Positions 1 through 64,000 of a stretch of DNA of 64,000 bases are shown here, piece by piece. A program made the position numbers and the translations under genes. Below the pieces are notes generated by a model. That model saw nothing but the letters and a program-made list of their open reading frames with translations. It ran no database searches and was not told the origin of the DNA. The first letter of the stretch is position 1, and the number at the start of each line of letters is the position of its first letter. The stretch lies in NCBI RefSeq assembly GCF_021919125.1, contig NZ_CP083439.1, positions 496,001 to 560,000 of the forward strand, read 5' to 3'. The DNA is from Clavibacter sp. A6099. Lineage in GTDB: Bacteria; Actinomycetota; Actinomycetes; Actinomycetales; Microbacteriaceae.

Positions 1-46
1 GTGCGGGACGGAGGGCGGCGGCTCGTGCGCGGCCGGACGCGTCCGG

Positions 47-2872
47 TCAGGCGCGCGCGGGGCGGCGTCCCTGGTGAGCGCGTCGCCGGCGTCGGGCCTC
101 CAGCGCGGCCGCGGATCCGACGACCAGCAGCAGCGCCGCGAGGGCGAGCGCCGACGCGGGCGACGACCCCGTGCGCGGCAGCGATCCGCGGGCGCTCGCG
201 CCGGACGTGCCGGCGGGGCTGGATCCGTCCGCCGACAGCGCTCCGGACGCGAGCGCGCCCGTGCCGGTGACGGATGCGCCGCCCGCCGAGGTGCCGGGAG
301 CGGTGCCGGCGGCGCCGGATCCCGTGCCGGACCCCGTGCCGGACGCGGATCCGCCCGACGGGTCGACCGGCACCGCGGCCGTGGTGACCACCCCGGCCGC
401 CACGTCCGCGGCGAGCCCGGAGGCGTCGACGAGGTGCAGGCCCGTGACGGTGCGCGCGGCGGACGCGGTGACGTCCTCCGCGAGCAGCACGGATCCGCCG
501 TCGGGCAGCGCGAACCGCGTCCCCGGGGCGATGTCGCCGGCCGCGAGCGCCTGCCCGGCGATGAGGCCGCCGTCGCTCGAGACGCGCGCCGTGCCGCCGT
601 CGACCGCGACGCGCAGGCCGCGGATCCGGACGGCCACGCGGCTGCCCGGGTAGAGGTCCACGTCGTCGAGGGCGGCGCTGCCGGACCCGCGGGCGGACGC
701 GAGCCGGATCCCCGAGGCGCGGATCTGGCCGGCGGCGCCGTCCCCGGCGGTGTCGGCCGCAGCGGTGTCGGCCGCGGTGCCGCCGGCCGCTGAGGCGGTG
801 GCGTCGCTCGCCGCGAGGGCGTCCGGGGCGAGCCCCGTGACCGTCGCGGTCGCGGTCGCGTCGGCCTCCGGCCGCGCCACGGGCGTCGCCGCGACGGCGC
901 TGGGCCCGGTCGCGCGGATCCCGTACGCCGACCAGCCCGCAGGCGCGGTGTCCGGCACGATCGGGACGGGCGTCGGCGACGGATCCGGCGTGGGCGTCGT
1001 CGAGCCGCCCGCCGCCACGGTCACCACTCCCAGCCGCACCTCGGGGTGGCGGCCGGTGAGGTCGCGGTAGTGCAGCGCCGTCAGCGTCACCGTCCCGTCG
1101 GCGGCCACCGACCGCTCGCCGAACCGGACCTCGACGCGCGGGGCGCCCTGCTCGTCGACGCCCGTGTAGAGGTCGGTCGTGGTGTCGATCCACACGCCGT
1201 TGACGAAGACCGCGTTCCCCGCATCCGCGAAGGACACGGTCATGGCGCCCGCGGCGGAGACGGCCGCGTGCAGGCCGTTCACCCGCAGGGCCGGCCAGCG
1301 GTAGTCGGCGAGCGGATCCGTGGAGGTGCCGGGCACCTGCCGGAACGCGCCCACGTCGACGGTCGCGGTGCCCGCGGCGTCGCCCGTGCCGAGGTCGACG
1401 GCGACGGCCGACGAGGTGTCGGGATCCGTCCCCGTGCCGGTCACGGCGTCCGCCGAGGCATGCGGCGCCGCGACGGTCGCGACCGGCTGCGGCGCGACGA
1501 GCACCGTGCCGTCGGCCGCGGTGACGCCGACCCCATACGCGCCCACGACCTGCCCGGCAGCGGGCGGAACGACGACCGTGCCGAGGCGCACGTCCGGGTG
1601 CGCACCCGTGAGGTCGCGGTAGTGCACGGCGGTGACGGTGACCGTGCCGTCGGCCGCCGTCTCGCGCTCGCCGAACGCGACGGTCACGCGGGGCGCGCCC
1701 TGCTCGTCGACGCCCGTGTAGAGGTCGGTCGTGGTGTCGATCCAGCGGCCGTCCACGAAGACCGCGCTGCCGGGATCCGCGAACTCGGTCGAGACGACGC
1801 CCGCGGGCGTGATCGTGGCGGTGAGGCCGTAGACCCGGAACGCCGTCCAGCGGTACTCGGCGAGCGGGTCGGCGGGGGATCCCGGCACCTGCTCGAACGA
1901 GCCGACGCCGACCGTGGTCGTGCCGTCCGCGCCGGTCTCGACGCGGACGGATGCGGCGTGCTCCGGTGATCCGTCCGACGCGGCGAGCGCGTCGGCGGTG
2001 GCGGAGCGGTCGAGGCCGTCGACGCGCGGCTGCCCGTCGATCACGCGCGTGCCGTCGGGGGCCGTGACGGTGACGCCCGTCGCGACGCGGCCGGATGCGG
2101 GGGCGGGCGCGGGATCCGGCGCGGGCGTCGGGCCGGGGGCCGGCGTCGGATCCGGGTCGGGCGCAGGCGTCGGCGAGGCCGACGGCGTCGGCACCGGCAC
2201 GGCGGCGGCCGCCGCGCACGTCACGGATCCGGCGCGCACGCGCCAGATCTCCGACGCCCCGGCCTCCGCCTCCACGTCGATGCCGACGGTGGTCGCGGAT
2301 CCGTCGTCGCCCGCCGCGGTGGATCCCACGATGACGCGGGTCGCGCCGTAGACCGACTCCGGCAGGTCACGCGACCAGCCCGGCGTCGCGTTCGCGTCGG
2401 CGGTCACGTCCACGCCGCCGATGGTGAGCCGATCCACGTGCACGGCGGGCGCGCCACCCGGCGTGCACGACACGGCGAGGCCCGAGAAGACGATCGCGGG
2501 CCGGTCGCGGAGCGTGAGCTCGCCTGTCGCGATGGTGCTGGACGCGCCCGTCGGACCGGCGGTGGAGGAGAGGCCGGTCGTGCGCGTCGTGTTCAGCTTC
2601 AGCACGTCGCCGGTGGACGCGGCGGCGCGCGTCACCGCGGCGCCCGCTGACCACTCGGCCAGGGGCGTCGGCGACGTGAGCGTGTCGCCGTCGATGTCGA
2701 TGATCTCCACGCCGGACGCGCGCGCGAGCACGACGTCGGCCGCGTGCGCCGCGAGGGGCGCGAGCCCGCCGAGCGCGAGGAGCGCCGCGAGCGCGGCGGC
2801 TCCTGCCGCACCGGTCGCGCCGAGGAGTCCGAGGCTCAGGCGCGAGGTGGATCCGCGCATCGCCCGGCTCAT
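47..2872 (-). CDS. LPXTG-anchored surface protein with two long repeats
   Basis: Predicted 941-residue sortase-anchored cell-wall protein of unknown function. Residues 1-44 look like a Sec signal peptide ending AHA; the C-terminus has LPRTG at 898-902, a hydrophobic helix and an Arg-rich tail. After a roughly 200-residue N-terminal domain and a Pro/Asp linker (about 235-265) come two repeats with a 184-codon period; both contain DTTTDLYTGVDEQGAP (near 377 and 561) and an HYRDLTG motif. An Ala/Thr-rich stalk follows. The ATG at 2872 overlaps the stop of the upstream protease gene by four bases (ATGA), so the two are almost certainly co-translated. I do not recognise the repeat as a named ligand-binding domain. 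Confidence 0.85.
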   Translation of the reverse strand: MSRAMRGSTSRLSLGLLGATGAAGAAALAALLALGGLAPLAAHAADVVLARASGVEIIDIDGDTLTSPTPLAEWSAGAAVTRAAASTGDVLKLNTTRTTGLSSTAGPTGASSTIATGELTLRDRPAIVFSGLAVSCTPGGAPAVHVDRLTIGGVDVTADANATPGWSRDLPESVYGATRVIVGSTAAGDDGSATTVGIDVEAEAGASEIWRVRAGSVTCAAAAAVPVPTPSASPTPAPDPDPTPAPGPTPAPDPAPAPASGRVATGVTVTAPDGTRVIDGQPRVDGLDRSATADALAASDGSPEHAASVRVETGADGTTTVGVGSFEQVPGSPADPLAEYRWTAFRVYGLTATITPAGVVSTEFADPGSAVFVDGRWIDTTTDLYTGVDEQGAPRVTVAFGERETAADGTVTVTAVHYRDLTGAHPDVRLGTVVVPPAAGQVVGAYGVGVTAADGTVLVAPQPVATVAAPHASADAVTGTGTDPDTSSAVAVDLGTGDAAGTATVDVGAFRQVPGTSTDPLADYRWPALRVNGLHAAVSAAGAMTVSFADAGNAVFVNGVWIDTTTDLYTGVDEQGAPRVEVRFGERSVAADGTVTLTALHYRDLTGRHPEVRLGVVTVAAGGSTTPTPDPSPTPVPIVPDTAPAGWSAYGIRATGPSAVAATPVARPEADATATATVTGLAPDALAASDATASAAGGTAADTAAADTAGDGAAGQIRASGIRLASARGSGSAALDDVDLYPGSRVAVRIRGLRVAVDGGTARVSSDGGLIAGQALAAGDIAPGTRFALPDGGSVLLAEDVTASAARTVTGLHLVDASGLAADVAAGVVTTAAVPVDPSGGSASGTGSGTGSGAAGTAPGTSAGGASVTGTGALASGALSADGSSPAGTSGASARGSLPRTGSSPASALALAALLLVVGSAAALEARRRRRAHQGRRPARA
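1143..1744 (-). repeat. Direct repeat inside the LPXTG gene
   Basis: The 50 bases at 1143-1192 recur without a mismatch at 1695-1744, a period of 552 bp or exactly 184 codons. The flanking sequence is similar only at protein level, so this is an in-frame domain duplication whose most constrained segment has stayed identical or been homogenised by gene conversion. Confidence 0.9.
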
Positions 2873-4902
2873 CGTCCCGCCTCCGCGCCGAGGCCCTCGA
2901 TGAACGCGCGGCCCGCGGGCACGCCGGCCCCGGTCACGTCGTCCCAGCCGGGGGCGGAACGCAGTCCCTGCCTCCCCGTGTCCCAGAGGAAGAGCGTCTC
3001 GGGCCACAGCGCTCCCGCCGACGGGCCCTTCGGCGACCACGTGGCCGCGGACGCCGGCTGCACGTCGCGCAGCGCGCCCGTGCCCATCAGCGCGTAGAGC
3101 GCGGGGCTCGCGAGCCCGAAGCGCCGGCCGGTGACGGCCTTGGAGATCGCGACCATGGAGGCGACCATCGGCGTCGCGAGGCTCGTGCCGCCGTGCGCCG
3201 CGTACTGGGTGCGGCCCTTGTGCGGCCCGTAGGTGATGAAGCCCGTGTTCGGATCCCCGAGCGAGGCCACGTCCGGCAGCAGCCGCCCGGTGCCCGCGAC
3301 GGCGAGCCGGTCGGCCTGCCAGGTGGGCCGCGCGTACTCGGCCGACTGGCCGCCGCCCGCGCCGAACGCGAAGCCCGGCGGGATCAGCGCGCCGTTGCGC
3401 GCGAAGCGGGTCTCGGTCTCCCAGCCCGCCTCGACGGCGATGGATCCGTCCTCGGCGAGGCCGGTGCTCGTCGCGCCGACCGCCGTGACGTACGGGCTCG
3501 ACGCGGGCGACGCCACGGTCGCGTTCCCGCCGTGGTCGCCGACGCCGCTGTAGTCGCCGTCGTTGCCGGTGGACGCGAAGACGGACACGTCGCGCGACGC
3601 CGCCTCCACGAGCACGCGGTTCAGCAGCTCGCGGTCGTCCGCCGTGTCGAGGCCCTCCATCGCGCCGAAGGACAGGCTGATCACGTCGGGCGCCTCCTCC
3701 ACCGCGTCGAGGATCCGCGTGTAGAGGCTCGTGCTCGTGCAGTCGTCCGCGCCCCAGTAGGAGACGGCCGCGTCGGGCGCCATCGCGTGGACCGCCTGCA
3801 CGTCGAGGTGCTGCTCGTCGGTCCATGCGGTGGGTCCGCCGCAGATGCCGGTGCGCGGCGAGGCGGACGGGTGGTCGCGGTACTGGCCGGCCGTGAAGGC
3901 GGGCTCGCCGACCGCGCGGGAGTAGGTGTCGGTGTCGGCCTGGGTGTCCGGGTCGTCGTAGGCGGCGACGATCGCGATGGTGGCGCCTGCCCCGCGGTCC
4001 GCGGCCGGCACGTCGTCGACGCGCCGCAGCTGCGCCGGGCCGTAGCCGCACAGCGAGTTCGAGCGGTGGGCCACGTCGACGGACGCGGGCCACGCGTCGG
4101 TGAGGCGCTGGCCCCACCAGGCCGCGCACGTGCCGTCGTCGGCGGAGGAGGCGGGGGATCCGCCGCTCGCCTGCCCGGGGATCGGCGCGGGCACGGGGTC
4201 CGTGGCGTCGGGCGCCTGCGCGTCGTCGGCGGCCTGCGCCGTGCCCGACTCCGCGTCCGACGGCATCAGCACGTCGCCCTGCACGGTGCCGGCGACGCCG
4301 CGCACGGCGTCCAGGGCGGCGGGCACGGCGAGCGTCCGCTCGGGGGCGACGACCTCCCGGCCGGCGACGCGGAACCGGGCGAACCCGGTGTCGAAGGCGC
4401 GCGACGCGAGCGCCAGCGTGCCGGAGACGGGCAGCGCGGACACCTCGTCGCGCGCGTCGCCCACGTCGAGGCCGCTGTCGCGCAGCCAGGCGGCGACGGC
4501 CGGCGCGGCGTCGGGGCGGGCCGGATCCAGCAGCACCGTGAGCGCGACCGTCGCGTCCGCGGGTGCGTCGCCGACCCGGACGGCGGAGGTGCCGGCGGGC
4601 CACGACGGGGCCGACCCGTCGATCGCACGGAGCCCCGCGGCGACGCGCGCGGCGGCCGGGTCGCCGTCGGCGGTGGCGCTGGCGGACGCGGATCCGGTGC
4701 CCGCCAGCGCGCTCGCGACGAGCGCCGCGACGGCCACGAGGGCGACGGCGCCCGTGCCGAGGGCGACGGATCGCGCGGGGGACGACAGCGGGCGGCGGAC
4801 GAGGGCGCGGATCCGGCCCTCCGTCGGCGGGCGCTCGGCGGGACCGCGGGCCTCGACGGGTGGGAGGGACGAGGGGCGTGAGCCCACGAGACATGACACC
4901 AT
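2869..4902 (-). CDS. S53 family (sedolisin/kumamolisin-like) secreted serine protease
   Basis: 677-residue sedolisin-type endopeptidase. After a basic N-terminus a hydrophobic segment (about 45-70) acts as signal or anchor; residues about 85-225 form the pro-kumamolisin activation domain and about 235-677 the catalytic domain. The catalytic pair Glu363/Asp367 (in DEQHLDV, four residues apart as in the family) and the nucleophile Ser574 in GGTSLATP are present, with SLSFG and STGNDGD core motifs between them. S53 enzymes usually work at acidic pH outside the cell after removal of the propeptide. The stop overlaps the start of the LPXTG protein gene, suggesting coordinated export. Its promoter region runs into the poly-G block, so upstream control cannot be read. 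The ATG at 4902 is used as start; no clear Shine-Dalgarno is visible. Confidence 0.93.
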   Translation of the reverse strand: MVSCLVGSRPSSLPPVEARGPAERPPTEGRIRALVRRPLSSPARSVALGTGAVALVAVAALVASALAGTGSASASATADGDPAAARVAAGLRAIDGSAPSWPAGTSAVRVGDAPADATVALTVLLDPARPDAAPAVAAWLRDSGLDVGDARDEVSALPVSGTLALASRAFDTGFARFRVAGREVVAPERTLAVPAALDAVRGVAGTVQGDVLMPSDAESGTAQAADDAQAPDATDPVPAPIPGQASGGSPASSADDGTCAAWWGQRLTDAWPASVDVAHRSNSLCGYGPAQLRRVDDVPAADRGAGATIAIVAAYDDPDTQADTDTYSRAVGEPAFTAGQYRDHPSASPRTGICGGPTAWTDEQHLDVQAVHAMAPDAAVSYWGADDCTSTSLYTRILDAVEEAPDVISLSFGAMEGLDTADDRELLNRVLVEAASRDVSVFASTGNDGDYSGVGDHGGNATVASPASSPYVTAVGATSTGLAEDGSIAVEAGWETETRFARNGALIPPGFAFGAGGGQSAEYARPTWQADRLAVAGTGRLLPDVASLGDPNTGFITYGPHKGRTQYAAHGGTSLATPMVASMVAISKAVTGRRFGLASPALYALMGTGALRDVQPASAATWSPKGPSAGALWPETLFLWDTGRQGLRSAPGWDDVTGAGVPAGRAFIEGLGAEAGR

Positions 4903-4930
4903 CGCGTTTGGCGTCTTCTGGGTGAAAAGT

Positions 4931-5022
<92 letters not shown>

Positions 5023-5056
5023 GCCCCGCGTCCCGGTCAGGAGACCGGATCAGGTG

Positions 5057-5761
5057 TCATGCGCCGCAGTGCGACTTCCAGACCTTCGGGAAGTCGAAGT
5101 AGTAGCCCTGGCCGCAGGTCCAGCTCTTGATGAACTCGCCGAGGCCGCCCACGACCACGCCGAGCGCGAGGCAGGAGAGCTTGGACAGGTCGAGCGTGAT
5201 GCACATGGTGCCGATGTAGACGGCCACGCCGACCGTGATGGCCGTCTTGATGATGTAGCCGGGGATGTGCCACTCGTGGTTGCTCCAGAACCACTTCGAC
5301 TCGGTGATGCTGCCCGCGCTGCCCTGCGCGACGACGTCCGCCTTCGTGACCGCTCGGCCGTCCTTCGAGTCGAGCGTCTGCTGGATCGCCGCGTTCTCCA
5401 CCGCGTTCGCGTGGGAGGGGGCGGTGTTCTGGATCTCCGCGCGGATCTCGGCGGCGGCCTGCGCGTGGCTCTCGCCCTTCGCGGCCCACGCGGGGATGTG
5501 CTGGCCGGCGACGACGGTGCCTTCGGTCGCGACGGTGGCGAGCTGGTCGGCGGTGATCTTGCCGCTCTTCACGTCGTGCTCGAACGTGCCGTTGAGGAGG
5601 GAGGATGCCACGACCGACTGGTCGAGGTGGGCGGGGGCGGCCTGGGCGGCGTCGCCGGCGCCCATCCCGAAGAGGGCGACCGCGGTGACGGTCGCGGCGG
5701 CCGCGAGCAGGCGGACGGAGCGGCGGGAGTGCGCCGGGACTGTGGGTGATGCGAGGGACAT
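5057..5761 (-). CDS. Secreted protein of unknown function with cysteine-containing C-terminus
   Basis: 234 residues. An N-terminal signal peptide (Arg-rich start, hydrophobic core, cleavage near AQAAPA around residue 40) is followed by a mostly helical, Ala-rich central part and a C-terminal about 80 residues rich in Trp, Gly and aliphatic residues with four Cys (MCI, SCL, TCG, HCG). A hydrophobic glycine-rich stretch (GVVVGGLG) lies between the second and third Cys. The start ATG has a good GGAAGG ribosome site. The layout (export signal, long leader-like middle, compact Cys-rich hydrophobic tail) would fit a secreted toxin or bacteriocin-like protein, but I recognise no family. It is divergent from a TetR gene that probably controls it. 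Confidence 0.75.
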   Translation of the reverse strand: MSLASPTVPAHSRRSVRLLAAAATVTAVALFGMGAGDAAQAAPAHLDQSVVASSLLNGTFEHDVKSGKITADQLATVATEGTVVAGQHIPAWAAKGESHAQAAAEIRAEIQNTAPSHANAVENAAIQQTLDSKDGRAVTKADVVAQGSAGSITESKWFWSNHEWHIPGYIIKTAITVGVAVYIGTMCITLDLSKLSCLALGVVVGGLGEFIKSWTCGQGYYFDFPKVWKSHCGA

Positions 5762-5868
5762 GACTGACCTTCCGTATCGAGGGGCGACCATCGCCCCGCG
5801 AGCACGGTAGGGGCGCGATGCCCCCGTTCCGGGGTCGAACGGGTACCTCCGCATGAACGACGCATGTC

Positions 5869-5888
5869 CGTCAGTCGCTCGTCTGACG
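5869..5888. promoter_or_regulatory. Candidate TetR operator (near-perfect palindrome)
   Basis: CGTCAGTCGCTCGTCTGACG: 16 of 20 positions are symmetric, including both 6-bp arms. It lies between the divergent secreted-protein and tetR genes, 108 bp upstream of the secreted protein start and 111 bp upstream of tetR, where an autoregulatory TetR site is expected. A second shorter inverted repeat (GGGGCGA-CCA-TCGCCCC, 5781-5797) lies in the leader of the secreted-protein gene. Confidence 0.6.
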
Positions 5889-5998
5889 AAGGCCTCCGGC
5901 CACGCACGCCGCTCCTTCCGTTCATCCCGGCGTGGGCCTCCCGTCGATCGGGACGGGTATCCTTCCTCGACCCCCGGACAGGGGCGGACAGGAGCGAC

Positions 5999-6736
5999 AT
6001 GAACCAGCGGCAGGCGGCGGTGTCCCGGGCACGGCGCGAGATCATGGAGGCGGCGGGCGCGCAGTTCGCGGCCCACGGCTACGAGGGCACGTCGTTCTCG
6101 CGCGTGGCCGAGGCGATGGGCAAGCCCAAGTCGGCCATCGGGTACCACCTCTTCGCGTCCAAGGAGAGCCTCGCGGGCGCCGTGGTCGAGGACCAGGAGG
6201 AGCGCTGGCTCCGCATCGAGGCGGCGCTCGACCGACCGGGGGCGCTGCACGAGCTCATCGTCTTCCTCCTCACGGGCGCCAGCACCGTCGAGGTCTGCCC
6301 CGTCGCCGCGGGTGCCATCCGGTTGCTGCAGGACATGCCGCGCCTCGGGCTCGCTGTCGAGCGCCGCTTCGACGTGTGGGGGTTCGCCCGGCAGCACCTG
6401 GAGGCGGAGCTCGCGGTCCGGGGCATCCGGGCCGGAGACCTTGACGCCGTCGTCGACGTCCTGCTCAGCGCCACGTTCGGCGTGCTCTCCTACCGTTCGC
6501 CGAGATCGCCCGCGCAGGACTCCGTCGAGCGCCTGCGCAGCCTCTGGATCCCGCTCCTGGTCGGCCTCGGGATCGACGACGCGGAGGCCGTCGTCCGCGC
6601 CGCCCGGCCGCTCGACCTGGAGCTCGTGGAGGCCGGGCGCCCGGACGCGTCCGAGGCGCACATCGGCTCGGCGCGGGGTGCGAGGGACGCCGCCGCTGCC
6701 GCCGCGGGTGAGGACGAGGACCGCGCCCGCGCCTGA
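5999..6736 (+). CDS. TetR/AcrR family transcriptional regulator
   Basis: 245 residues. The N-terminal TetR helix-turn-helix is clear: ARREIMEAAGAQFAAHGYEG leads into SFSRVAEAMG and a recognition helix with YHLFASKESL (about 10-60). The rest is a helical ligand/dimerisation domain containing a single Cys, and the final 25 residues are an acidic, low-complexity tail. The ATG at 5999 follows AGGAG by four bases; the reading frame remains open further upstream but that part lacks domain similarity. A palindromic candidate operator lies 110 bp upstream in the shared divergent promoter, so it probably represses itself and the secreted-protein gene. Confidence 0.9.
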   Translation: MNQRQAAVSRARREIMEAAGAQFAAHGYEGTSFSRVAEAMGKPKSAIGYHLFASKESLAGAVVEDQEERWLRIEAALDRPGALHELIVFLLTGASTVEVCPVAAGAIRLLQDMPRLGLAVERRFDVWGFARQHLEAELAVRGIRAGDLDAVVDVLLSATFGVLSYRSPRSPAQDSVERLRSLWIPLLVGLGIDDAEAVVRAARPLDLELVEAGRPDASEAHIGSARGARDAAAAAAGEDEDRARA

Positions 6737-6746
6737 CCCACCCCGC

Positions 6747-6795
6747 GCACGACGACGCCGGCCGGACCCCACGGGGCCGGCCGGCGTCGTCGTGC
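6747..6795. terminator. Bidirectional hairpin terminator
   Basis: Perfect 19-bp inverted repeat (6747-6765 / 6777-6795) with an 11-base loop, placed between the convergent tetR and phospholipase C stops. No T-tract is present, as is usual for such hairpins in high-GC actinobacteria. Confidence 0.85.
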
Positions 6796-6806
6796 GATCG
6801 GAGCGG

Positions 6807-8972
6807 CTACTCCACGCGACCCGCGTACCGGTAGCGGAAGCCGGCGCCGTCGGTGACCACCACGTCGTAGTAGCCCCACTCGTCCACCGGCCAGTTCACC
6901 GTCGTGCTGCGTCCGGGCTTCACGGTCTCGTGGCGCTCCCGCGTGATGAAGTCGTTGGCCGTCAGCGTGTAGTGCACCGAGGGCGTCCCGTCGTTCGCGA
7001 GCGTGAGGCGCAGCACGCCCTTGCCGCCGGGGATCGTCTCGGCCGTGACCCGCGGGACGGGCACGTCGGTCGTGCCCGCCGCGACCACGGTGCCGGCGAA
7101 GCGGCGCAGGAACCGGTCGGGCCCGTAGAGGCTGAAGTCGTACGCGCCCTCGTGCGCCGAGCTCTCCCACGTGTAGGCCGCCTTCCCGCGCGGCGCCACG
7201 GTGAAGGGCGTCGACGCGAACGGCAGCGCGATGTTGGGGAACACCTGGTGCGAGACGCCCTGCTTGCCCTGGTTGCGCATCGTCAGCGTGACCCGGCCGC
7301 TCGCGCGGTCGACGGCCACGTCGGCGTCCTGCCGGTAGGGGAGCGGGCGGTGGCGCATGCTGCCGGCCTCCTGCTCCGGCATCCGCTGCGCGCCCACGGC
7401 GGGCTCCTGCACGGGCGGCTTCGCCATGTCGGCGTCGGCGGCCGCGACGAGCGCCTGTGTCGCGCTCATCGGCAGCACCTCGTCGGCGGACGGGATGGAG
7501 AAGTCCGGGTGCGCGAAGTCGAGGCACGAGGTGAGGTCGCCCGAGATCGTGCGTCGCCAGTCGGAGATGTTGGGCTCGTGCACCCCGGTCCAGGTCTCGA
7601 GGAACCGGATCACCGAGGTGTGGTCGAAGACCTGCGAGTCGACCCAGCCGCCCCGGCTCCACGGCGACACGACCGTGAGCGGCACGCGCGTGCCGTAGCC
7701 GACGGGCAGGCCGTCCACGTACTCGTCGGCTGTGCCGGGCTCGGCGAGCGGCGGCAGCTGGTGGTCGAAGTAGCCGTCGTTCTCGTCGTAGTTGATGAGG
7801 AGCACCGTGCGCGCCCAGGTGTCCGGGTTGCTCATGAGCGCCTGGATCACGGCGTTCGTGTAGTGCGCGCCGTAGTCGGGGCTGGCCTTCGGGTGCTCGC
7901 TCCAGCCGTACGGCGCCACGACGTACGACACCGCGGGCAGCGTGCCCGCCGCGGCGTCCTTCCCGAACTCCTCGAGCAGGTGCGTGACGTCGAGTCCCTT
8001 GCCGGAGTCGGGCTTCCACCCGTCGTGGAGCCCGCCGTCGAGCGCGAGCTGACGCGTCGCGGGATCCTCCGAGGCGAGCGCCTCGTGGTACTGGTGGAAC
8101 AGCCACAGCGGGTTGTCGCCGTAGTCGCCCACGTAGGGGTGCGTGCCGTCGTCGCCGACCTCGTCGTTCGCGTAGGTCTTCCACGTGACCCCGGCCTGCC
8201 GGAGCCGCTCGGGGTAGGTCGTCCAGCCGAAGACGGGGGCGTAATCGTCGGGGTTGTCGATGGCGGGGCCGCCGGCCTTCCCGCGCGGGTCGATCGTGCC
8301 GGTCCACTGGAACAGGCGGTTCGGGGTCGTCGGGCCGATGAGCGAGCAGTGGTAGTGGTCGGCGATCGTGAAGGCGGAGGCCAGGGCGTGGTGGAAGGGG
8401 AGGTCGTCCTTCGTGAAGTAGCCCATGGTCTGCTCGCTCTTCGCGACGACCCAGTTGTCCCACGCGCCCTCGTTCCAGGCCTGGTGCCCGCCCTTCCAGG
8501 AGTGGTCGAGGCCGCCGGCGCCCTGCGCGTTGAAGCGCGAGGAGTCGAGCGGGAAGGGCAGCATGTGCCCGCCGTCGGTGCGGCTGGCGTCGGGCTGCGC
8601 GAACACGGAGCCGCCGCCGGGGTACTCGACGGCCTGCTTGTCGCCGAAGCCGCGGACGCCCGGCAGCGTGCCGAAGTAGTGGTCGAACGAGCGGTTCTCC
8701 TGCATGAGGATCACCACGTGCTCGACGTCCTTGATGGACCGCGTGAGGTTCCTGCGGGTGGCGGCCGTGGCCGCCACGGGCGCGCCGGCGACGGATCCGG
8801 CGGCCACGCCCGCCATGATCGCGGCGGCGCCGCCGAGCAGGACGGTGCGGCGGCTGACGCCCGGGCGGATCCCGGTGCGGTAGGGGCGCGAGGGGTCGAG
8901 CGGCGGCGCGGCGTCTACGCCGGCCGCGAGGTCGACGTCCGGGGCGTGCTCTTCGGGCTTGGAGGTGCTCAC
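6807..8972 (-). CDS. Tat-exported phospholipase C (first paralogue)
   Basis: 721-residue phosphocholine-type phospholipase C of the bacterial acid-phosphatase/phosphoesterase superfamily. A twin-arginine signal (SRRTVLL, Arg41-Arg42) precedes a hydrophobic stretch; the mature enzyme opens with the metal-site motif ENRSFDHYFG (92-101). Domains in order: Tat signal, phosphoesterase domain to about residue 460, then C-terminal domains of the bacterial PLC type (about 520-720) carrying YDFSLYGPDRFLRRF. The GTG at 8972 follows AAGGA by eight bases. It lies directly downstream of a close paralogue on the same strand, separated by a hairpin terminator and its own promoter. Such enzymes release phosphate or damage host membranes; the promoter resembles a phosphate-starvation type. 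Confidence 0.93.
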   Translation of the reverse strand: MSTSKPEEHAPDVDLAAGVDAAPPLDPSRPYRTGIRPGVSRRTVLLGGAAAIMAGVAAGSVAGAPVAATAATRRNLTRSIKDVEHVVILMQENRSFDHYFGTLPGVRGFGDKQAVEYPGGGSVFAQPDASRTDGGHMLPFPLDSSRFNAQGAGGLDHSWKGGHQAWNEGAWDNWVVAKSEQTMGYFTKDDLPFHHALASAFTIADHYHCSLIGPTTPNRLFQWTGTIDPRGKAGGPAIDNPDDYAPVFGWTTYPERLRQAGVTWKTYANDEVGDDGTHPYVGDYGDNPLWLFHQYHEALASEDPATRQLALDGGLHDGWKPDSGKGLDVTHLLEEFGKDAAAGTLPAVSYVVAPYGWSEHPKASPDYGAHYTNAVIQALMSNPDTWARTVLLINYDENDGYFDHQLPPLAEPGTADEYVDGLPVGYGTRVPLTVVSPWSRGGWVDSQVFDHTSVIRFLETWTGVHEPNISDWRRTISGDLTSCLDFAHPDFSIPSADEVLPMSATQALVAAADADMAKPPVQEPAVGAQRMPEQEAGSMRHRPLPYRQDADVAVDRASGRVTLTMRNQGKQGVSHQVFPNIALPFASTPFTVAPRGKAAYTWESSAHEGAYDFSLYGPDRFLRRFAGTVVAAGTTDVPVPRVTAETIPGGKGVLRLTLANDGTPSVHYTLTANDFITRERHETVKPGRSTTVNWPVDEWGYYDVVVTDGAGFRYRYAGRVE

Positions 8973-9188
8973 GGTGACGGTCCTTCTTCCTGATCGTGCC
9001 CGGCGTCGCGCGCAGGCGGTGATCCGGCCGCCCCGGGAGGGTCCGGGCGCGGCAGGGGGATGCGGGTGCTGTGGAGCGGGGAGGTGCGGATCCCGGGCGC
9101 CAGGGGCGGGGATGCCGCCCTGGCGCCGGCACGACCGGGGATGACGTCCGGGTGCGGATCGCGCGGGGACGACGCCGTGCCAGGCGCG

Positions 9189-9253
9189 AGTATGCGGCCG
9201 CCGTCGGAACAGCGCGTCACCTGGCGTGACGCGGGTGGGAACGATCCCTGAAC
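9189..9253 (-). promoter_or_regulatory. Promoter with PHO-box-like direct repeats, phospholipase C 1
   Basis: Read on the minus strand: GTTCAGG (9253-9247), GTTCCCA (9242-9236), CGTCACG (9231-9225), GTGACGC (9220-9214) spaced 11 bp apart, then GTTCC and, after ten bases, a CATACT -10 (9194-9189). The repeat block covers the -35 position. The same order and spacing recur before the paralogue. In Streptomyces the PhoP box is built of 11-nt units with core GTTCACC. The leader to the GTG start would be about 210 nt. Confidence 0.6.
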
Positions 9254-9262
9254 AGGCAGCGG

Positions 9263-9294
9263 CGTCGCCCGCGCTCCTCGGAGCGCGGGCGACG
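9263..9294 (-). terminator. Hairpin terminator of phospholipase C 2
   Basis: Perfect 14-bp stem (9263-9276 / 9281-9294) with loop CTCG starting five bases after the TAG of the upstream phospholipase gene. It separates the two phospholipase transcription units; no T-tract. Confidence 0.85.
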
Positions 9295-9298
9295 CGGG

Positions 9299-11470
9299 CT
9301 ACTCGACGCGGCCGGCGAAGCGGTGGCGGAAGCCGCCGGGCGCCTCGACGATCACGTCGTAGTAGCCCCACCGGTCGAGCGGCCACCTGACGGTCGTGCT
9401 GCGGCCGGGCTTCACGGTCTCGTGCCGCACGCGCTCGATGAAGTCGTTCGACGTCATCGTGTAGTCCACCGAGGGCGAGCCCTCGTTCCCGAGCGTCAGC
9501 CGCAGGTAGGGCTTGCCGTCCGCGACGGCCTCGGCCCGGACGGCGGGCACGGGCACGTCGCCGGCCGTCGTGGGGATCACGGTGCCGGCGAAGCGGCGGA
9601 GGAACCGGTCGGGCCCGTAGACGCTGAAGTCGTAGGCGCCCGCGTGCGCCGCGCTGTCCCAGGTGTACGTCGCCGAGCCGCTCGGCGGCAGCGTGAACGG
9701 CGTGCTGGTGAAGGGCAGCGCGATGTTGGGGAACACCTGGTGCGACACCCCCTGGGTGCCCGGGTTGCGCATCGTCAGCGTGACCCTCCCGGTGCCGCGG
9801 TCGACCGTCACGTCGGCGTCCTGGCGGTAGGGGAGCGACCGGCGGCGCATGGTGCCCTGATCCTGGGACGGCATCACCTGCGCACCCGCGGCCGGCTCCT
9901 GCACGGGCGGCTTGGCGAGGTCCGCGTCCGCCGCCGCGAGGAGCATGCGGGTCTCGCTGAGCGGCAGGACCTGGTCGGCGGTGGGGATCGAGAAGTCGGG
10001 GTGGGCGAAGTCGAAGCACGAGGTGAGGTCGCCGGACACGGTGCGGCGCCAGTCGGAGATGTTGGGCTCGTGGACGCCCGTCCAGGTCTCGAGGAACCGG
10101 ATGATCGAGGTGTGGTCGAACACCTGCGAGTCGACCCAGCCGCCGCGGCTCCACGGCGAGACGACGGTGAGCGGGACGCGCGTGCCGTAGCCGATGGGCA
10201 GGCCGCCGACGTACTCGTCCCGCGTGCCGGGCTCGGCGAGCGGCGGCAGCATGTGGTCGAAGTAGCCGTCGTTCTCGTCGTAGTTGAGGAGCAGGACGGT
10301 GCTGGCCCACGTGTCGGGGTTGCTCATGAGCGCGTGGATGACCGCGTTCGTGTAGTGCGCGCCGTAGTCCGGGCTCGCCTCGGGGTGCTCGCTCCAGCCG
10401 TAGGGCGACACGACGTACGAGACCTGGGGGAGCGTGTTCGCGGCCGCGTCGGCGCCGAACTGCTCCAGCAGGTAGGACACGTCGAGGCCCCTGCCCGAGT
10501 CCGGCTTCCAGCCGTCGTGCAGGCCGCCGTCGATGGCGAGCTGGCGCACCGCGGGATCCGACGACGCGAACGCGTCGTGGTACTGCTGGAACTGCCAGAG
10601 CGGGTTGCAGCCGTAGTCGCCGACGTACGGCGCCTTGTCCGGGTCCCCGACCTCGTCGTTGGCGTAGGTCCTCCAGGTGATGCCCGCCTGGTGCAGGCGC
10701 TCCTGGTAGGTGGTCCAGCGGAAGACCGGCTCGTAGGGCTCCGGGTTGCTGATGATCGGCCCGCCCGCCTTGCCCTCCGGGTCGATGGTGCCGGTCCACT
10801 GGTAGAGGCGGTTCGGGGTCGTCGGGCCGATGAGCGAGCAGTGGTAGTGGTCGGCGATCGTGAACGCCGAGGCGAGGGCGTGGTGGAAGGGCACGTCCTC
10901 CTTCGTGAAGTACCCCATCGTCTGCTGCGTCTTGGCGACGACCCAGTTGTCCCACGCGCCCTCGTTCCAGGCCGCGTGCCCGCCCTTCCACGAGTGGTTG
11001 AGGCTGCCTGCTCCTTGCGCGTTGTGGTTCGCGGAGTCGAGGGGGAACGGGAGCAGGTGGCCGCCGTCCGTGCGGGTGGCGTCGGGCTGGGCGAAGACCG
11101 AACCGCCGCCGGGGTACTCGACCGCCTGCTTGTCGCTGAAGCCGCGGACGCCGGGGAAGGTGCCGTAGTAGTGGTCGAAGGAGCGGTTCTCCTGCATGAG
11201 GATCACGACGTGCTCGACGTCCGCGATCGACCGGGTGAGGTTCCGTCGCGTGGCCGCCGTCGCGGCGGTGGCGCTCGCGGTGCCCGTCGCGGATCCGGCG
11301 GCGACGCCGGCCATGATCGCGGCGGCTCCGCTCATGAGGAGGGTGCGGCGGCTCACGCCGGGGCGGATCCCGCCGCGGTAGGCGTGCGTGGGATCCAGGG
11401 GAGGGGCGGCGTCGATGCCGGCGCTCCCGGCGTGGTCGTCGGGTAGCTGGTCGAGGTGGGAGGTGCTCAC
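9299..11470 (-). CDS. Tat-exported phospholipase C (second paralogue)
   Basis: 723 residues, very similar over its whole length to the neighbouring phospholipase C. Twin-arginine motif SRRTLLM (Arg41-Arg42), the ENRSFDHYYG active-site motif, the WSRGGWVDSQVFDHTS block and the C-terminal YDFSVYGPDRFLRRF block are all conserved, so both copies look catalytically intact. Divergence is concentrated in the N-terminal 30 residues and in scattered surface positions. The GTG at 11470 follows AAGGA by eight bases, exactly as in the paralogue. Gene, ribosome site and promoter were therefore duplicated as a unit. Likely secreted and active on host or environmental phospholipids. Confidence 0.93.
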   Translation of the reverse strand: MSTSHLDQLPDDHAGSAGIDAAPPLDPTHAYRGGIRPGVSRRTLLMSGAAAIMAGVAAGSATGTASATAATAATRRNLTRSIADVEHVVILMQENRSFDHYYGTFPGVRGFSDKQAVEYPGGGSVFAQPDATRTDGGHLLPFPLDSANHNAQGAGSLNHSWKGGHAAWNEGAWDNWVVAKTQQTMGYFTKEDVPFHHALASAFTIADHYHCSLIGPTTPNRLYQWTGTIDPEGKAGGPIISNPEPYEPVFRWTTYQERLHQAGITWRTYANDEVGDPDKAPYVGDYGCNPLWQFQQYHDAFASSDPAVRQLAIDGGLHDGWKPDSGRGLDVSYLLEQFGADAAANTLPQVSYVVSPYGWSEHPEASPDYGAHYTNAVIHALMSNPDTWASTVLLLNYDENDGYFDHMLPPLAEPGTRDEYVGGLPIGYGTRVPLTVVSPWSRGGWVDSQVFDHTSIIRFLETWTGVHEPNISDWRRTVSGDLTSCFDFAHPDFSIPTADQVLPLSETRMLLAAADADLAKPPVQEPAAGAQVMPSQDQGTMRRRSLPYRQDADVTVDRGTGRVTLTMRNPGTQGVSHQVFPNIALPFTSTPFTLPPSGSATYTWDSAAHAGAYDFSVYGPDRFLRRFAGTVIPTTAGDVPVPAVRAEAVADGKPYLRLTLGNEGSPSVDYTMTSNDFIERVRHETVKPGRSTTVRWPLDRWGYYDVIVEAPGGFRHRFAGRVE

Positions 11471-11684
11471 GGGCGATGTCCTTCTTCCAAGCGCGGTCGC
11501 CCGACGGCGGGCGCGCGGACGGGATCACGGTGCGGGCGACGAGTCGCGCGCACGTGACGGGGAGGGATGCTGCGGAGAGAGGCGGTGCGGAGAGGGTGCT
11601 GCGGAGATGCGTCGCGGGGAGGGCGGCGACGGGAGGGACGCCCGATGCGGATCGCGCCCGGGCCGTCGATGTCGCCGACAGCGG

Positions 11685-11720
11685 CGGGACGTCGCTGTCG
11701 ACGACGGGACGTCGCTGTCG
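11685..11720. repeat. 20-bp tandem repeat in phospholipase C 2 leader
   Basis: CGGGACGTCGCTGTCG occurs at 11685-11700 and again at 11705-11720, a 20-bp period with differing linkers. It lies at the 5' end of the predicted leader of the second phospholipase gene and is absent from the first, so it probably arose after duplication. No function is evident. Confidence 0.7.
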
Positions 11721-11726
11721 TCGGCG

Positions 11727-11791
11727 AGTATGCGCGCCGAGGGGGAACGGCGCGTCACCTCCGGTGATCGCCCGGGGAACACCCCCTGAAC
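11727..11791 (-). promoter_or_regulatory. Promoter with PHO-box-like direct repeats, phospholipase C 2
   Basis: Minus-strand units GTTCAGG (11791-11785), GTTCCCC (11780-11774), GATCACC (11769-11763) and GTGACGC (11758-11752) at 11-bp spacing, then GTTCCCC and, after the same ten-base gap as in the paralogue, CATACT (11732-11727) as -10. GATCACC differs by one base from the Streptomyces PhoP core GTTCACC. Conservation of spacing while the leader below it has diverged argues for a real regulatory element. The rest of 11471-11825 is leader DNA without a recognisable gene. Confidence 0.62.
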
Positions 11792-11825
11792 GGGGGGGGG
11801 GTGGGAGCGGCTCGGGCCTCGCGCG

Positions 11826-12458
11826 TCAGGCGGGCCAGACCGGCCGGAACTGGATGCTGATGCGCGGCCCGACGGCCTTCTGGGTCTTGAGGATGGCGTG
11901 CTCGTGCGTGCGCTGCGCGCTGCCGCCCATGACGACGAGGTCGCCGTGCCCGAGCGGGAACCGCCGCACCTCGCCGCCGCCCTTCGGCCGCAGCGACAGC
12001 GTGCGCGCCGCGCCCACCGAGACGATGGCGACCATGGTGTCGCGGTCGATGGCGCGCCCCACGCGGTCGCCGTGCCACGCGACGCTGTCGTCGCCCGTGC
12101 GGTAGAAGCACAGTCCCGCGGTCTCGAGCACCTGCCCGGGCGGGCGGCCGTAGTGCTCGTTGAGCGCATCGCGCGCCTCGACGAGGACGGGCGCGGGCAG
12201 GGGCGCGCGCGGCCCGAACCACGACAGGAGGCGCGGCACCTCGACCGTGCGGCCGTGCATGAGCCGCGTGTCCGCCGTCCACTCCACGTCCTCCACGAGG
12301 CGCTCGAACAGCGCGTCGGAGTCGCTGACCCAGCCGGGCCGGATGTCGAGCCACGCGCCCTGTCCCAGGTCCAGGCGCTCCACCTCCGCGCCGAGCGCCC
12401 CGATGCCCGGCTCCGCCTGGAGGTCGTCGAAGAGGGAGGCCTGGAATGCGATGCTCAT
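11826..12458 (-). CDS. AlkB-like 2-oxoglutarate/Fe(II) dioxygenase
   Basis: 210 residues, the usual AlkB length. The iron facial triad is visible: HxD in WHGD and the distal His in THEHAI; the closing Arg residues of RISIQFR bind 2-oxoglutarate. The Asn-Tyr-type substrate lid (LNEHYGRPPGQVLETAGLCFYR) precedes it. These enzymes reverse alkylation damage in nucleic acids by oxidative demethylation. TATGCT lies exactly six bases before the ATG, so the mRNA is probably leaderless. It stands alone; a photolyase gene lies elsewhere in the window but not in the same unit. Confidence 0.9.
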   Translation of the reverse strand: MSIAFQASLFDDLQAEPGIGALGAEVERLDLGQGAWLDIRPGWVSDSDALFERLVEDVEWTADTRLMHGRTVEVPRLLSWFGPRAPLPAPVLVEARDALNEHYGRPPGQVLETAGLCFYRTGDDSVAWHGDRVGRAIDRDTMVAIVSVGAARTLSLRPKGGGEVRRFPLGHGDLVVMGGSAQRTHEHAILKTQKAVGPRISIQFRPVWPA

Positions 12459-12522
12459 GGCGCGAGCATAGCCCGGATGTTCGAACGCATGTTCGAACGA
12501 CGGCCGGCTGGGGAGAGCCCGA

Positions 12523-13203
12523 TCAGACCGCCGGAGCGCGGGACGCGCGACGGCCGGCCCACGTCAGGAGGAGCGTCAGTCCGCAGATCAGCGCCGCGAT
12601 GACGAGCACCCAGACCGCGACCGTCCCGTATCCGCCGCCGCCCGTCGCGGGATCCAGGAAGGGGTACGGGTAGTACGTCGCCGCCCCCGTCACCTGGTTG
12701 CCCGTGAACGGCCCGCGCGCGAGCGTGACGGCGACCCACACGAGCGGGAAGACCACGACGCGGCCGACCGCGCCGTAGCCGAGCGCCCGGCGGTCGGGCG
12801 CGAGCAGCCAGTCGGCGAGCACGAGCAGCGGCACGGCCACGTGCAGCACCTCGTTCGACCACGGGAGGTTGCCGCCGGGGATCGTCGGCAGGCCGCGCAG
12901 CAGCAGGTTGTAGACGATGCCGGTGGTGACCATGTACGTGGTCGCCGCCAGCCGGAGCGTCGTCCAGCCGCGGCCGGGCGCGGGCGCCCGCCTCAGCAGC
13001 CGCACCGCGCCGACCGCCATCACGGCGGCCGCCAGCAGGTTCGACTCGATCGTGAAGTACATGAGGAAGTCGATGGTCTTGCCCCAGATCCCCTCGACCC
13101 CGATGCTCCGCCAGTAGGAGGAGCTGACGACGTACTGGCTCGCGACGGCGACCAGGATGGTCAGGGCGGTGAGGAGGCGGATGGCAGCCCAGGTGATGCG
13201 CAC
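12523..13203 (-). CDS. Pr6Pr family membrane protein
   Basis: About 226 residues with six predicted membrane helices. It begins with a helix containing TALTILVAVASQYVVSS, followed by WGKTIDFLMYFTIESNLLAA, a signature of Pr6Pr-type (FAR-17a/AIG1-like) proteins, and contains the conserved HVAVPLLVLADWLL and PYPFLDP segments. No biochemical role is established. The start is uncertain: GTG at 13203 is chosen, but a second in-frame GTG at 13218 would add five residues; neither has a convincing ribosome site. It lies upstream of alkB on the same strand but 64 bp away, with alkB having its own -10. Confidence 0.75.
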   Translation of the reverse strand: MRITWAAIRLLTALTILVAVASQYVVSSSYWRSIGVEGIWGKTIDFLMYFTIESNLLAAAVMAVGAVRLLRRAPAPGRGWTTLRLAATTYMVTTGIVYNLLLRGLPTIPGGNLPWSNEVLHVAVPLLVLADWLLAPDRRALGYGAVGRVVVFPLVWVAVTLARGPFTGNQVTGAATYYPYPFLDPATGGGGYGTVAVWVLVIAALICGLTLLLTWAGRRASRAPAV

Positions 13204-13281
13204 GCTCCACCGTCCCACATCGCCCAGGCGGTGGTGATCCGGGATCCGTGCGCGGCCGGTGCCGCGGCCTAGGCTGGGTGG

Positions 13282-14331
13282 ATGCATGGTGAGTACAAGG
13301 TCCCCGGCGGCAAGCTCGTCGTGGTCGACCTGGACGTGACCGACGGGCGCATCTCCGACTTCCGCCTGGCGGGCGACTTCTTCCTCGAGCCGGACGACGC
13401 GCTCGAGGCCATCGACGGCGCGGTGAACGGCCTCCCGGAGGACAGCGACGCCAACGCGATCGCCGCCGCCATCCGTCGCGCGCTCCCGCCGCAGGCGGTG
13501 CTCCTCGGCTTCTCGCCCGAGGCCGTCGCGGTCGCAATCCGACGCTCGCTCGCGCGCGCCACGAACTGGGGCGACTACGAGTGGGAGGTCATCCACGACC
13601 GCGCCTACCGGCCCGTCGAGCAGATGGCGCTCGACCAGGTGCTCGCCGAGGAGGTCGGCGCCGGTCGCCGGAACCCGACGCTGCGCATCTGGGAGTGGGA
13701 GCAGCCGGCCGTCGTCATCGGCAGCTTCCAGTCGCTCCGCAACGAGGTCGACGCCGAGCAGGCCGCGGCCCACGGCTTCGACGTCGTGCGCCGGGTCTCG
13801 GGCGGAGGCGCCATGTACATGGAGGCCGGCGCGGTCATCACCTATTCGATCTACGCGCCCGTCGACCTCGTGCAGGGCATGACCTTCGCGGACTCCTACG
13901 CCTACCTCGACGAGTGGGTCATCACCGCGCTCCGCTCGCTGGGCATCGACGCCTCGTACCAGCCGCTCAACGACATCACGAGCCCCACCGGCAAGATCGG
14001 CGGCGCCGCGCAGAAGCGGTTGGGCGCGGGCGCCGTGCTGCACCACGTCACCATGAGCTACGACATGGACGGCGAGAAGATGGTGCAGGTGCTCCGCATC
14101 GGCCGCGAGAAGATCAGCGACAAGGGCATCACCAGCGCCGCCAAGCGCGTGGATCCGCTCCGCAGCCAGACGGGCATGAGCCGCGCCGACATCATCGACC
14201 GGATGAAGGACACGTTCACGGGCCTCTACGGCGGGAAGCCGGGGCGGGTCACTCCCGAGGAGTGGGCGAAGACCCGCCAGCTCGTGGAGGACAAGTTCTC
14301 GACGCCGGAGTGGCTCACGCGCGTCCCCTGA
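13282..14331 (+). CDS. Lipoate--protein ligase family protein with accessory domain at the N-terminus
   Basis: 349 residues. Residues 1-85 resemble the small accessory (LplA C-terminal/LplB-like) domain: GKLVVVDLDV, FFLEPDDALEAIDGAVNG. The catalytic biotin/lipoate ligase domain follows (about 95-349) with the RRVSGGGAMY lipoyl-AMP loop and the acceptor lysine in SPTGKIGGAAQKR. The enzyme should activate lipoate and attach it to carrier lysines of 2-oxoacid dehydrogenases or GcvH. Domain order is reversed relative to E. coli LplA. TAGGCT lies exactly six bases before the ATG, so it is probably leaderless. Confidence 0.85.
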   Translation: MHGEYKVPGGKLVVVDLDVTDGRISDFRLAGDFFLEPDDALEAIDGAVNGLPEDSDANAIAAAIRRALPPQAVLLGFSPEAVAVAIRRSLARATNWGDYEWEVIHDRAYRPVEQMALDQVLAEEVGAGRRNPTLRIWEWEQPAVVIGSFQSLRNEVDAEQAAAHGFDVVRRVSGGGAMYMEAGAVITYSIYAPVDLVQGMTFADSYAYLDEWVITALRSLGIDASYQPLNDITSPTGKIGGAAQKRLGAGAVLHHVTMSYDMDGEKMVQVLRIGREKISDKGITSAAKRVDPLRSQTGMSRADIIDRMKDTFTGLYGGKPGRVTPEEWAKTRQLVEDKFSTPEWLTRVP

Positions 14332-14549
14332 ACGGGGGACTGTCCGCCTGGCGAAGCCCGGATGTCCGCTCCATGTCGGACCTGTCCGCCGGGCGACGGC
14401 CGCGACCGGCTCCCGGATCCGCGCGCCTAGAGTCACCACGTCGTCCTTCCGGCCCCGCGGGGCCGAGCGGCGACAGCGGTCCGATCGAACCTCCCCGGAG
14501 GCTCCGCTCGCGACCGCGGGCGACGGGGAGACCCGTCGGGGGGAGCGGA

Positions 14550-14579
14550 CTCGCGAGGCGCATGCGTGCGCCTCGCGAG
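14550..14579. terminator. Hairpin terminator between convergent genes
   Basis: Perfect 13-bp stem (14550-14562 / 14567-14579) with loop TGCG, ten bases from the GNAT stop, between the convergent lipoate ligase and GNAT genes. A weaker 7-bp hairpin (14521-14527 / 14532-14538) precedes it. The rest of 14332-14588 shows no gene. Confidence 0.8.
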
Positions 14580-14588
14580 CGCACCGGC

Positions 14589-14873
14589 TCAGCCCCGCTC
14601 GAGCAGCTCCCGGTAGTCGGGGTGCTCGTCGATCCACTCCGCGACGAACGGGCACGCGGCCACGACCGTCCGGGATCCGCCGCGCACGTCGTCGAGCGCC
14701 GCCCGCACCAGCTCCCCGCCGAGGCCGCCGCGCCGCTTGGCGGGGTCGACCTCCGTGTGGGTGAAGACGATGCGGTCGCCCTGGATCAGGTAGTCCGCGA
14801 AGCCCGCGCGCTCGCCGTCGAGCCACAGCGTGTAGCGCGAGCCGTCGGGGTCGTGGGTCACGTCGACGCTCAT
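14589..14873 (-). CDS. Small GNAT-type N-acetyltransferase (YidJ/YjdJ-like)
   Basis: 94 residues, the size of the minimal single-domain GNAT proteins related to YjdJ/Gcn5. The acetyl-CoA site appears as EVDPAKRRGGLGGELVRAAL (the V-x-x-x-x-RGxG-like pyrophosphate loop), followed by the strand VVAACPFVAEWI and HPDY near the end. Substrate unknown. TAGTGT is positioned exactly six bases before the ATG, so a leaderless message is likely. Confidence 0.85.
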   Translation of the reverse strand: MSVDVTHDPDGSRYTLWLDGERAGFADYLIQGDRIVFTHTEVDPAKRRGGLGGELVRAALDDVRGGSRTVVAACPFVAEWIDEHPDYRELLERG

Positions 14874-14979
14874 CCCGCCACACTAGGCGCGGTGTCGCGC
14901 GGAGTCGATCCGCAGGGGCCGGGGTTACCCTGAGGGGGTCCGGCATCCCGGGCCCACCCATCTACCCCGAAGGCAGCAC

Positions 14980-15876
14980 GTGATCGCCGACATCCGCCGC
15001 CGCAGCATCCTCGCCGCCGCGCTCGCGGTCCCCGTGACCGCCGTCCTCGCCGCCTGCACCCGCCAGGAGCCGGCGCCGCGCGCGACCCTCGGCGCCGGAG
15101 CCGACGGCCAGCCCGCCGCCTCCGCGTCCTCGCCCGCGGTCTCCGCGGTCGAACCGGCGTCGCTCTCCGTGTCCGGCGGCCAGACCGTCACGCTCACGGG
15201 CGCCGGCCTCTCCGGTGCCACCGCCGTGATGTTCGCGGGCACCGCGGGCACCGACCTCCAGGTCGCCGGCGACGGATCCGTCACGGTCGTGGCACCCCGA
15301 TCGACCGACTACGAGGATCGCTCCGCCGACATCCAGGTCATGGCCGGCGACGCCCCGCTCACCACGGCGACCGCCGCGTACGCCGCGCAGACGCCCGTCG
15401 ACAAGCAGCTCCAGTACGCGCTCGCCCACTGGGACGCCTACAACCTCGAGGAGTACGGGAACTTCAACCCGTCCGGCGGCGACTGCGTGAACTTCGTCAG
15501 CCAGAGCCTCATCCAGCGCGGGTGGCAGATGACGAACGAGTGGCACAACCGCGGCGGCGGATCCGACTGGACCTACGCGTGGATCCACGTGCCCACCTTC
15601 GACAAGTGGCTCGCGGCCAACGCGTCCACGCTCGGCGTGAAGCGCCTCGAGCTCGCCGACCGCGACCAGCTCAAGGTCGGCGACATCGTCATCTTCGACT
15701 GGAACCGCAACTCCTCGCCCGACCACACGCAGATCGTCTCGGCCATCGAGCCGAAGGACGGCGGGAACGTCGTCAAGATGGTCGGCCACAACCTCGACAA
15801 CGACTACCGCGACCTCGACGCGACCATCACCACGGAGCACCCGGGCGCCGAGGTCCACTTCTGGAGCGTCGCCTAG
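14980..15876 (+). CDS. Lipoprotein with IPT/TIG-like and amidase (Amidase_6) domains
   Basis: 298 residues. Lipobox LAAC places the lipid-modified Cys at position 26. Residues about 55-130 form an immunoglobulin-like IPT/TIG fold (PASLSVSGGQTVTLTGAGLS). The C-terminal about 160 residues match the NlpC/P60-related amidase domain: GGDCVNFVSQSLIQRGW with catalytic Cys169, a later His in DHTQIVS and the GDIVIFDW strand. It probably cleaves a peptide bond in peptidoglycan at the cell surface. The GTG at 14980 follows GAAGG. Its TAG shares the CTAG at 15873-15876 with the stop of the convergent membrane protein. Confidence 0.88.
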   Translation: MIADIRRRSILAAALAVPVTAVLAACTRQEPAPRATLGAGADGQPAASASSPAVSAVEPASLSVSGGQTVTLTGAGLSGATAVMFAGTAGTDLQVAGDGSVTVVAPRSTDYEDRSADIQVMAGDAPLTTATAAYAAQTPVDKQLQYALAHWDAYNLEEYGNFNPSGGDCVNFVSQSLIQRGWQMTNEWHNRGGGSDWTYAWIHVPTFDKWLAANASTLGVKRLELADRDQLKVGDIVIFDWNRNSSPDHTQIVSAIEPKDGGNVVKMVGHNLDNDYRDLDATITTEHPGAEVHFWSVA

Positions 15877-16370
15877 CCCACGTCGCCGATCCCGCGCCCG
15901 GCGCGCAGCAGCCGGTCGACGAGCAGCACGAGCAGGACCCCCGCCGCGTAGGCCGCGAGGTCCACCGGGTCGAAGCCCGTGCCGATCAGCAGGCGGCAGA
16001 GCGGCACGTGCAGCGCCCACAGCGCGGGCCATCCCGTGATCTGCAGCAGCTCGATCCCGGTGCACCACACGAGCACGGCGGCCCCGTGCACCACGGAGTC
16101 GACCCGCGGCATCACGGCGATGAGCGCGAGGTGGATCGCCGCGGCGTAGAAGATGTCCGGCCAGAGGCCGCGGCCGTCGCCGTGCGTGACGACCATGCCG
16201 GCGATGACGACGCCGAGGAGCGCGGTGAGGGCGACGATCCGGCGGAGTGCGTGGCCGTCCGGGAGCCGCACGTCCCGGTCGAGGACCGGCGCGGCGCCCG
16301 CGGGACCGTCGGCGGGATGCATCGACGGCTCGTCCCACACGAACGCGTCCACATCCCCGGAATGGCGCAT
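15873..16370 (-). CDS. DUF2809-type small membrane protein
   Basis: 165 residues with about four or five membrane helices after a 45-residue soluble N-terminus. The order of helices with GLWPDIFYAAAIHLALIAV, LVWCTGIELLQ and LIGTGFDPVDLAAYAAGVL matches the DUF2809 family, whose members resemble VanZ-like proteins in the final motif (DPVDLAAYAAG). Function unknown. TACGCT lies exactly six bases before the ATG (leaderless). The stop overlaps the convergent lipoprotein stop in a CTAG. Confidence 0.75.
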   Translation of the reverse strand: MRHSGDVDAFVWDEPSMHPADGPAGAAPVLDRDVRLPDGHALRRIVALTALLGVVIAGMVVTHGDGRGLWPDIFYAAAIHLALIAVMPRVDSVVHGAAVLVWCTGIELLQITGWPALWALHVPLCRLLIGTGFDPVDLAAYAAGVLLVLLVDRLLRAGRGIGDVG

Positions 16371-16434
16371 GCTCCCAGCGTAAGCACCTCGGATGCGAAC
16401 GCGCCCAGGGCGGGGCCGGATCCGCGACCTCCCG

Positions 16435-18075
<1,641 letters not shown>

Positions 18076-18124
18076 GGATCCATCCTGGCACCGGCCCCCG
18101 CCGATTCCCATCTAGGGTGCAGGC

Positions 18125-19081
18125 ATGGCCGAGACCCCGCGACCCGACGAGACCTACAGCTACCTCGGCCCGTCCGGCACATTCACGGAGGCCGCGCTCA
18201 AGCAGGTGGAGGCCGCTCGAGGCCGCACCTGGCGCGCGGTCAACAACGCCTCGGAGGCGCTCGCCGACGTCGTGTCCGGCACCTCGGTCGCCGCCATGAT
18301 CGCCATCGAGAACTCGATCGAGGGCGGGGTGACGGCCACGCAGGACGCGCTCGCCAACATCCCCGGCCTCCGGATCCTCAGCGAGCACCTCGTGCCGGTG
18401 TCCTTCGACCTCGTGGTGCGCCCCGGCACCGCGCTCGCCGACGTGCGCACGGTCGCCGCGCACCCCGTCGCCTACGGGCAGTGCCGCCGCTTCCTTGAGC
18501 GCGAGCTGCCCACGCACGGGCACGTGCCCGCGTCCTCGAACGTGGCCGCGGCCCTGTCGCTGCTGGACGACGGGATCGCCGACGCCGCCATCGCGCCGCC
18601 GCAGATCACCGAGAGCCAGCCGCTCGAGGCCGTCGCCCGCGGCATCGGCGACAACCCGAACGCCGTCACGCGCTTCGTGCTCGTCGGCCGCGCGACCACG
18701 CTGCCCGCGCGCACGGGCGCCGACAAGACGAGCCTCATCGTCGAGCTGCCCGACGACCGCGCCGGATCCCTGCTCGACCTCCTCGAGCAGTTCGCGACCC
18801 GCGGCGTGAACCTCACGCTCATCCAGTCGCGGCCCATCGGCGACGCGCTCGGTCGCTACCGGTTCGTCATCGACGCGGAGGGGCACGTGAGCGACGAGCG
18901 CGTGGCCGACGCCCTGCTCGGGATCCGCCGCTTCAGCCCCCGCGTCACCTTCCTCGGCTCGTACCCGCGAGCCGACGGGACGCCCAGCACCTACCGCGCC
19001 CGCTACGAGGACGACGTCTTCCTCGAGGCGCGCGACTGGCTGCGCGGCATCGTCTCGGCCGAGCCCGGCGCGGGCGCCTGA
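18125..19081 (+). CDS. pheA: Prephenate dehydratase
   Basis: 318-residue monofunctional prephenate dehydratase, converting prephenate to phenylpyruvate for phenylalanine synthesis. Catalytic domain about 10-195 with YLGPSGTFTEAA, IAIENSIEGGVT and the TRF motif (NAVTRFVLV); ACT regulatory domain about 205-290 with TSLIVELPDDRAGSL and LTLIQSRPIG, the usual ESRP-like phenylalanine-binding site. No chorismate mutase domain is fused. TAGGGT (18113-18118) is exactly six bases before the ATG, so the message is probably leaderless. serS follows on the same strand with its own promoter. Confidence 0.96.
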   Translation: MAETPRPDETYSYLGPSGTFTEAALKQVEAARGRTWRAVNNASEALADVVSGTSVAAMIAIENSIEGGVTATQDALANIPGLRILSEHLVPVSFDLVVRPGTALADVRTVAAHPVAYGQCRRFLERELPTHGHVPASSNVAAALSLLDDGIADAAIAPPQITESQPLEAVARGIGDNPNAVTRFVLVGRATTLPARTGADKTSLIVELPDDRAGSLLDLLEQFATRGVNLTLIQSRPIGDALGRYRFVIDAEGHVSDERVADALLGIRRFSPRVTFLGSYPRADGTPSTYRARYEDDVFLEARDWLRGIVSAEPGAGA

Positions 19082-19142
19082 CGCACCGCCGTCGTCCGGT
19101 TCCCGCCCGGACGCGCCCGACCCGCTTCGTTAGAGTGACGGG

Positions 19143-20423
19143 GTGATCGATCCGCAGACCCTCCGCGACCATCCCGACCTCGTCATCGCCTCGCAGGCGC
19201 TGCGCGGCGCATCCGTGGAGGCGGTCGACCAGGCGGTCGCCGCGGACTCCGAGCGCCGCCGGGCGGTCACCGAGTTCGAGGGCCTCCGCGCCGAGCAGAA
19301 CGCGCACGGCAAGCTCGTCGCGAAGGCCGACAAGGCCGACAAGCCGCGCCTCATCGCGGAGGTCCAGGAGCTGAAGGCCCGCGTCACCGCCGCGCAGGAG
19401 CGCGCGCAGGAGGCCGAGGCCGCCCTCGACGAGGCGATGCGGCGGATCCCGAACATCGTCATCGACGGCGTCCCCGCGGGCGGCGAGGACGACTGGGCGC
19501 TCGTGCGCGAGGTCGGCGCGAAGCCGGCGTTCGACTTCGACCCCCGGGACCACCTGGAGATCGGCGAGATCCTCGACGCCATCGACATGGGCCGCGGTGC
19601 CAAGGTGTCCGGCGCCCGCTTCCACTTCCTCAAGGGGATCGGCGCGCGGCTCGAGATCGCGCTGATGAACTTCGGCCTGGCCCGCGCGCTCGAGGCCGGG
19701 CTCGTGCCGCTCATCACGCCCACGCTGGTGAAGCCCGAGATCATGGCCGGCACCGGCTTCCTCGGCGCCCATGCCGACGAGGTGTACCACCTCGACGACG
19801 ACGACCTCTACCTCACGGGCACGAGCGAGGTGGCGCTCGCCGGGTACCACGCCGACGAGATCCTCGACCTGGCCCAGGGCCCCATCCGCTACGCCGGCTG
19901 GTCGACCTGCTACCGCAAGGAGGCGGGCTCCTACGGCAAGGACACCCGCGGCATCATCCGCGTGCACCAGTTCCAGAAGCTCGAGATGTTCAGCTACGTC
20001 GATCCGGCCGACGCCGAGGCGGAGCACGAGCGCCTCCTCGCGATGCAGGAGCGCATGATGCAGGACCTCGGCCTCTCCTACCGCGTCATCGACACGGCGG
20101 CGGGCGACCTCGGATCCAGCGCCGCCCGCAAGTACGACGTCGAGGCGTGGGTCCCCACCCAGGGCGCCTACCGCGAGCTCACCTCCACCTCGAACTGCAC
20201 CACGTTCCAGGCCCGCCGCCTCGGCACGCGCTTCCGCGGCGAGGACGGCCGCACCTCGCCCGTCGCGACGCTCAACGGCACGCTGGCGACCACGCGCTGG
20301 ATCGTCGCGATCCTCGAGACCCACCAGCAGGCGGACGGTTCCGTGCGCGTGCCCGAGGCGCTCCGGCCCTACCTCGGCGGCCTCGAGGCCCTCGAACCCG
20401 CCACGGCGAAGGCCGCCCGATGA
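19143..20423 (+). CDS. serS: Seryl-tRNA synthetase
   Basis: 426 residues. N-terminal coiled-coil tRNA arm (about 1-110, rich in Ala/Glu/Lys) is followed by the class II core: [17 protein letters not shown], motif 2 around [16 protein letters not shown] and the motif 3 region ([16 protein letters not shown]). Charges both tRNA-Ser species found in this window. The GTG start is supported by TAGAGT exactly six bases upstream (19131-19136), a leaderless arrangement. Its TGA overlaps the ATG of the following HAD phosphatase (ATGA), so the two genes are translationally coupled. Confidence 0.97.
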
Positions 20424-21241
20424 CCCCGCGGGTGTCCGACGCCGACCGCCTCCTCATCGCCCTCGACATCGACGGCACCCTCCTCGGCGAGGACGGGTCG
20501 CTCGACGAGTCGGTCATCCGCGAGGTGCGGCGGATGGAGGAGATCGGCCACCTGGTCATGCCCTCCACCGGACGCTCGGTCGCCGACACCCTGCCGATCG
20601 TCGATCGCCTGGGGATCCACCCGCGCTACATGGTGTGCTCCAACGGCGCGATCGTGCTCGAGCGCGACGCGGACGCCCCCACCGGGTACTCCCGCCGCTT
20701 CGTCGAGACCTTCGACCCCGCCGACGTGCTGCAGCGGATCCGCCCCCACCTCGCGAGCGGCCGTTACGCCGTCGAGGACGAGGAGGGCGTGTACCTCTAC
20801 TCCGGCGGCGACTTCCCGGACGGCGCGCTCGAGGCCAACGGCCGCCGGGTCGAGTTCGAGGAGCTGCTGCACGTGCCCGCGACGCGCGTCGTCGTCATCT
20901 CGCCCGGCCACGACCTGGAGGACTTCCAGGACGTCGTCGAGCGCATGGGCCTGCACCGCGTCAGCTACTCCATCGGCTGGACCGCCTGGCTCGACATCGC
21001 GCCCGACGGCGTGAACAAGGCCACCGCCATGGAGCGCGTGCGCGAGCTGCACGGCATCGCCCGCACGCACGTGATCGCCATGGGCGACGGGCGGAACGAC
21101 ATCGAGATGCTGGAGTGGGCCGGCGAGCACGGCCGCGGCATCGCGATGGGCCAGGCGCCGGCGGAGGTCATCGCCGTCGCCACCGAGGTGACGGGCCCCA
21201 TCACCGAGAACGGCGCGGCCGCGGTCCTCTCGCGCCTCTGA
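20420..21241 (+). CDS. HAD superfamily hydrolase, Cof-type (class IIB)
   Basis: 273 residues. HAD motif I is ALDIDGTLL, motif II is MPSTGRS, the lysine is in DGVNKATAM and motif IV is [11 protein letters not shown]. The large C2B cap lies between motifs II and III. Such Cof-like enzymes dephosphorylate sugar phosphates or similar metabolites; the substrate here is unknown. The ATG overlaps the serS stop by four bases. Continuous with serS in one operon that ends before tRNA-Ser. Confidence 0.9.
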
Positions 21242-21412
21242 CGCCCGCCGACCACCGATTCCCCACCTGGGGAGAGTTCAGCTCCCTCTGATCCTCCTCG
21301 TGCGAGAGTGGCGCATCCCGCGCGGTCACCCGGCCGCACCACCGCGGGCCGACCGGCCACCGGTAGGATCCTTCACGATCGCCCCGCCCGCCCAGCGGGA
21401 GGGCGCGCATCG

Positions 21413-21497
21413 GGAGGGCTGTCCGAGCGGCCGATGGAGCCAGTCTTGAAAACTGGTGGGCAGAGATGTCTCGTGGGTTCGAATCCCACGCCCTCCG
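21413..21497 (+). tRNA. tRNA-Ser(TGA)
   Basis: Complete 85-nt class II tRNA: 7-bp acceptor stem GGAGGGC/GCCCTCC, D-loop, anticodon stem CCAGT/ACTGG with loop CTTGAAA (anticodon TGA), a variable arm and the TpsiC arm GTGGGTTCGAATCCCAC; discriminator G at 21497. CCA is not encoded. Its last bases are the left attachment copy of the downstream island. A TAGGAT -10 lies about 45 bp upstream. Confidence 0.97.
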
Positions 21498-21498
21498 C
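21484..21498 (+). repeat. Left attachment repeat (tRNA-Ser 3' end)
   Basis: TCCCACGCCCTCCGC, the 3' half of the TpsiC arm and acceptor stem, is repeated exactly at 23224-23238. Duplicated tRNA 3' ends of this kind are produced by tyrosine-recombinase integration into tRNA genes. Confidence 0.85.
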
Positions 21499-21560
21499 TG
21501 TCACGTGAGAAAGCCCCAAGCTGCCTGCTATCCGCCCGGTCAGAACCCGAACAGGGGGCG

Positions 21561-21572
21561 CATAGAGTCATC
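21561..21572 (+). repeat. Island end repeat CATAGAGTCATC, left copy
   Basis: The 12-mer CATAGAGTCATC recurs at 23139-23150, followed there by a further TAGAGTCAT at 23153-23161. The copies sit at similar distances inside the two attachment repeats and in the same orientation, which is typical for accessory binding sites of an integrase or excisionase. Confidence 0.55.
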
Positions 21573-21579
21573 ATTATAG

Positions 21580-21789
21580 TTATTGTGCAGGCATGACTAC
21601 CTGGACCCCGGAGATGTAATCGTCAGGAGCAAAAGCATCCCAAACATCCAAGGCGCTACTCAGGTAATTCCATCCTGGGAAAAGCGCTTTTGTGATGATG
21701 TATTCCATGTTGACGAGGTCCATCCATCGCATAAGTTCGTCAGGCTCGGGAGCCGGGAAGTAGTCAGGTGTTGGTTTCTCATTGGGCAT
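21580..21789 (-). CDS. Hypothetical 69-residue island protein
   Basis: Begins MPNEKPTPDYFPAPEPDEL and contains the segment YIITKALFPGWNYLSSAL before an acidic end with WDAFAPDDYISG. Composition is protein-like (aromatic and acidic residues, unlike the Arg/Pro-rich shadow frames), but I recognise no family. The start overlaps the end of another minus-strand frame (stop at 21779) by eleven bases, suggesting coupling or a decayed longer gene. No strong ribosome site. Confidence 0.45.
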   Translation of the reverse strand: MPNEKPTPDYFPAPEPDELMRWMDLVNMEYIITKALFPGWNYLSSALDVWDAFAPDDYISGVQVVMPAQ

Positions 21790-21892
21790 CGTACGCACCG
21801 AAATAGTCCGGGAAGTCGTAATCAAGGGCTCGGTACTTCTCCACCCATTCCGCACGTGATATGATTTGCGCTTCTTCCCTTGATTCCTGCAT
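21779..21892 (-). CDS. Possible small or truncated island protein
   Basis: From the ATG at 21892 a 37-residue product (starting MQESREEAQIISRAEWVEK, ending YFGAYDAQ) would be made. The frame stays open upstream to a TAA near 21986 and that extension (including GHIRYTRQGPSFVFQGWKSW) also looks protein-coding but has no start codon, so this may be the 3' remnant of a broken gene. It ends inside the start of the 69-residue frame. Confidence 0.35.
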   Translation of the reverse strand: MQESREEAQIISRAEWVEKYRALDYDFPDYFGAYDAQ

Positions 21893-22116
21893 CTCATTCT
21901 CATAGGGCCATGACTTCCAGCCCTGGAAAACAAAGCTGGGCCCCTGTCTTGTGTATCTAATATGTCCGATTTGAAGACGTGCCTTTTATGGGTCCGTTAC
22001 TCGTGAGCGGCCTTACCTTTCCTTTTGTTGGTCGTGAAAGGGTTGTCGGCTGAGCGGGTGACTCCGCTGAATAACTCGCACTTTCAACTCTTCAGGGTCA
22101 GTAGTAGGGTGTGGTC

Positions 22117-23070
22117 ATGACAGGCGGCGAGTTACTCCCCATAGTTACCGGCGGTGCAAAAGCAATATCTTCGGCGAAGAATGCGTTAGACCCGGATAGC
22201 GATATTAAAAGCGAGCTGGCGAAACAAGCGTCGGCAAACGTACACTTTGCGGCGGCGGCGGAGCTACGGGCCAAACGGGCTCTGGTATCGCAAGTGGTCT
22301 TGCTGAAATTTATGCAGCCCATTGGGATGCTGATGAAGTTTAAGTCGGACTACTTTGCGAACGTATTCCCTCAGCAACTGGCAGAGCGTGTTGCGCAGAT
22401 TCCTGAGGAGCACGTGCGGGAGCCGAAGGCGTACGTCGTCGTCCCCGCGGTGGAGAACATAAGCAATGTCGCTGATGAACCAACTTTACGGGACCTGTAT
22501 CTTAACCTGATTGCCGGTGCTATGGACGACAGGATCGGCGAATCGGGCACCCATCCGTCCTTTGTGCAGGTTATAAGCCAGTTGGGGCCAGATGAAGCAG
22601 CTATTCTTCGCTCCATGTGGCGCGCGGCAACTGTGTGGGGTGTCGTGCAATTACATCACTACACGAAGGGTAACGAGGACGGCCGTTTTCTACCAAACGG
22701 AGGATATAAATGGGGGTTCATCGCGCCTGATGAGGATAAATATTACACATTCGATGGAATCAGCATTTATCTGACAAATTGGCGTCGGTTGGGGCTCATC
22801 AACCTTGACATGGCAAACATTCTGACCCGTGACGGAGCATACGAATGGCTTGAAAAGGATGACGAATACATCAGTATGAAGGCCAAGCACGGAGAGAACA
22901 TACGAGTAGTGCGGGGTGCGGTTTACCTCACTGACTACGGGCGAAGCTTTTGCAAGGCCGTGGGCATCTTGGACGCTGATGCATGGTCTCCCTACGGCTC
23001 GTTGAGTGAAGAGGAGCAGGAGTCTCGGGAGCACTCGGAGCCTGGGCAGTCGTGGGCTGCGCCTGAGTAG
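22117..23070 (+). CDS. DUF4393 / Abi-alpha family protein, candidate abortive-infection factor
   Basis: 317 residues. The N-terminal half (SAKNALDPDSDIKSELAKQA, then a hydrophobic-amphipathic helix VVLLKFMQPIGMLMKF) and the middle with LAERVAQIPEEHVREPKAYV, the NVADEPTLRDLYLNLIAGAMD block and HPSFVQVISQLGPDEA fit the DUF4393 (Abi-alpha) family, linked to abortive infection in other bacteria. The C-terminal half resembles a winged-helix-like region. The ATG at 22117 rather than the GTG at 22111 is favoured: TAGGGT lies exactly six bases before it. Base composition and codon usage are foreign. It is the only sizeable gene of the tRNA-Ser island, so anti-phage defence is a reasonable but unproven role. 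Confidence 0.72.
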   Translation: MTGGELLPIVTGGAKAISSAKNALDPDSDIKSELAKQASANVHFAAAAELRAKRALVSQVVLLKFMQPIGMLMKFKSDYFANVFPQQLAERVAQIPEEHVREPKAYVVVPAVENISNVADEPTLRDLYLNLIAGAMDDRIGESGTHPSFVQVISQLGPDEAAILRSMWRAATVWGVVQLHHYTKGNEDGRFLPNGGYKWGFIAPDEDKYYTFDGISIYLTNWRRLGLINLDMANILTRDGAYEWLEKDDEYISMKAKHGENIRVVRGAVYLTDYGRSFCKAVGILDADAWSPYGSLSEEEQESREHSEPGQSWAAPE

Positions 23071-23098
23071 CTGTGGGGACGTACGGCGGCGGGTCAGG

Positions 23099-23139
23099 GA
23101 GCCCGGCTACGGTCAGGGCTTTGCCCCGTAGCGAAGCTC
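23099..23139 (+). terminator. Hairpin after the DUF4393 gene
   Basis: GAGC (23099) and CTACGG (23107-23112) pair with CCGTAG (23126-23131) and GCTC (23136-23139), with an inner GGGC-TTT-GCCC hairpin. It begins 28 bases after the stop and is probably the transcript end, though it could also be a recombination-site structure. Confidence 0.5.
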
Positions 23140-23161
23140 ATAGAGTCATCCGTAGAGTCAT
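23139..23161 (+). repeat. Island end repeats TAGAGTCAT, right copies
   Basis: CATAGAGTCATC (23139-23150) and TAGAGTCAT (23153-23161), direct copies of the left-end repeat, lying 63-85 bp inside the right attachment site. Candidate arm-type sites. Confidence 0.5.
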
Positions 23162-23223
23162 TGACTTGCAGGGGTAGTCCCAGAATGTAGGGCTGACCGG
23201 CAGGTTCCGAAAAGTAGTAGGAG

Positions 23224-23238
23224 TCCCACGCCCTCCGC
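23224..23238 (+). repeat. Right attachment repeat
   Basis: Exact second copy of TCCCACGCCCTCCGC. Only 15 bases separate it from the ATG of the lcp gene, and those bases contain its GGAGAGG ribosome site. Before integration the lcp start must therefore have lain about 16 bp after the tRNA-Ser gene. Confidence 0.85.
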
Positions 23239-23253
23239 CCGGAGAGGATCCGC

Positions 23254-24519
23254 ATGAGCGACGCGCCCCTGCGACCCCGGCGAACCGCCACGGCCCCCGT
23301 CATCGCCCGGCACGGCCGGCTGGGTCGCCCGAGCGCGGCGCGCACGATAGTCAAGGGCGTCGCGATGGGCGTCGCGGTGCTGCTCGTCAGCGGGCTCTCC
23401 GTCGGCACGATCGCGCTGTGGGATCTGAACAGGTCCGTCCAGGCGAACACCATCGACATCAGCGACGGCACCGAGCAGACCACCGTCGGCGTCGGCGCGC
23501 TCGACGGCGGCTTCAACGTCCTGCTCGCGGGATCCGATACCCGCCAGGGCCAGGGCGACGGCTACGGCAAGACCGACGGCGCGCTCAACGACGTCAACAT
23601 GGTGCTGCACGTCTCCGCCGACCACTCGCAGGCCAGCGTGGTCAGCCTGCCGCGCGACATGGTCGTGCCCATCCCCGCCTGCGCGCGCAGCGACGGATCC
23701 GGCACCGCTCCTGCCCAGTCGGCCGCGCCGCTCAACACGGCGCTCTCCGACGGCGGCCTGCCGTGCGTCGCGAAGACCGTCGCGCAGTTCACCGGGCTCG
23801 ACATCCCCTACGCGGCCCTCATCGAGTTCAACGGAGTCATCGAGATGTCCAACGCGGTCGGCGGCGTGCCCGTCTGCCTCGCGAGCCCGCTCAAGGACAA
23901 GCGCACCGACCTCGACCTCCCCGCGGGCGTGACCCCGTTGCAGGGCAAGCAGGCGCTGCAGTTCCTCCGCACCCGCCACGCGGTCGGCGACGGCAGCGAC
24001 CTGGCCCGCATCAGCAACCAGCAGGTCTTCCTCTCGGCGCTCGTGCGCACAATGAAGCAGTCGAGCACGCTGTCGGATCCCACGCGCGTCTACGGCCTCG
24101 CCAAGGCTGCGGTGGACAACATGCAGCGCTCGACCTCGCTCGACTACCAGACCATGGCGTCCATGGCGCTGGCCCTCAAGGACATCCCGCTCGACCAGGT
24201 GCACTTCCTGCAGTACCCGGGCACCACCGCGGGCACCGGCGTCTACGCCGGCAAGGTCCAGCCGTTGAAGACCGACGGCGACCAGCTCATGCAGCTGCTC
24301 AAGACGGACGCCCCGTTCGAGGTGAAGGCCGGCAACACCGGCCTCGGCGCGGTGGACGAGACGCCGTCGCAGCCCACGGCCACGCCCGCTCCCAGCGCGT
24401 CGTCCGGCGCCGGCGGCGGATCCGCTCCCGCCGCGTCGTCCTCGCCGACCGTGCTGCCCGAGGCCGTCACGGGCACGGACGCCGGCACCGTCACCTGCTC
24501 GAAGGCCTTCAAGGGCTGA
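23254..24519 (+). CDS. LytR-CpsA-Psr (LCP) family cell-wall polymer ligase
   Basis: 421 residues. A cytoplasmic Arg-rich N-terminus, one membrane helix (about 35-58) and an extracellular LCP domain (about 85-320) with the polyprenyl-phosphate-binding motifs: GSDTRQGQ, SLPRDMVVPI, the DKRTDLDL loop and FLRTRHAVGDGSDLARISNQQ. A Ser/Thr/Pro/Gly-rich linker and a Cys-containing tail follow. LCP proteins transfer teichoic-acid or arabinogalactan-type polymers to peptidoglycan. A closely similar gene is cut by the right window end. The start is fixed by GGAGAGG six bases upstream. Its upstream region was replaced by the tRNA-Ser island. Confidence 0.94.
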   Translation: MSDAPLRPRRTATAPVIARHGRLGRPSAARTIVKGVAMGVAVLLVSGLSVGTIALWDLNRSVQANTIDISDGTEQTTVGVGALDGGFNVLLAGSDTRQGQGDGYGKTDGALNDVNMVLHVSADHSQASVVSLPRDMVVPIPACARSDGSGTAPAQSAAPLNTALSDGGLPCVAKTVAQFTGLDIPYAALIEFNGVIEMSNAVGGVPVCLASPLKDKRTDLDLPAGVTPLQGKQALQFLRTRHAVGDGSDLARISNQQVFLSALVRTMKQSSTLSDPTRVYGLAKAAVDNMQRSTSLDYQTMASMALALKDIPLDQVHFLQYPGTTAGTGVYAGKVQPLKTDGDQLMQLLKTDAPFEVKAGNTGLGAVDETPSQPTATPAPSASSGAGGGSAPAASSSPTVLPEAVTGTDAGTVTCSKAFKG

Positions 24520-24940
24520 GCCCAGCGCAGCCGGACGCCCGGCCGCGCGCCGCGCACCGGGGAGGGCGACGGGGCCCCGCCGCACACCCTATGCAGCAGG
24601 GACCCGTCTATCTCGTTCAGCTTTCGACCCGAATCCTCCGCCGGACGAGAATCTCGTGTTCTCGCCCACGGGGGGCTCGCGACGTCGTCGCGTGCGTGCG
24701 GGTGAGCGGCGCCGGTTCGGGGGATCCGGGGCCGCGGCCACGTGGGCGAGCGGGACATCTCTGGGCTGACACATCGACACGCGGGGGGTAAGCCGGTCGG
24801 GTCCGGCACACGCGTCGACACAGACACTACGTGTCCGTCGAATGGGGGACAACCGAACCGCACCCCCCGTTCGGGCCCGCGTCCCGGTGGGCGGGGATGT
24901 GAGCGGGCCGCCGCGTCAGGTACAGTGGACGGGTACGTCT
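24520..24940. other. Non-coding interval upstream of tRNA-Ser(GCT)
   Basis: No convincing gene. Visible elements are a 13-bp palindrome GACACTACGTGTC (24823-24835), immediately overlapped by a 20-bp element GTGTCCGTCGAATGGGGGAC (24831-24850) that recurs with three changes at 37799-37818, and short GC palindromes after the lcp stop. Confidence 0.4.
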
Positions 24941-25029
24941 GGAGACGTCGCATAGTTCGGCCTAGTGCACCACCCTGCTAAGGTGGAGTACCCGTATGGG
25001 TACCGTGGGTTCAAATCCCACCGTCTCCG
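24941..25029 (+). tRNA. tRNA-Ser(GCT)
   Basis: 89-nt class II tRNA. Acceptor GGAGACG/CGTCTCC, anticodon stem CCACC/GGTGG with loop CTGCTAA (anticodon GCT), long variable arm, TpsiC arm GTGGGTTCAAATCCCAC, discriminator G at 25029. CCA not encoded. Confidence 0.96.
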
Positions 25030-25101
25030 CCATCTTCCCATCGCCGCCGGGGCACTGCCGCTCCGTCCATGAGCGCGAGCGCGGGCCGGTACGCTCGTCG
25101 C

Positions 25102-25647
25102 ATGGACCGCCAGATGCTCGACCAGCTGTCGACGGGCCGTTCTCGGCGCGATGTGCAGGCCATCCGCGACGCGCTGTCCGCGCTGTCGGCCGGTGACCTG
25201 GTCAGCGTCGTCATCCGTTCCCCGCGATACGGCCTCTACGCCGTCGACGGGTCGGTCCGCGTCGCGTCCAACGGCCAGATGGTCGTCGCGGACACCGCGC
25301 TCGGCGCCGCCGGCGAGATCCAGGCGCTCTCCGTCCGCCCGGGCGATGACCTCCCGCCGCAGGTCGGGCTGCCCGACTCCGTGGCCGACCTCCACCACGG
25401 CACCGTGGTGCGCGTCACCTTCGACGAGCCCGCCTACGGTGCCTTCCACGTGACGGGACCGCTCACCGCGGGCGACGACGCGTTCCTCCTCGTCGGCAGC
25501 TGGATCGTCGTGGACGGCGATGCGTTCGCCCCTCGCGTCGTCTCCGTCGAGGTCGCGAGCGACCTGGACGTGCATCCGGCCAACGTCCCGCCGAGGAGGC
25601 CGTCCGTGGACGACGCGGTGGTCGCCATGCCCGGCCTCGTCTCCTAG
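25102..25647 (+). CDS. Conserved hypothetical protein, beta-rich
   Basis: 181 residues. A short basic N-terminus (QLSTGRSRRDVQAIRDALSALS) precedes an all-beta-looking region with alternating hydrophobic residues (LVSVVIRSPRYGLYAVDGSVR, VVRVTFDEPAYGAFHVTGPL). No catalytic motif or membrane segment; family not recognised. The ATG at 25102 is chosen over the one at 25069 because TACGCT (25090-25095) lies exactly six bases before it, the leaderless pattern of this genome. Confidence 0.75.
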   Translation: MDRQMLDQLSTGRSRRDVQAIRDALSALSAGDLVSVVIRSPRYGLYAVDGSVRVASNGQMVVADTALGAAGEIQALSVRPGDDLPPQVGLPDSVADLHHGTVVRVTFDEPAYGAFHVTGPLTAGDDAFLLVGSWIVVDGDAFAPRVVSVEVASDLDVHPANVPPRRPSVDDAVVAMPGLVS

Positions 25648-25708
25648 GGGCGTCCCTCCCCGCACCCGGCCCGCATCGATGCGTGCGCATCGGCCTAGCA
25701 TCACCCCC

Positions 25709-26779
25709 ATGAGCGACACGTTTCCCGATGCGCCGCGGTCGCCCGACCCCGAGCACGGCTCCGGCACCACCCTCGGCCTCATCGCGCGCGAGGCGAACGT
25801 GTCCATCGGCACCGTCAGCAAGGTCCTGAACGGCCGCAAGGGCATCTCGCCCGCGACCCGTGCGCGCGTCGAGGAGCTCATGGAGCTGCACGGCTACAGC
25901 CGTCGCGGGGCCGAGCGGCCGCATGGCGCGCTGATAGAGATCGTGCTGGAGGTCGTCGACACGGGCTTCTCCGTCGACCTGCTGCGCGGGGTCTCGGCGG
26001 TCGCGCGCGAGCACGCGCTGAGCGTCATCGTCACGGAGCACGGGCGCGACAACGCCCTCGACGGCGACTGGATGGCGGGCGTCATGCAGCGGCGGCCGAT
26101 GGGCCTCGTCCTCGTCTTCTCCGACCTCGCGCCCGCGCAGAAGCGGCAGCTGCGGAGCCGGGGCATCCCGTTCGTGGTGGTGGATCCCGCCGGGTCGCCG
26201 GCCGCGGACGTGCCGGCCGTCGGATCCACCAACTGGGAGGGCGGCCACGCCGCAGGGGAGCACCTGCTGGGGCTCGGGCACACGCGCATCGGCGCGATCA
26301 GCGGTCCGCCGCACCGCCTCTACTCGCGGGCCCGCATGTCGGGATTCCGCAGCGCGCTCGAGGCGGCTGGATCGGACGTGTCGCTCGTCGAGGTCGAGGG
26401 CGACTTCGGGCGGGCGGCCGGGCACCGCGCGGGCGGCGAGCTGCTCGACCGCGCCGAGCGACCGACCGCGATCTTCGCGGGCAACGACGAGCAGGCGCTC
26501 GGGCTCTACGAGGCGGCGCGCGAGCGGGGGATCCGCATCCCCGACGACCTCTCCGTGCTCGGCTACGACGACCTCCCGTTCGCCCGCATCGTCTCGCCCG
26601 CGCTGAGCACCATCCGGCAGCCCGTCCGCGAGATGGCGGAGGCCGCGGCGCGCATGGTGCTCCGGATCCGCGAGGGCCGGAGCGAGGAGCCCACCCGGCT
26701 CGACCTCGCGACGGCGCTCGTGGTCCGCGCGAGCACGGCCGCGCCCGCGGCGGCCGACGCGGTGTCGTCACCCGAGTGA
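25709..26779 (+). CDS. LacI family transcriptional regulator (ThuA operon)
   Basis: 356 residues. LacI helix-turn-helix at about 20-70 (LGLIAREANVSIGTVSKVLN, with hinge helix region) and a periplasmic-binding-protein-like sensor domain (about 75-340) with SVLGYDDLPFARIVSPALST near the end. It lies immediately upstream of thuA and an oxidoreductase gene, and a perfect GAAACGTTTC operator overlaps its own stop codon, so it most likely represses that operon until a sugar inducer binds. TAGCAT is seven bases before the ATG. Confidence 0.93.
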   Translation: MSDTFPDAPRSPDPEHGSGTTLGLIAREANVSIGTVSKVLNGRKGISPATRARVEELMELHGYSRRGAERPHGALIEIVLEVVDTGFSVDLLRGVSAVAREHALSVIVTEHGRDNALDGDWMAGVMQRRPMGLVLVFSDLAPAQKRQLRSRGIPFVVVDPAGSPAADVPAVGSTNWEGGHAAGEHLLGLGHTRIGAISGPPHRLYSRARMSGFRSALEAAGSDVSLVEVEGDFGRAAGHRAGGELLDRAERPTAIFAGNDEQALGLYEAARERGIRIPDDLSVLGYDDLPFARIVSPALSTIRQPVREMAEAAARMVLRIREGRSEEPTRLDLATALVVRASTAAPAAADAVSSPE

Positions 26780-26787
26780 AACGTTTC
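26778..26787. promoter_or_regulatory. LacI-type operator GAAACGTTTC
   Basis: A perfect 10-bp palindrome of the classic LacI/GalR type, beginning within the TGA of the lacI gene. Downstream a TTGCCC -35 (26806-26811) and TAGCGT -10 (26830-26835) with an 18-bp spacer form the likely thuA promoter, so the operator lies just upstream of it. Confidence 0.75.
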
Positions 26788-26886
26788 GGATCGGCGGCGC
26801 CCTCCTTGCCCCGCCCGACCGCCGGTGCGTAGCGTTCGAGGCGCGCGGCAGCCGCAAGGTCGCGCCCGACGAAGGAGTCGCCAGTG

Positions 26887-26952
26887 ATGCAGATCCCCCG
26901 CACGCATGCCCGCCCGCCCCGCGGTCGCCCGATTCGGACGGCGCTCGCGTGA
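26887..26952 (+). CDS. Short leader ORF coupled to thuA
   Basis: 21-residue Arg/Pro-rich peptide (begins MQIPRTHARPP). It has a textbook AAGGAG site, and its TGA overlaps the GTG of thuA (GTGA). thuA itself has no good ribosome site, so translation of this leader probably delivers ribosomes to thuA. It could alternatively be the decayed start of a once larger gene. Confidence 0.5.
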   Translation: MQIPRTHARPPRGRPIRTALA

Positions 26953-27647
26953 CCGCCACCCGGAAGGCGCTCGTCGTCCGCGGAGGCTGGGACGGCCACA
27001 TGCCCGTGGAGACCACGGGCCTGTTCATCCCGTTCCTCGAGGAGAACGGATTCGAGGTGCGCGTCGAGGAGGGCTCGGCCGTCTACGCCGACGCCGACGT
27101 CATGGCCGCCACCGACCTGATCGTGCAGGCCAACACCATGACGACCATCGAGCCCGAGGAGATGGCCGGCCTGCGCGCCGCCGTCATCGCGGGCACCGGC
27201 ATGGCCGGCTGGCACGGCGGCATCGCCGACTCGTACCGGAACACGGCCGACTACCTGCACATGATCGGCGGCCAGTTCGCACACCACGCGGGCAAGGACC
27301 CGGCCGAGCGCACGGGCGAGCAGTCCGACAACTACATCCCGTACACGGTCGAGATGACCGAGCTCGGGCGCACCCACGAGATCACGCAGGGGATCGCCGA
27401 CTTCGACCTCGTCACGGAGCAGTACTGGGTGCTGAGCGACGAGTACAACGACGTGCTCGCGACCACGACGCAGACCGTCAGGCCGTGGGACCCGTGGCAC
27501 CGCCCGGTGACCGCGCCCGCCATCTGGACCCGCCAGTGGGGTGAGGGCCGCATCTTCGTCTCCGCCCCCGGCCACCGCATCGAGGTCGTCGAGGACCCGA
27601 ACGTCCGCACCATCATCGAGAGGGGCCTCCTGTGGGCAGCACGCTGA
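26949..27647 (+). CDS. ThuA domain protein (trehalose utilisation-like)
   Basis: 232 residues of the ThuA-like class I amidotransferase-fold family. Visible blocks: KALVVRGGWDGHMPVE at the N-terminus, the GTGMAGWHGGIADSYRN loop, EMTELGRTHEITQGI and the C-terminal GRIFVSAPGHR. In Rhizobiales ThuA/ThuB take part in disaccharide catabolism through 3-keto intermediates; the partner oxidoreductase downstream is consistent with this. Start GTG at 26949 overlaps a short leader ORF; the end overlaps the next gene by 16 bases, indicating tight coupling. Controlled by the upstream LacI protein. Confidence 0.9.
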   Translation: MTATRKALVVRGGWDGHMPVETTGLFIPFLEENGFEVRVEEGSAVYADADVMAATDLIVQANTMTTIEPEEMAGLRAAVIAGTGMAGWHGGIADSYRNTADYLHMIGGQFAHHAGKDPAERTGEQSDNYIPYTVEMTELGRTHEITQGIADFDLVTEQYWVLSDEYNDVLATTTQTVRPWDPWHRPVTAPAIWTRQWGEGRIFVSAPGHRIEVVEDPNVRTIIERGLLWAAR

Positions 27648-28741
27648 CGCACGACGACGACGCGATGACCCTCGGGATCATCGGCGTCGGGAAGATCAGC
27701 GAGCAGTACTTCGCCGCGTTCGAGACCCTGCCGGGCGTGCGGCTCGTCGCCGTGGCCGACCTCGACCTCGACCGCGCGCGCACCGTCGCCGAGGCTCAGG
27801 GCGTGGATGCGCTGAGCGTCGACGACCTCATCGCCGACCCGCGGATCGACACCGTGCTGAACCTCACGATCCCCGCCGCCCACGCCGAGGTCGACCTCCG
27901 CGTGCTCGAGGCGGGCAAGCACGTCTACGGCGAGAAGCCGCTCGCGCTCAGCCCCGCCGAGGCCGAGCCGATCCTCCGGCTCGCCGAGGAGAAGGGCCTG
28001 CGCGTCGGATCCGCGCCGGACACCGTGCTGGGCACCGGGATCCAGACGGCCCGCGCCGTGCTCGACGCGGGCACGATCGGCGAACCCGTCGCGGCGAACG
28101 CCTTCTGGGGCGCGCCCGGCCACGAGCTGTGGCACCCGGCGCCCGCGTTCTACTACCAGCCGGGCGCCGGACCGCTCTTCGACATGGGGCCGTACTACCT
28201 CACGGCCCTCGTGACGCTGCTCGGCCCGATCACGCGCGTGCAGGGCGCGTCCCTGCGCTCCGACCGCGTGCGCTCGGCCGCGTCCGACCCCGAGTCGCGC
28301 GAGATCCCCGTCACCGTCGACACGCACGTGAGCGCCGTGCTCACGCACGAGTCGGGCGCGGTATCCACCGTCACGATGAGCTTCGACATCTGGGCCACGC
28401 GGATCCCGAACATCGAGGTGTACGGCACCGCCGGCACGCTCTCGGTGCCGGACCCCAACCACTTCTCCGGGCCCGTGCAGGTCGCGACGTCCGCCGACCG
28501 CGAGTGGGCGGACGTCGAGCCGAGCGCCGGCTTCGTCGACGCGGGCCGCGGCTGCGGCCTCGCGGAGATGGCCGACGCGATCCGGCGCGGGGTCCCGCAC
28601 CGGGCGTCCGGCGAGCTCGCGTTCCACGTGCTCGAGGTCATGGACGCGATCCTCGACCCCGGCGCGACGGGCGAGATCCGGAGCACCGTGGGGCGTCCGG
28701 AGGCCGTTCCGCTGGGTCAGCCGGGACGCTCGGGCGACTGA
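27632..28741 (+). CDS. Gfo/Idh/MocA family oxidoreductase
   Basis: 369 residues. NAD(P)-binding Rossmann domain with GIIGVGKISEQY (GxGxxx), then the family signature GEKPLALSPAEAE containing the conserved Lys. The C-terminal alpha/beta domain contains FDMGPYYLTALVTLLGP and the substrate-side GTAGTLSVPDPNHF. Likely oxidises or reduces a sugar or sugar derivative together with the overlapping ThuA protein. GTG at 27632 lies within the 3' end of thuA. No further gene follows in the unit; the next has its own -10. Confidence 0.93.
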   Translation: MGSTLTHDDDAMTLGIIGVGKISEQYFAAFETLPGVRLVAVADLDLDRARTVAEAQGVDALSVDDLIADPRIDTVLNLTIPAAHAEVDLRVLEAGKHVYGEKPLALSPAEAEPILRLAEEKGLRVGSAPDTVLGTGIQTARAVLDAGTIGEPVAANAFWGAPGHELWHPAPAFYYQPGAGPLFDMGPYYLTALVTLLGPITRVQGASLRSDRVRSAASDPESREIPVTVDTHVSAVLTHESGAVSTVTMSFDIWATRIPNIEVYGTAGTLSVPDPNHFSGPVQVATSADREWADVEPSAGFVDAGRGCGLAEMADAIRRGVPHRASGELAFHVLEVMDAILDPGATGEIRSTVGRPEAVPLGQPGRSGD

Positions 28742-28832
28742 CCGGCGGGCGTCCGCGAACAGGTAGTGGGCAGCCTTCCACAACCCGACCATCGGTCCGT
28801 TCCTGGGAGCCGCGGACTACTAGCCTGACGCC

Positions 28833-29201
28833 GTGACCCGCCACTTCTCGCAGTTCCTCTTCGCGCCGTACGGCGACGGGGAGGGGCTGCGCGCGGTGGA
28901 GCCGGATGCGGCCGACGCGCAGCTCCTCGGCGCCGATGCGTGCGAGGCGGATGTCGACGACGAGCCGCGGGAACGGGAGGCGGACGTCACCGATCCCTCG
29001 GTGTGGCCTCCGCTCACCGCCGTCGAGTGGCCGCTCACGCACCGGCCGTTCGACGACGACGACGAGCCGGAGATCGCGGACGGGCACTTCGCTCCCGCGG
29101 ACGAGGATCCGGACGCCGAGGCGCAGGAGGAGGCCGCGGCCCACGCCGCCCGCGCCGCGCTCCTCGCCGAGGTCTACGGCTGGCCGCACCGCGCCATCTG
29201 A
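28833..29201 (+). CDS. Acidic conserved hypothetical protein
   Basis: 122 residues, about one third Asp/Glu/Ala. Opens MTRHFSQFLFAPYGDGEG and has a Trp/Pro segment (VWPPLTAVEWPLTHRPF) before an acidic tail and a final LAEVYGWPHRAI helix. No domain recognised; composition suggests a cytosolic adaptor. The GTG start is backed by TAGCCT exactly six bases upstream. Confidence 0.7.
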   Translation: MTRHFSQFLFAPYGDGEGLRAVEPDAADAQLLGADACEADVDDEPREREADVTDPSVWPPLTAVEWPLTHRPFDDDDEPEIADGHFAPADEDPDAEAQEEAAAHAARAALLAEVYGWPHRAI

Positions 29202-29237
29202 GGACCGGTGCGGTGGCGGCTCGCAGCCCGGATCCGG

Positions 29238-30593
29238 CTACGCGCCGGCCAGCACCGCCCAGGAGTGCCCGGGGACGCGTCCGTCGCCGGCGATGTCGCC
29301 CGCCTCGCGACCGTCCGCCGAGCCCGCGACCTCCACGGGGCCGTCCCCGATGTTGAGCACGAGACGCAGCGCGTCCGGCGATCCGGGTGCCACGCCGCCG
29401 GCCGCGCCCGTCCCCGACGGCCGCAGGGTGATGGTGAGCGCGGTGTTGGTGAGGCCGGACGTCTCCATCCGCGCGTCGACCAACCAGGCGTGCCGCCGGC
29501 GGAGGCCGACGAGCTCCTGGTGCAGGCTGCGGATCCGCGCGGCGTGCTCGTCGTCGTGCAGGTCGTCGGGCGAGGCCGGGTATTCGGGGCGCACGGCGTC
29601 GTCGCCGCCCGCGCGGTCCTCCTTCACGCCGGTGAGGCCGCGCTCGTCGCCCGCGTAGATCGAGGGGATGCCGGGGAGCAGCAGGAGGAGGGCGATCGCG
29701 TGGCCGAGGTGACGCGGATCCACCGCCGAGGCGATGCGCGTCACGTCGTGGTTGCCGATGAAGGTCTGCGGCGTGAAGGACGGCAGCAGCTCCGCATGCC
29801 GGGTGAGCGTCCAGTCGAGCTCGAACAGGTTCCCCTCGGCGATGGAGTTGCGGATCGACTTCCACAGCTCGTAGGCCGTGATCGAGTCGATGGTCGACTC
29901 GGCGGCGTAGCCCGCGTAGTCGCCGTGGATCATCTCGCCGACGAACCACGCGTCGGGGTGCCGCTCGCGGACGCGCGGGAGGACCGCGGCCCAGAAGGAC
30001 GCGGGGACGGCGTAGGCGGCGTCGAGGCGCCAGCCGGAGACGCCGCGGTCGAGCCAGTGGATCATCACGTCGGCCACGTGCGCGCGCACGGCCTCGGAGT
30101 CGTGGTCGAGCGTGACGAGCGCGCCGTGACCCTCGAAGCCGACGGGCTCGCCGGCGTCGTCCCAGCGGAACCAGGACGCGGCCTCGGACCCCGGGCCGTC
30201 GGCCAGCGCCTGCGCGAAGCGCGGGTGGCTGCGGCCGACGTGGTTGAAGACGCCGTCGAGGAGCACCCGCACGCCGCGCTCCGAGGCCTCGACGAGCAGC
30301 GCGTCGAGGTCGGCGTCGTCGCCGAGGCGCGGGTCGACCCGCAGGTGGTCGCGCGTGTCGTAGCCGTGGGTCTCCGAGTCGAAGACCGGGCCGAGCAGCA
30401 GGCCGTTGGCGCCGAGGTCGACGAGGTAGGGGAGCCAGGCGCGCAGGCGCTCGAGGCGGTGGGCGGGTGGCGCATCGGGATGCGCGGGGGATCCGCCGTC
30501 CGGCCCGGCGAGGTCGTCGCGGGTCTGCGGCGCGCCCGTGAAGCCGAGCGGGTAGACGTGCCACCAGACGACGTGGTCGGTCCAGGATGCCAA
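29238..30593 (-). CDS. Glycoside hydrolase family 13 (alpha-amylase superfamily)
   Basis: 451 residues. TIM-barrel motifs of GH13 are intact: region I DGVFNHVGRSH, region II GWRLDAAYA with the nucleophile Asp, region III FVGEMIHGDY with the acid/base Glu, and region IV FIGNHDVTR. A C-terminal beta domain follows. No signal peptide, so probably acts on cytosolic maltodextrins or related glucans. The start is taken as TTG at 30593 because GAGGAG lies seven bases upstream and the conserved region (WTDHVVWWHVYPLGF) begins directly after; an upstream ATG would overlap the tRNA-Arg promoter region. Confidence 0.92.
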   Translation of the reverse strand: MASWTDHVVWWHVYPLGFTGAPQTRDDLAGPDGGSPAHPDAPPAHRLERLRAWLPYLVDLGANGLLLGPVFDSETHGYDTRDHLRVDPRLGDDADLDALLVEASERGVRVLLDGVFNHVGRSHPRFAQALADGPGSEAASWFRWDDAGEPVGFEGHGALVTLDHDSEAVRAHVADVMIHWLDRGVSGWRLDAAYAVPASFWAAVLPRVRERHPDAWFVGEMIHGDYAGYAAESTIDSITAYELWKSIRNSIAEGNLFELDWTLTRHAELLPSFTPQTFIGNHDVTRIASAVDPRHLGHAIALLLLLPGIPSIYAGDERGLTGVKEDRAGGDDAVRPEYPASPDDLHDDEHAARIRSLHQELVGLRRRHAWLVDARMETSGLTNTALTITLRPSGTGAAGGVAPGSPDALRLVLNIGDGPVEVAGSADGREAGDIAGDGRVPGHSWAVLAGA

Positions 30594-30772
30594 GGGTCGC
30601 TCCTCGCGGTTCGGGTCGATCAAGCCTAATGAGCGGGGGTCGGGGCGTCCGTCGGCCGGGCTCCGTCGGACAGCGGCAGGCGGTCGGCGGCGCGGATTCG
30701 CGGGGGGACCCTCGAGCATGTAGTCTGTCTCCCGGCCTGATTGCCGCTCGCGGAGATCATCGCCGCACGACT

Positions 30773-30845
30773 GCGCCCGTAGCTCAACGGATAGAGCATC
30801 TGACTACGGATCAGAAGGTTGGGGGTTCGAATCCCTCCGGGCGCA
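30773..30845 (+). tRNA. tRNA-Arg(ACG)
   Basis: 73-nt tRNA: acceptor GCGCCCG/CGGGCGC, D arm, anticodon stem TCTGA/TCAGA with loop CTACGGA (anticodon ACG, read as ICG after editing by TadA, encoded at 45362), TpsiC arm, discriminator A at 30845. TAGTCT at 30721-30726 is a likely -10. Confidence 0.97.
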
Positions 30846-30885
30846 CAGCACCTCCGGGTGCATCACTCTGGTTGAGACAGAATGC

Positions 30886-30914
30886 CGAACGGCCCGCCAC
30901 CGGCGGGCCGTTCG
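30886..30914. terminator. Hairpin terminator, tRNA-Arg / luxR
   Basis: 13-bp stem (30886-30898 / 30902-30914) with a 3-base loop, between the tRNA and the convergent LuxR-type gene. Followed by CGTCTCT on the plus strand. Confidence 0.8.
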
Positions 30915-30946
30915 CGTCTCTGGGACAGCGTCCGGATCCGGGCCCC

Positions 30947-31213
30947 TCAGCGCGTCGTCGCGAGCGGCTTCACCACGCGGTTCTCGTACGCCCAGATCGT
31001 GGCGTGCAGCCGATCGCGCACGCCGAGCTTGTCGAGCGTGCGGCTGACGTGGGTCTTCACGGTGGTGGGCGCGAGGAACAGGCGGCCGGCGATCTCCGCG
31101 TTCGACAGCCCGCGGGCGACGAGCACGAGGATCTCCCGCTCGCGTGCCGTCAGCCGGGCGAGGTCCGCGTCCATCCCGTGCGCCGCGTGGCCGTGGTCGA
31201 CGAGGGCGCTCAC
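30947..31213 (-). CDS. Stand-alone LuxR-type HTH regulator
   Basis: 88 residues, essentially one LuxR/NarL helix-turn-helix ([15 protein letters not shown], then [20 protein letters not shown]) followed by [18 protein letters not shown]. The receiver domain normally found in front of it is absent; only about 20 residues precede the domain. The GTG at 31213 overlaps the stop of the upstream membrane-protein gene (GTGA), so it is made from the PadR/HAAS transcript. It may be a trimmed response regulator now controlled by transcription or by the membrane partner. Confidence 0.8.
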
Positions 31214-32295
31214 GGGGTCGGCTCCGGACTCGGCGTGGGAGTCGGCGAGTCCGTGCCCTCCTCCTCCTGAGCGGATCCGGGCGTCGCGGTCGCGGACGGG
31301 GTCGGCGTGGAGGTCGAGCCCTTCAGCGCGGGCAGCGGCAGCGCCTTCGCGAACGGAGGGCGGCCGGACCCCATCTCCTCGACGCTCAGGTGCCCCATCC
31401 GCCCGGCGTCGCGGAGCGAGAGCGGGAAGGCGTTCCACGCTCCGGTGCTCGGCTCGAGCGGTTCGCCCGTGGTGGGCTCCACCTCCGCGAGCGCGGGCGG
31501 CACCACGGTCAGCGGCTCCCCGTCCTGGTCGAAGAGCTGCACGCGGTCGAGGAGGTTCCCCTCGGCGTCGTACGCGAAGACGTTGCTGATGCGCTTGCCG
31601 TCGAGGGTGAGCTCCTGCGGCACGTAGGAGCTGCTCGGCGACGACGAATAGTCGACGTACGTGCTCTCACCGGAGCGCTCGATCGAGACGGGGATGAGCA
31701 CGACGAGCGCGAGGGCGGTGACGACGCTCACGGCCGTGCGGAGGCTCCGCAGCGGCCGCGTCGGGACCCACCGGTCGCGGCCCCACTGGACGCTGACCAC
31801 GAGGAGCAGGAGCAGGAGCAGCCAGCGCGCAGATCCGTAAGGGAGCACCAGGAAACGGCTGTAGATGCCGAGGAACGCGGCGAGCACGACCAGCGCCACC
31901 TGGTACCCCGCCCACGCCCGCAGCAACCACCACACCGGGCGGAAGACGATGAGCAGGTCGAGGATCGCGGAGAGCTCGCGGTTGGCGCGGATCCGCGCGT
32001 GCAGCTCCCCGAGGCGCTCGAGGACTCCGGCGCGCAGCTGCGCCAGGGGCGAGGTCGAGGCCGCCGCGGCCGCCCGCTCCGGCAGCCCCGCCGAGCTGCG
32101 CAGCTCGTCGGCGTAGCGCACGGGGTCGCCGAGCTCGAGGGCGCCGTCGTGATCCGCGGCCTCCTCCTGCAGGTCGGCCTCGAGGCCGCCCGTGAGGTCG
32201 TCGACGTCCTCGGGATCGAGGTCCGCGAGCCGGGCGCGCACGGCGGCCGCGAAGGCCCGGATGCGGGTGTCGAGGGTGGGATCTGCGGTGTTCAC
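31210..32295 (-). CDS. HAAS-like signalling membrane protein
   Basis: 361 residues. The N-terminal about 70 residues ([34 protein letters not shown]) resemble the HAAS domain that accompanies PadR regulators. Four membrane helices follow (about 118-205, including an unusual run of Leu in [10 protein letters not shown]), then an extracytoplasmic part with [19 protein letters not shown] and a Ser/Thr/Pro-rich tail. Start overlaps padR by four bases (ATGA); the stop overlaps luxR. The three genes probably form one sensory unit. Confidence 0.75.
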
Positions 32296-32708
32296 GGCTT
32301 CTCTCCGATCGTGCGGACGTTCACGGATGCGGGCACGGGCCCCTCGCCGGTGGCGCCGGCCTTCCTGGTGCGGTGGGTCGGCGCTGGGGCGGGCTCGCCG
32401 AGGAGCCCGCTCATCGCCGTCGCGAACGCCGCCCAGGTGGCGCGCTGCCCGGCGAGCAGCTCCCGGCCCTCCGGGTTGATCGCGTAGTACTTCCGGTGCG
32501 GTCCGCCCTCGGACGGCACCACGTAGCTCGACAGGGCGCCGGCCGCGTAGAGGCGGCGGAGCGTGCCGTAGACGGAGGCGTCACCCACGTCGCCGAGTCC
32601 GGCGTCGCGCAGGCGCCGGACGATGTCGTAGCCGTACCCGTCGTCGTGCTGCACCACGGCGAGCACCGCGGTGTCGAGCGCGCCCTTCAGCAGCTGCGTG
32701 GTGTCCAT
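32292..32708 (-). CDS. PadR family transcriptional regulator
   Basis: 138 residues. Winged helix with MDTTQLLKGALDTAVLAVV, GYGYDIVRRLRDAGL, ASVYGTLRRLYAAGALSS and the wing HRKYYAINPEGRELL, the PadR signature. A basic C-terminal tail follows in place of the usual long dimerisation helix. First gene of a three-gene unit with overlapping starts and stops. A GAGAGAG ribosome site precedes the ATG. Confidence 0.92.
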   Translation of the reverse strand: MDTTQLLKGALDTAVLAVVQHDDGYGYDIVRRLRDAGLGDVGDASVYGTLRRLYAAGALSSYVVPSEGGPHRKYYAINPEGRELLAGQRATWAAFATAMSGLLGEPAPAPTHRTRKAGATGEGPVPASVNVRTIGEKP

Positions 32709-32847
32709 CAGTCGATCTCTCTCATGCGTCGCACGGTATCACGCAATGCACGGTAGCTCGGGGTGCCGGGCAGGGCGGCGCGCCACGTGGCGGCGGGCGG
32801 GCGCGCCGACCCTCGTGCTCGCGCCGGGCCCGGTGCTACCGTCGGGC

Positions 32848-33168
32848 ATGCCCATCGTCCTGGAGGCCCTCGGCCGCGTGCTCGCCCTCGTGGGCGACGT
32901 CGTGCTGGGCGGCGCGGGCGTCACGCCCGCGATCCTCCTCGCGGCCCTTCTCGGCGCCGCATCCGTGGCCGCCGCGATCGCGCTCGTGCGCATCGCCGCC
33001 GCGCGCGGGCTCATCGGATCCGCCGCGCCGCCGCTCGGCCCGGACGAGGACGTCGACCTCCCGGTGCTCGTCTCCTCGAGCGACCCGGACGCGGACGGGC
33101 ACGAGCGCTCCCGGGCGCCGGGCCGCCGGATGCAGGTCGTCGTGCCTGCGCCGCTCACGGCCGCCTGA
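32848..33168 (+). CDS. Small membrane protein upstream of yidC-like gene (DUF6412-like)
   Basis: 106 residues with two hydrophobic segments: LEALGRVLALVGDVVLGG and AILLAALLGAASVAAAIALV. A cytosolic acidic part and Arg-rich end follow. Position directly before a YidC homologue matches an actinobacterial family annotated DUF6412, though my assignment rests mainly on context. TACCGT lies five bases before the ATG. Confidence 0.65.
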   Translation: MPIVLEALGRVLALVGDVVLGGAGVTPAILLAALLGAASVAAAIALVRIAAARGLIGSAAPPLGPDEDVDLPVLVSSSDPDADGHERSRAPGRRMQVVVPAPLTAA

Positions 33169-33271
33169 CCGCGGCCAGCAGGGGTCCGCCGCCACCGCGC
33201 GGCACGGACCCGGCGCGCGCCCGCATGCGACGACCAGACGGACCCCCTCCGCTCTCGTCGCAAGGAACCCC

Positions 33272-34039
33272 GTGGACCCCACATCGATCGCCCCCGTCCG
33301 AGCCGTGCTCGACGGACTGTCCCAGCTCGTCGTCGGCCTCGCCGACCTGATCCACCCGCTCGCCGGCGCCTCCGCGACCGGCGTCGCCGTCATCCTCCTG
33401 ACCCTCGGCGTGCGGGCCCTCCTCGTGCCCGTCGGCGTCGCGCAGGTGCGCGCCGAGATCCAGCGCCGCCGGATCGCCCCCGCGCTCGCCGAGCTCCGTC
33501 GCCGTCACGCCGGCAAGCCCGAGCAGCTGGCCCGCGCGACGCAGGAGCTGTACGCGCGCGAGGGCGCGTCGCCGCTCGCCGGCTGCCTGCCGACGCTCGC
33601 GCAGGCGCCCGTGCTCGCCGCCGTCTACGCCCTGTTCGCCCACGCGCGGATCGGCGGCGAGGCGAACGCGCTGCTCGCGGCGCCGTTCGCGGGGATCCCG
33701 CTGGGGTCGAGCGCGCTGGCAGCGGCGGCCATGGGCGTCGTGCCGCTCGTCGTCTCCGTCGTCGTGCTCGGGCTGCTCGCGGTGGTGATCGAGGTCCGCC
33801 GCTGCGCGGACCTGCGGTTCCAGGGGCCGCCCGCACCCGTCGACCCGGCGCTCCCCGGCATGGCGGGAATGACCGTGATGATGCGGGTGCTGCCGTTCAT
33901 CACGGTCGTCTTCGCCGGGATCGCCCCGCTCGCCGCGGCCCTGTACCTGCTGTCGAGCGCTGCGTGGACGCTCGTCGAGCGCGCGACGCTGCGGCGCCTG
34001 CTCGGCCGCGCGCCCTCCCGCGGGACGGCGCCCGCGTGA
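33272..34039 (+). CDS. YidC/Oxa1 family membrane insertase homologue
   Basis: 255 residues, five membrane helices. The family core is visible: a first helix ending in ALLVPVGVAQVRAEIQ, the basic cytoplasmic hairpin RRRHAGKPEQLARATQELYAREGASPLAGCLPTLAQAPVL (here shorter than housekeeping YidC), and later helices around VMMRVLPFITVVFAG. It lacks the large C-terminal tail and is probably a second, specialised copy rather than the one beside rnpA/rpmH. The GTG start follows AAGGA by five bases. Confidence 0.88.
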   Translation: MDPTSIAPVRAVLDGLSQLVVGLADLIHPLAGASATGVAVILLTLGVRALLVPVGVAQVRAEIQRRRIAPALAELRRRHAGKPEQLARATQELYAREGASPLAGCLPTLAQAPVLAAVYALFAHARIGGEANALLAAPFAGIPLGSSALAAAAMGVVPLVVSVVVLGLLAVVIEVRRCADLRFQGPPAPVDPALPGMAGMTVMMRVLPFITVVFAGIAPLAAALYLLSSAAWTLVERATLRRLLGRAPSRGTAPA

Positions 34040-34103
34040 TCCACCGGCCCGGGACGGCGCACCTCGTCTGCGAGGATCGAGGCACACCGAGCCGGGAGCC
34101 GCC

Positions 34104-35012
34104 ATGACCTCCACCCCCGCGGGCGCCGTCGCCCTGCCGCCCACGCGCGTGACCTACCCGGCGGGATCCGTCGCCTCCGGGGGCGAGGTGCTCCGCGTCG
34201 ACGACCTCGCCGACGGCACGCGCGCCGTCGTGCTCGACGCGACCGCGTGCCACCCGGTCGACGCGGCCTGGCCGGACCAGCCGGCCGACCGCGCGGTGCT
34301 GCGGGTGCGCGGCGCGGGGATCGAGGTGCTCGACTGCGTCGTCGGCGCGGCGTCGACGGATCCCGCGGAGGATGCGACGCTCCACGTCGGCGCGGACGTC
34401 CCGGCCAAGAAGGGCGCGGACGGCTGGTCGTTCGTCGCCGTCCACGTCGTGCCGGGCGACGCCGACGTCCTCGTGGGCGACGCCGTCGAGGTCCTGGTGG
34501 ATCCCGAGCACCGTCGCGCCCTGAGCGCCGGCCACACGGGCTGCCACCTCGCCTCCCTCGCCCTGGACCGCGCGCTCGCCGAGGCCTGGACCAAGGACGT
34601 GCCCCGCGACGCGCTCGGCGCCCCCGGGTTCGACGCGCTCGCGATCGGCACCTCGCGCATCGGGCCGTGGTCATCCGTCGACACGTACCGCCTCGGCAAG
34701 TCGCTCCGGAAGAAGGGCTTCGTGCCTGCCGCCCTCGTCGAGCGCCTCGACGAGGTGCGCGACGCGGTCGACGCCACGCTCGCCGGCTGGGTCGCCTCGG
34801 GCGCCGCCGCGCGGATCGAGCGCGAGGGCGACCTGCTCACCTCGCGCCGCTCCTGGGTGTGCGAACTGCCGGGCGGCACCGCGCGGATCCCCTGCGGCGG
34901 CACGCACCTCGCGGGCCTCGACGAGCTCGCGTCCATCACGATCGACCTCGAGGTCGAGGAGGCCGACGGCGCCGTCGTGGTGCGGATGCGGACCACCTGC
35001 GTCCCGTCGTGA
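34104..35012 (+). CDS. AlaX-like trans-editing / metal-dependent hydrolase
   Basis: 302 residues resembling the alanyl-tRNA synthetase editing domain. Zinc ligands are intact: H-x3-H in GHTGCHLAS and C-x3-H in IPCGGTHLAG. The N-terminal beta barrel resembles the AlaRS extension (VVLDATACHPV). It should hydrolyse mischarged tRNA-Ala (Ser or Gly) or a related substrate. No ATP-binding synthetase domain. Stands alone between yidC-like and zinc-finger-like genes. Confidence 0.85.
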   Translation: MTSTPAGAVALPPTRVTYPAGSVASGGEVLRVDDLADGTRAVVLDATACHPVDAAWPDQPADRAVLRVRGAGIEVLDCVVGAASTDPAEDATLHVGADVPAKKGADGWSFVAVHVVPGDADVLVGDAVEVLVDPEHRRALSAGHTGCHLASLALDRALAEAWTKDVPRDALGAPGFDALAIGTSRIGPWSSVDTYRLGKSLRKKGFVPAALVERLDEVRDAVDATLAGWVASGAAARIEREGDLLTSRRSWVCELPGGTARIPCGGTHLAGLDELASITIDLEVEEADGAVVVRMRTTCVPS

Positions 35013-35136
35013 CACCCCCGGGCGGGGGACTCCGGTATCCCCGCACCTCCCGCGTCGGGTAGCGTGGACAAGCGCCGTCCGGCCGACCGGCATCCTCGGT
35101 CCGGCGACGGCGCGGCGATGGAAAGTGGTATCGAAC

Positions 35137-35667
35137 GTGGCAGCAACCCCCGCGACGAAGTGCTCGGTCTGCGGCAAGGCGAACCCCGTCGGCATGGCCA
35201 CGGGCAACATCCTCGACCACGGACGGAACCACGAGCGCTGCCCGGGTTCGGGCAAGCCGCCGGCCGTGTCGACCAAGCCCGCCTCGGCGGCCGCGAAGTC
35301 GGGCACCGCCCCGTCTCGGAAGCCCGCGAGCGACGCCGCCAAGCGCGAGCCCAGCCGCAAGACCACGCCGGCCAAGGCCGCCGGACCCACCCGCGGCGTC
35401 ACCGTGCGCCGCGTCGAGGTCGACACCGAGCGCCTGCGCCTGCGCGAGGAGAAGCTCGAGCGGATCCGCGTTCAGCGCGAGGAGGCGGCCCGCCGTCGCC
35501 TCGGCGACTACATCGTGCCGCTCGACGCCGACGGCCAGGAGGCCCCCGAGGCCGACATCACGCTGGAGACCATGGACGACGAGGTGCAGGCCACGGTCGA
35601 GCCCGGCGCATCCACCGAGTCCGACGTCGCGACCGCCGACGCCGCGGACGGCCGCCCCTCCGCCTAG
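35137..35667 (+). CDS. Conserved hypothetical with N-terminal Cys/His cluster
   Basis: 176 residues. The first 30 contain CSVCGKANPVG, then HGRNHERCPGSG, a probable small zinc site (Cys-x2-Cys, His, Cys). A Lys/Ala/Pro-rich linker and a charged helix (TERLRLREEKLERIRVQREE) follow, then a short acidic tail. No enzyme motifs; could bind nucleic acid or ribosomes. GTG at 35137 is used with a GGAAAG site eleven bases upstream; GTG at 35125 is possible. Confidence 0.7.
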   Translation: MAATPATKCSVCGKANPVGMATGNILDHGRNHERCPGSGKPPAVSTKPASAAAKSGTAPSRKPASDAAKREPSRKTTPAKAAGPTRGVTVRRVEVDTERLRLREEKLERIRVQREEAARRRLGDYIVPLDADGQEAPEADITLETMDDEVQATVEPGASTESDVATADAADGRPSA

Positions 35668-35684
35668 CGCGTAGCGTGGCGCTC

Positions 35685-36719
35685 ATGACAGAGCAGTCCA
35701 CCGACCAGCCCACCACGTACCTCGGCCGCACCGGCGTGGAGATCTCGCGCCTCTGCCTCGGCACCATGATGTTCGGCGCCTGGGGCGAGACCGACCACGA
35801 GAAGTCCATCCGGGTGATCCACCGCGCCATCGACGCGGGCATCACCTTCATCGACACCGCCGACATCTACGCGTACGGCGAGTCGGAGGAGATCGTCGGC
35901 AAGGCGATCGCGCAGTCCGGCCGCCGCGACGACCTCGTCCTCGCCACGAAGTTCTTCAACGGGATGAAGCCCGAGGCCAACTTCCGCGGAGGATCGCGCC
36001 GTTGGATCATGCGGGCCGTCGAGGACTCGCTGCGCCGCCTCGGCACCGACCACATCGACCTCTACCAGATGCACCGGCCGGACGAGCACACGGACATCGA
36101 GGAGACCCTCGGCGCCCTCACCGACCTCGTGACGCAGGGCAAGGTCCGCTACATCGGCTCGTCCACGTTCCAGCCGAGCCAGGTCGTCGAGGCCCAGTGG
36201 ATCGCACGCGAGCGCGGCACCGCGAGGTTCGTCACGGAGCAGCCGCCGTACTCGATGCTCACGCGCGGCATCGAGGCGGATCTGCTCCCCACCACCCAGC
36301 GCCACGGCATGGGCACGCTCGTCTGGAGCCCGCTCGCCGGCGGCTGGCTGTCCGGCAAGTACCGCAAGGGCCAGGACATCCCGAGGACGCACCGCAACGA
36401 CCGCGACCCGTCGCGCTACGACCCGTCCGACCCGAAGCTCGAGGCCGCCGACCAGCTGGGCGCCCTCGCCGACGAGCTCGGCGTGCCGCTCGTGCACCTC
36501 GCGCTCGCCTTCGTGCTGCGCCACCCGGCGGTGTCCAGCGCGATCATCGGCCCGCGCACCATGGAGCAGCTCGAGTCGCAGCTCGACGCGGCGAACCTGG
36601 AGCTCGACGCCGCGACGCTCGACCGGATCGACGAGATCGTGCCGCCGGGCCTCAACGTGAACCCGGCCGACACGGGCTTCGCGAACTACTGGCTGGATCC
36701 CGCCAAGCGCCGACGCTGA
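35685..36719 (+). CDS. Aldo/keto reductase
   Basis: 344-residue NADPH-dependent aldo/keto reductase. The catalytic tetrad is recognisable: Asp in FIDTADIY, Tyr in YAYGESEE, Lys in LATKFF and His in DLYQMHRPD. Cofactor-binding residues are in the SSAIIGPRTMEQLESQL block. Similar to YhdN/Tas-type family members acting on a range of carbonyls. TAGCGT lies seven bases before the ATG. Confidence 0.93.
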   Translation: MTEQSTDQPTTYLGRTGVEISRLCLGTMMFGAWGETDHEKSIRVIHRAIDAGITFIDTADIYAYGESEEIVGKAIAQSGRRDDLVLATKFFNGMKPEANFRGGSRRWIMRAVEDSLRRLGTDHIDLYQMHRPDEHTDIEETLGALTDLVTQGKVRYIGSSTFQPSQVVEAQWIARERGTARFVTEQPPYSMLTRGIEADLLPTTQRHGMGTLVWSPLAGGWLSGKYRKGQDIPRTHRNDRDPSRYDPSDPKLEAADQLGALADELGVPLVHLALAFVLRHPAVSSAIIGPRTMEQLESQLDAANLELDAATLDRIDEIVPPGLNVNPADTGFANYWLDPAKRRR

Positions 36720-36807
36720 CCCGGCCCACGCGCGGGGCGCGGCGGGCGCCGATCCGCCGAGGGCCGGCTCCCGGTCGGCGCCGATCCTCTCCCCGTATGG
36801 TCGGTGC

Positions 36808-37575
36808 ATGAGCCGCCGCACCCGCGAGCCCGTGTACGGGACCGCCGTCGCCCTGGGCCGTGCGCTCTTCGCCGCCCTCCGCCTCCGTCTCGTCGCCGAG
36901 GGTCGCGACCGCATCCCGGACACCGGCGGCGCGGTCATCGCCATGACCCACTTCGGCTACCTCGAGTTCGCGCTCGTCGAGTGGGCGACGTGGCTGCACG
37001 ACCGCCGCCGGATCCGCTTCATGGCGAAGAAGGGTGCGTTCGACCAGCCCGGCGTCGGCTGGGTCCTGCGCCGCATGCGCCACATCGAGGTCGACATGAC
37101 CGCCGGTGCGACCGCATACGCCGACGCCGTGGCCGCCCTGCGCGCGGGCGAGCTCATCGGCGTCTTCCCGGAGGCGGGCGTGAGCGCGTCGTTCCGCGTG
37201 CGGGAGCTGAAGACCGGCGCGGCCCGGCTCGCGGCGGAGGCCGGCGTCCCGATCGTGCCCGTCGCCGTGTGGGGCGGCCACCGCCTCCTCACGAAGAACC
37301 GCCGCATCCGCATGCGCGACCGCATCGGGGTGCCCGTGCACCTGCGCGTGGGCGAGCGGATCCCCGTGGCGCCTGACGCGGATCCGCGCGAGGTCACGGA
37401 CGCCCTGCGCGCCGAGCTGCAGGGGCTGGTCGACGAGCTGCAGTCCGCCTATCCGGTGGACGGCCGCGGCGCATGGTGGCAGCCGCGGCACCTGGGCGGC
37501 ACCGCGCCGACGCCGGAGGAGGCCGCCGCCGCGGACGCCGAGCGCGACGCGCGGCGGCGCGCGGAGGGGCGCTGA
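36808..37575 (+). CDS. 1-acyl-sn-glycerol-3-phosphate acyltransferase (PlsC-like)
   Basis: 255 residues of the LPLAT family. Motif I is THFGYLEFAL, so the normal H-x4-D catalytic dyad reads H-x4-E. Motif II region IRFMAKKGAFDQPGVGWVLR, motif III FPEAGVSASF (in place of FPEGTRS) and motif IV VPIVPVAVWG are clear. Makes phosphatidic acid or a related lipid. TATGGT lies exactly six bases before the ATG (leaderless). An Ala/Arg/Glu-rich tail ends the protein; a strong terminator follows. Confidence 0.88.
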   Translation: MSRRTREPVYGTAVALGRALFAALRLRLVAEGRDRIPDTGGAVIAMTHFGYLEFALVEWATWLHDRRRIRFMAKKGAFDQPGVGWVLRRMRHIEVDMTAGATAYADAVAALRAGELIGVFPEAGVSASFRVRELKTGAARLAAEAGVPIVPVAVWGGHRLLTKNRRIRMRDRIGVPVHLRVGERIPVAPDADPREVTDALRAELQGLVDELQSAYPVDGRGAWWQPRHLGGTAPTPEEAAAADAERDARRRAEGR

Positions 37576-37613
37576 CGCGAGGACCGTCGATCGGCGGAAC
37601 CGCCGGGGGAATG

Positions 37614-37648
37614 AGATCGGCCCGGGCCTTCGAGGCCCGGGCCGATCT
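37614..37648 (+). terminator. Hairpin terminator of plsC
   Basis: Perfect 16-bp stem (37614-37629 / 37633-37648) with a 3-base loop, 39 bases after the plsC stop. Confidence 0.88.
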
Positions 37649-37896
37649 GCGCACGTGAACGTCTGTTACCCGCAGACGAACCGGCTGGTGCGGTACCGCT
37701 CACCCGAAGAGCCGTACCGGATTACTACACGGTAGCCGCGCATGCTGGGGTTCTCCCCGCAGGCACGGGAATGTACCCCGTATTGGGGGGAAGTGCTTGT
37801 GTCCGTCATTTGGGGGACCCGCTACAGTTGCGGGCCCTTTCGGAGGCCCGCGCGGAGCAGGACGGCTCGGATCGGATCAGGTGGGGCGGGCTCGGG
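37649..37896. other. Non-coding interval between plsC and panD
   Basis: Contains the inverted repeat CGTCTG-TTACCCG-CAGACG (about 37660-37678), several GGTACC-centred palindromes, the 20-bp element GTGTCCGTCATTTGGGGGAC (37799-37818) shared with the tRNA-Ser(GCT) upstream region, and a TACAGT -10-like hexamer (37823-37828) running into the hairpin at 37830-37851. No protein gene seen; a short transcript is possible. Confidence 0.4.
37830..37851 (-). terminator. Hairpin downstream of panD
   Basis: 7-bp GCGGGCC/GGCCCGC stem with an 8-base loop, 45 bases after the panD stop on the minus strand. Confidence 0.6.
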
Positions 37897-38313
37897 TCAG
37901 ACCGGCTCGGCCAGCGGGGAGCGCTCGAGCCCGGGCGCGGGCGGCGCCGTGGGATCGGCGTCCACGGCGCGGATGCGGTTGCCGGCGTCGACGTGCACCA
38001 CGCGAGGCTCGAGCTCGTGGGCCTCCTCGGTGGTCATCTGGCCGTACGCGATGAGGATGACCACGTCGCCGACGCCCACGAGGTGGGCTGCCGCGCCGTT
38101 GATCCCGAGCACGCCGCTGCCGCGCTCGCCCGCGATCGTGTAGGTGTCGAGCCGCGCGCCGTTGGTCACGTCGACGATGCTGACGCGCTCGCCCACGAGG
38201 ATGTCCGCGGCGTCGAGCAGGTCGCGGTCGACCGTGACGGAGCCGACGTAGTGCAGGTCGGCGTGCGTCACCGTGGCGCGGTGGATCTTCGCGGTCATCA
38301 TGGTGCGCAGCAT
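37897..38313 (-). CDS. panD: Aspartate 1-decarboxylase
   Basis: 138-residue proenzyme making beta-alanine for pantothenate and CoA. The self-cleavage site HYVGS puts Gly24-Ser25 exactly where the family has it; Lys9 (AKIHRATVT), Arg54-region and the NGAAAH catalytic segment are present. Ser25 becomes the pyruvoyl cofactor. AGGAG lies five bases before the ATG at 38313. A longer open frame upstream is not coding-like. No other pantothenate gene is adjacent. Confidence 0.96.
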
Positions 38314-38545
38314 GCGTGCTCCTCGGCGGGCCGGTCCGTGCGCGCGGAAGCGGAGCACGACGATCGCGAAGGCGATCACGAGAGGCCAACGCGCGGCGGC
38401 CCGCGGATGTTCCGGCGGGTGCCGGATCCTCGGTGCGCGAGGCCCCCGGGCGAGTGTACGAGACGCCGGCGGGCTATGCGCTCCCGCCGGGGCGGGCCAC
38501 TCTGGGGAGACGGGGACCCGACCCGCAGACCGCACGGAGGCACCA

Positions 38546-39637
38546 GTGGCACGACGAGACACGGCCGACACGATCGAGGACCGTCCCGACGAGGACGACG
38601 CGCGCAAGCCCGACTCCCCGACCGACATCGAGAAGCCCTCCTGGAAGTACGTCCTCCGCAAGACCATGCGGGAGTTCGGATCCGACCAGTGCACCGACAT
38701 CGCCGCCTCGCTCACGTACTACGCGGTGCTGTCGCTGTTCCCGGCGCTCATCGCGATCATCTCGCTGCTCGGGGTGTTCGGGCAGGGGCAGCAGACGGTG
38801 ACGGCCGTGCTGGACCTGCTGCGCGGCTTCGCGCCCTCCGACGCCCTGGCGCTCATCAAGCCGATCCTCACCGGCTTCATCGAGTCGCCCGCCGCCGGCT
38901 TCGCGCTCGTCTCGGGCATCGTGCTCGCGATCTGGTCCGCCTCCGGCTACGTCGGCGCCTTCACCCGGGCAATGAACCGGATCTACGAGATCCCCGAGGG
39001 CCGCCCGTTCCTCAAGCTCAAGCCGATGCAGCTCGGCGTCACGGTCGTCGGCATCGTGATCCTGCTGATCTGCGCGCTCATCATCGCGATCTCCGGCCCC
39101 GTCACCGACGCCATCGGCGAGGCGCTCGGCCTCGGCCCGACCGTGCAGATCGTCTGGTCCATCGCCAAGTGGCCGGTGCTCGCGTTCGCGATCGTGCTGC
39201 TCATCGCGATCCTCTACTACGCGACCCCGAACGCGAAGCAGCCGAAGTTCCGCTGGATGAGCGTGGGCGCCGCCATCGCGCTCGTCGTGCTGGTCGTCGC
39301 GAGCGTCGGGTTCGCCTTCTACGTGACCAACTTCTCCAGCTACGCGAAGAGCTACGGCGCGCTCGCGGGCGTCGTGGTGTTCCTGCTGTGGCTGTGGATC
39401 GCGAACCTCGCGCTGCTGTTCGGCGCCGAGTTCGACGCCGAGCTCGAGCGCGGACGCCAGCTGCAGGCCGGCATCGCCGCCGAGGAGACGCTCCAGCTCC
39501 CGCCGCGCGACACCGCCGTGAGCGACAAGAAGGCCGCAGCGGAGCGCGAGGACGTGAAGCGCGGCCGCGGGATCCGCGAGCGCCACGAGCGCGCCGAGCG
39601 CCTCGGACGCGCGGACGACGCGGGCGACGGCGCCTGA
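38546..39637 (+). CDS. YihY/virulence factor BrkB family membrane protein
   Basis: 363 residues with six membrane helices. Signature segments: [20 protein letters not shown] in the first helix, [41 protein letters not shown] and [26 protein letters not shown] (YihY core). Charged N- and C-terminal tails are cytosolic. Formerly called RNase BN; real function unknown. GTG at 38546 follows GGAGG by five bases. Confidence 0.93.
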
Positions 39638-39646
39638 TCCGGGTGG

Positions 39647-39675
39647 CGGGCCCGCGCGTCGCACGCGCGGGCCCG
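39647..39675. terminator. Bidirectional hairpin terminator
   Basis: Perfect 13-bp stem (39647-39659 / 39663-39675) with loop CGC between the convergent yihY and photolyase genes. Confidence 0.85.
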
Positions 39676-39679
39676 AGCG

Positions 39680-41206
39680 TCACCGGTCCTTGATCTCGTC
39701 GTACGCCGCCAGGGCCCGCTGCCGGGACTCCTTCAGGTCGACGATCGGCGCCGGGTACGCCGCCAGCCCGCCGCCGTCCTGGTCGTCCGCGCCGTCCTCC
39801 GCGCTCGCGACGAGGTCGCCCATCGCCTTCCACGGCTCGTGCACGACGTCCCGGGGCGCGTGCGCCAGCTCGGGCACGTACGAGCGGATGTACTCGCCGG
39901 AGGGGTCGAACTTCTGCCCCTGCAGCACGGGATTGAACACGCGGAAGTAGGGGGCGGCGTCGGCGCCGGATCCCGCGACCCACTGCCAGCTCGCCGCGTT
40001 GTTGGCCGCGTCCGCGTCGACCAGCGTGTCCCAGAACCACTGCTCGCCGTGGCGCCAGTCGATCAGCAGATTCTTGATGAGGAACGACGCCACGACCATG
40101 CGGACGCGGTTGTGCAGGTGGCCGTCCTTCCAGAGCGCGCGCATGCCGGCGTCGACCAGCGGCACGCCCGTCTCGCCCCGCTGCCACGCGCCGAGCGTCT
40201 CGTCGGACGGCTCGTCCCACGGGAACGCGTCGAAGCGCGGCATGAAGTTGCGGGTCGCGAGATCCGGCTGGTGGTACAGCAGGTGGTAGCTGAACTCGCG
40301 CCAGCCGAGCTCGGAGAGGAACTTGGTGGCGTTGACCTCGTCGCCGCCCACCTTCTTCCCGCGGGTGCGCTGGATCCGGTGCCAGACCTGGAACGGGCTC
40401 ACCTCGCCCCAGCGCAGGTACGCCGACAGCCGCGACGTGGTCATCGCCGCGGGCTCGTCGCGCTGGGCGGCGTAGTCCTCGAGCTCGTGGTGGACGAAGT
40501 CCTCGAGGCGCTGCAGGCCGGCGGCCTCGCCGGGGTCGCAGGCCTCGCGGAGGCCGGCCGCCCAGTCCGGCTTCGTGGGCAGCAGTCCCCAGTCGTCGAG
40601 GTCGTCCGAGCGGGGCGCCTTCCGTGGTCGGTCGAGCTCGTGCGGCGCGGGGAACGGCTTCCGCGGCTCCTCACGCTCCTGCGCCGTCTTCCAGAACGGG
40701 GTGTAGACGCGGAACGGCTCGCCCTGCTTGTTCGCCACCGTCCACGGCTCGACGAGCAGCGATCCCTGGAAGCTGCGGACGTCGAGCCCGCGGTCGCCGA
40801 GGTCCTTCTTGATGGCGGTGTCGACCGCGATCTCCGCGCCGCCGTAGCGCCGGTTCCAGAGCACCGCGCCGGCACCGACCTCGCGCACGAGCCCGTCGAC
40901 GACGTCAGCGGCCTTCCCGCGGCGCAGCACGAGCGGCGAGCCGAGCTCCCGCAGCGACTCCCCGAGGCGCGACAGGCTCATGTGCAGCCACCAGCGGGCG
41001 GCGCCGCCGAGCGATCGGATCCCGTCGCTCTCCTCGTCGAGCACGTAGAGCACGACGACCGGCTCGCCCCTCTCGACGGCCGCGTGCAGCGCCGGATTGT
41101 CGGCCACGCGGAGGTCGTCGCGCAGCCAGACGATGCTCGGGCCGGGCGCCTCTCCGGCGCCCTCCCTGTCCGCGGATCCGTGGTCGGGGGCGTCGTCGTC
41201 GCTCAT
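39680..41206 (-). CDS. phr: Deoxyribodipyrimidine photo-lyase (class I)
   Basis: 508 residues. N-terminal antenna-binding Rossmann domain (IVWLRDDLRVADNPAL to about 150) and C-terminal FAD domain with WGEVSPFQVW, GWREFSYHLLYHQPDL, GMRALWKDGHLHNRVRMVVA and the FAD loop DADAANNAASWQWVAGSG. Repairs UV-induced pyrimidine dimers using light. The extra acidic N-terminus (about 22 residues) is unusual but supported: TAGGCT (41218-41213) is exactly six bases before the ATG. Confidence 0.96.
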   Translation of the reverse strand: MSDDDAPDHGSADREGAGEAPGPSIVWLRDDLRVADNPALHAAVERGEPVVVLYVLDEESDGIRSLGGAARWWLHMSLSRLGESLRELGSPLVLRRGKAADVVDGLVREVGAGAVLWNRRYGGAEIAVDTAIKKDLGDRGLDVRSFQGSLLVEPWTVANKQGEPFRVYTPFWKTAQEREEPRKPFPAPHELDRPRKAPRSDDLDDWGLLPTKPDWAAGLREACDPGEAAGLQRLEDFVHHELEDYAAQRDEPAAMTTSRLSAYLRWGEVSPFQVWHRIQRTRGKKVGGDEVNATKFLSELGWREFSYHLLYHQPDLATRNFMPRFDAFPWDEPSDETLGAWQRGETGVPLVDAGMRALWKDGHLHNRVRMVVASFLIKNLLIDWRHGEQWFWDTLVDADAANNAASWQWVAGSGADAAPYFRVFNPVLQGQKFDPSGEYIRSYVPELAHAPRDVVHEPWKAMGDLVASAEDGADDQDGGGLAAYPAPIVDLKESRQRALAAYDEIKDR

Positions 41207-41352
41207 GGATCGAGCCTAGGACGGCGCCACGCGGGCGACCGGCGCGAGGTCGCTTCGCGCATGGCGCCCGGCGGCACGTAATATCGCACATGGCAGTGCG
41301 CGTCCGTCCGGGTCCGACCGCCCACCCGAGACCCGCCGTCGTCGAGAGGCCC

Positions 41353-42738
41353 ATGGACAACCAGAGCACGTCCCTGCCCCCGCCCGAGCACCCCGGTCGG
41401 TCGTCGCGCGACGCCGTCTCGGCGGTCGTGGTGGCGGGCGACGCCGGATCCACCATCGCGGCCACGCTGACGTCGATCCTCGGGCAGACCCTGCCCCCGG
41501 CGCGCGTGGTCGTCGTGGTCGCGGGCAGCCGCGACGACACCTTCGCCGTGGCGCGGACCTTCAACGGACGCCACGTCCACGCCCTCGCCGGCGCGGGTCC
41601 CGTCGCCACGACGGTCACGGTCATCGACCGCGGCCCGCGCGAGAGCTCGCTCCGCTCCGCGTACGGCTTCGCCCTCCGGCTGGTCGGCGACGCGGGGCGC
41701 GTGCTGCTCGTCGCGCCCGACGCCGAGCTGCAGCCCGACGTGCTCGAGCTCCTCGCCGCAGCCCTCGAGCGGGATCCGGGCGCCTCCTCCGTGTCCGCCA
41801 GCCTCGACCAGCGGCCGAGCGGATCCCACGGCCCCCTCTCGGGTGCGCTCCGGCTCCTGCAGCGCCACTGGGCCATGGGCGCCGTCGAGACCGGCACCGA
41901 CCTCGGCCTCACCGGGCCGGTCCCGCTCGCCCCGGCCACGCTCCTGCGGCTGCCCGCGGCTGACGCGGCGTCCTCGACGGCCGCCCCGTCGGAGGGGATC
42001 CTCACGGATCTCCTCGCCGGGGACGACCGCTCGGCCCTCGTCCCCCGCGCGCGCGCCCGGGTCGACACCGCCGTCACCTGGGGGATGATGCGCGAGCGAC
42101 GCGACCGGTGGGGCGCGCACGTCGCGCGGCTCGCGCGTGGCGGCTCGCCCGCCGACGTCGGCGACCGGCGTCGGGCCCGCTTGGCGTCCCTGCGCATCGG
42201 GGTCGGGCCCGTCCTCCGGTTCGTGGCTTACGCCCTGGTGGCGCTCTACCTGGCCGCCGCGGGCATGCAGGGGATGCTGGAGCCCGCGTGGTGGTGGGCC
42301 GTCCCCGTCGTCGTGCGGCTGCCCCTGCACATCCGCACCCTCCGTCGGATCCGCGAGCGCACCGCCGCCGACGTCCTCTTCGGCGCGACGTTCCTCCCGC
42401 TCGAGGCGGCGGAGGCGGCGTACGGCGTCTCCCGGATCCGCGACGGCCTGCACCGCATGGCCCGCCGTGGTCGCCGGCGCGGACCCGCCGCGGCTGAGAC
42501 GGTGCCGCCCTTCTCCCGGGTGGACGCCGTGGCCGCCGCCGCGGTGGCCCTGGTCGTCGTCGGCGTGCTCGTCGTCGCCGAGGTCGGTGGTCCCGCAGCG
42601 GCCGGCCTCACCACGATGATCGGCTGGGCCGCGTGCATCGTGACCGCCGCCGACCTCGTGATGGCCCTGCTGCGTCTCCTCGTCGCCCACGGCGGGCCGT
42701 TCGCCCGCCCGAGCGCGGCGGGCGGATCCGCGGCCTAG
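41353..42738 (+). CDS. Glycosyltransferase-like membrane protein
   Basis: About 461 residues. The first 200 resemble a GT2 fold (SAVVVAGDAGSTIAATLTSILGQT, VVVAGSRDDT, LLVAPDAELQPDVLEL as the DxD-like strand), then a region with RHWAMGAVETGTD and at least four C-terminal membrane helices. Some GT2 catalytic residues are weak, so activity is uncertain. A consensus TAATAT -10 lies at 41279-41284. An in-frame ATG at 41290 would be leaderless, but the codons to 41353 include AGA and AGG and look like leader, so ATG 41353 with GAGAGG is preferred. Stop overlaps that of marR in a CTAG. Confidence 0.72.
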   Translation: MDNQSTSLPPPEHPGRSSRDAVSAVVVAGDAGSTIAATLTSILGQTLPPARVVVVVAGSRDDTFAVARTFNGRHVHALAGAGPVATTVTVIDRGPRESSLRSAYGFALRLVGDAGRVLLVAPDAELQPDVLELLAAALERDPGASSVSASLDQRPSGSHGPLSGALRLLQRHWAMGAVETGTDLGLTGPVPLAPATLLRLPAADAASSTAAPSEGILTDLLAGDDRSALVPRARARVDTAVTWGMMRERRDRWGAHVARLARGGSPADVGDRRRARLASLRIGVGPVLRFVAYALVALYLAAAGMQGMLEPAWWWAVPVVVRLPLHIRTLRRIRERTAADVLFGATFLPLEAAEAAYGVSRIRDGLHRMARRGRRRGPAAAETVPPFSRVDAVAAAAVALVVVGVLVVAEVGGPAAAGLTTMIGWAACIVTAADLVMALLRLLVAHGGPFARPSAAGGSAA

Positions 42739-43178
42739 GCGTCGGCGACGCTCCCGCGCAGCTTGTCGGTGAGCGCGCGCAGCGTGTTCAGCTCGTCCGG
42801 CGTGAGCGCGCCGCCCACGGTCGAGGCGATGGACTCCATGTGCACGCGCGCGACCGCGCGGAAGGCCGCGTCGCCGGCATCGGTCAGCCGCACGATCGTG
42901 GCCCGCCCATCGCTCTCGTCGCCGCACTTCACGACGAGGCCCCGCGCGACGAGGCGGTCGATGAGGCGGCTCACGCTGGGCTGCGTGAGGAGGACGTGCT
43001 GGTTGAGGTCGCGCAGGCGGAGTCGCCCCTCGGGCTGGCGCGAGATGTTGAACAGCACGTCGTACTCGTTGAACGAGAGGTCGCGGCTGGGGAACTCGGC
43101 GGTGAGGCGGCGCATGACGCTGACCTGCGCCCGGAACAGCGACTCCCAGGCCCGCACGGCGTCTGCTGTCTCGCCCAC
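42735..43178 (-). CDS. MarR family transcriptional regulator
   Basis: 147 residues. Winged-helix region: LSFNEYDVLFNISRQPEGRL, RDLNQHVLLTQPSVSRLIDR, wing with CGDESDGRATIVRLTDAG. Flanking helices for dimerisation are present. GTG at 43178 is chosen because AGGAGG precedes it; an ATG at 43202 would read through that ribosome site using unusual CGA/GGA codons. A TAGACT -10 lies about 60 bp upstream. Target genes are not evident from context. Confidence 0.88.
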   Translation of the reverse strand: MGETADAVRAWESLFRAQVSVMRRLTAEFPSRDLSFNEYDVLFNISRQPEGRLRLRDLNQHVLLTQPSVSRLIDRLVARGLVVKCGDESDGRATIVRLTDAGDAAFRAVARVHMESIASTVGGALTPDELNTLRALTDKLRGSVADA

Positions 43179-43292
43179 CAGGCCTCCTCGTCCGGTGCGC
43201 ATCGCGATGACGGTCGGGCGCACTCTGTGGTGGCGAGTCTACTGAGCGGCGCCCCGGGGAACGGCCGCGTCGGAACGGCGCCGGACATGACT

Positions 43293-43410
43293 GAGGGCCG
43301 ACCCCAGAGGCATGGGGCCGGCCCTCTCCCTTGCACCAGGAGTGTCCTGCAATCACATTCCGTCTCCACCGCCACAGCAAACGGTGGGGACGAGAAGACT
43401 GTATAACGAT
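43293..43410 (-). ncRNA. Candidate small structured RNA
   Basis: Gene-free stretch between marR and the winged-helix gene. On the minus strand an AT-rich TATACA-like -10 (about 43402) is followed by a hairpin built on CAGGA-GTG-TCCTG with flanking TTGC/GCAA and then a strong compound hairpin (43293-43300 / 43319-43326 with an inner 5-bp stem) typical of a terminator. No coding frame. Could instead be two unrelated hairpins. Confidence 0.3.
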
Positions 43411-43499
43411 CCCGTAACGCCCCGCTACCTAGAACCGGCCCGATGTGCTGGGAGATCGCCGACAGCTCCGCAAGGACGGGCTGAGCGCCCGCGGCCGCG

Positions 43500-44300
43500 T
43501 CAGAACAGGTCGGGTGACTGCGTGCTCGCGTGGTGGACGGCGACGTCCGCATGACGGTCGAACCGGTACCCGGCGCCCCGCACCGTGCGGACGATCTCCT
43601 CGTAGCGGCCGAGCTTGGAGCGCAGGCGGCGGACGTGGACGTCGATTGTGCGCTCGTTCGGCACGTCGTCCCCGTCCGCGGCGGACCACAGCGAGGCGAT
43701 GAGCTCCGATCGCTCGATGGTGCGTCCCTCGCGGAGCACCAGGTACTGCAGGAGCTCGAACTCCTTGTAGGTGAGCGGGGCGGTCTCGCCGTCGAGGACG
43801 ACGCGCTTGCGGGAGAGGTCGACCGTCACACCGTCGTCGACGCGCTCGTCGTCCTCGGGCTGCTCGCGGTGCTGGGCGACGGCGGCGGGATCCTGCAGGG
43901 CGAGCCGGACCACGTCGATGTCGCGGCCGCCTGCGCCCTCGGGGGCGAGGGCGACGGCGGCGTGGGTCTCGACGCCCGGGGCGAGCTCGGCGGCCAGGCG
44001 CTTGAGCGCGGCGACGACGGTGCCGAGGTCGGTGCCTGCGGCCGCGGCCTTCAGCTCGTCGAGGCCGACGTAGATGGCGAAGCCGCGTGCCTTGGTGCCC
44101 TCGGGGACGGCGCGGAGGCGGGCCGGACGTGCGGGCGCGGCGGCCGGAGCCTGAGCGGGAGCGGTGGACGTCGTGGCCGGAGCGGGGACGGCCTGCGGCC
44201 GGCGGAGCGGCGGGGCGAGGGGAGCGGCGGCCCGGAGCACGGGCGCGGCGGGAACGGATCGGAGGGAGGTGCGGGCGGGGTCGATGGTCGCGAGCGACAT
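43500..44300 (-). CDS. Winged-helix (OmpR/PhoB-type) transcriptional regulator without receiver domain
   Basis: 266 residues. The C-terminal about 100 form a PhoB-type winged helix: VVLDGETAPLTYKEFELLQY, NERTIDVHVRRLRSKLG, VRTVRGAGYRF. In front is not a phospho-receiver but an Ala/Pro-rich stretch (1-65) and a small alpha/beta region (TKARGFAIYVGLDELKAA to about 130). So it is not a standard two-component response regulator. AAGGA lies seven bases before the ATG. Upstream sits a leaderless 33-residue leader peptide ORF, implying attenuation control. Confidence 0.88.
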   Translation of the reverse strand: MSLATIDPARTSLRSVPAAPVLRAAAPLAPPLRRPQAVPAPATTSTAPAQAPAAAPARPARLRAVPEGTKARGFAIYVGLDELKAAAAGTDLGTVVAALKRLAAELAPGVETHAAVALAPEGAGGRDIDVVRLALQDPAAVAQHREQPEDDERVDDGVTVDLSRKRVVLDGETAPLTYKEFELLQYLVLREGRTIERSELIASLWSAADGDDVPNERTIDVHVRRLRSKLGRYEEIVRTVRGAGYRFDRHADVAVHHASTQSPDLF

Positions 44301-44451
44301 GGCGGAGTCCTTGTGATGATGCGGGTGCGGCGCAGCTGGGTGCGCGGGACCTCAGGGGAGTGCGAGACGCCTCAGGGGGCGGATGCGCCGGATACGGCGG
44401 GGAGGGTCGGCGACGGATGCGTCGCGGGACCGCTCAGGCGAAGGCGGCGGG

Positions 44452-44553
44452 TCAGGCCGACATTCGACAGCACATCGCGACACGGCCGGGCATCATCATG
44501 CCGGCGACTCCCGAGGCCTCGGAGGAGGTCAGGACGTGCGCGTTCAGAGTCAT
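44452..44553 (-). CDS. Leaderless leader peptide with Cys-Cys and Met run
   Basis: 33-residue peptide opening MTLNAHVLTSS and ending MCCRMSA, with three consecutive Met codons (GMMMPGR) and tandem Cys codons near the end. CAAGCT sits exactly six bases before the ATG. It is 151 bp upstream of the winged-helix gene on the same strand. Leaderless Cys-rich uORFs act as cysteine-sensing attenuators in mycobacteria; whether this one does so is inference. Confidence 0.6.
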   Translation of the reverse strand: MTLNAHVLTSSEASGVAGMMMPGRVAMCCRMSA

Positions 44554-44589
44554 GGGGAGAGCTTGCACGGATCCGTGCGCCCGTGTCAA
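44554..44589 (-). promoter_or_regulatory. Consensus promoter with palindromic operator in the spacer
   Basis: Minus-strand TTGACA (44589-44584), 18-bp spacer, CAAGCT -10 (44565-44560). The spacer contains the perfect 14-bp palindrome GCACGGATCCGTGC (44565-44578), where a bound repressor would block polymerase. Drives the leader peptide and winged-helix gene. Confidence 0.65.
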
Positions 44590-44690
44590 CAGGAGGAGCC
44601 GGAATCGTGCGGGACGCGCAGGAATCGTGCGTGCGCGGACAGCGGCGCCCGTCCCGAGGGGAGCGGGCGCCGGAGAGCCGAGGGCGCGGG

Positions 44691-45329
44691 TCAGTGCGCG
44701 GCGGTGCCGTACAGGCGGTCGCCCGCGTCGCCGAGGCCCGGGATGATGTAGCCGACCTCGTCGAGCTTCTCGTCGAGCGCGCCCAGCACGATGGTGACCT
44801 CGCGGCCAGCGGTCGCCTCCTCGACGGCCTTGAGGCCCTCCGGAGCGGCGATGAGGCAGATGCACGTGACGTCGACCGCGCCGCGGTCGAAGAGGTACTC
44901 GATGGCGGCGATGAGGGATCCGCCCGTCGCGAGCATCGGATCCACGACGAAGCACTGCCGGTTGGAGAGGTCGCTGGGGAGCCGCTCGGCGTAGATGTCG
45001 GGCTGCAGCGTCTCCTCGTTGCGCACCATGCCGAGGAAGCCGACCTCGGCGCTGGGCATGAGGCGCATCAGGCCGTCGAGCATGCCGAGGCCCGCGCGGA
45101 GGATGGGGACCACGAGCGGCTTCGGGTCGCTGAGGGTGAGCCCCTGGGCGGGCGCGACCGGGGTCTGCACCGTGATGGTCTCGACCCGGACGTCGCGGGT
45201 GGCCTCGTAGGCGAGGAGCGTGACGAGCTCGTCGGCCAGGCTGCGGAAGACGGGGGAGGGGGTGGTGCGGTCCCGCAGCGCCGTCAGCTTGTGCGTGATG
45301 AGCGGGTGGTCGGCTACGTGGACTCGCAT
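44691..45329 (-). CDS. upp: Uracil phosphoribosyltransferase
   Basis: 212 residues. PRPP-binding loop [11 protein letters not shown], the RAGLGMLDG segment, CLIAAPEG and the C-terminal uracil-binding [13 protein letters not shown] are all standard. Salvages uracil to UMP. Start taken as ATG 45329 ([15 protein letters not shown]), matching the family N-terminus; an ATG nine bases upstream is possible. Divergent from tadA with 32 bp between. Confidence 0.97.
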
Positions 45330-45361
45330 AGGCTCCATTCAATCAGCAAGGGGGTACGCGA

Positions 45362-45838
45362 TTGGACCTCCACGTGCCCGGCGACGTCGATCGCTGGATG
45401 GCCGTGGCGCTCGACGAGGCCAGGGCCTGCGCGGCCACCGGCGACGTCCCCGTGGGGGCGATCGTCGTGGACGCGTCGGGGATCGTCATCGGGCGCGGGC
45501 GCAACCTCCGGGAGGCCCGTCAGGACCCCACCGCCCATGCCGAGGTGGAGGCGCTCCGCGAGGCGGCGGCGACCACCGGCGATCGGCACCTCGTGGGCAC
45601 GACGCTCGTCGTCACGCTCGAGCCGTGCGTCATGTGCGCGGGTGCCATCCTCGCGGCCCGGGTGCCCCGCGTCGTGTTCGGCGCGTGGGACGAGAAGGCG
45701 GGCGCGGCCGGATCCCTCTACGACGTGCTGCGCGACCGGCGGCTGCCACATCGCGCGGAGGTGTTCGCGGGTGTGCGGGCGGCCGAGTGCGCGGCGCTCC
45801 TCGACGGCTTCTTCGCGGAACGTCGCGCCGACGCCTGA
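45362..45838 (+). CDS. tadA: tRNA-specific adenosine deaminase
   Basis: 158 residues. Zinc deaminase motifs HAE (His59-Ala-Glu61) and PCVMC (Cys89, Cys92) are intact. Converts A34 to inosine in tRNA-Arg(ACG), which is encoded in this same window at 30773. The TTG at 45362 is supported by AAGGGGG seven bases upstream; the family N-terminus (WMAVALDEARACA) follows. Confidence 0.94.
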   Translation: MDLHVPGDVDRWMAVALDEARACAATGDVPVGAIVVDASGIVIGRGRNLREARQDPTAHAEVEALREAAATTGDRHLVGTTLVVTLEPCVMCAGAILAARVPRVVFGAWDEKAGAAGSLYDVLRDRRLPHRAEVFAGVRAAECAALLDGFFAERRADA

Positions 45839-45906
45839 CCCGGCATCCATGGGGGCATCCCCGGCGTCCGCTCGCCGTGCGCGGAGGAGGAGCCGGGCTC
45901 CCGGGG

Positions 45907-46167
45907 TCAGCCCGCGCAGCCGGCGCAGGGGCGACCCTGATGCGGCTGGTGCTGCTGGTGGTTCCGCCCGCCGCTACGTGGGTCCGTCGTCCGCGCGTGC
46001 CGGCGCTCCTGGACCGTGAGGTCCCCGGCGGCGCGCTCCACGGTCACGTGCGCGGAGGAGGCGGTCGGGGTGTGCGGGGTCTCGGCCTGGGCGGCGCCGG
46101 TCGCCGTGAGGACCAGTCCCAGGGCGAGCGTCGCTGCCGCTGCCGCGGCCTTCATCGCATGCGTCAT
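45907..46167 (-). CDS. Small secreted hypothetical protein
   Basis: 86 residues with a clear signal peptide (MTHAMKAAAAAATLALGL, cleavage near AQA) and a His/Gln/Arg-rich mature part ending in GRPCAGCAG. The CxxC at the C-terminus and histidines could bind metal. AGGAG lies seven bases before the ATG, so it is probably expressed. No family recognised. Confidence 0.65.
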   Translation of the reverse strand: MTHAMKAAAAAATLALGLVLTATGAAQAETPHTPTASSAHVTVERAAGDLTVQERRHARTTDPRSGGRNHQQHQPHQGRPCAGCAG

Positions 46168-46253
46168 CTTCGGTCTCCTCTGTAGGCCGTGCTCCGAGCG
46201 GCGTGCTCGAGCGTCCGCGACGTGCGGGCCGCGTGACCCGTCCGGCCGTCATG

Positions 46254-46275
46254 GTCGCAGCGCGCGCGCTGCGAC
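46254..46275. repeat. 22-bp perfect palindrome
   Basis: GTCGCAGCGC/GCGCTGCGAC with no loop, in the gap between the secreted-peptide gene and the CDF transporter stop. May be a hairpin terminator or protein site. Confidence 0.6.
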
Positions 46276-46330
46276 GGATCGACCCCTGCACAGCGCGGGC
46301 ATCTCCGTGGCGCCGTCGGGCGAGGGCGGA

Positions 46331-47248
46331 TCAGCGCGTCGCGACCCGCACGTCGGGCTCGAGGTAGATGACGCGGGCGACCGGCACGGCCTCGCGCACG
46401 CGGCGCTCGATCGCGTCGATCCCCGCGGCCACGTCGCCCAGCGAGCTGGTCGCGGGCATCGCGATCTTGGCGGCGACGAGGAGCTCGTCCGGGCCGAGGT
46501 AGAGCGTCTTCATGTGGATGATCGACTCGGCCTCGTGCCCCGCGGTGATCGCCGCGCGGATGGCGGCGAGGTCGGGCTTCGACGCGCCCTCGCCGACGAG
46601 GAGGCTGCTCATCTCGACCCCGAGGATCACCGCGACCGCCACCAGCAGCACGCCGATGAGCAGGGTGCCGATGCCGTCGTAGATGCCGTCGCCCGTGACG
46701 ATCGACGCGGTCACGCCGAGCAGCGCGAACACGAGGCCGGAGAGGGCCGCGGTGTCCTCGAGCAGCAGGACGGGCAGCTCGGGGCTCTTGGCGCGACGCA
46801 CGAACTGCACCCACGTCTGGTTCCCGCGCAGCGGGTTCGACTCCTTGATGGCCGTGCGGAGCGAGAACGACTCGAGGGCGATCGCGATGAGGAGCACGAC
46901 GATCGGCAGCCACGGCACGTCGAGCGGCTCCGGGTGCTCGATCTTGTGGATCCCCTCGTACAGCGAGTACACGCCGCCGACGGAGAACAGGATGATCGAG
47001 ACGATGAAGGCGTAGACGTAGCGCACGCGGCCGTAGCCGAAGGGGTGCTCCTCGTCCGCGACGCGCTTGGCGCGCTTGCCGCCGATGAGCAGGAGGATCT
47101 GGTTACCCGAGTCCGCGAGCGAGTGGACGCCCTCGGCGAGCATCGAGGAGGAGCCCGAGAAGAACGCGGCGACGAACTTCGTGATCGCGATGCCGACGTT
47201 GGCGGCGAGGGCGGCGAGGATCGCCTTGCTGCCGTGGGATTCGCTCAA
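46331..47248 (-). CDS. Cation diffusion facilitator (CDF) transporter
   Basis: 305 residues, six membrane helices. Metal-site residues occur in SMLAEGVHSLADSGNQ (helix II HxxxD-like) and LLLEDTAALSGLVFA (helix V). A soluble C-terminal ferredoxin-like domain follows, ending in VIYLEPDVR. Exports divalent cations such as zinc or iron. The TTG at 47248 follows AGGAGG by seven bases; longer frames upstream are not coding-like. Confidence 0.9.
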   Translation of the reverse strand: MSESHGSKAILAALAANVGIAITKFVAAFFSGSSSMLAEGVHSLADSGNQILLLIGGKRAKRVADEEHPFGYGRVRYVYAFIVSIILFSVGGVYSLYEGIHKIEHPEPLDVPWLPIVVLLIAIALESFSLRTAIKESNPLRGNQTWVQFVRRAKSPELPVLLLEDTAALSGLVFALLGVTASIVTGDGIYDGIGTLLIGVLLVAVAVILGVEMSSLLVGEGASKPDLAAIRAAITAGHEAESIIHMKTLYLGPDELLVAAKIAMPATSSLGDVAAGIDAIERRVREAVPVARVIYLEPDVRVATR

Positions 47249-47379
47249 GGCCTGTCCTCCTCGACCGGCGAGGCGGCTCGGGCCGCCCGGGCGCGCATGC
47301 CCCGGTCGACTCAGCCTAGCCACGCGGCCGTCGCCGCCGACCACCCGACCGCGCGGCGCCCGGTCCCTAGGATCGGGGC

Positions 47380-48255
47380 ATGCCCGACGCCTCCCGCCCC
47401 GCCCCGTCCGCTCCCGCCGAGGCCGCCCGCCTCCCGTCGCTCGCGATGCTCGGCACCGGATCCATGAACGGCGCCATCCTCGGCGGCCTGCTGCAGCCGG
47501 GGGTCGAGGTCGACGGCGACGTGCGCGTGACCACCCGCTCGGCGGCCAGCGCGGCGACGCTCGGGGAGCGGGACGGCGTCACCGCGTCGAGCGTCGAGGA
47601 GGACGCCGACGCGAACCGGCGCGCGGTCCGGGGGGCCCGCATCGTGATCGTGGGCGTGAAGCCGCACATGGTGCCCGACCTGCTGCGCGAGATCGCGGAC
47701 GACCTGGATCCCGGTGCGCTCGTGATCAGCGTCGCGGCCGGCGTGACGATCGCGACCTTCGAGTCGCTGCTGCCCGCGCACGTGGCCGTGCTGCGCTCGA
47801 TGCCGAACACGCCGTCGCTCGTCGGCCGCGGGGTCACCGGGCTCGCCGCGGGCACGCGCTCCAGCCTCGAGGACCTGGCGCTCGCCCGCGCGGTGTTCGC
47901 CACGGTCGGCGACGTCGTGGAGGTGCCGGAGGAGAGGATCGACGCGCTCAGCACGATCTCCGGATCCGGTCCCGCCTACGTCTTCCTGCTCATCGAGGAG
48001 CTGACCCGCACGGCCGAGGCGAAGGGCTTCAGCCGGGACGAGGCGCGCGTGCTCGTGCAGGGCACGTTCCGCGGCGCGGTCGAGCTGCTCGCCGCGTCGG
48101 ACGACGAGCCCGCGGAGCTGCGCCGTCGGGTCACGAGCCCCAAGGGCACGACCGAGCGGGCCGTCCAGGTGCTGCAGGCCGCGGATCTCTCGGGCCTGTT
48201 CGACCGCGCGACCGACGCGGCGCTCGCCCGGGCCCGCGAGCTCGCGGCCGGCTGA
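47380..48255 (+). CDS. proC: Pyrroline-5-carboxylate reductase
   Basis: 291 residues. N-terminal Rossmann fold (LAMLGTGSMNGAIL), VIVGVKPHMVP, RSMPNTPSLVG and the C-terminal family signature GSGPAYVFLLIEELTRTAEAKG with VTSPKGTTERAVQVL. Last step of proline synthesis. A 15-residue Ala/Pro-rich N-terminal extension is real if the leaderless start is right: TAGGAT is exactly six bases before the ATG. Confidence 0.96.
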   Translation: MPDASRPAPSAPAEAARLPSLAMLGTGSMNGAILGGLLQPGVEVDGDVRVTTRSAASAATLGERDGVTASSVEEDADANRRAVRGARIVIVGVKPHMVPDLLREIADDLDPGALVISVAAGVTIATFESLLPAHVAVLRSMPNTPSLVGRGVTGLAAGTRSSLEDLALARAVFATVGDVVEVPEERIDALSTISGSGPAYVFLLIEELTRTAEAKGFSRDEARVLVQGTFRGAVELLAASDDEPAELRRRVTSPKGTTERAVQVLQAADLSGLFDRATDAALARARELAAG

Positions 48256-48289
48256 GCCCGCCGGGGCCGCACATGCCCGCGCCCGCGGA

Positions 48290-48958
48290 TCAGGACAGCG
48301 AGGCGAACCTCTCGATGTCGGCCGAGGTGCCCGACACGATGATGAGGTCGTGGTTCGACACCAGCGTCTCCGAGGTGGCGTACGTGAAGGGCTTCCCCGG
48401 CGTCTTCACGCCGACGACCGTGATCCGGTGCTTCCTCCGCACCGCCGACTCGAGCAGCGTCATCCCGCGGATGGGCTTCGGCGGGTACATCTTCGCCAGC
48501 ACGAAGTCGTCGTCGAATTCGATGAAGTCGAGCATCCGGCCGGACACGAGGTGCGCGACGCGCTCGCCGGCCTCCGCCTCCGGGTAGATGACGTGGTTCG
48601 CGCCGATGCGCTCGAGGATCTTGCCGTGCGACTGGCTGATGGCCTTCGCCCAGATCTGCGGGATCTTGAGGTCCACCAGGTTCGCCGTGATGAGCACGCT
48701 CGCCTCGATGGACGACCCCACCGCGACGACCGCGATCGAGAAGTCCTTGGCGCCCAGCTGCTGCAGCGCCTCTATGTTCCGCGCGTCGGCCTGCACCGCG
48801 TGGGTCACCCGGTCGGACCACTTCTGCACGAGGCCCTCGCTCGCGTCGATCGCGAGCACCTCCCGGTCGAGCCGCGCGAGCTGCCCGGCGGTCGCGGCGC
48901 CGAAGCGGCCGAGCCCGATGACTAGCACGGGGGCGTTGTGGGGGATGCGTTCGCCCAT
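48290..48958 (-). CDS. Potassium uptake regulator (KtrA/TrkA family)
   Basis: 222 residues. RCK_N Rossmann domain with VLVIGLGRFGAATAGQLA and the nucleotide Asp in VLAIDASEG, then RCK_C (about 140-222). Octameric rings of these proteins bind ATP/ADP or NAD and gate the K+ channel subunit encoded immediately upstream. Together they form a Ktr-type potassium uptake system. Confidence 0.94.
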   Translation of the reverse strand: MGERIPHNAPVLVIGLGRFGAATAGQLARLDREVLAIDASEGLVQKWSDRVTHAVQADARNIEALQQLGAKDFSIAVVAVGSSIEASVLITANLVDLKIPQIWAKAISQSHGKILERIGANHVIYPEAEAGERVAHLVSGRMLDFIEFDDDFVLAKMYPPKPIRGMTLLESAVRRKHRITVVGVKTPGKPFTYATSETLVSNHDLIIVSGTSADIERFASLS

Positions 48959-49011
48959 GAGGGGCCTCTCTGGTCGGGTCTCGCGGTGGTCGGGTCGTGC
49001 GCGTCGCCGGC

Positions 49012-50478
49012 TCAGCCGACGATCGGCCGCTCCTCGGAGCGCTGGAAGAGCTGCCGGCGGGTGCTCGCGGCGAGGGCGGCCGCGAGGGTCACGGTGCCGA
49101 CGCGCCCCAGGAACATGGTGGTCGCGAGCACGTACTTGGCGGGATCCGACGCCTCGGCCGTGAAGCCCGTGCTGAGTCCCGAGGTGGCGAAGGCGCTGAT
49201 GGCGTCGAAGAGCACGTAGTCGAGGCGCTCGCCGGAGATCTGCAGCAGCACGATGCTGCTGAGCGCCACGGTCGTCGCGCCCCAGAGCACGATGCTCACC
49301 GCGAGGCGGAGCACGTCGCTCGGGATGCGGCGCTCGAAGACCTCCATGGACTCGCTGCCGCGGGCCTCGGCGAAGGCCGCGAGGAACAGGATCGCGAGGG
49401 TGGTGACCTTGATGCCGCCGGCCGTGGACGCGGATCCGCCGCCGATGAACATGAGCATGTCCGTGACGAGCAGGCTCGCGTTCCCGAAGTCGGCCATGTC
49501 GAGCGTCGAGAAGCCGCCCGAGCGCGTCATCACGGAGAGGAAGAGCGCCTGGAAGCCGTGCTGCACGGGATCCATGAGCGCGAACGTCTTCTTGTTGTCC
49601 CACTCGAGCACGACGTACGCGAGCGTGCCCAGCACTATGAGGATGAGCGACGTCCAGAGCGTGAGCTTGACGTGCACGGAGAAGCGCCGGGGCTTCCGCC
49701 AGCCGCGGTACACGGCGTAGATGACGGGGAAGCCGATGCTGCCGAGGAAGACGCCGATCATGAGCAGGCTGAGGAACCAGTAGTCCTGGTGGTACAGCTC
49801 GAAGCCCGCCTCGCTGAAGACGAAGCCCGTGTTCGTGAACGCCATGAGCGAGTAGTAGAAGGAGTCGAGGGCGGCCTGGCCCACGGGGATCCCCTCCAGC
49901 AGGATCCGCGGGAACAGCAGCGCGGCGATGGACAGCTCGATGACGAGGGCGCTGATCGCGACCGTGAGCAGCAGCGTGCCGATCTCGCCGAGCTTCACGG
50001 CCTGGCCCTCGGCGACGGGGCCGTGGTGGATCCGCAGCGGGTTGCTGTCGCTCGCCGCCATGAGCCGGGCCTTGAGGCCGAGGCGGCGCGACACGATGAG
50101 GCCCATGATCGACGCGAGCGTGAGCACGCCGATCCCGCCGATCTGCACGCCGAGCGCGATGAAGGCGTGGCCGAGCGGGGTCCAGTACGTCGCCATGTCG
50201 ACGGTCGCGAGGCCCGTGACGCAGATGGCGGAGACGGCTGTGAACAGCGCGTCGGCGAAGGGCGCCGTGCCGCCGCTGGACGTCATGCCGGGGAGCATGA
50301 GGATCGTCGTGAGCGTGAGGACGAGCGCCGCGAAGATGAGGATCGCGAAGCGCGCCGGCGTGGAGTGCGCGAAGTAGTCGAGGAAGTCGCGGATGCGCCC
50401 GAGGAGGGGACGTCCGTGATCCGGCCTGACGCGCATGGTCCCCTGTCCGCTCCGAGGCCTGTCGGCCCGGTTCGCCAT
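49012..50478 (-). CDS. Potassium uptake membrane subunit (KtrB/TrkH family)
   Basis: 488 residues with eight or more membrane segments in the four M1-P-M2 repeats of the Trk/Ktr/HKT family. Selectivity-filter glycines are visible in SAICVTGLATVD, MAFTNTGFVFS, MTRSGGFSTLD and SAFATSGLSTGF. Works with the following RCK protein. The start at 50478 lies 35 bp from the divergent arsR start; an internal ATG at 50436 with AGGGG is an alternative start. Confidence 0.95.
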   Translation of the reverse strand: MANRADRPRSGQGTMRVRPDHGRPLLGRIRDFLDYFAHSTPARFAILIFAALVLTLTTILMLPGMTSSGGTAPFADALFTAVSAICVTGLATVDMATYWTPLGHAFIALGVQIGGIGVLTLASIMGLIVSRRLGLKARLMAASDSNPLRIHHGPVAEGQAVKLGEIGTLLLTVAISALVIELSIAALLFPRILLEGIPVGQAALDSFYYSLMAFTNTGFVFSEAGFELYHQDYWFLSLLMIGVFLGSIGFPVIYAVYRGWRKPRRFSVHVKLTLWTSLILIVLGTLAYVVLEWDNKKTFALMDPVQHGFQALFLSVMTRSGGFSTLDMADFGNASLLVTDMLMFIGGGSASTAGGIKVTTLAILFLAAFAEARGSESMEVFERRIPSDVLRLAVSIVLWGATTVALSSIVLLQISGERLDYVLFDAISAFATSGLSTGFTAEASDPAKYVLATTMFLGRVGTVTLAAALAASTRRQLFQRSEERPIVG

Positions 50479-50513
50479 GGTACTGCGAGCGCGGGACGGA
50501 ATACCCTTCGGGG

Positions 50514-51062
50514 ATGGCTGACATCTTCGACGTCGTGGCGGATCCGACGCGACGCGACCTCCTCCGCGTGCTGCTCGACCGACGCGCGGTCCCCGAGGCG
50601 CCGACGGGGGAGATCAGCGTCTCGGAGCTCGTGCAGACGCTCGGGATCAGCCAGCCGACGGTGTCGAAGCACCTCCGCGTCCTGCGCGACAGCGGCCTCG
50701 TCTCCGTGCGGGAGGAGGGGCAGCACCGCTACTACCGGCTGGAGCCCGCGCCGCTCGAGGCGCTGGACGCCTGGGTCGCGCCCTTCGTCGACGACGGCCG
50801 CGACGACGCGGCCCCCGACGACGGGCACGCGGATCCCGACACGGGGCTGCTCGGCGGCGGCCTGTCCGCGGATCCCGACGCAGGCGAAGACGGTGATCCG
50901 GCGGGCTACCCGTTCGCCGCGTCCCTCGGTCGGATCTGGGCCGACACCCGCTACCAGGCGGCCGCCGCCGTGCACGACGCCACGCGCGTCGCCGGCTCCG
51001 CGGGCCAGGCGTCGCTCGGCCGCCTGCGGGCGCGGAAGCAGGGGAACTCGCGGGACGCGTGA
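50514..51062 (+). CDS. ArsR family transcriptional regulator
   Basis: 182 residues. Winged helix at about 1-75: MADIFDVVADPTRRDLLRVL, LVQTLGISQPTVSKHLRVLR, wing EEGQHRYYRLE. No Cys metal-site motif, so it is a non-metal ArsR type. The C-terminal part is acidic, then a helical tail. TACCCT lies exactly six bases before the ATG. Divergent from the potassium transporter gene. Confidence 0.9.
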   Translation: MADIFDVVADPTRRDLLRVLLDRRAVPEAPTGEISVSELVQTLGISQPTVSKHLRVLRDSGLVSVREEGQHRYYRLEPAPLEALDAWVAPFVDDGRDDAAPDDGHADPDTGLLGGGLSADPDAGEDGDPAGYPFAASLGRIWADTRYQAAAAVHDATRVAGSAGQASLGRLRARKQGNSRDA

Positions 51063-51077
51063 TGCAGGATGTGACAC

Positions 51078-51109
51078 GATGGACACGCGTCCATCCGGAC
51101 CCCTAGAAT
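51078..51109 (+). promoter_or_regulatory. Promoter with operator palindrome, bldC-like gene
   Basis: TGGACA (51080-51085), 18-bp spacer and TAGAAT (51104-51109). An 18-bp palindrome GATGGACACGCGTCCATC (51078-51095, 16 of 18 symmetric) covers the -35, so a dimeric regulator probably represses here. Confidence 0.6.
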
Positions 51110-51184
51110 CGCGCACCAGCGCCCGCATCGCGGGGGCTACGAGGTCCGTGAGCCGGTCACGCAGAACGAGGAGTCGATCCGCCC

Positions 51185-51424
51185 ATGTCGCGTGACCTGT
51201 CCGACGTCCGATTCCTCACGGTGGCCGAGGTGGCCGAGATGATGCGCGTCTCCAAGATGACCGTCTACCGCCTCGTGCACTCGGGCGACCTGCCCGCCAT
51301 CCGCTTCGGCCGCTCGTTCCGCGTGCCCGAGTCCGCTGTCCTCGCCGCGATCGACCCGTCGAACGCGCTGCCCGGCCAGCCCGGCGAGGCGTCGCGTCAC
51401 TCCGGCATGTCGGATGTCGGCTAG
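51185..51424 (+). CDS. BldC-like helix-turn-helix protein
   Basis: 79 residues. MerR-like/excisionase-type winged helix: FLTVAEVAEMMRVSKMTVYR, LVHSGDLPAIRFGRSFRVPE. Very close in layout to BldC, a developmental regulator conserved in actinobacteria that binds direct repeats. AACGAGGAG precedes the ATG. Followed by bS22. Confidence 0.92.
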   Translation: MSRDLSDVRFLTVAEVAEMMRVSKMTVYRLVHSGDLPAIRFGRSFRVPESAVLAAIDPSNALPGQPGEASRHSGMSDVG

Positions 51425-51496
51425 ACTCCTCTGAGGCTATTTTCCGCGGGTCACCAGAGCCCGCGTGTTCCGTCCGGCAACAGATGAGGTGCCCCT

Positions 51497-51595
51497 ATGG
51501 GTTCAGTGATCAAGAAGCGTCGCAAGCGCATGGCGAAGAAGAAGCACCGCAAGCTGCTTCGCAAGACGCGCCACCAGCGTCGCAACAAGAAGTAG
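51497..51595 (+). CDS. 30S ribosomal protein bS22 (AURKAIP1/COX24 domain)
   Basis: 32 residues, extremely basic, beginning MGSVIKKRRKRMAKKKHRK. This minute ribosomal protein is a hallmark of actinobacteria. GAGG lies seven bases before the ATG. A TAGACT -10 overlaps the stop of the preceding bldC-like gene. Confidence 0.95.
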   Translation: MGSVIKKRRKRMAKKKHRKLLRKTRHQRRNKK

Positions 51596-51629
51596 AGCGC
51601 ACGCGTCCGCGAGGGCGCACGACGTGATC

Positions 51630-51667
51630 AAGAGGACGCCGACCCGGTGACGGGGCGGCGTCCTCTT
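51630..51667. terminator. Hairpin terminator of bS22
   Basis: 12-bp stem AAGAGGACGCCG/CGGCGTCCTCTT with an inner 4-bp hairpin and 3' CGTTCGT, between bS22 and the convergent HAD-IB gene. Confidence 0.85.
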
Positions 51668-51724
51668 CGTTCGTGGGGGCGTGCGCGGTGTGGGTGCGGG
51701 ATCCGGTGCGCGACGCCATGCGGA

Positions 51725-52477
51725 TCAGCTCCCGGCGGGTCCGTCGGCCTGCGCGGCCTCGCGGCGCACGCGCCTGCGGGCGTCGCGGATGCTCTGTCGC
51801 CGGAGCCGCATCGACGGCCAGCCGGATCCGCGCGCGTGCGCCGCGAGCGCCTGGTCCGGGTTCACGACGACCGGGTGCCCGACGAGCGTGAGCAGCGGGA
51901 TGTCATGGCGGGAGTCGGAGTACGCCCAGCACTCGGCGGCGTCGGCTCCTGTCCGCGCGAGGAGCCCCCGGGCCGCGGCGGCCTTGTGCGCGCCGTGCAG
52001 GAACTCGCCCTCGAGGCGGCCCGTGTACGCGCCGTCGCGCACCTCGAGCGCGCTGCCGAGCGCGCCCGTCAGGCCGAGCCGGCGGGCGATCACGTCGGCG
52101 AGGAACGACGGCGACGCCGTGACCAGCCAGACCTGGTGGCCCTTCGCGAGGTGCTCCTGCGCGAGGCCGAGCGTCTCCGGCCAGACCATGGGCGCGGTGT
52201 GCCGCTCGTAGATGTCGTCGGCGAGCGCGGCCATGTCGGCCACCGTGACGCCGGTCACGACCTCGAGGCCGCGGGTGCGCGCCGACGCGAGGTGCCGGTC
52301 GTTCTCGCCGCGCGCCTTGAAGCGCGCGTGCTTCCAGCCGGCGCCGACGATGTCGCGCGCCGTGAGGAGGCCGGCCGCGCGGAGCCCGCGCACGAGGTGG
52401 AACACGCTCGCGCCGTGGATCAGGGTGTTGTCCACGTCGAAGAACGCGAGGATCGGGGTGCCCGCCTGCTCGACCAT
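51725..52477 (-). CDS. HAD-IB family phosphatase (SerB-like)
   Basis: 250 residues. HAD motif I AFFDVDNTLI, motif II LVTASPSF, the lysine in HGAHKAAA and motif IV YSDSRHDIPLL. Cap type C1. Family members dephosphorylate phosphoserine or lipid-like phosphates; this subset is common in actinobacteria. ATG 52477 is used with TACGCT nine bases upstream. Confidence 0.9.
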   Translation of the reverse strand: MVEQAGTPILAFFDVDNTLIHGASVFHLVRGLRAAGLLTARDIVGAGWKHARFKARGENDRHLASARTRGLEVVTGVTVADMAALADDIYERHTAPMVWPETLGLAQEHLAKGHQVWLVTASPSFLADVIARRLGLTGALGSALEVRDGAYTGRLEGEFLHGAHKAAAARGLLARTGADAAECWAYSDSRHDIPLLTLVGHPVVVNPDQALAAHARGSGWPSMRLRRQSIRDARRRVRREAAQADGPAGS

Positions 52478-52554
52478 GATCGGGTCAGCGTAGGCGACGC
52501 TCCTGGGGCCGGATCCCGGGCGGGGCGGCGCGCGGCCTCGCCTACGCTGGGCGG

Positions 52555-52818
52555 ATGAGCGCAACGGTCCTCACCCTCGTCGGCAAGCCCGGCTGCCACC
52601 TCTGCGACGACGCCCGCGAGGTCGTGACGCAGGTCCTCGGCGGCCTCGACGCGGCGCGCGCCGGCGAGGTGACGCTCGAGGAGCGCAGCATCCTCGACGA
52701 CCGGGCGCTCGCCGACCGGTTCGCCGAGGAGATCCCGGTGCTCCTCATCGACGGGCGCGTGCACAACTACTGGCGCATCGACGCCGACCGGCTCCGCGCC
52801 GCGCTCGCCGCGCGCTGA
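52555..52818 (+). CDS. Glutaredoxin-like protein
   Basis: 87 residues. A thioredoxin-fold with CHLC at 14-17 (LVGKPGCHLCDDA), a cis-Pro in EEIPVLLIDGRVH. Thiol-disulphide exchange or thioredoxin-like role in the cytosol. TACGCT exactly six bases before the ATG. Confidence 0.9.
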   Translation: MSATVLTLVGKPGCHLCDDAREVVTQVLGGLDAARAGEVTLEERSILDDRALADRFAEEIPVLLIDGRVHNYWRIDADRLRAALAAR

Positions 52819-52855
52819 GCCCGGCGGCGGCCGGGGCCACGGATAGGGTCGTCGC

Positions 52856-53158
52856 ATGACCCTCCGCCACGTCGTCTCCTGGAAGCTCGCCGACCGCGAT
52901 CCCGCCGCCCTCGACCGCGACGCCGCCCGCATCACAGAGGCGCTCGGCACGCTGCCCGGCCTCGTCCCCGGAATCCGCTCGTTCCAGCTGGGGCGCGACG
53001 TGGTCGGATCCGCGCGCAGCCACGACGTCGTGCTCATCGCCGACTTCGACGACCGGGCCGCGCTCGACGCGTACGACGTGCACCCCGAGCACCAGCGCGT
53101 CGCCGCGATCGTGCGGAGCCTCGTCGGATCCGCGGCGTCGGTCGACTTCGAGGTCTGA
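52856..53158 (+). CDS. Dabb (stress-responsive A/B barrel) protein
   Basis: 100 residues. Dimeric alpha+beta barrel features: LRHVVSWKLADRDPAAL, GIRSFQLGRDV, DVVLIADFDDRAALDAYDVHPEHQRV. Function unknown in bacteria. TAGGGT exactly six bases before the ATG. Confidence 0.9.
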   Translation: MTLRHVVSWKLADRDPAALDRDAARITEALGTLPGLVPGIRSFQLGRDVVGSARSHDVVLIADFDDRAALDAYDVHPEHQRVAAIVRSLVGSAASVDFEV

Positions 53159-53198
53159 CGTCAGCGGGGAAGCGGCGACGCCCGCGCCCCGGCGGCGC

Positions 53199-54230
53199 GT
53201 GACGCTCGCGCAGGTGGCGGAGCGCGCAGGGGTCTCGCGCTCCGCGGTGTCCTTCGCGCTCACCGGGCGGACGGACCAGCGCCTCTCGACGGAGACGATC
53301 GCGCGGATCCAGGACGCGGCCGACGAGCTCGGCTACCGCCCGAACATGACGGCCAGGACGCTGCGCACCGGCCGCTCGGGCACCGTGGCGCTCGTCTCGG
53401 ACTTCGTCAGCAGCACCTCGCACGCGAACTCGATGGTGCGCGGGGCGCTCGACGCGCTGCGGGAGCGCGACACGATCCTCTTCACCGTGGACACGCAGGG
53501 CGACGCCCACCAGGAGGAGCAGCTGCTCGAGAGCCTGCTCGGCCGGACCATCGACGGGGTCCTCTACGCGTCGATGTTCACGCGCGTCGTGCGGACCCCC
53601 GCGCTGCTCGACCAGGTGCCGCACGTGCTGCTCAACTGCGTGCCCGAGGAGGGCGTCGCGCACGCGGTGGTGCCGGACGAGGACGCCGCGGGAGCCGACG
53701 CCGCGCGGGCGCTCCTCGACCTCGGCCACCTCGACCGGATCTGGTTCGTCGGCAGCCTCCCCGTCGGCGTCACCGGCGGACCCGCCTGGCGCGGCTGGGC
53801 GCCGGTCGCGCTCGCCGAGCGGCTGGCCGGCGTCCGACGCGCGCTCGCCGACGCGGGGGTCGAGCTGGCCGGCGTGCAGGAGGTGGCGCGCGACTGGGAC
53901 ACGGACGACGGGCGCGAGGCCGTCGCCCGGCTGCTCGCGACCGGCGCCCGCCCGACCGCGCTGATCTGCGCGAACGACGCCGTCGCCGCGGGGGCCTACC
54001 AGGCGCTGCACCGCGCGGGCCTCCGCGTGCCGGAGGACGTCTCGGTCGTGGCGTTCGACGGGAGCGCGATCAGCCGCGCGCTGGATCCGCCGCTCGCCTC
54101 CGTCGCGCTGCCCCAGCTCGAGCTCGGCCGTCTCGCCGTGGAGCTGCTCTTCGACCGCGCGACGGAGCCCGCCGTGCACCGTGTGCCGATGGCGCTGGTG
54201 CCGGGAGGATCGATCGGGCCGGTGCGGTGA
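53199..54230 (+). CDS. LacI family transcriptional regulator (MFS operon)
   Basis: 343 residues. LacI DNA-binding region (TLAQVAERAGVSRSAVSFAL, then ELGYRPNMTARTL) and sensor domain ending VPMALVPGGSIGP. Immediately upstream of an MFS-hydrolase-GDSL operon; a symmetric element (54241-54261) lies between, at the presumed -35. GTG start 53199 lacks a clear ribosome site. Confidence 0.93.
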   Translation: MTLAQVAERAGVSRSAVSFALTGRTDQRLSTETIARIQDAADELGYRPNMTARTLRTGRSGTVALVSDFVSSTSHANSMVRGALDALRERDTILFTVDTQGDAHQEEQLLESLLGRTIDGVLYASMFTRVVRTPALLDQVPHVLLNCVPEEGVAHAVVPDEDAAGADAARALLDLGHLDRIWFVGSLPVGVTGGPAWRGWAPVALAERLAGVRRALADAGVELAGVQEVARDWDTDDGREAVARLLATGARPTALICANDAVAAGAYQALHRAGLRVPEDVSVVAFDGSAISRALDPPLASVALPQLELGRLAVELLFDRATEPAVHRVPMALVPGGSIGPVR

Positions 54231-54240
54231 CCCGGCGTCC

Positions 54241-54261
54241 GGAAATCGGCGTGCGCTTTCC
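54241..54261. promoter_or_regulatory. Candidate LacI operator
   Basis: GGAAA arms (54241-54245 / TTTCC 54257-54261) with inner symmetric CG pairs, 14 of 21 positions palindromic, ten bases after the lacI stop. TAGCAT downstream is a likely -10, placing this site over the -35 of the MFS operon. Confidence 0.55.
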
Positions 54262-54342
54262 AGCTAGATCGTTGTAGCATCCTGTCCGCGCGCCTGGTGC
54301 CCGACCGGTCGCGATCTCACGACGCATACGAAGGAGTATGGG

Positions 54343-55656
54343 ATGACTGCTGTCGATGGTGCCCTCAGGGGCCCGAACGCCTGGTGGGTGGGCTTCGTGT
54401 GCGGGATGGCGACGTTCGTCGACGCCGCCGCGACGACGGGCGTGGGCATCGCGCTCGTGCTCTTCCTCGCGCCGCCCACCGGAGGGCCCGGTCTGTCGGG
54501 CGCCGAGGTCGGCTACCTCACGGCCGTGCTCACCGCGGGCGTCGCGGCCGGATCCCTCCTCGGCGGATGGGCGGGGGATCGGTTCGGCCGGCGCCGCGTG
54601 TTCCTCGTGACGATGACGCTCATCGTCATCGGCTCGGCCACGCCGTTCCTCGGCGTCTCGTCCGCGGTGCTGCTCCCCGGGATCGCGCTCATCGGCCTCG
54701 GCGTCGGCGCGGACCTGCCGGTGGCGCTCGCGACGATCTCGGAGGCGGCCACCGATCGGAACCGCGGCAAGATCCTCGTGTTCTCCAACCTGCTCGGCGG
54801 GTTCGGGATCCTCCTGGCCGTCGTCATCGGGATCCTCTTCGGCCAGGCCGGCCCCACCGGCGGCCACGTGATGTTCGGCGCGTTCGGCGTCGTCGGCCTC
54901 CTCGTGCTCCTCATGCGCACGACCATCCCCGAGTCGGCGTCGTGGCTCGTCGCGCGGGCCGAGCGCGCGGACGGCACGCGGACGGTGCGGGCGCAGCGCG
55001 GGCGGATCCGCGACCTCGGCCGGCCCGCGTACCGCCGGCCGTTCGTGACCCTGCTCGTCTACTACACGCTCGCATCGCTCGCGATCAGCGTGGCGGGGAG
55101 CTTCGGCACGTACGTCGCCGTGAGCGTCGCCGGCGTCGCGGTCGACGAGTACCAGTCGTGGACGATCCTCGCGATGCCGGCCGCCGTGCTCGGCGCGCTG
55201 TGGTTCATGTCGGTCGCGGACACGCGGTTCCGCATGCCGTACTTCGTGATCGGATCCGTCGTGGTCGTGGCGTCGAACCTCATCCCGGTCGTGCTGGGCT
55301 TCAGCCTGCCGACGCTCGTCGTGTCCGTCGTGCTCTCGACCTTCGCGGGCGCGTTCTGCTTCGAGACGATCATGAAGGTCTGGACGCAGGAGTCGTTCCC
55401 GACCCTCATCCGGTCGACCGCGCAGGGCACCGTGTACGGGGTGGCGCGCTTCGCGACCGCCGGGCTCAACGCCGTGACGCCCGCGCTCCTGGCGCTGAAC
55501 CCGCAGGGGGTCTACGTGGGGGTGTCCGTGGTCGCGGCAGCGGGGTTCCTGGTCGGCTGGATCGGGTTCCGCCGGGCGACCGGGACGGCCTTCGACGTGG
55601 AGGACGAGCAGGTGCCGGCGACCGCGTCGGTGCGGACCGTGGAGGCGGCGGCGTGA
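54343..55656 (+). CDS. Major facilitator superfamily transporter
   Basis: 437 residues, twelve membrane helices. Sugar-porter-like loop GDRFGRRRVF between helices 2 and 3 and the PESASWL motif after helix 6 place it in the sugar/metabolite proton-symporter group. GAAGGAG precedes the ATG. First of three genes joined by GTGA overlaps under a LacI regulator, so it probably imports the substrate of the two hydrolases. Confidence 0.93.
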   Translation: MTAVDGALRGPNAWWVGFVCGMATFVDAAATTGVGIALVLFLAPPTGGPGLSGAEVGYLTAVLTAGVAAGSLLGGWAGDRFGRRRVFLVTMTLIVIGSATPFLGVSSAVLLPGIALIGLGVGADLPVALATISEAATDRNRGKILVFSNLLGGFGILLAVVIGILFGQAGPTGGHVMFGAFGVVGLLVLLMRTTIPESASWLVARAERADGTRTVRAQRGRIRDLGRPAYRRPFVTLLVYYTLASLAISVAGSFGTYVAVSVAGVAVDEYQSWTILAMPAAVLGALWFMSVADTRFRMPYFVIGSVVVVASNLIPVVLGFSLPTLVVSVVLSTFAGAFCFETIMKVWTQESFPTLIRSTAQGTVYGVARFATAGLNAVTPALLALNPQGVYVGVSVVAAAGFLVGWIGFRRATGTAFDVEDEQVPATASVRTVEAAA

Positions 55657-56504
55657 GCGGCACGGGCAGCAGCGCCGGCGGGTCGGGGACCATGCGGATC
55701 CGGCCGTTCGAGGCACGCGTGCGCGGGCTGACGCTCCGGGGATCGCAGCACCTCGCGGAGTTCCCCGGCCCGCGGCCCACCGCGGTGCTGCTGCACGGCT
55801 TCGGCGGCTCGCGCGTGGAGACGACCGGCGTGTTCGTCGCCCTCGCGCGGCGCCTCGCGGCGTCGGGGATCGGCGTGGTCGCCTACGACCGCGCGGGCCA
55901 CGGCGAGAGCGACGGGGAGTTCCTCGACACGACGGTCACGGGCGACGTGGCCGACGCCCGGCACGTCCTCGACGCGGTCCGGGCGCTGCCCGAGGTGGAC
56001 GCGGGCGACGTGCACCTCGTCGGCATGAGCCTCGGCGCGGTCGTCGCATCGGTGGTCGCGGCGGAGGAGAGCCGCGCGGCCGAGGGCGGGGCGGGGCCGG
56101 GGATCCGGTCGCTCGCGATGTGGTCGACGGCGGCCGTGTTCGTCGACGACATCCGCGCGGGCACGATCCAGGGCCGCTCGCTCGCCTCCCTGGACACAGA
56201 CGGCTGGTTCGACTTCGCCGGGCAGCGGATGGGCCCGGCGATGCGCGACGACGCGCTCGGCTTCGACCCCTACGCGCGGGCGGCCGGCTACCGGGGTCCC
56301 GCGCTGCTGCTCCACGGCACGGACGACTTCGTGCCCGTCGACTACGCCAGGCGGTACCTCGACCCGGAGGCGTTCGGCGATCGCGCCGAGCTCGTGGTGG
56401 TGGAGGGCGCGGACCACGGCTGGGCGCAGCTGCCGCAGCGCGACGAGGTCATCGAGCGGACGGTCGCCTTCGCGCGGGCGCACGCGAGGGGCGGGGAGGC
56501 GTGA
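55653..56504 (+). CDS. Alpha/beta hydrolase
   Basis: 283 residues. LLHGFGG oxyanion loop, nucleophile elbow GMSLGA (Ser), Asp in LLHGTDDFVP and His in EGADHGWAQ form the catalytic triad. Resembles esterase/lipase-like family members acting on acyl or ester groups. GTG start overlaps the MFS stop by four bases. Confidence 0.92.
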   Translation: MSGTGSSAGGSGTMRIRPFEARVRGLTLRGSQHLAEFPGPRPTAVLLHGFGGSRVETTGVFVALARRLAASGIGVVAYDRAGHGESDGEFLDTTVTGDVADARHVLDAVRALPEVDAGDVHLVGMSLGAVVASVVAAEESRAAEGGAGPGIRSLAMWSTAAVFVDDIRAGTIQGRSLASLDTDGWFDFAGQRMGPAMRDDALGFDPYARAAGYRGPALLLHGTDDFVPVDYARRYLDPEAFGDRAELVVVEGADHGWAQLPQRDEVIERTVAFARAHARGGEA

Positions 56505-57724
56505 GCGGGCGCGACGCGTCCGCGCGCGACGGCGCGGTCGTCGAGCTCGACGGCGGGTCCGTCCGCGTCCACGGGCACCTCGGCCTGATGGCGGTGCCGG
56601 GCGGCGTGCGACCGATCCGGCTGCCCGGGGCCAGATGGCGCGACTTCCCGCCCGCGGGCGAGCTGCTGCGGGCGCAGGTGTCGACGGCGGCCGGGGTGCG
56701 GATCCGGTTCACGACCCAGGCGGACGAGGTGCGGCTGCGGGTGCGCTGCACGCGCATCCGCTTCGACGAGCTGCCGGGGCCGCGCAACACGTTCGTCGCG
56801 GAGGTCGACGGCGTGGACCTGCCCCCGGTCGCGGCGCCGGTCGACGTGGTGCGCCGGATCTCGCCGTCGGGCGACGCGGCGGAGGAGACCGCGGTCGGAT
56901 CCGGGGATGCGTCCGTCGTCGTGCTCCGCGGTCTCGGGCGCAGGTGGTCGACCGTGACCGTCTGGCTGCCGCAGGGGATGCTCGTGGACCTCGTCGGCGT
57001 CGCGGCCGACGCGCCCGTGCGGGCCGCGGATCCGCTCGGGCTGCCGCGCTGGATCCACCACGGCAGCTCCATCAGCCACTGCGTCGAGGCGCCGGATCCG
57101 ACCGGCGTGTGGCCGGTCGTCGCCGCGCGGCAGGCAGGCCTCGACCTCGTGAACCTGGGCTTCGGCGGCCAGTGCATGCTCGACCCGTTCGTCGCCGACG
57201 CCATCGCCGACGAGCCGGCCGACGTGATCTCGCTGAGCGTCGGCATCAACATCGTGGGCGCGCGCTCCATGGACCAGCGCACCTTCGTGCCCGCGCTGCA
57301 TGGCTTCCTCGACCGCGTGCGACGCGGCCACCCGGACACGCCGATCGTGCTCGCGTCGTCGATCCTCTGGCCGGGCAGCGAGCACGCGCCCGGGCCGCCC
57401 GGGGTGGAGTTCCACGACGACGGATCCGTGCGCTGCTTCGCGGCGGGCGACCCCGCTGACGTGCCGCGCGGGGCGCTCACGCTGGCGGAGTCGCGCCGGC
57501 ACGTGGCGCATGTCGCGCGCGTGCGGCGGGAGACGGGCGAGCGGATCGCGCACCTCGACGGCCTGGAGCTCTATGGGCCCGACGACGTGGCGCGGTTCAC
57601 GCTGCCCGACGGGCTGCATCCGGACGCGGAGCTCTACGCGGAGATGGGCGGACGGTGGGTGGCGCGGGTCTTCGCGGACGGCGGGCTGGTGCCGCTGGCG
57701 GGGCTCGGGGCAGGCGGGCGCTGA
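56501..57724 (+). CDS. SGNH/GDSL hydrolase
   Basis: 407 residues: an N-terminal beta domain (about 1-180) then an SGNH esterase domain. The catalytic Ser is in HHGSSISHC (a GDS variant), Gly/Asn blocks in LGFGGQC and SVGINIVG, and the Asp/His pair in DGLHPDAELY. The C-terminal position of this DxxH is typical. Overlaps the alpha/beta hydrolase stop by four bases. Likely removes acyl groups from a carbohydrate taken up by the MFS protein. Confidence 0.9.
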   Translation: MSGRDASARDGAVVELDGGSVRVHGHLGLMAVPGGVRPIRLPGARWRDFPPAGELLRAQVSTAAGVRIRFTTQADEVRLRVRCTRIRFDELPGPRNTFVAEVDGVDLPPVAAPVDVVRRISPSGDAAEETAVGSGDASVVVLRGLGRRWSTVTVWLPQGMLVDLVGVAADAPVRAADPLGLPRWIHHGSSISHCVEAPDPTGVWPVVAARQAGLDLVNLGFGGQCMLDPFVADAIADEPADVISLSVGINIVGARSMDQRTFVPALHGFLDRVRRGHPDTPIVLASSILWPGSEHAPGPPGVEFHDDGSVRCFAAGDPADVPRGALTLAESRRHVAHVARVRRETGERIAHLDGLELYGPDDVARFTLPDGLHPDAELYAEMGGRWVARVFADGGLVPLAGLGAGGR

Positions 57725-57802
57725 GCGGCGGAGCGCGTCCCCGCGGGCCGCGTGTCCGACCCGCTCCGATGCCGCCCGCCGCCCGTGCGAGAGGATGGCC
57801 AG

Positions 57803-58444
57803 ATGGGGAATGCGGTCGACGTCGAGCGGGTGTCGGTGGTCGTCGACGGGATCCCGCTGCTGCGGCCGACCGACCTCGCGGTCGCCGCGGGCGAGGCTGT
57901 CGCGGTCACAGGGCCGAACGGCGCCGGGAAGACGACCCTGCTGCGAGTCGTCGCCGGGCTCACCCGGCCGAGCACGGGATCCGTGCGCGTCGGCGGCCGG
58001 CCCGTCGACGAGCGCGACCCGGCGTTCCGGTGCGCGGTGTCGGGATCCATCGGCCACCCGCCCGTGGCGCGCGACCTGACCCTCGCGGAGCACCTCGCCG
58101 TGATCGCCGCGACCTGGGGCATGGACGCGGGGGAGGCCCGCGACCGGGCGGCGGCGCACCTCGAGCGGTGGCGGCTCGCGCCCCTCGCGCGGCGGTTCCC
58201 GCACGAGCTGTCCAGCGGGCAGTCGCAGCTGGCGGCCCTCGCGATGGCGACCGTCCGTCCCTACGACGTGCTGCTCCTCGACGAACCCGAGCAGCGGCTC
58301 GACCCCGACCGGCTGCAGCTGGTGATCGGGATCCTCCGCGCCGAGCTCGACGCCGGCCGCACGGTCGTGCTCGCGACGCACAGCCCGGTGCTCCGCGACG
58401 CGGTGACCCACCGGGCGATCGCGCTCGTCGGCGACGCCGCGTGA
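57803..58444 (+). CDS. ABC transporter ATP-binding protein
   Basis: 213 residues. Walker A GPNGAGKT at 37-44, signature LSSGQ, Walker B VLLLDEPEQ, switch His in LATHSP. The Q-loop region is present but short. Coupled by GTGA overlap to the following permease. GAGGAT exactly six bases before the ATG is a weaker leaderless signal. Confidence 0.92.
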   Translation: MGNAVDVERVSVVVDGIPLLRPTDLAVAAGEAVAVTGPNGAGKTTLLRVVAGLTRPSTGSVRVGGRPVDERDPAFRCAVSGSIGHPPVARDLTLAEHLAVIAATWGMDAGEARDRAAAHLERWRLAPLARRFPHELSSGQSQLAALAMATVRPYDVLLLDEPEQRLDPDRLQLVIGILRAELDAGRTVVLATHSPVLRDAVTHRAIALVGDAA

Positions 58445-59979
58445 ACACCAGGCAGGTCCTCCGCACGGTCACGTCGCTCCGGCTCGAGCGCGGCGGGGCC
58501 ACGCCGATGGACCTCGCGTACGCCGTGTACGCGGGCGTGCTCACGGTGCTGATCGTCGGGATCCCGGTGCTGCGTGCCATCGTGCTGGAGCTCGCGGAGC
58601 CGGCGGCGGCGGCGGCGCTCCGCGCGCACGGGGCGACCGCGGCCGCGGCGGTGGCGGGCCTCGCCGCCACGGCGCTCCTCGTCGCCGGCGGCGCGCGCGG
58701 CCCCGCGCTGCTGTCCCCTTTCCTCACCGCCGCGCTCGCGGGCAGCGGGCTGCCGCGCGCGGCCGTGCTCGGGCGCCCGTTCGCCCTCTCCGCGCTCGGT
58801 CTCTCCGCGATCTCCGGGCTCGTGGCCCTGGTGCCCGGGATCGCGCTGCTGGTCGTGGGCGACGGGGATCCAGGGCCCGTCGCCGCCTGGGTGGCGGGCG
58901 GCGCGCTGGTCGGCGTGATCCTCGCGGGCTCCTGGCTCGCGGGTCAGCGGCTGGGCGCGGGCGGGCGGGCCGTCGGGGGAGCCGTGCTGCTCGCATCCAC
59001 CGCGCTCGCGGTGCTCGTGCCGACGGCGGTCGTGCCGTGGGCGGCCGTGGGCATGATCTTCCCCGGCGCGCGCACGGGCGGCGACGCGTGGTCGCCGGCC
59101 GCCGACGTCGGGACGGCATTCGGGGTGCTCACCGCGCTGGCGCTCGCCGTGATCGCGGCCGTGCCGTCGGTCCTCCGCAGCCTCCGCGGATCCGAGCTGC
59201 TCGCCCAGGCGCAGCGCTGGCAGGCGGCGACGACCCTCGCGATCACGGGCGACCTCGCGATGGCGGCGGGCGGGTTCCGGCCCGTCCCGCGGATCGGGCG
59301 GGGCTGGGGAGCCGTGCGCGGCCGCTCGTCTGCGGCCCTCATCCTGCGGCGCGACCTCGTCGGCGCGCTCCGCACACCCGTCCGCGCGGCGTCCGCGTGC
59401 CTCGGGCTCGCGGCGTCCGGCGTCCTGCTCGCGGTGGCGCTCGACGGCGACGGCACGGGGCGGGTGATCGCCGCGGTCGGCGCAGCGCTCGTCGGGTTCC
59501 TCGCGCTGGGCGTCGGGGCGGACGGCTTCCGGCATGTCGTCGACGTCGCCTCCGCGCCGCCGCTCTACGGCATCCCGACCGGGCGCCTGCTCCTCCTCCA
59601 CGCCGTGCTCCCGTCGACGGCCGGGGTCGCCTGCGCGCTCGCGGGGGCGGGGATCGCCGTGGCCGGCGGCGCGGATGCCGTCGCCCTCGTCGTCGCCCCG
59701 GCCGTCGTGCTGCTTCTCGTCGTGGTCCGCGCGTTCGACGCCGCGAAGGGCCCCTTGCCGCTCTCCGTCATGGCGCCCGTGGTCACGCCGGCGGGCGATG
59801 CGTCCGGGCTCGTGATCGCCGCGTGGCAGGCCGACGCGCTCCTGCTGGCCGGCGGATCCACGCTCGGGGTCGTTTCCGCGGCCGCGGCCGTCGGCCCGCT
59901 CGGGGTCGCGCTCGTGCTGCCGCTGGGTCTCGGGGTGGCCCTCCGCACGCGGGGGCGGATCGCGGCCACGCGGGGCTAG
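58441..59979 (+). CDS. ABC-type membrane component (permease-like)
   Basis: 512 residues, about twelve hydrophobic helices in two halves separated by a cytosolic region (about 235-300). No substrate-binding motif; annotated in related genomes only as a DUF-type ABC permease. GTG start overlaps the ATPase stop. Its stop shares a CTAG with the convergent membrane-protein gene. Confidence 0.78.
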   Translation: MNTRQVLRTVTSLRLERGGATPMDLAYAVYAGVLTVLIVGIPVLRAIVLELAEPAAAAALRAHGATAAAAVAGLAATALLVAGGARGPALLSPFLTAALAGSGLPRAAVLGRPFALSALGLSAISGLVALVPGIALLVVGDGDPGPVAAWVAGGALVGVILAGSWLAGQRLGAGGRAVGGAVLLASTALAVLVPTAVVPWAAVGMIFPGARTGGDAWSPAADVGTAFGVLTALALAVIAAVPSVLRSLRGSELLAQAQRWQAATTLAITGDLAMAAGGFRPVPRIGRGWGAVRGRSSAALILRRDLVGALRTPVRAASACLGLAASGVLLAVALDGDGTGRVIAAVGAALVGFLALGVGADGFRHVVDVASAPPLYGIPTGRLLLLHAVLPSTAGVACALAGAGIAVAGGADAVALVVAPAVVLLLVVVRAFDAAKGPLPLSVMAPVVTPAGDASGLVIAAWQADALLLAGGSTLGVVSAAAAVGPLGVALVLPLGLGVALRTRGRIAATRG

Positions 59980-60614
59980 GAGCGGGCGACCCGGCCCTGC
60001 GCGTCGTCGGCCGGTCGCCGCCCGCGCAGCACCGCGGCGGCGAGGAAGCCCGTCGCCAGGACGATCTCGAGGGTCCAGTAGACCGGGCTGGTGGTCTCGG
60101 CGACGACCGTGAGGCCGTGGATCCCCTCGGCGACGAGCACGGCGCTGAGCACCGCGACACCGGCGATCGTCCATCGGCGCGACGCGTGCCGCACGAGGGC
60201 AGCCGCGAGGCCGATGAACGGGCCGGCGACGAGGCCGATCGGGATCCACATGGACGAGAGCGGGTCCGCGAGGAAGAACCCGCGCCACAGGCTGACGACG
60301 CCGTAGGCCTCCACCATCGCGACGAAGGAGACCGCGCCGAGCACGGCGCCGAGGAGCGGCCGCGCGCGGGAGAGCCACACCCCGAGGAAGGCGAGCATGC
60401 TCCAGCCGCCGGCCGAGTTGGCGAGCGAGCTCATCCACGAGGGGAGGAACCCCTGCGCGGGGCTGGTGAGGCCGCCCACGACGAGGCTGAAGACGAGGAC
60501 GACGACCGTGGCGCGGAACGCGGCCAGCAGGGTCGCGCTCATCGGCCGCCGCGAGGACGAGCGGGGTGGTCGGGCGGCGGCGGGGCGTGCGGGGGACGCG
60601 TCGGGTCGGGTCAT
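59976..60614 (-). CDS. Multi-pass membrane protein (DUF6518-like)
   Basis: 212 residues, about six membrane helices after a Pro/Arg/Ser-rich N-terminus. Segments VFSLVVGGLTSPAQGFLPSW and WIPIGLVAGPFIGLAAALVR are typical of an actinobacterial small membrane family (DUF6518-like; identification tentative). ATG 60614 with GAGG nearby is used instead of upstream starts. Confidence 0.72.
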   Translation of the reverse strand: MTRPDASPARPAAARPPRSSSRRPMSATLLAAFRATVVVLVFSLVVGGLTSPAQGFLPSWMSSLANSAGGWSMLAFLGVWLSRARPLLGAVLGAVSFVAMVEAYGVVSLWRGFFLADPLSSMWIPIGLVAGPFIGLAAALVRHASRRWTIAGVAVLSAVLVAEGIHGLTVVAETTSPVYWTLEIVLATGFLAAAVLRGRRPADDAQGRVARS

Positions 60615-60693
60615 GGCCTCACCCTCGCAGCGGTCCAGGGTCGGGTCGTCGGCCGAGCGGGCCATCCGCGTACGCACCGGGATGCAGACGGGG

Positions 60694-60909
60694 TCAGCCG
60701 CGCGGCCGGGCCTCGTCGAGGATCCGCACGGCCTCGTCGGCAGGGACGGTCCACGTGATGGTCGCCGTCACGCGCGCGACGCTGTCGTCGGAGACGCTGG
60801 TGCTCGCGAAGTCGACCTGCACGTCGCGCACCTCCCGGCCGAGGACGGTCGCGGACTCGGCGGCGGCGATGATCGCGTCGTCGTCGTAGGGCAGGTTCGT
60901 GAGGGCCAT
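60694..60909 (-). CDS. Small conserved hypothetical protein
   Basis: 71 residues, beginning MALTNLPYDDDAIIAAAE and ending TITWTVPADEAVRILDEA. Looks like a compact alpha/beta fold. AAGGA lies five bases before the ATG. Follows the DUF7882-type gene on the same strand and probably shares its message. Confidence 0.7.
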   Translation of the reverse strand: MALTNLPYDDDAIIAAAESATVLGREVRDVQVDFASTSVSDDSVARVTATITWTVPADEAVRILDEARPRG

Positions 60910-60991
60910 GGGCGTCCTTGGGGTGCGAGGCGGGCGTGGTCGGGGGATGGGAGCAGGCGCGGGCGGACGCCCGTCGTCCAGGCGCACGGCG

Positions 60992-61324
60992 TCAGTCGGC
61001 GGGCGGCTCGGCGCGCGCGGCGGAGCCGTAGGGCGGCTCCGGCACCAGGTGCAGCCCGGATCCGGTGTTCGCGCTGTCCATGAGCAGGTCCACCCAGGCG
61101 GGGTTGATGGCGGGGACCCGGCTGCCCGAGAACCGGAAGTGCAGCGGGAGCTCGGGGGCGACCCACACCGTGCTGCGCCCGTCGCCCTCCGACGCCGGGT
61201 ACTTCCACGAGAACGCGAAGCTCTCCCGGCGGCGGAGCTTGTTCAGCATCACGATCTGCAGGTGCGCGAGCGCGCGGTCGTCGATGGTGGTGCGGGTGGT
61301 GCTGTCGAAGATCAGCTGGCCCAT
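60992..61324 (-). CDS. DUF7882-type Microbacteriaceae protein
   Basis: 110 residues: MGQLIFDSTTRTTIDDRAL, then SFAFSWKYPASEGDGRSTVWV and SRVPAINPAWVDLLMDSANT. This short family is widespread in Microbacteriaceae and was long mislabelled DNA ligase because of weak similarity; there is no nucleotidyltransferase motif. GGAGG precedes the ATG. The 177 bp upstream (61325-61501) hold no gene, only promoter-like DNA and a 14-bp palindrome at 61478-61491. Confidence 0.8.
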   Translation of the reverse strand: MGQLIFDSTTRTTIDDRALAHLQIVMLNKLRRRESFAFSWKYPASEGDGRSTVWVAPELPLHFRFSGSRVPAINPAWVDLLMDSANTGSGLHLVPEPPYGSAARAEPPAD

Positions 61325-61501
61325 GCCCTGCCCTCCTCCGTGTCCCGTCCTGGGTCCCCGTCGAGGGCGCGGATCCTGCGGATCCCGCAGCGCCGACGTC
61401 TCGGCGACCCGCGGGTGAGGGCATCGAGTGATGATGCAGACATTACGGCAACAGAGGAAACACGGACCCGCCGGGCGGGCGACCGGTCGCCGGGCGGATG
61501 C

Positions 61502-62047
61502 CTACCGAGCGCCCGCGTCGAACCAGGCGAGCGCGGCGCGCGCGACCTGCCGCGGGGTGCGGTCGTCGGTCGCGATCGTCGTCCCGTCGAGGCCGGACGC
61601 CCCGAGCCGCGCGGCGAGATCCGCGTGGCGGGCCAGGTGCCAGTCGCGCGCGGCACGCCGGTCGTCGTCGTAGCGGGAGCGCAGGCGCGCCTCGACGACC
61701 ACGGGCGACGCGGTCAGCAGCACGCACCGCACGTCGATCCCGAGGGCATCGCGGTACCGGTCGAGGTCGGCGCGCTCCGCGACCACCCCGCTGACCACGA
61801 GCTGCCGCGGCCCCGCCTCCTGGAACAGCGCCCACGTGGCGGCCATGGCCCGCGCCTCGATGACGACGTTGTCCGGATCCCACGACGCGGGCGGCCACGA
61901 CCGGTGGAACCAGTCCACGTCCATCAGGCTGAACGGCCGCTCGGCCTCGGCGAGCAGGTCGCCGACGCGCTCGAGCACGGCGCTCTTGCCGACGCCGTAC
62001 GTGCCGTTGAGGAGGAGGGCGGGTGGTGATGCGGCGTCGACGGGCAT
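61502..62047 (-). CDS. P-loop nucleotide kinase-like protein
   Basis: 181 residues. Walker A GTYGVGKSAVLERVG near the N-terminus and a Walker-B-like SLMDVDWFHRSW. Resembles small AAA/nucleotide kinase-type ATPases of unknown substrate. CAGGAT is exactly six bases before the ATG at 62047. Confidence 0.8.
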   Translation of the reverse strand: MPVDAASPPALLLNGTYGVGKSAVLERVGDLLAEAERPFSLMDVDWFHRSWPPASWDPDNVVIEARAMAATWALFQEAGPRQLVVSGVVAERADLDRYRDALGIDVRCVLLTASPVVVEARLRSRYDDDRRAARDWHLARHADLAARLGASGLDGTTIATDDRTPRQVARAALAWFDAGAR

Positions 62048-62088
62048 GCGTCGATCCTGCCCGTGCCGGCGAGCGGGGACGGCCGGCA

Positions 62089-62772
62089 TCAGGTCGTCAG
62101 CTGCAGGACGCGCCGGGCCGCGATGGAGTCGAACGCCGCGTGCACCTCCCGCAGCGCGGTATCCCGCGCGGAGTCGTCGAGGCGGGCGGGGCCGTGCGTC
62201 ACGACGGGCTCGAGGACGTCGTACCCCACGAAGCGCAGGGTGCCGTGGTGGAGCGGGAACAGCAGCGCCTCGAGGTCGCCGAACCGCGATCCGGCCCCGA
62301 ACGACTCCGGCGAGCCTCCCGTCGTCATGAGGAGCACGGCGCGTCGCCCGGCGAGGGCCGCCTCGTCGAACAGGCCGTGGTCGCCGCCGAAGACCGCGCC
62401 CATGACGAGGACGCGGTCCAGCCAGCCCTTGAGGATCGCCGGGACGGAGAACCACCAGAGCGGGAACGAGAGCACGAGCAGGTCGGCCGCGAGCAGCGCG
62501 TCGAGCTGCCGGGCGACCGCGGGCTCGACCAGGCCGTCGCGGACGGCGGCCATCTGCTCGGCCTGCGGCTTGAAGTGCCCGCTCGCGGCGGGGAAGCGGG
62601 CCCGCGAGAGCACCGGATCCCATCCGGCCTCGTGCAGGTCGACGACCGTGACCTCGACGCCGCGGGAAGCGAGCGCGCGTTCCGCCTCCCGCATCTGCGC
62701 CGTGGCGAAGGACAGGGGCTCGGGATGCGCGTGCACGATCAGGGCGGTGCGCGGTGCGTCTCTCGTGGTCAT
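62089..62772 (-). CDS. NAD(P)H dehydrogenase (quinone) / flavodoxin-fold oxidoreductase
   Basis: 227 residues of the NQO/MdaB group. FMN-site loops: IVHAHPEPLSF, FPLWWFSVPAILKGWLDRV and LLMTTGGSPESF. Two-electron reduction of quinones, likely protecting from electrophiles. TACGGT (62784-62779) is exactly six bases before the ATG, and an inverted repeat for ArsR lies directly upstream. Confidence 0.93.
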   Translation of the reverse strand: MTTRDAPRTALIVHAHPEPLSFATAQMREAERALASRGVEVTVVDLHEAGWDPVLSRARFPAASGHFKPQAEQMAAVRDGLVEPAVARQLDALLAADLLVLSFPLWWFSVPAILKGWLDRVLVMGAVFGGDHGLFDEAALAGRRAVLLMTTGGSPESFGAGSRFGDLEALLFPLHHGTLRFVGYDVLEPVVTHGPARLDDSARDTALREVHAAFDSIAARRVLQLTT

Positions 62773-62787
62773 GGGACCACCGTATCG

Positions 62788-62811
62788 ACATATCGAGGAT
62801 TTGCGATGTGT
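62788..62811. promoter_or_regulatory. Candidate ArsR operator before quinone oxidoreductase
   Basis: ACATATCG-N8-CGATGTGT (one mismatch in the arms), four bases upstream of the TACGGT -10 of the oxidoreductase and within its -35 region; adjacent arsR gene lies immediately upstream. Confidence 0.55.
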
Positions 62812-62824
62812 GAGGTCGAGCGCG

Positions 62825-63157
62825 TCAGATGACGTCGCCGAGCCCGCCCACGAGCTCGGCGATGCGCTCCTCGTCCCGCCGGTAGTGCGTGTACTTGCCG
62901 ATGCGGCTCGAGGTCACGAGCCCCGCGCCCTCGAGCGCGGCCATGTACGAGGAGACCGTCGACTGCGCGAGGCCCGACTTGAGCTGGATGTGGGTGACGC
63001 AGACGCCGTGCTCCCGCCGGTCGGCGATGGGTTCGTAGTCGGCGAACTCGCCCTCGGGATCGCGCAGCCACCGCATGATGCGCAGGCGCACCGGGTTCGC
63101 GAGGACCTTGAACACCTCGACGGCATCGTCGTCGGCTTCGGGACGGTAGCGGGGCAC
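62825..63157 (-). CDS. ArsR family transcriptional regulator (oxidoreductase operon)
   Basis: 110 residues. Winged helix: FKVLANPVRLRIMRWLRD, HIQLKSGLAQSTVSSYMAAL, wing RIGKYTHYRRDE. One Cys in REHGVCVTHIQ might sense redox or electrophiles, as in quinone-responsive ArsR-type repressors. GTG 63157 with GAGAGG. Located 52 bp before the quinone oxidoreductase gene. Confidence 0.9.
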   Translation of the reverse strand: MPRYRPEADDDAVEVFKVLANPVRLRIMRWLRDPEGEFADYEPIADRREHGVCVTHIQLKSGLAQSTVSSYMAALEGAGLVTSSRIGKYTHYRRDEERIAELVGGLGDVI

Positions 63158-63185
63158 GCTCCATCCTCTCCTGCCGGATGCGCCG

Positions 63186-64000
63186 CTACCGCGCGTTCGA
63201 GCAGGTCTCGGCCGCGGCCGTCTGCCCCGTCGCGTTCGACGGCAGCACGGCGGCGGGCGACGGATCCGCGGACGGGGTCCCGGGATCCGCCTGCGCGGCG
63301 TCCGCAGGCGGGGCCTCGACACCCGCGCCCGTGCTGTCGGGCGCGAGCGAGAAGTCCGCGTCGTCCGCGATGAGCTGCATCATCCGCGTGCCGCCGTCGA
63401 CGTCCTGCGCTACCCGGCCGCTCTCGAGCCGGGTGCTCGGGTACTGCACGAACACGAACCTGTCGAGCGGGATCCCCTTCAGCGTCAGCGCGAGGGAGGC
63501 GATCGCGGTCGGGTCGTCGAGGGACGTCGAGAGGCTCATGTTCTCGACGGCCGCGCGCGCGATGCCGTAGAGCTTCGCGGGGTTGGTGAGCGTGTCGGTG
63601 CTGGTGATCGTCCGGACCAGCGCGCTGAGGAACACCTGCTGGTTGCTGATGCGGTCGATGTCGCTGTGGTCGCCGATGCCGTAGCGGGTGCGGAGGAACT
63701 GCACGGCGGTCTCGCCCTGCAGCACCTGCGGGCCGGCGCCCAGGTCCAGATCGGTCCTCTTGTCTTTGATCGGGTTCGCCAGGCAGACGGTGACGCCGCC
63801 CACGGCGTTCGACATGGCGACGACGCCGTTGAACTGGACGACGCCGCCGTAGGGGATGTCGAGTCCCGTGATGGACTCCACCGTGCGCACGACGCAGTCC
63901 AGCCCGCCCTTCGACAGCGCCGAGTTCATCTCCGCACCGCTATCGGCGGCTCCTCCCGGCGAGGTGCCGGATGCGGGGCACGCCGGGCGATCGATCAGCA
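63186..64000 (-). CDS. LCP family cell-wall ligase, 5' end beyond window
   Basis: About 270 C-terminal residues are visible; the reading frame stays open to base 64000. LCP core: FLRTRYGIGDHSDIDRISNQQ, DKRTDLDLGAG, DIPYGGVVQFNGVVAMSNAVGG, and a Pro/Ala tail ending ETCSNAR. Very similar to the lcp gene at 23254, including the final Cys. The GTG/ATG start lies outside the window. Confidence 0.9.
   Translation of the reverse strand, partial: LIDRPACPASGTSPGGAADSGAEMNSALSKGGLDCVVRTVESITGLDIPYGGVVQFNGVVAMSNAVGGVTVCLANPIKDKRTDLDLGAGPQVLQGETAVQFLRTRYGIGDHSDIDRISNQQVFLSALVRTITSTDTLTNPAKLYGIARAAVENMSLSTSLDDPTAIASLALTLKGIPLDRFVFVQYPSTRLESGRVAQDVDGGTRMMQLIADDADFSLAPDSTGAGVEAPPADAAQADPGTPSADPSPAAVLPSNATGQTAAAETCSNAR

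What the first reader, a model, noticed from the sequence alone, without database searches (positions are those of the whole stretch)
21413..23238. Minimal tRNA-Ser island carrying an Abi-alpha (DUF4393) gene without integrase
A 15-bp copy of the tRNA-Ser 3' end bounds 1.74 kb of clearly foreign, AT-richer DNA. The main gene fits DUF4393/Abi-alpha, associated with abortive infection. Absence of any integrase and presence of repeated TAGAGTCAT at both ends suggest a satellite-like defence cassette mobilised in trans. This is the best candidate for an undescribed system in the window.
Basis: partly seen in the sequence, partly recalled or inferred. Interest (0 to 1): 0.75.

Follow-up and report, generated by a model that had tools for sequence, protein, structure and literature searches.

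The report
Tiny tRNA-Ser island with Abi-alpha
A short piece of foreign DNA, inserted exactly at the end of a tRNA gene in one bacterium and missing from its sister species, carries a gene of a known phage-triggered suicide family but no enzyme to move itself; it looks like a small leftover or hitch-hiking defence cassette of a known kind.

Summary
tRNA-Ser(TGA) 21413-21498 is followed by 1740 bp of AT-richer DNA (21499-23238) ending in a 17-of-18 copy of the tRNA 3' end. In 17 of 17 congeneric genomes the chromosome resumes at window base 23239 directly after the tRNA: a base-exact empty site. The gene at 22117-23070 is a clear PF14337/DUF4393 Abi_alpha protein (E 9.8e-44). No integrase lies in the island. 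Tandem TAGAGTCAT repeats sit 63 and 85 bp inside the two ends, like integrase arm sites; five integrase-bearing elements at the same tRNA in other genera have tandem repeats of similar layout and other sequence.

The reading as an undescribed system does not hold. Abi-alpha was shown in 2019 to abort phage infection with premature lysis (PMC6356687), and integrase-less islands that keep attL and attR are known as CIMEs (PMC7563491). Best reading: a solo CIME-like element with an intact Abi-alpha gene. No helper with matching arm sites was found, so mobilisation in trans is possible but unproven. A 1.25-kb toxin-antitoxin-like island and eight sets of cargo-less repeats at the same tRNA elsewhere mark a recurrent hotspot.

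The parts
21413..21498 (+). tRNA-Ser(TGA), the integration target; stays intact
   Evidence: ARAGORN; 86 of 86 bases identical in 17 of 17 congeners
21484..21498 (+). left attachment-site core, inside the tRNA 3' end
   Evidence: 15-bp exact repeat of 23224-23238
21499..23238 (+). the inserted element, 1740 bp, 53.6% GC
   Evidence: base-exact empty site in 17 of 17 congeners; DNA in 1 of 18 genomes of the genus; GC
21563..21583 (+). left arm-like repeats: TAGAGTCAT 21563-21571 and a degenerate copy TATAGTTAT 21575-21583, 12-bp pitch
   Evidence: role as integrase arm sites inferred
23141..23161 (+). right arm-like repeats: TAGAGTCAT 23141-23149 and 23153-23161, 12-bp pitch
   Evidence: role inferred
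23221..23238 (+). right attachment-site copy of the tRNA 3' end (core 23224-23238)
22117..23070 (+). Abi-alpha (DUF4393) gene, 317 aa from ATG 22117 (319 aa from GTG 22111)
   Evidence: PF14337 E 9.8e-44, residues 86-284; PADLOC PDC-S47 5.7e-35; phrog_2232 2.6e-36
21779..21985 (-). open stretch of 68 codons plus stop, without a start codon in its first part; perhaps the 3' end of a lost gene
   Evidence: no Pfam match; no clear relative
21580..21789 (-). 69-aa ORF whose ATG overlaps the end of the former; orphan
   Evidence: no Pfam match

Best explanation
A non-autonomous, att-flanked genomic island (a solo CIME-like element) that entered the 3' end of tRNA-Ser(TGA) by site-specific recombination and left the tRNA intact. 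Shown: precise insertion, att repeat, empty sites, absence of an integrase, an intact Abi_alpha gene, paired tandem repeats near both ends. Inferred: the repeats are arm sites of an absent tyrosine integrase that could still cut the element out if supplied by another element; the element descends from a larger one by loss of its integrase region; and the Abi_alpha protein stays silent until phage infection, then kills or lyses the cell early so that few virions are made, as its E. faecalis relative does. How Abi-alpha senses phage or triggers lysis is not known; a membrane or holin-timing effect is my guess, from the published lysis phenotype and a moderately hydrophobic N-terminal helix.
For: Empty site in 17 of 17 congeners; att repeat; island in 1 of 18 genomes of the genus; Abi_alpha domain; no integrase in the island; arm-like 12-mer shared by both ends, 3 of 1000 shuffles. 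At the same tRNA in other genera five elements carry one clade of integrases (55-65% identical) with tandem repeats about 70-73 bp and 114-117 bp inside the ends, so the site is an established integrase target with this attP layout. Abi_alpha genes of three other genomes of the family lie near defence or mobility genes: SIR2-like plus resolvase, type I methylase and specificity genes plus an rve transposase, and a phage-integrase ORF beside tRNA-Phe. The family is common in phage contigs: 63 loci, 73 phage records. Published phenotype: PMC6356687 (abstract and passages). Definition and 1.2-13 kb size range of classical CIMEs: PMC7563491 (passages).
Against: No parent or helper element with TAGAGTCAT arms was found, so descent by deletion and mobilisability rest on anatomy alone. 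The arm offsets (63 and 85 bp) and 12-bp pitch differ from those of the known integrases of this site (70-73 and 114-117 bp; 11-bp pitch read). The left second repeat is degenerate. One genome per species is held, so spread within the species is unseen. Activity against phages was not tested; identity to other Abi-alpha proteins is only 20-33%.
Confidence: 0.7

Rival explanations
1. A dedicated mini-satellite: a compact element selected to move a single defence gene, cut out and inserted in trans by the integrase of phages or ICEs of the same site.
For: Both ends keep core and paired arm-like repeats; a second short island at the same tRNA in another genus (G389, 1246 bp, 36-bp perfect repeats) carries only an HTH_17 plus PIN_3 pair and no integrase; integrases of this site exist in the family.
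Against: No helper with these arms; no second copy of the island anywhere searched; the G389 island shows no significant arm repeats (119 of 1000 shuffles) and its empty site could not be tested because the downstream DNA is not syntenic in its 15 congeners; a start-less ORF beside the left end looks like decay.
Confidence: 0.2
2. A dead remnant: an old prophage or ICE end from which everything but one gene has been deleted, with no remaining mobility and perhaps no remaining function.
For: Only one gene with a known family; start-less minus-strand ORF; degenerate left second repeat; remnant-like cargo-less repeats of 76-160 bp at the same tRNA in eight other genomes.
Against: The Abi gene is intact and scores as high as its relatives; the composition is still foreign, so it is not old; both cores and arms are present.
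Confidence: 0.25
3. The gene serves prophage-like maintenance (superinfection exclusion for a former prophage) rather than general defence.
For: Relatives sit mostly in phage contigs and the published case is a prophage gene (PMC6356687).
Against: No prophage gene is left in the island, and three family relatives are in defence or mobility neighbourhoods.
Confidence: 0.2

Closest known systems
Abi-alpha (DUF4393, PF14337) of Enterococcus faecalis V583 prophage 6 (PMC6356687)
   Same: Same Pfam family at E 9.8e-44; single gene; carried by a mobile element; same distant fold relative 3H35 that the paper names.
   Different: Host lineage is a 72% GC bacterium of another phylum (genus not named by the tools); the carrier is a 1.74-kb integrase-less island, not a prophage; activity untested.
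CIME (cis-mobilizable element), e.g. in Streptococcus salivarius (PMC7563491; PMC5704250)
   Same: attL and attR kept, integrase and transfer genes absent; 1.74 kb falls in the published 1.2-13 kb range; cargo-less 76-160 bp repeats at the same tRNA in other genomes resemble microCIMEs (130-220 bp in the paper).
   Different: Stands alone, not in tandem with an ICE or IME; parent element unknown, so descent from an ICE or IME rather than a phage is not shown.
Integrase-bearing elements at the same tRNA-Ser(TGA) in other genera of the family (G074, G136, G263, G130, G392)
   Same: Same target, same 15-bp core, tandem repeats on both sides of the core.
   Different: 15.9 to 75 kb, own integrase, other arm sequences and offsets.
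1246-bp island of genome G389 at the same tRNA
   Same: Integrase-less, short, single cargo module of the defence or addiction type.
   Different: HTH_17 + PIN_3 pair instead of Abi-alpha; 36-bp perfect repeats; no significant arm repeats.

Membership tests
Abi-alpha / DUF4393 (PF14337) | match to the Pfam profile over its curated cut-off | tested here: met
   150.1 bits against a cut-off of 29; profile positions 9-196 of 196
Abi-alpha / DUF4393 (PF14337) | shared fold with the relative named in print (3H35) | tested here: met
Abi-alpha / DUF4393 (PF14337) | aborts phage infection with premature lysis | not testable with these tools
   phenotype known only from PMC6356687
CIME (cis-mobilizable element) | attL and attR retained | tested here: met
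   17-of-18 repeat with exact 15-bp core, exact empty site in 17 of 17 congeners
CIME (cis-mobilizable element) | no integration or transfer genes | tested here: met
   no PF00589 in the island; the ORFs scanned give only Abi_alpha; smaller ORFs not scanned
CIME (cis-mobilizable element) | derived by deletion from an ICE or IME | tested here: inconclusive
   no parent found; start-less ORF at the left end is only suggestive
CIME (cis-mobilizable element) | moves by accretion with an incoming element | not testable with these tools
   needs excision and transfer tests
Phage satellite (PICI-like, P4-like and the like) | own integrase and genes for replication or capsid piracy (recalled definition) | tested here: not met
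   one gene with a known family in 1740 bp; no integrase

The most novel reading that the evidence does not exclude
tRNA-Ser(TGA) in this family hosts a class of integrase-less mini-islands, each with one defence or addiction module (Abi-alpha here, HTH-PIN in G389, perhaps a LigD polymerase-domain gene in G068), that keep attP cores and arms and are moved in trans by the integrases of larger elements of the same site; the Abi-alpha one depends on a helper with TAGAGTCAT arms that has not been sequenced.
Probability: 0.2. Interest if true: 0.6.

Novelty: new member of a known kind. Interest (0 to 1): 0.35.

Why it matters
It extends a phage-tested suicide protein family to a high-GC bacterium on the smallest kind of carrier, and points to one tRNA gene where whole elements, single-module islands and empty scars can be compared. 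If integrases of this site can be shown to move the small ones, it would give a simple model for how lone defence genes spread without carrying their own recombinase.

Tried and rejected
Helper hunt: arm motif in 398 genomes of the family with up to one mismatch (1 of 398, the window's own genome; the reversed control pattern hit once, in G410); a related exact motif in genome contigs (14 stretches, none actinobacterial by title, about what chance would give) and viral contigs (1 stretch, no att core). The core with its preceding bases in viral contigs: 4 stretches; one (L129, 14.4 kb) has two copies at a tRNA-like end but no TAGAGTCAT; the other three lie outside a tRNA context. Own integrases: the 383-aa one is 31-33% identical to the clade of this site and has no TAGAGTCAT nearby. 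Island DNA against plasmids and phages: no match. The search for related loci with the Abi protein in genome contigs: 51 pattern hits, no confirmed relative.

G068: a 1826-bp interval with a LigD primase-polymerase gene looked like a third mini-island; its left end shares a 16-base word with the right end of the G392 element (read), but its own two ends share no significant word (858 of 1000 shuffles) and a congener, G142, has the same gene 94.6% identical downstream of the tRNA without a second exact core in the stretch fetched. Left as ambiguous. G414: the left 15-mer is not in a tRNA; chance. G367: assembly gap inside. G215 (copies 364 kb apart) and G246 (copies on two contigs) were not resolved.

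Minus-strand ORFs of the island: no Pfam, one 0.7 E-value match in plasmids, none in phages, none in viral contigs, five matches at E 0.04-0.1 in 299 genomes apart from the own one. Considered as a toxin-immunity remnant; no support.

Papers: 'DUF4393' 3 papers, 'Abi-alpha' 3, 'abortive infection alpha' 0, 'Clavibacter' with 'prophage' and 'tRNA-Ser' 0; CIME and integrase-less searches, read only as listings but for PMC5704250 and PMC7563491 (passages).

Full report
Observation. ARAGORN puts tRNA-Ser(TGA) at 21413-21498. After it come 1740 bp at 53.6% GC between flanks at 72-73%, closed by a copy of the tRNA 3' end (17 of 18, exact 15-bp core). All 17 other genomes of the genus that are held have the same tRNA, 86 of 86 bases, and go on at once with the homologue of window base 23239. 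The island DNA is in 1 of 18 genomes of the genus. The insertion is therefore exact, recent on the scale of the genus, and not a chance repeat.

Content. The 317- to 319-residue ORF at 22111/22117-23070 matches Abi_alpha (PF14337) at E 9.8e-44 over residues 86-284, PADLOC's candidate PDC-S47 at 5.7e-35 and phrog_2232 at 2.6e-36. NCBIfam gave only one sub-threshold match, at E 0.069. Left of it, on the minus strand, are a 68-codon open stretch without a start in its first part and an overlapping 69-aa ORF, both without Pfam matches and without clear relatives. No tyrosine recombinase lies in the island; the genome has three over the cut-off and one fragment, all elsewhere.

Ends. TAGAGTCAT occurs three times in the window, once near the left end and twice near the right; with a degenerate copy on the left this makes a tandem pair at each end, 12 bp apart. 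The longest shared word of the two ends (12 bases) was reached in 3 of 1000 shuffles. The match count of the extended motif is circular, since the motif was read from these two places.

The site elsewhere. The 15-bp core was found in 268 of 398 genomes of the family. Twenty of the 398, the window's own among them, have two or more copies on one strand. Five have an integrase gene beside the repeat (G074, G136, G263, G130, G392). Three, the window's included, have a short cargo-bearing interval without integrase: 1740 bp here, 1246 bp in G389, 1826 bp in G068. Eight have only cargo-less repeats 76-160 bp apart. Four were set aside: G414 (chance), G367 (assembly gap), G215 and G246 (not resolved). 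The five integrases are one clade, 55-65% identical, and their elements show tandem repeats on both sides: GCCCACA-type in three, GGCCACA-type in G130, GACAACA-type in G392, 70-73 bp inside the left and 114-117 bp inside the right end. The window's repeats have the same plan at 63 and 85 bp with another sequence. So the site is a real integrase target and the repeats are most simply arm sites, but of another integrase than these five.

The G389 island holds an HTH_17 protein (E 4.9e-11) and a PIN_3 protein (E 1.5e-9) between 36-bp perfect repeats, a likely toxin-antitoxin pair (inferred). Its empty site could not be checked: the matches of its downstream DNA in 15 congeners are short and weak. 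Its ends share no significant word (119 of 1000 shuffles). The G068 interval is ambiguous for the reasons given under tried and rejected.

Helper. Nothing with the window's arm repeats was found: 1 of 398 genomes of the family, the own one; 14 non-actinobacterial hits; one viral contig without the core. The own 383-aa integrase is only 31-33% identical to the clade. Mobilisation in trans therefore remains an inference.

Function. In E. faecalis the founding member, on prophage 6, abolishes plaques of phage Idefix, cells die, and lysis comes about 10 minutes early; the mechanism is unknown (PMC6356687, abstract and passages). By homology the window's gene most likely does likewise. Not shown here.

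Class. CIMEs are elements that have lost integration and transfer genes and kept attL and attR; in S. salivarius those with cargo span 1.2-13 kb, and microCIMEs without cargo 130-220 bp (PMC5704250, PMC7563491; passages). The island fits the anatomy; descent from an ICE or IME is not shown, and a phage parent is as likely. The cargo-less repeats in eight genomes resemble microCIMEs.

Verdict. An accurate observation with a clear and largely ordinary explanation: a known kind of remnant or hitch-hiking island with a known defence gene in a new lineage.

Noticed in passing
L075:482-1727 (genome G389): 1246-bp integrase-less island at the same tRNA-Ser(TGA), 36-bp perfect repeats, HTH_17 + PIN_3 gene pair.
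   Followed up: partly
L084-L091 (genomes G413, G079, G400, G125, G170, G371, G260, G158): Cargo-less repeats of the tRNA-Ser 3' end 76-160 bp apart, in two genomes as three copies with equal spacing (96 bp, 78 bp); microCIME-like scars.
   Followed up: partly
L073:369-2209 (genome G068): 1826-bp interval with a LigD primase-polymerase gene between two core copies, followed by a 19.9-kb interval to a third core; no PF00589 match in either.
   Followed up: partly
L017:2450-3540 and L018:2444-3564 (genomes G009, G007): About 1.1 kb of extra DNA just upstream of the same tRNA in two congeners, with what looks like a zinc-dependent alcohol dehydrogenase gene (reading from memory of the family).
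   Followed up: no
L040 (window's genome, C1 near 893354): A phage-integrase fragment with a stop beside tRNA-Phe/Asp/Glu; in genome G289 an Abi_alpha gene and an integrase ORF lie beside the same tRNA trio.
   Followed up: no
L129 (viral contig, 14394 bases): Two copies of the core 13.9 kb apart with 40-odd identical preceding bases at a tRNA-like end: probably a whole small element at a tRNA-Ser of another lineage.
   Followed up: no
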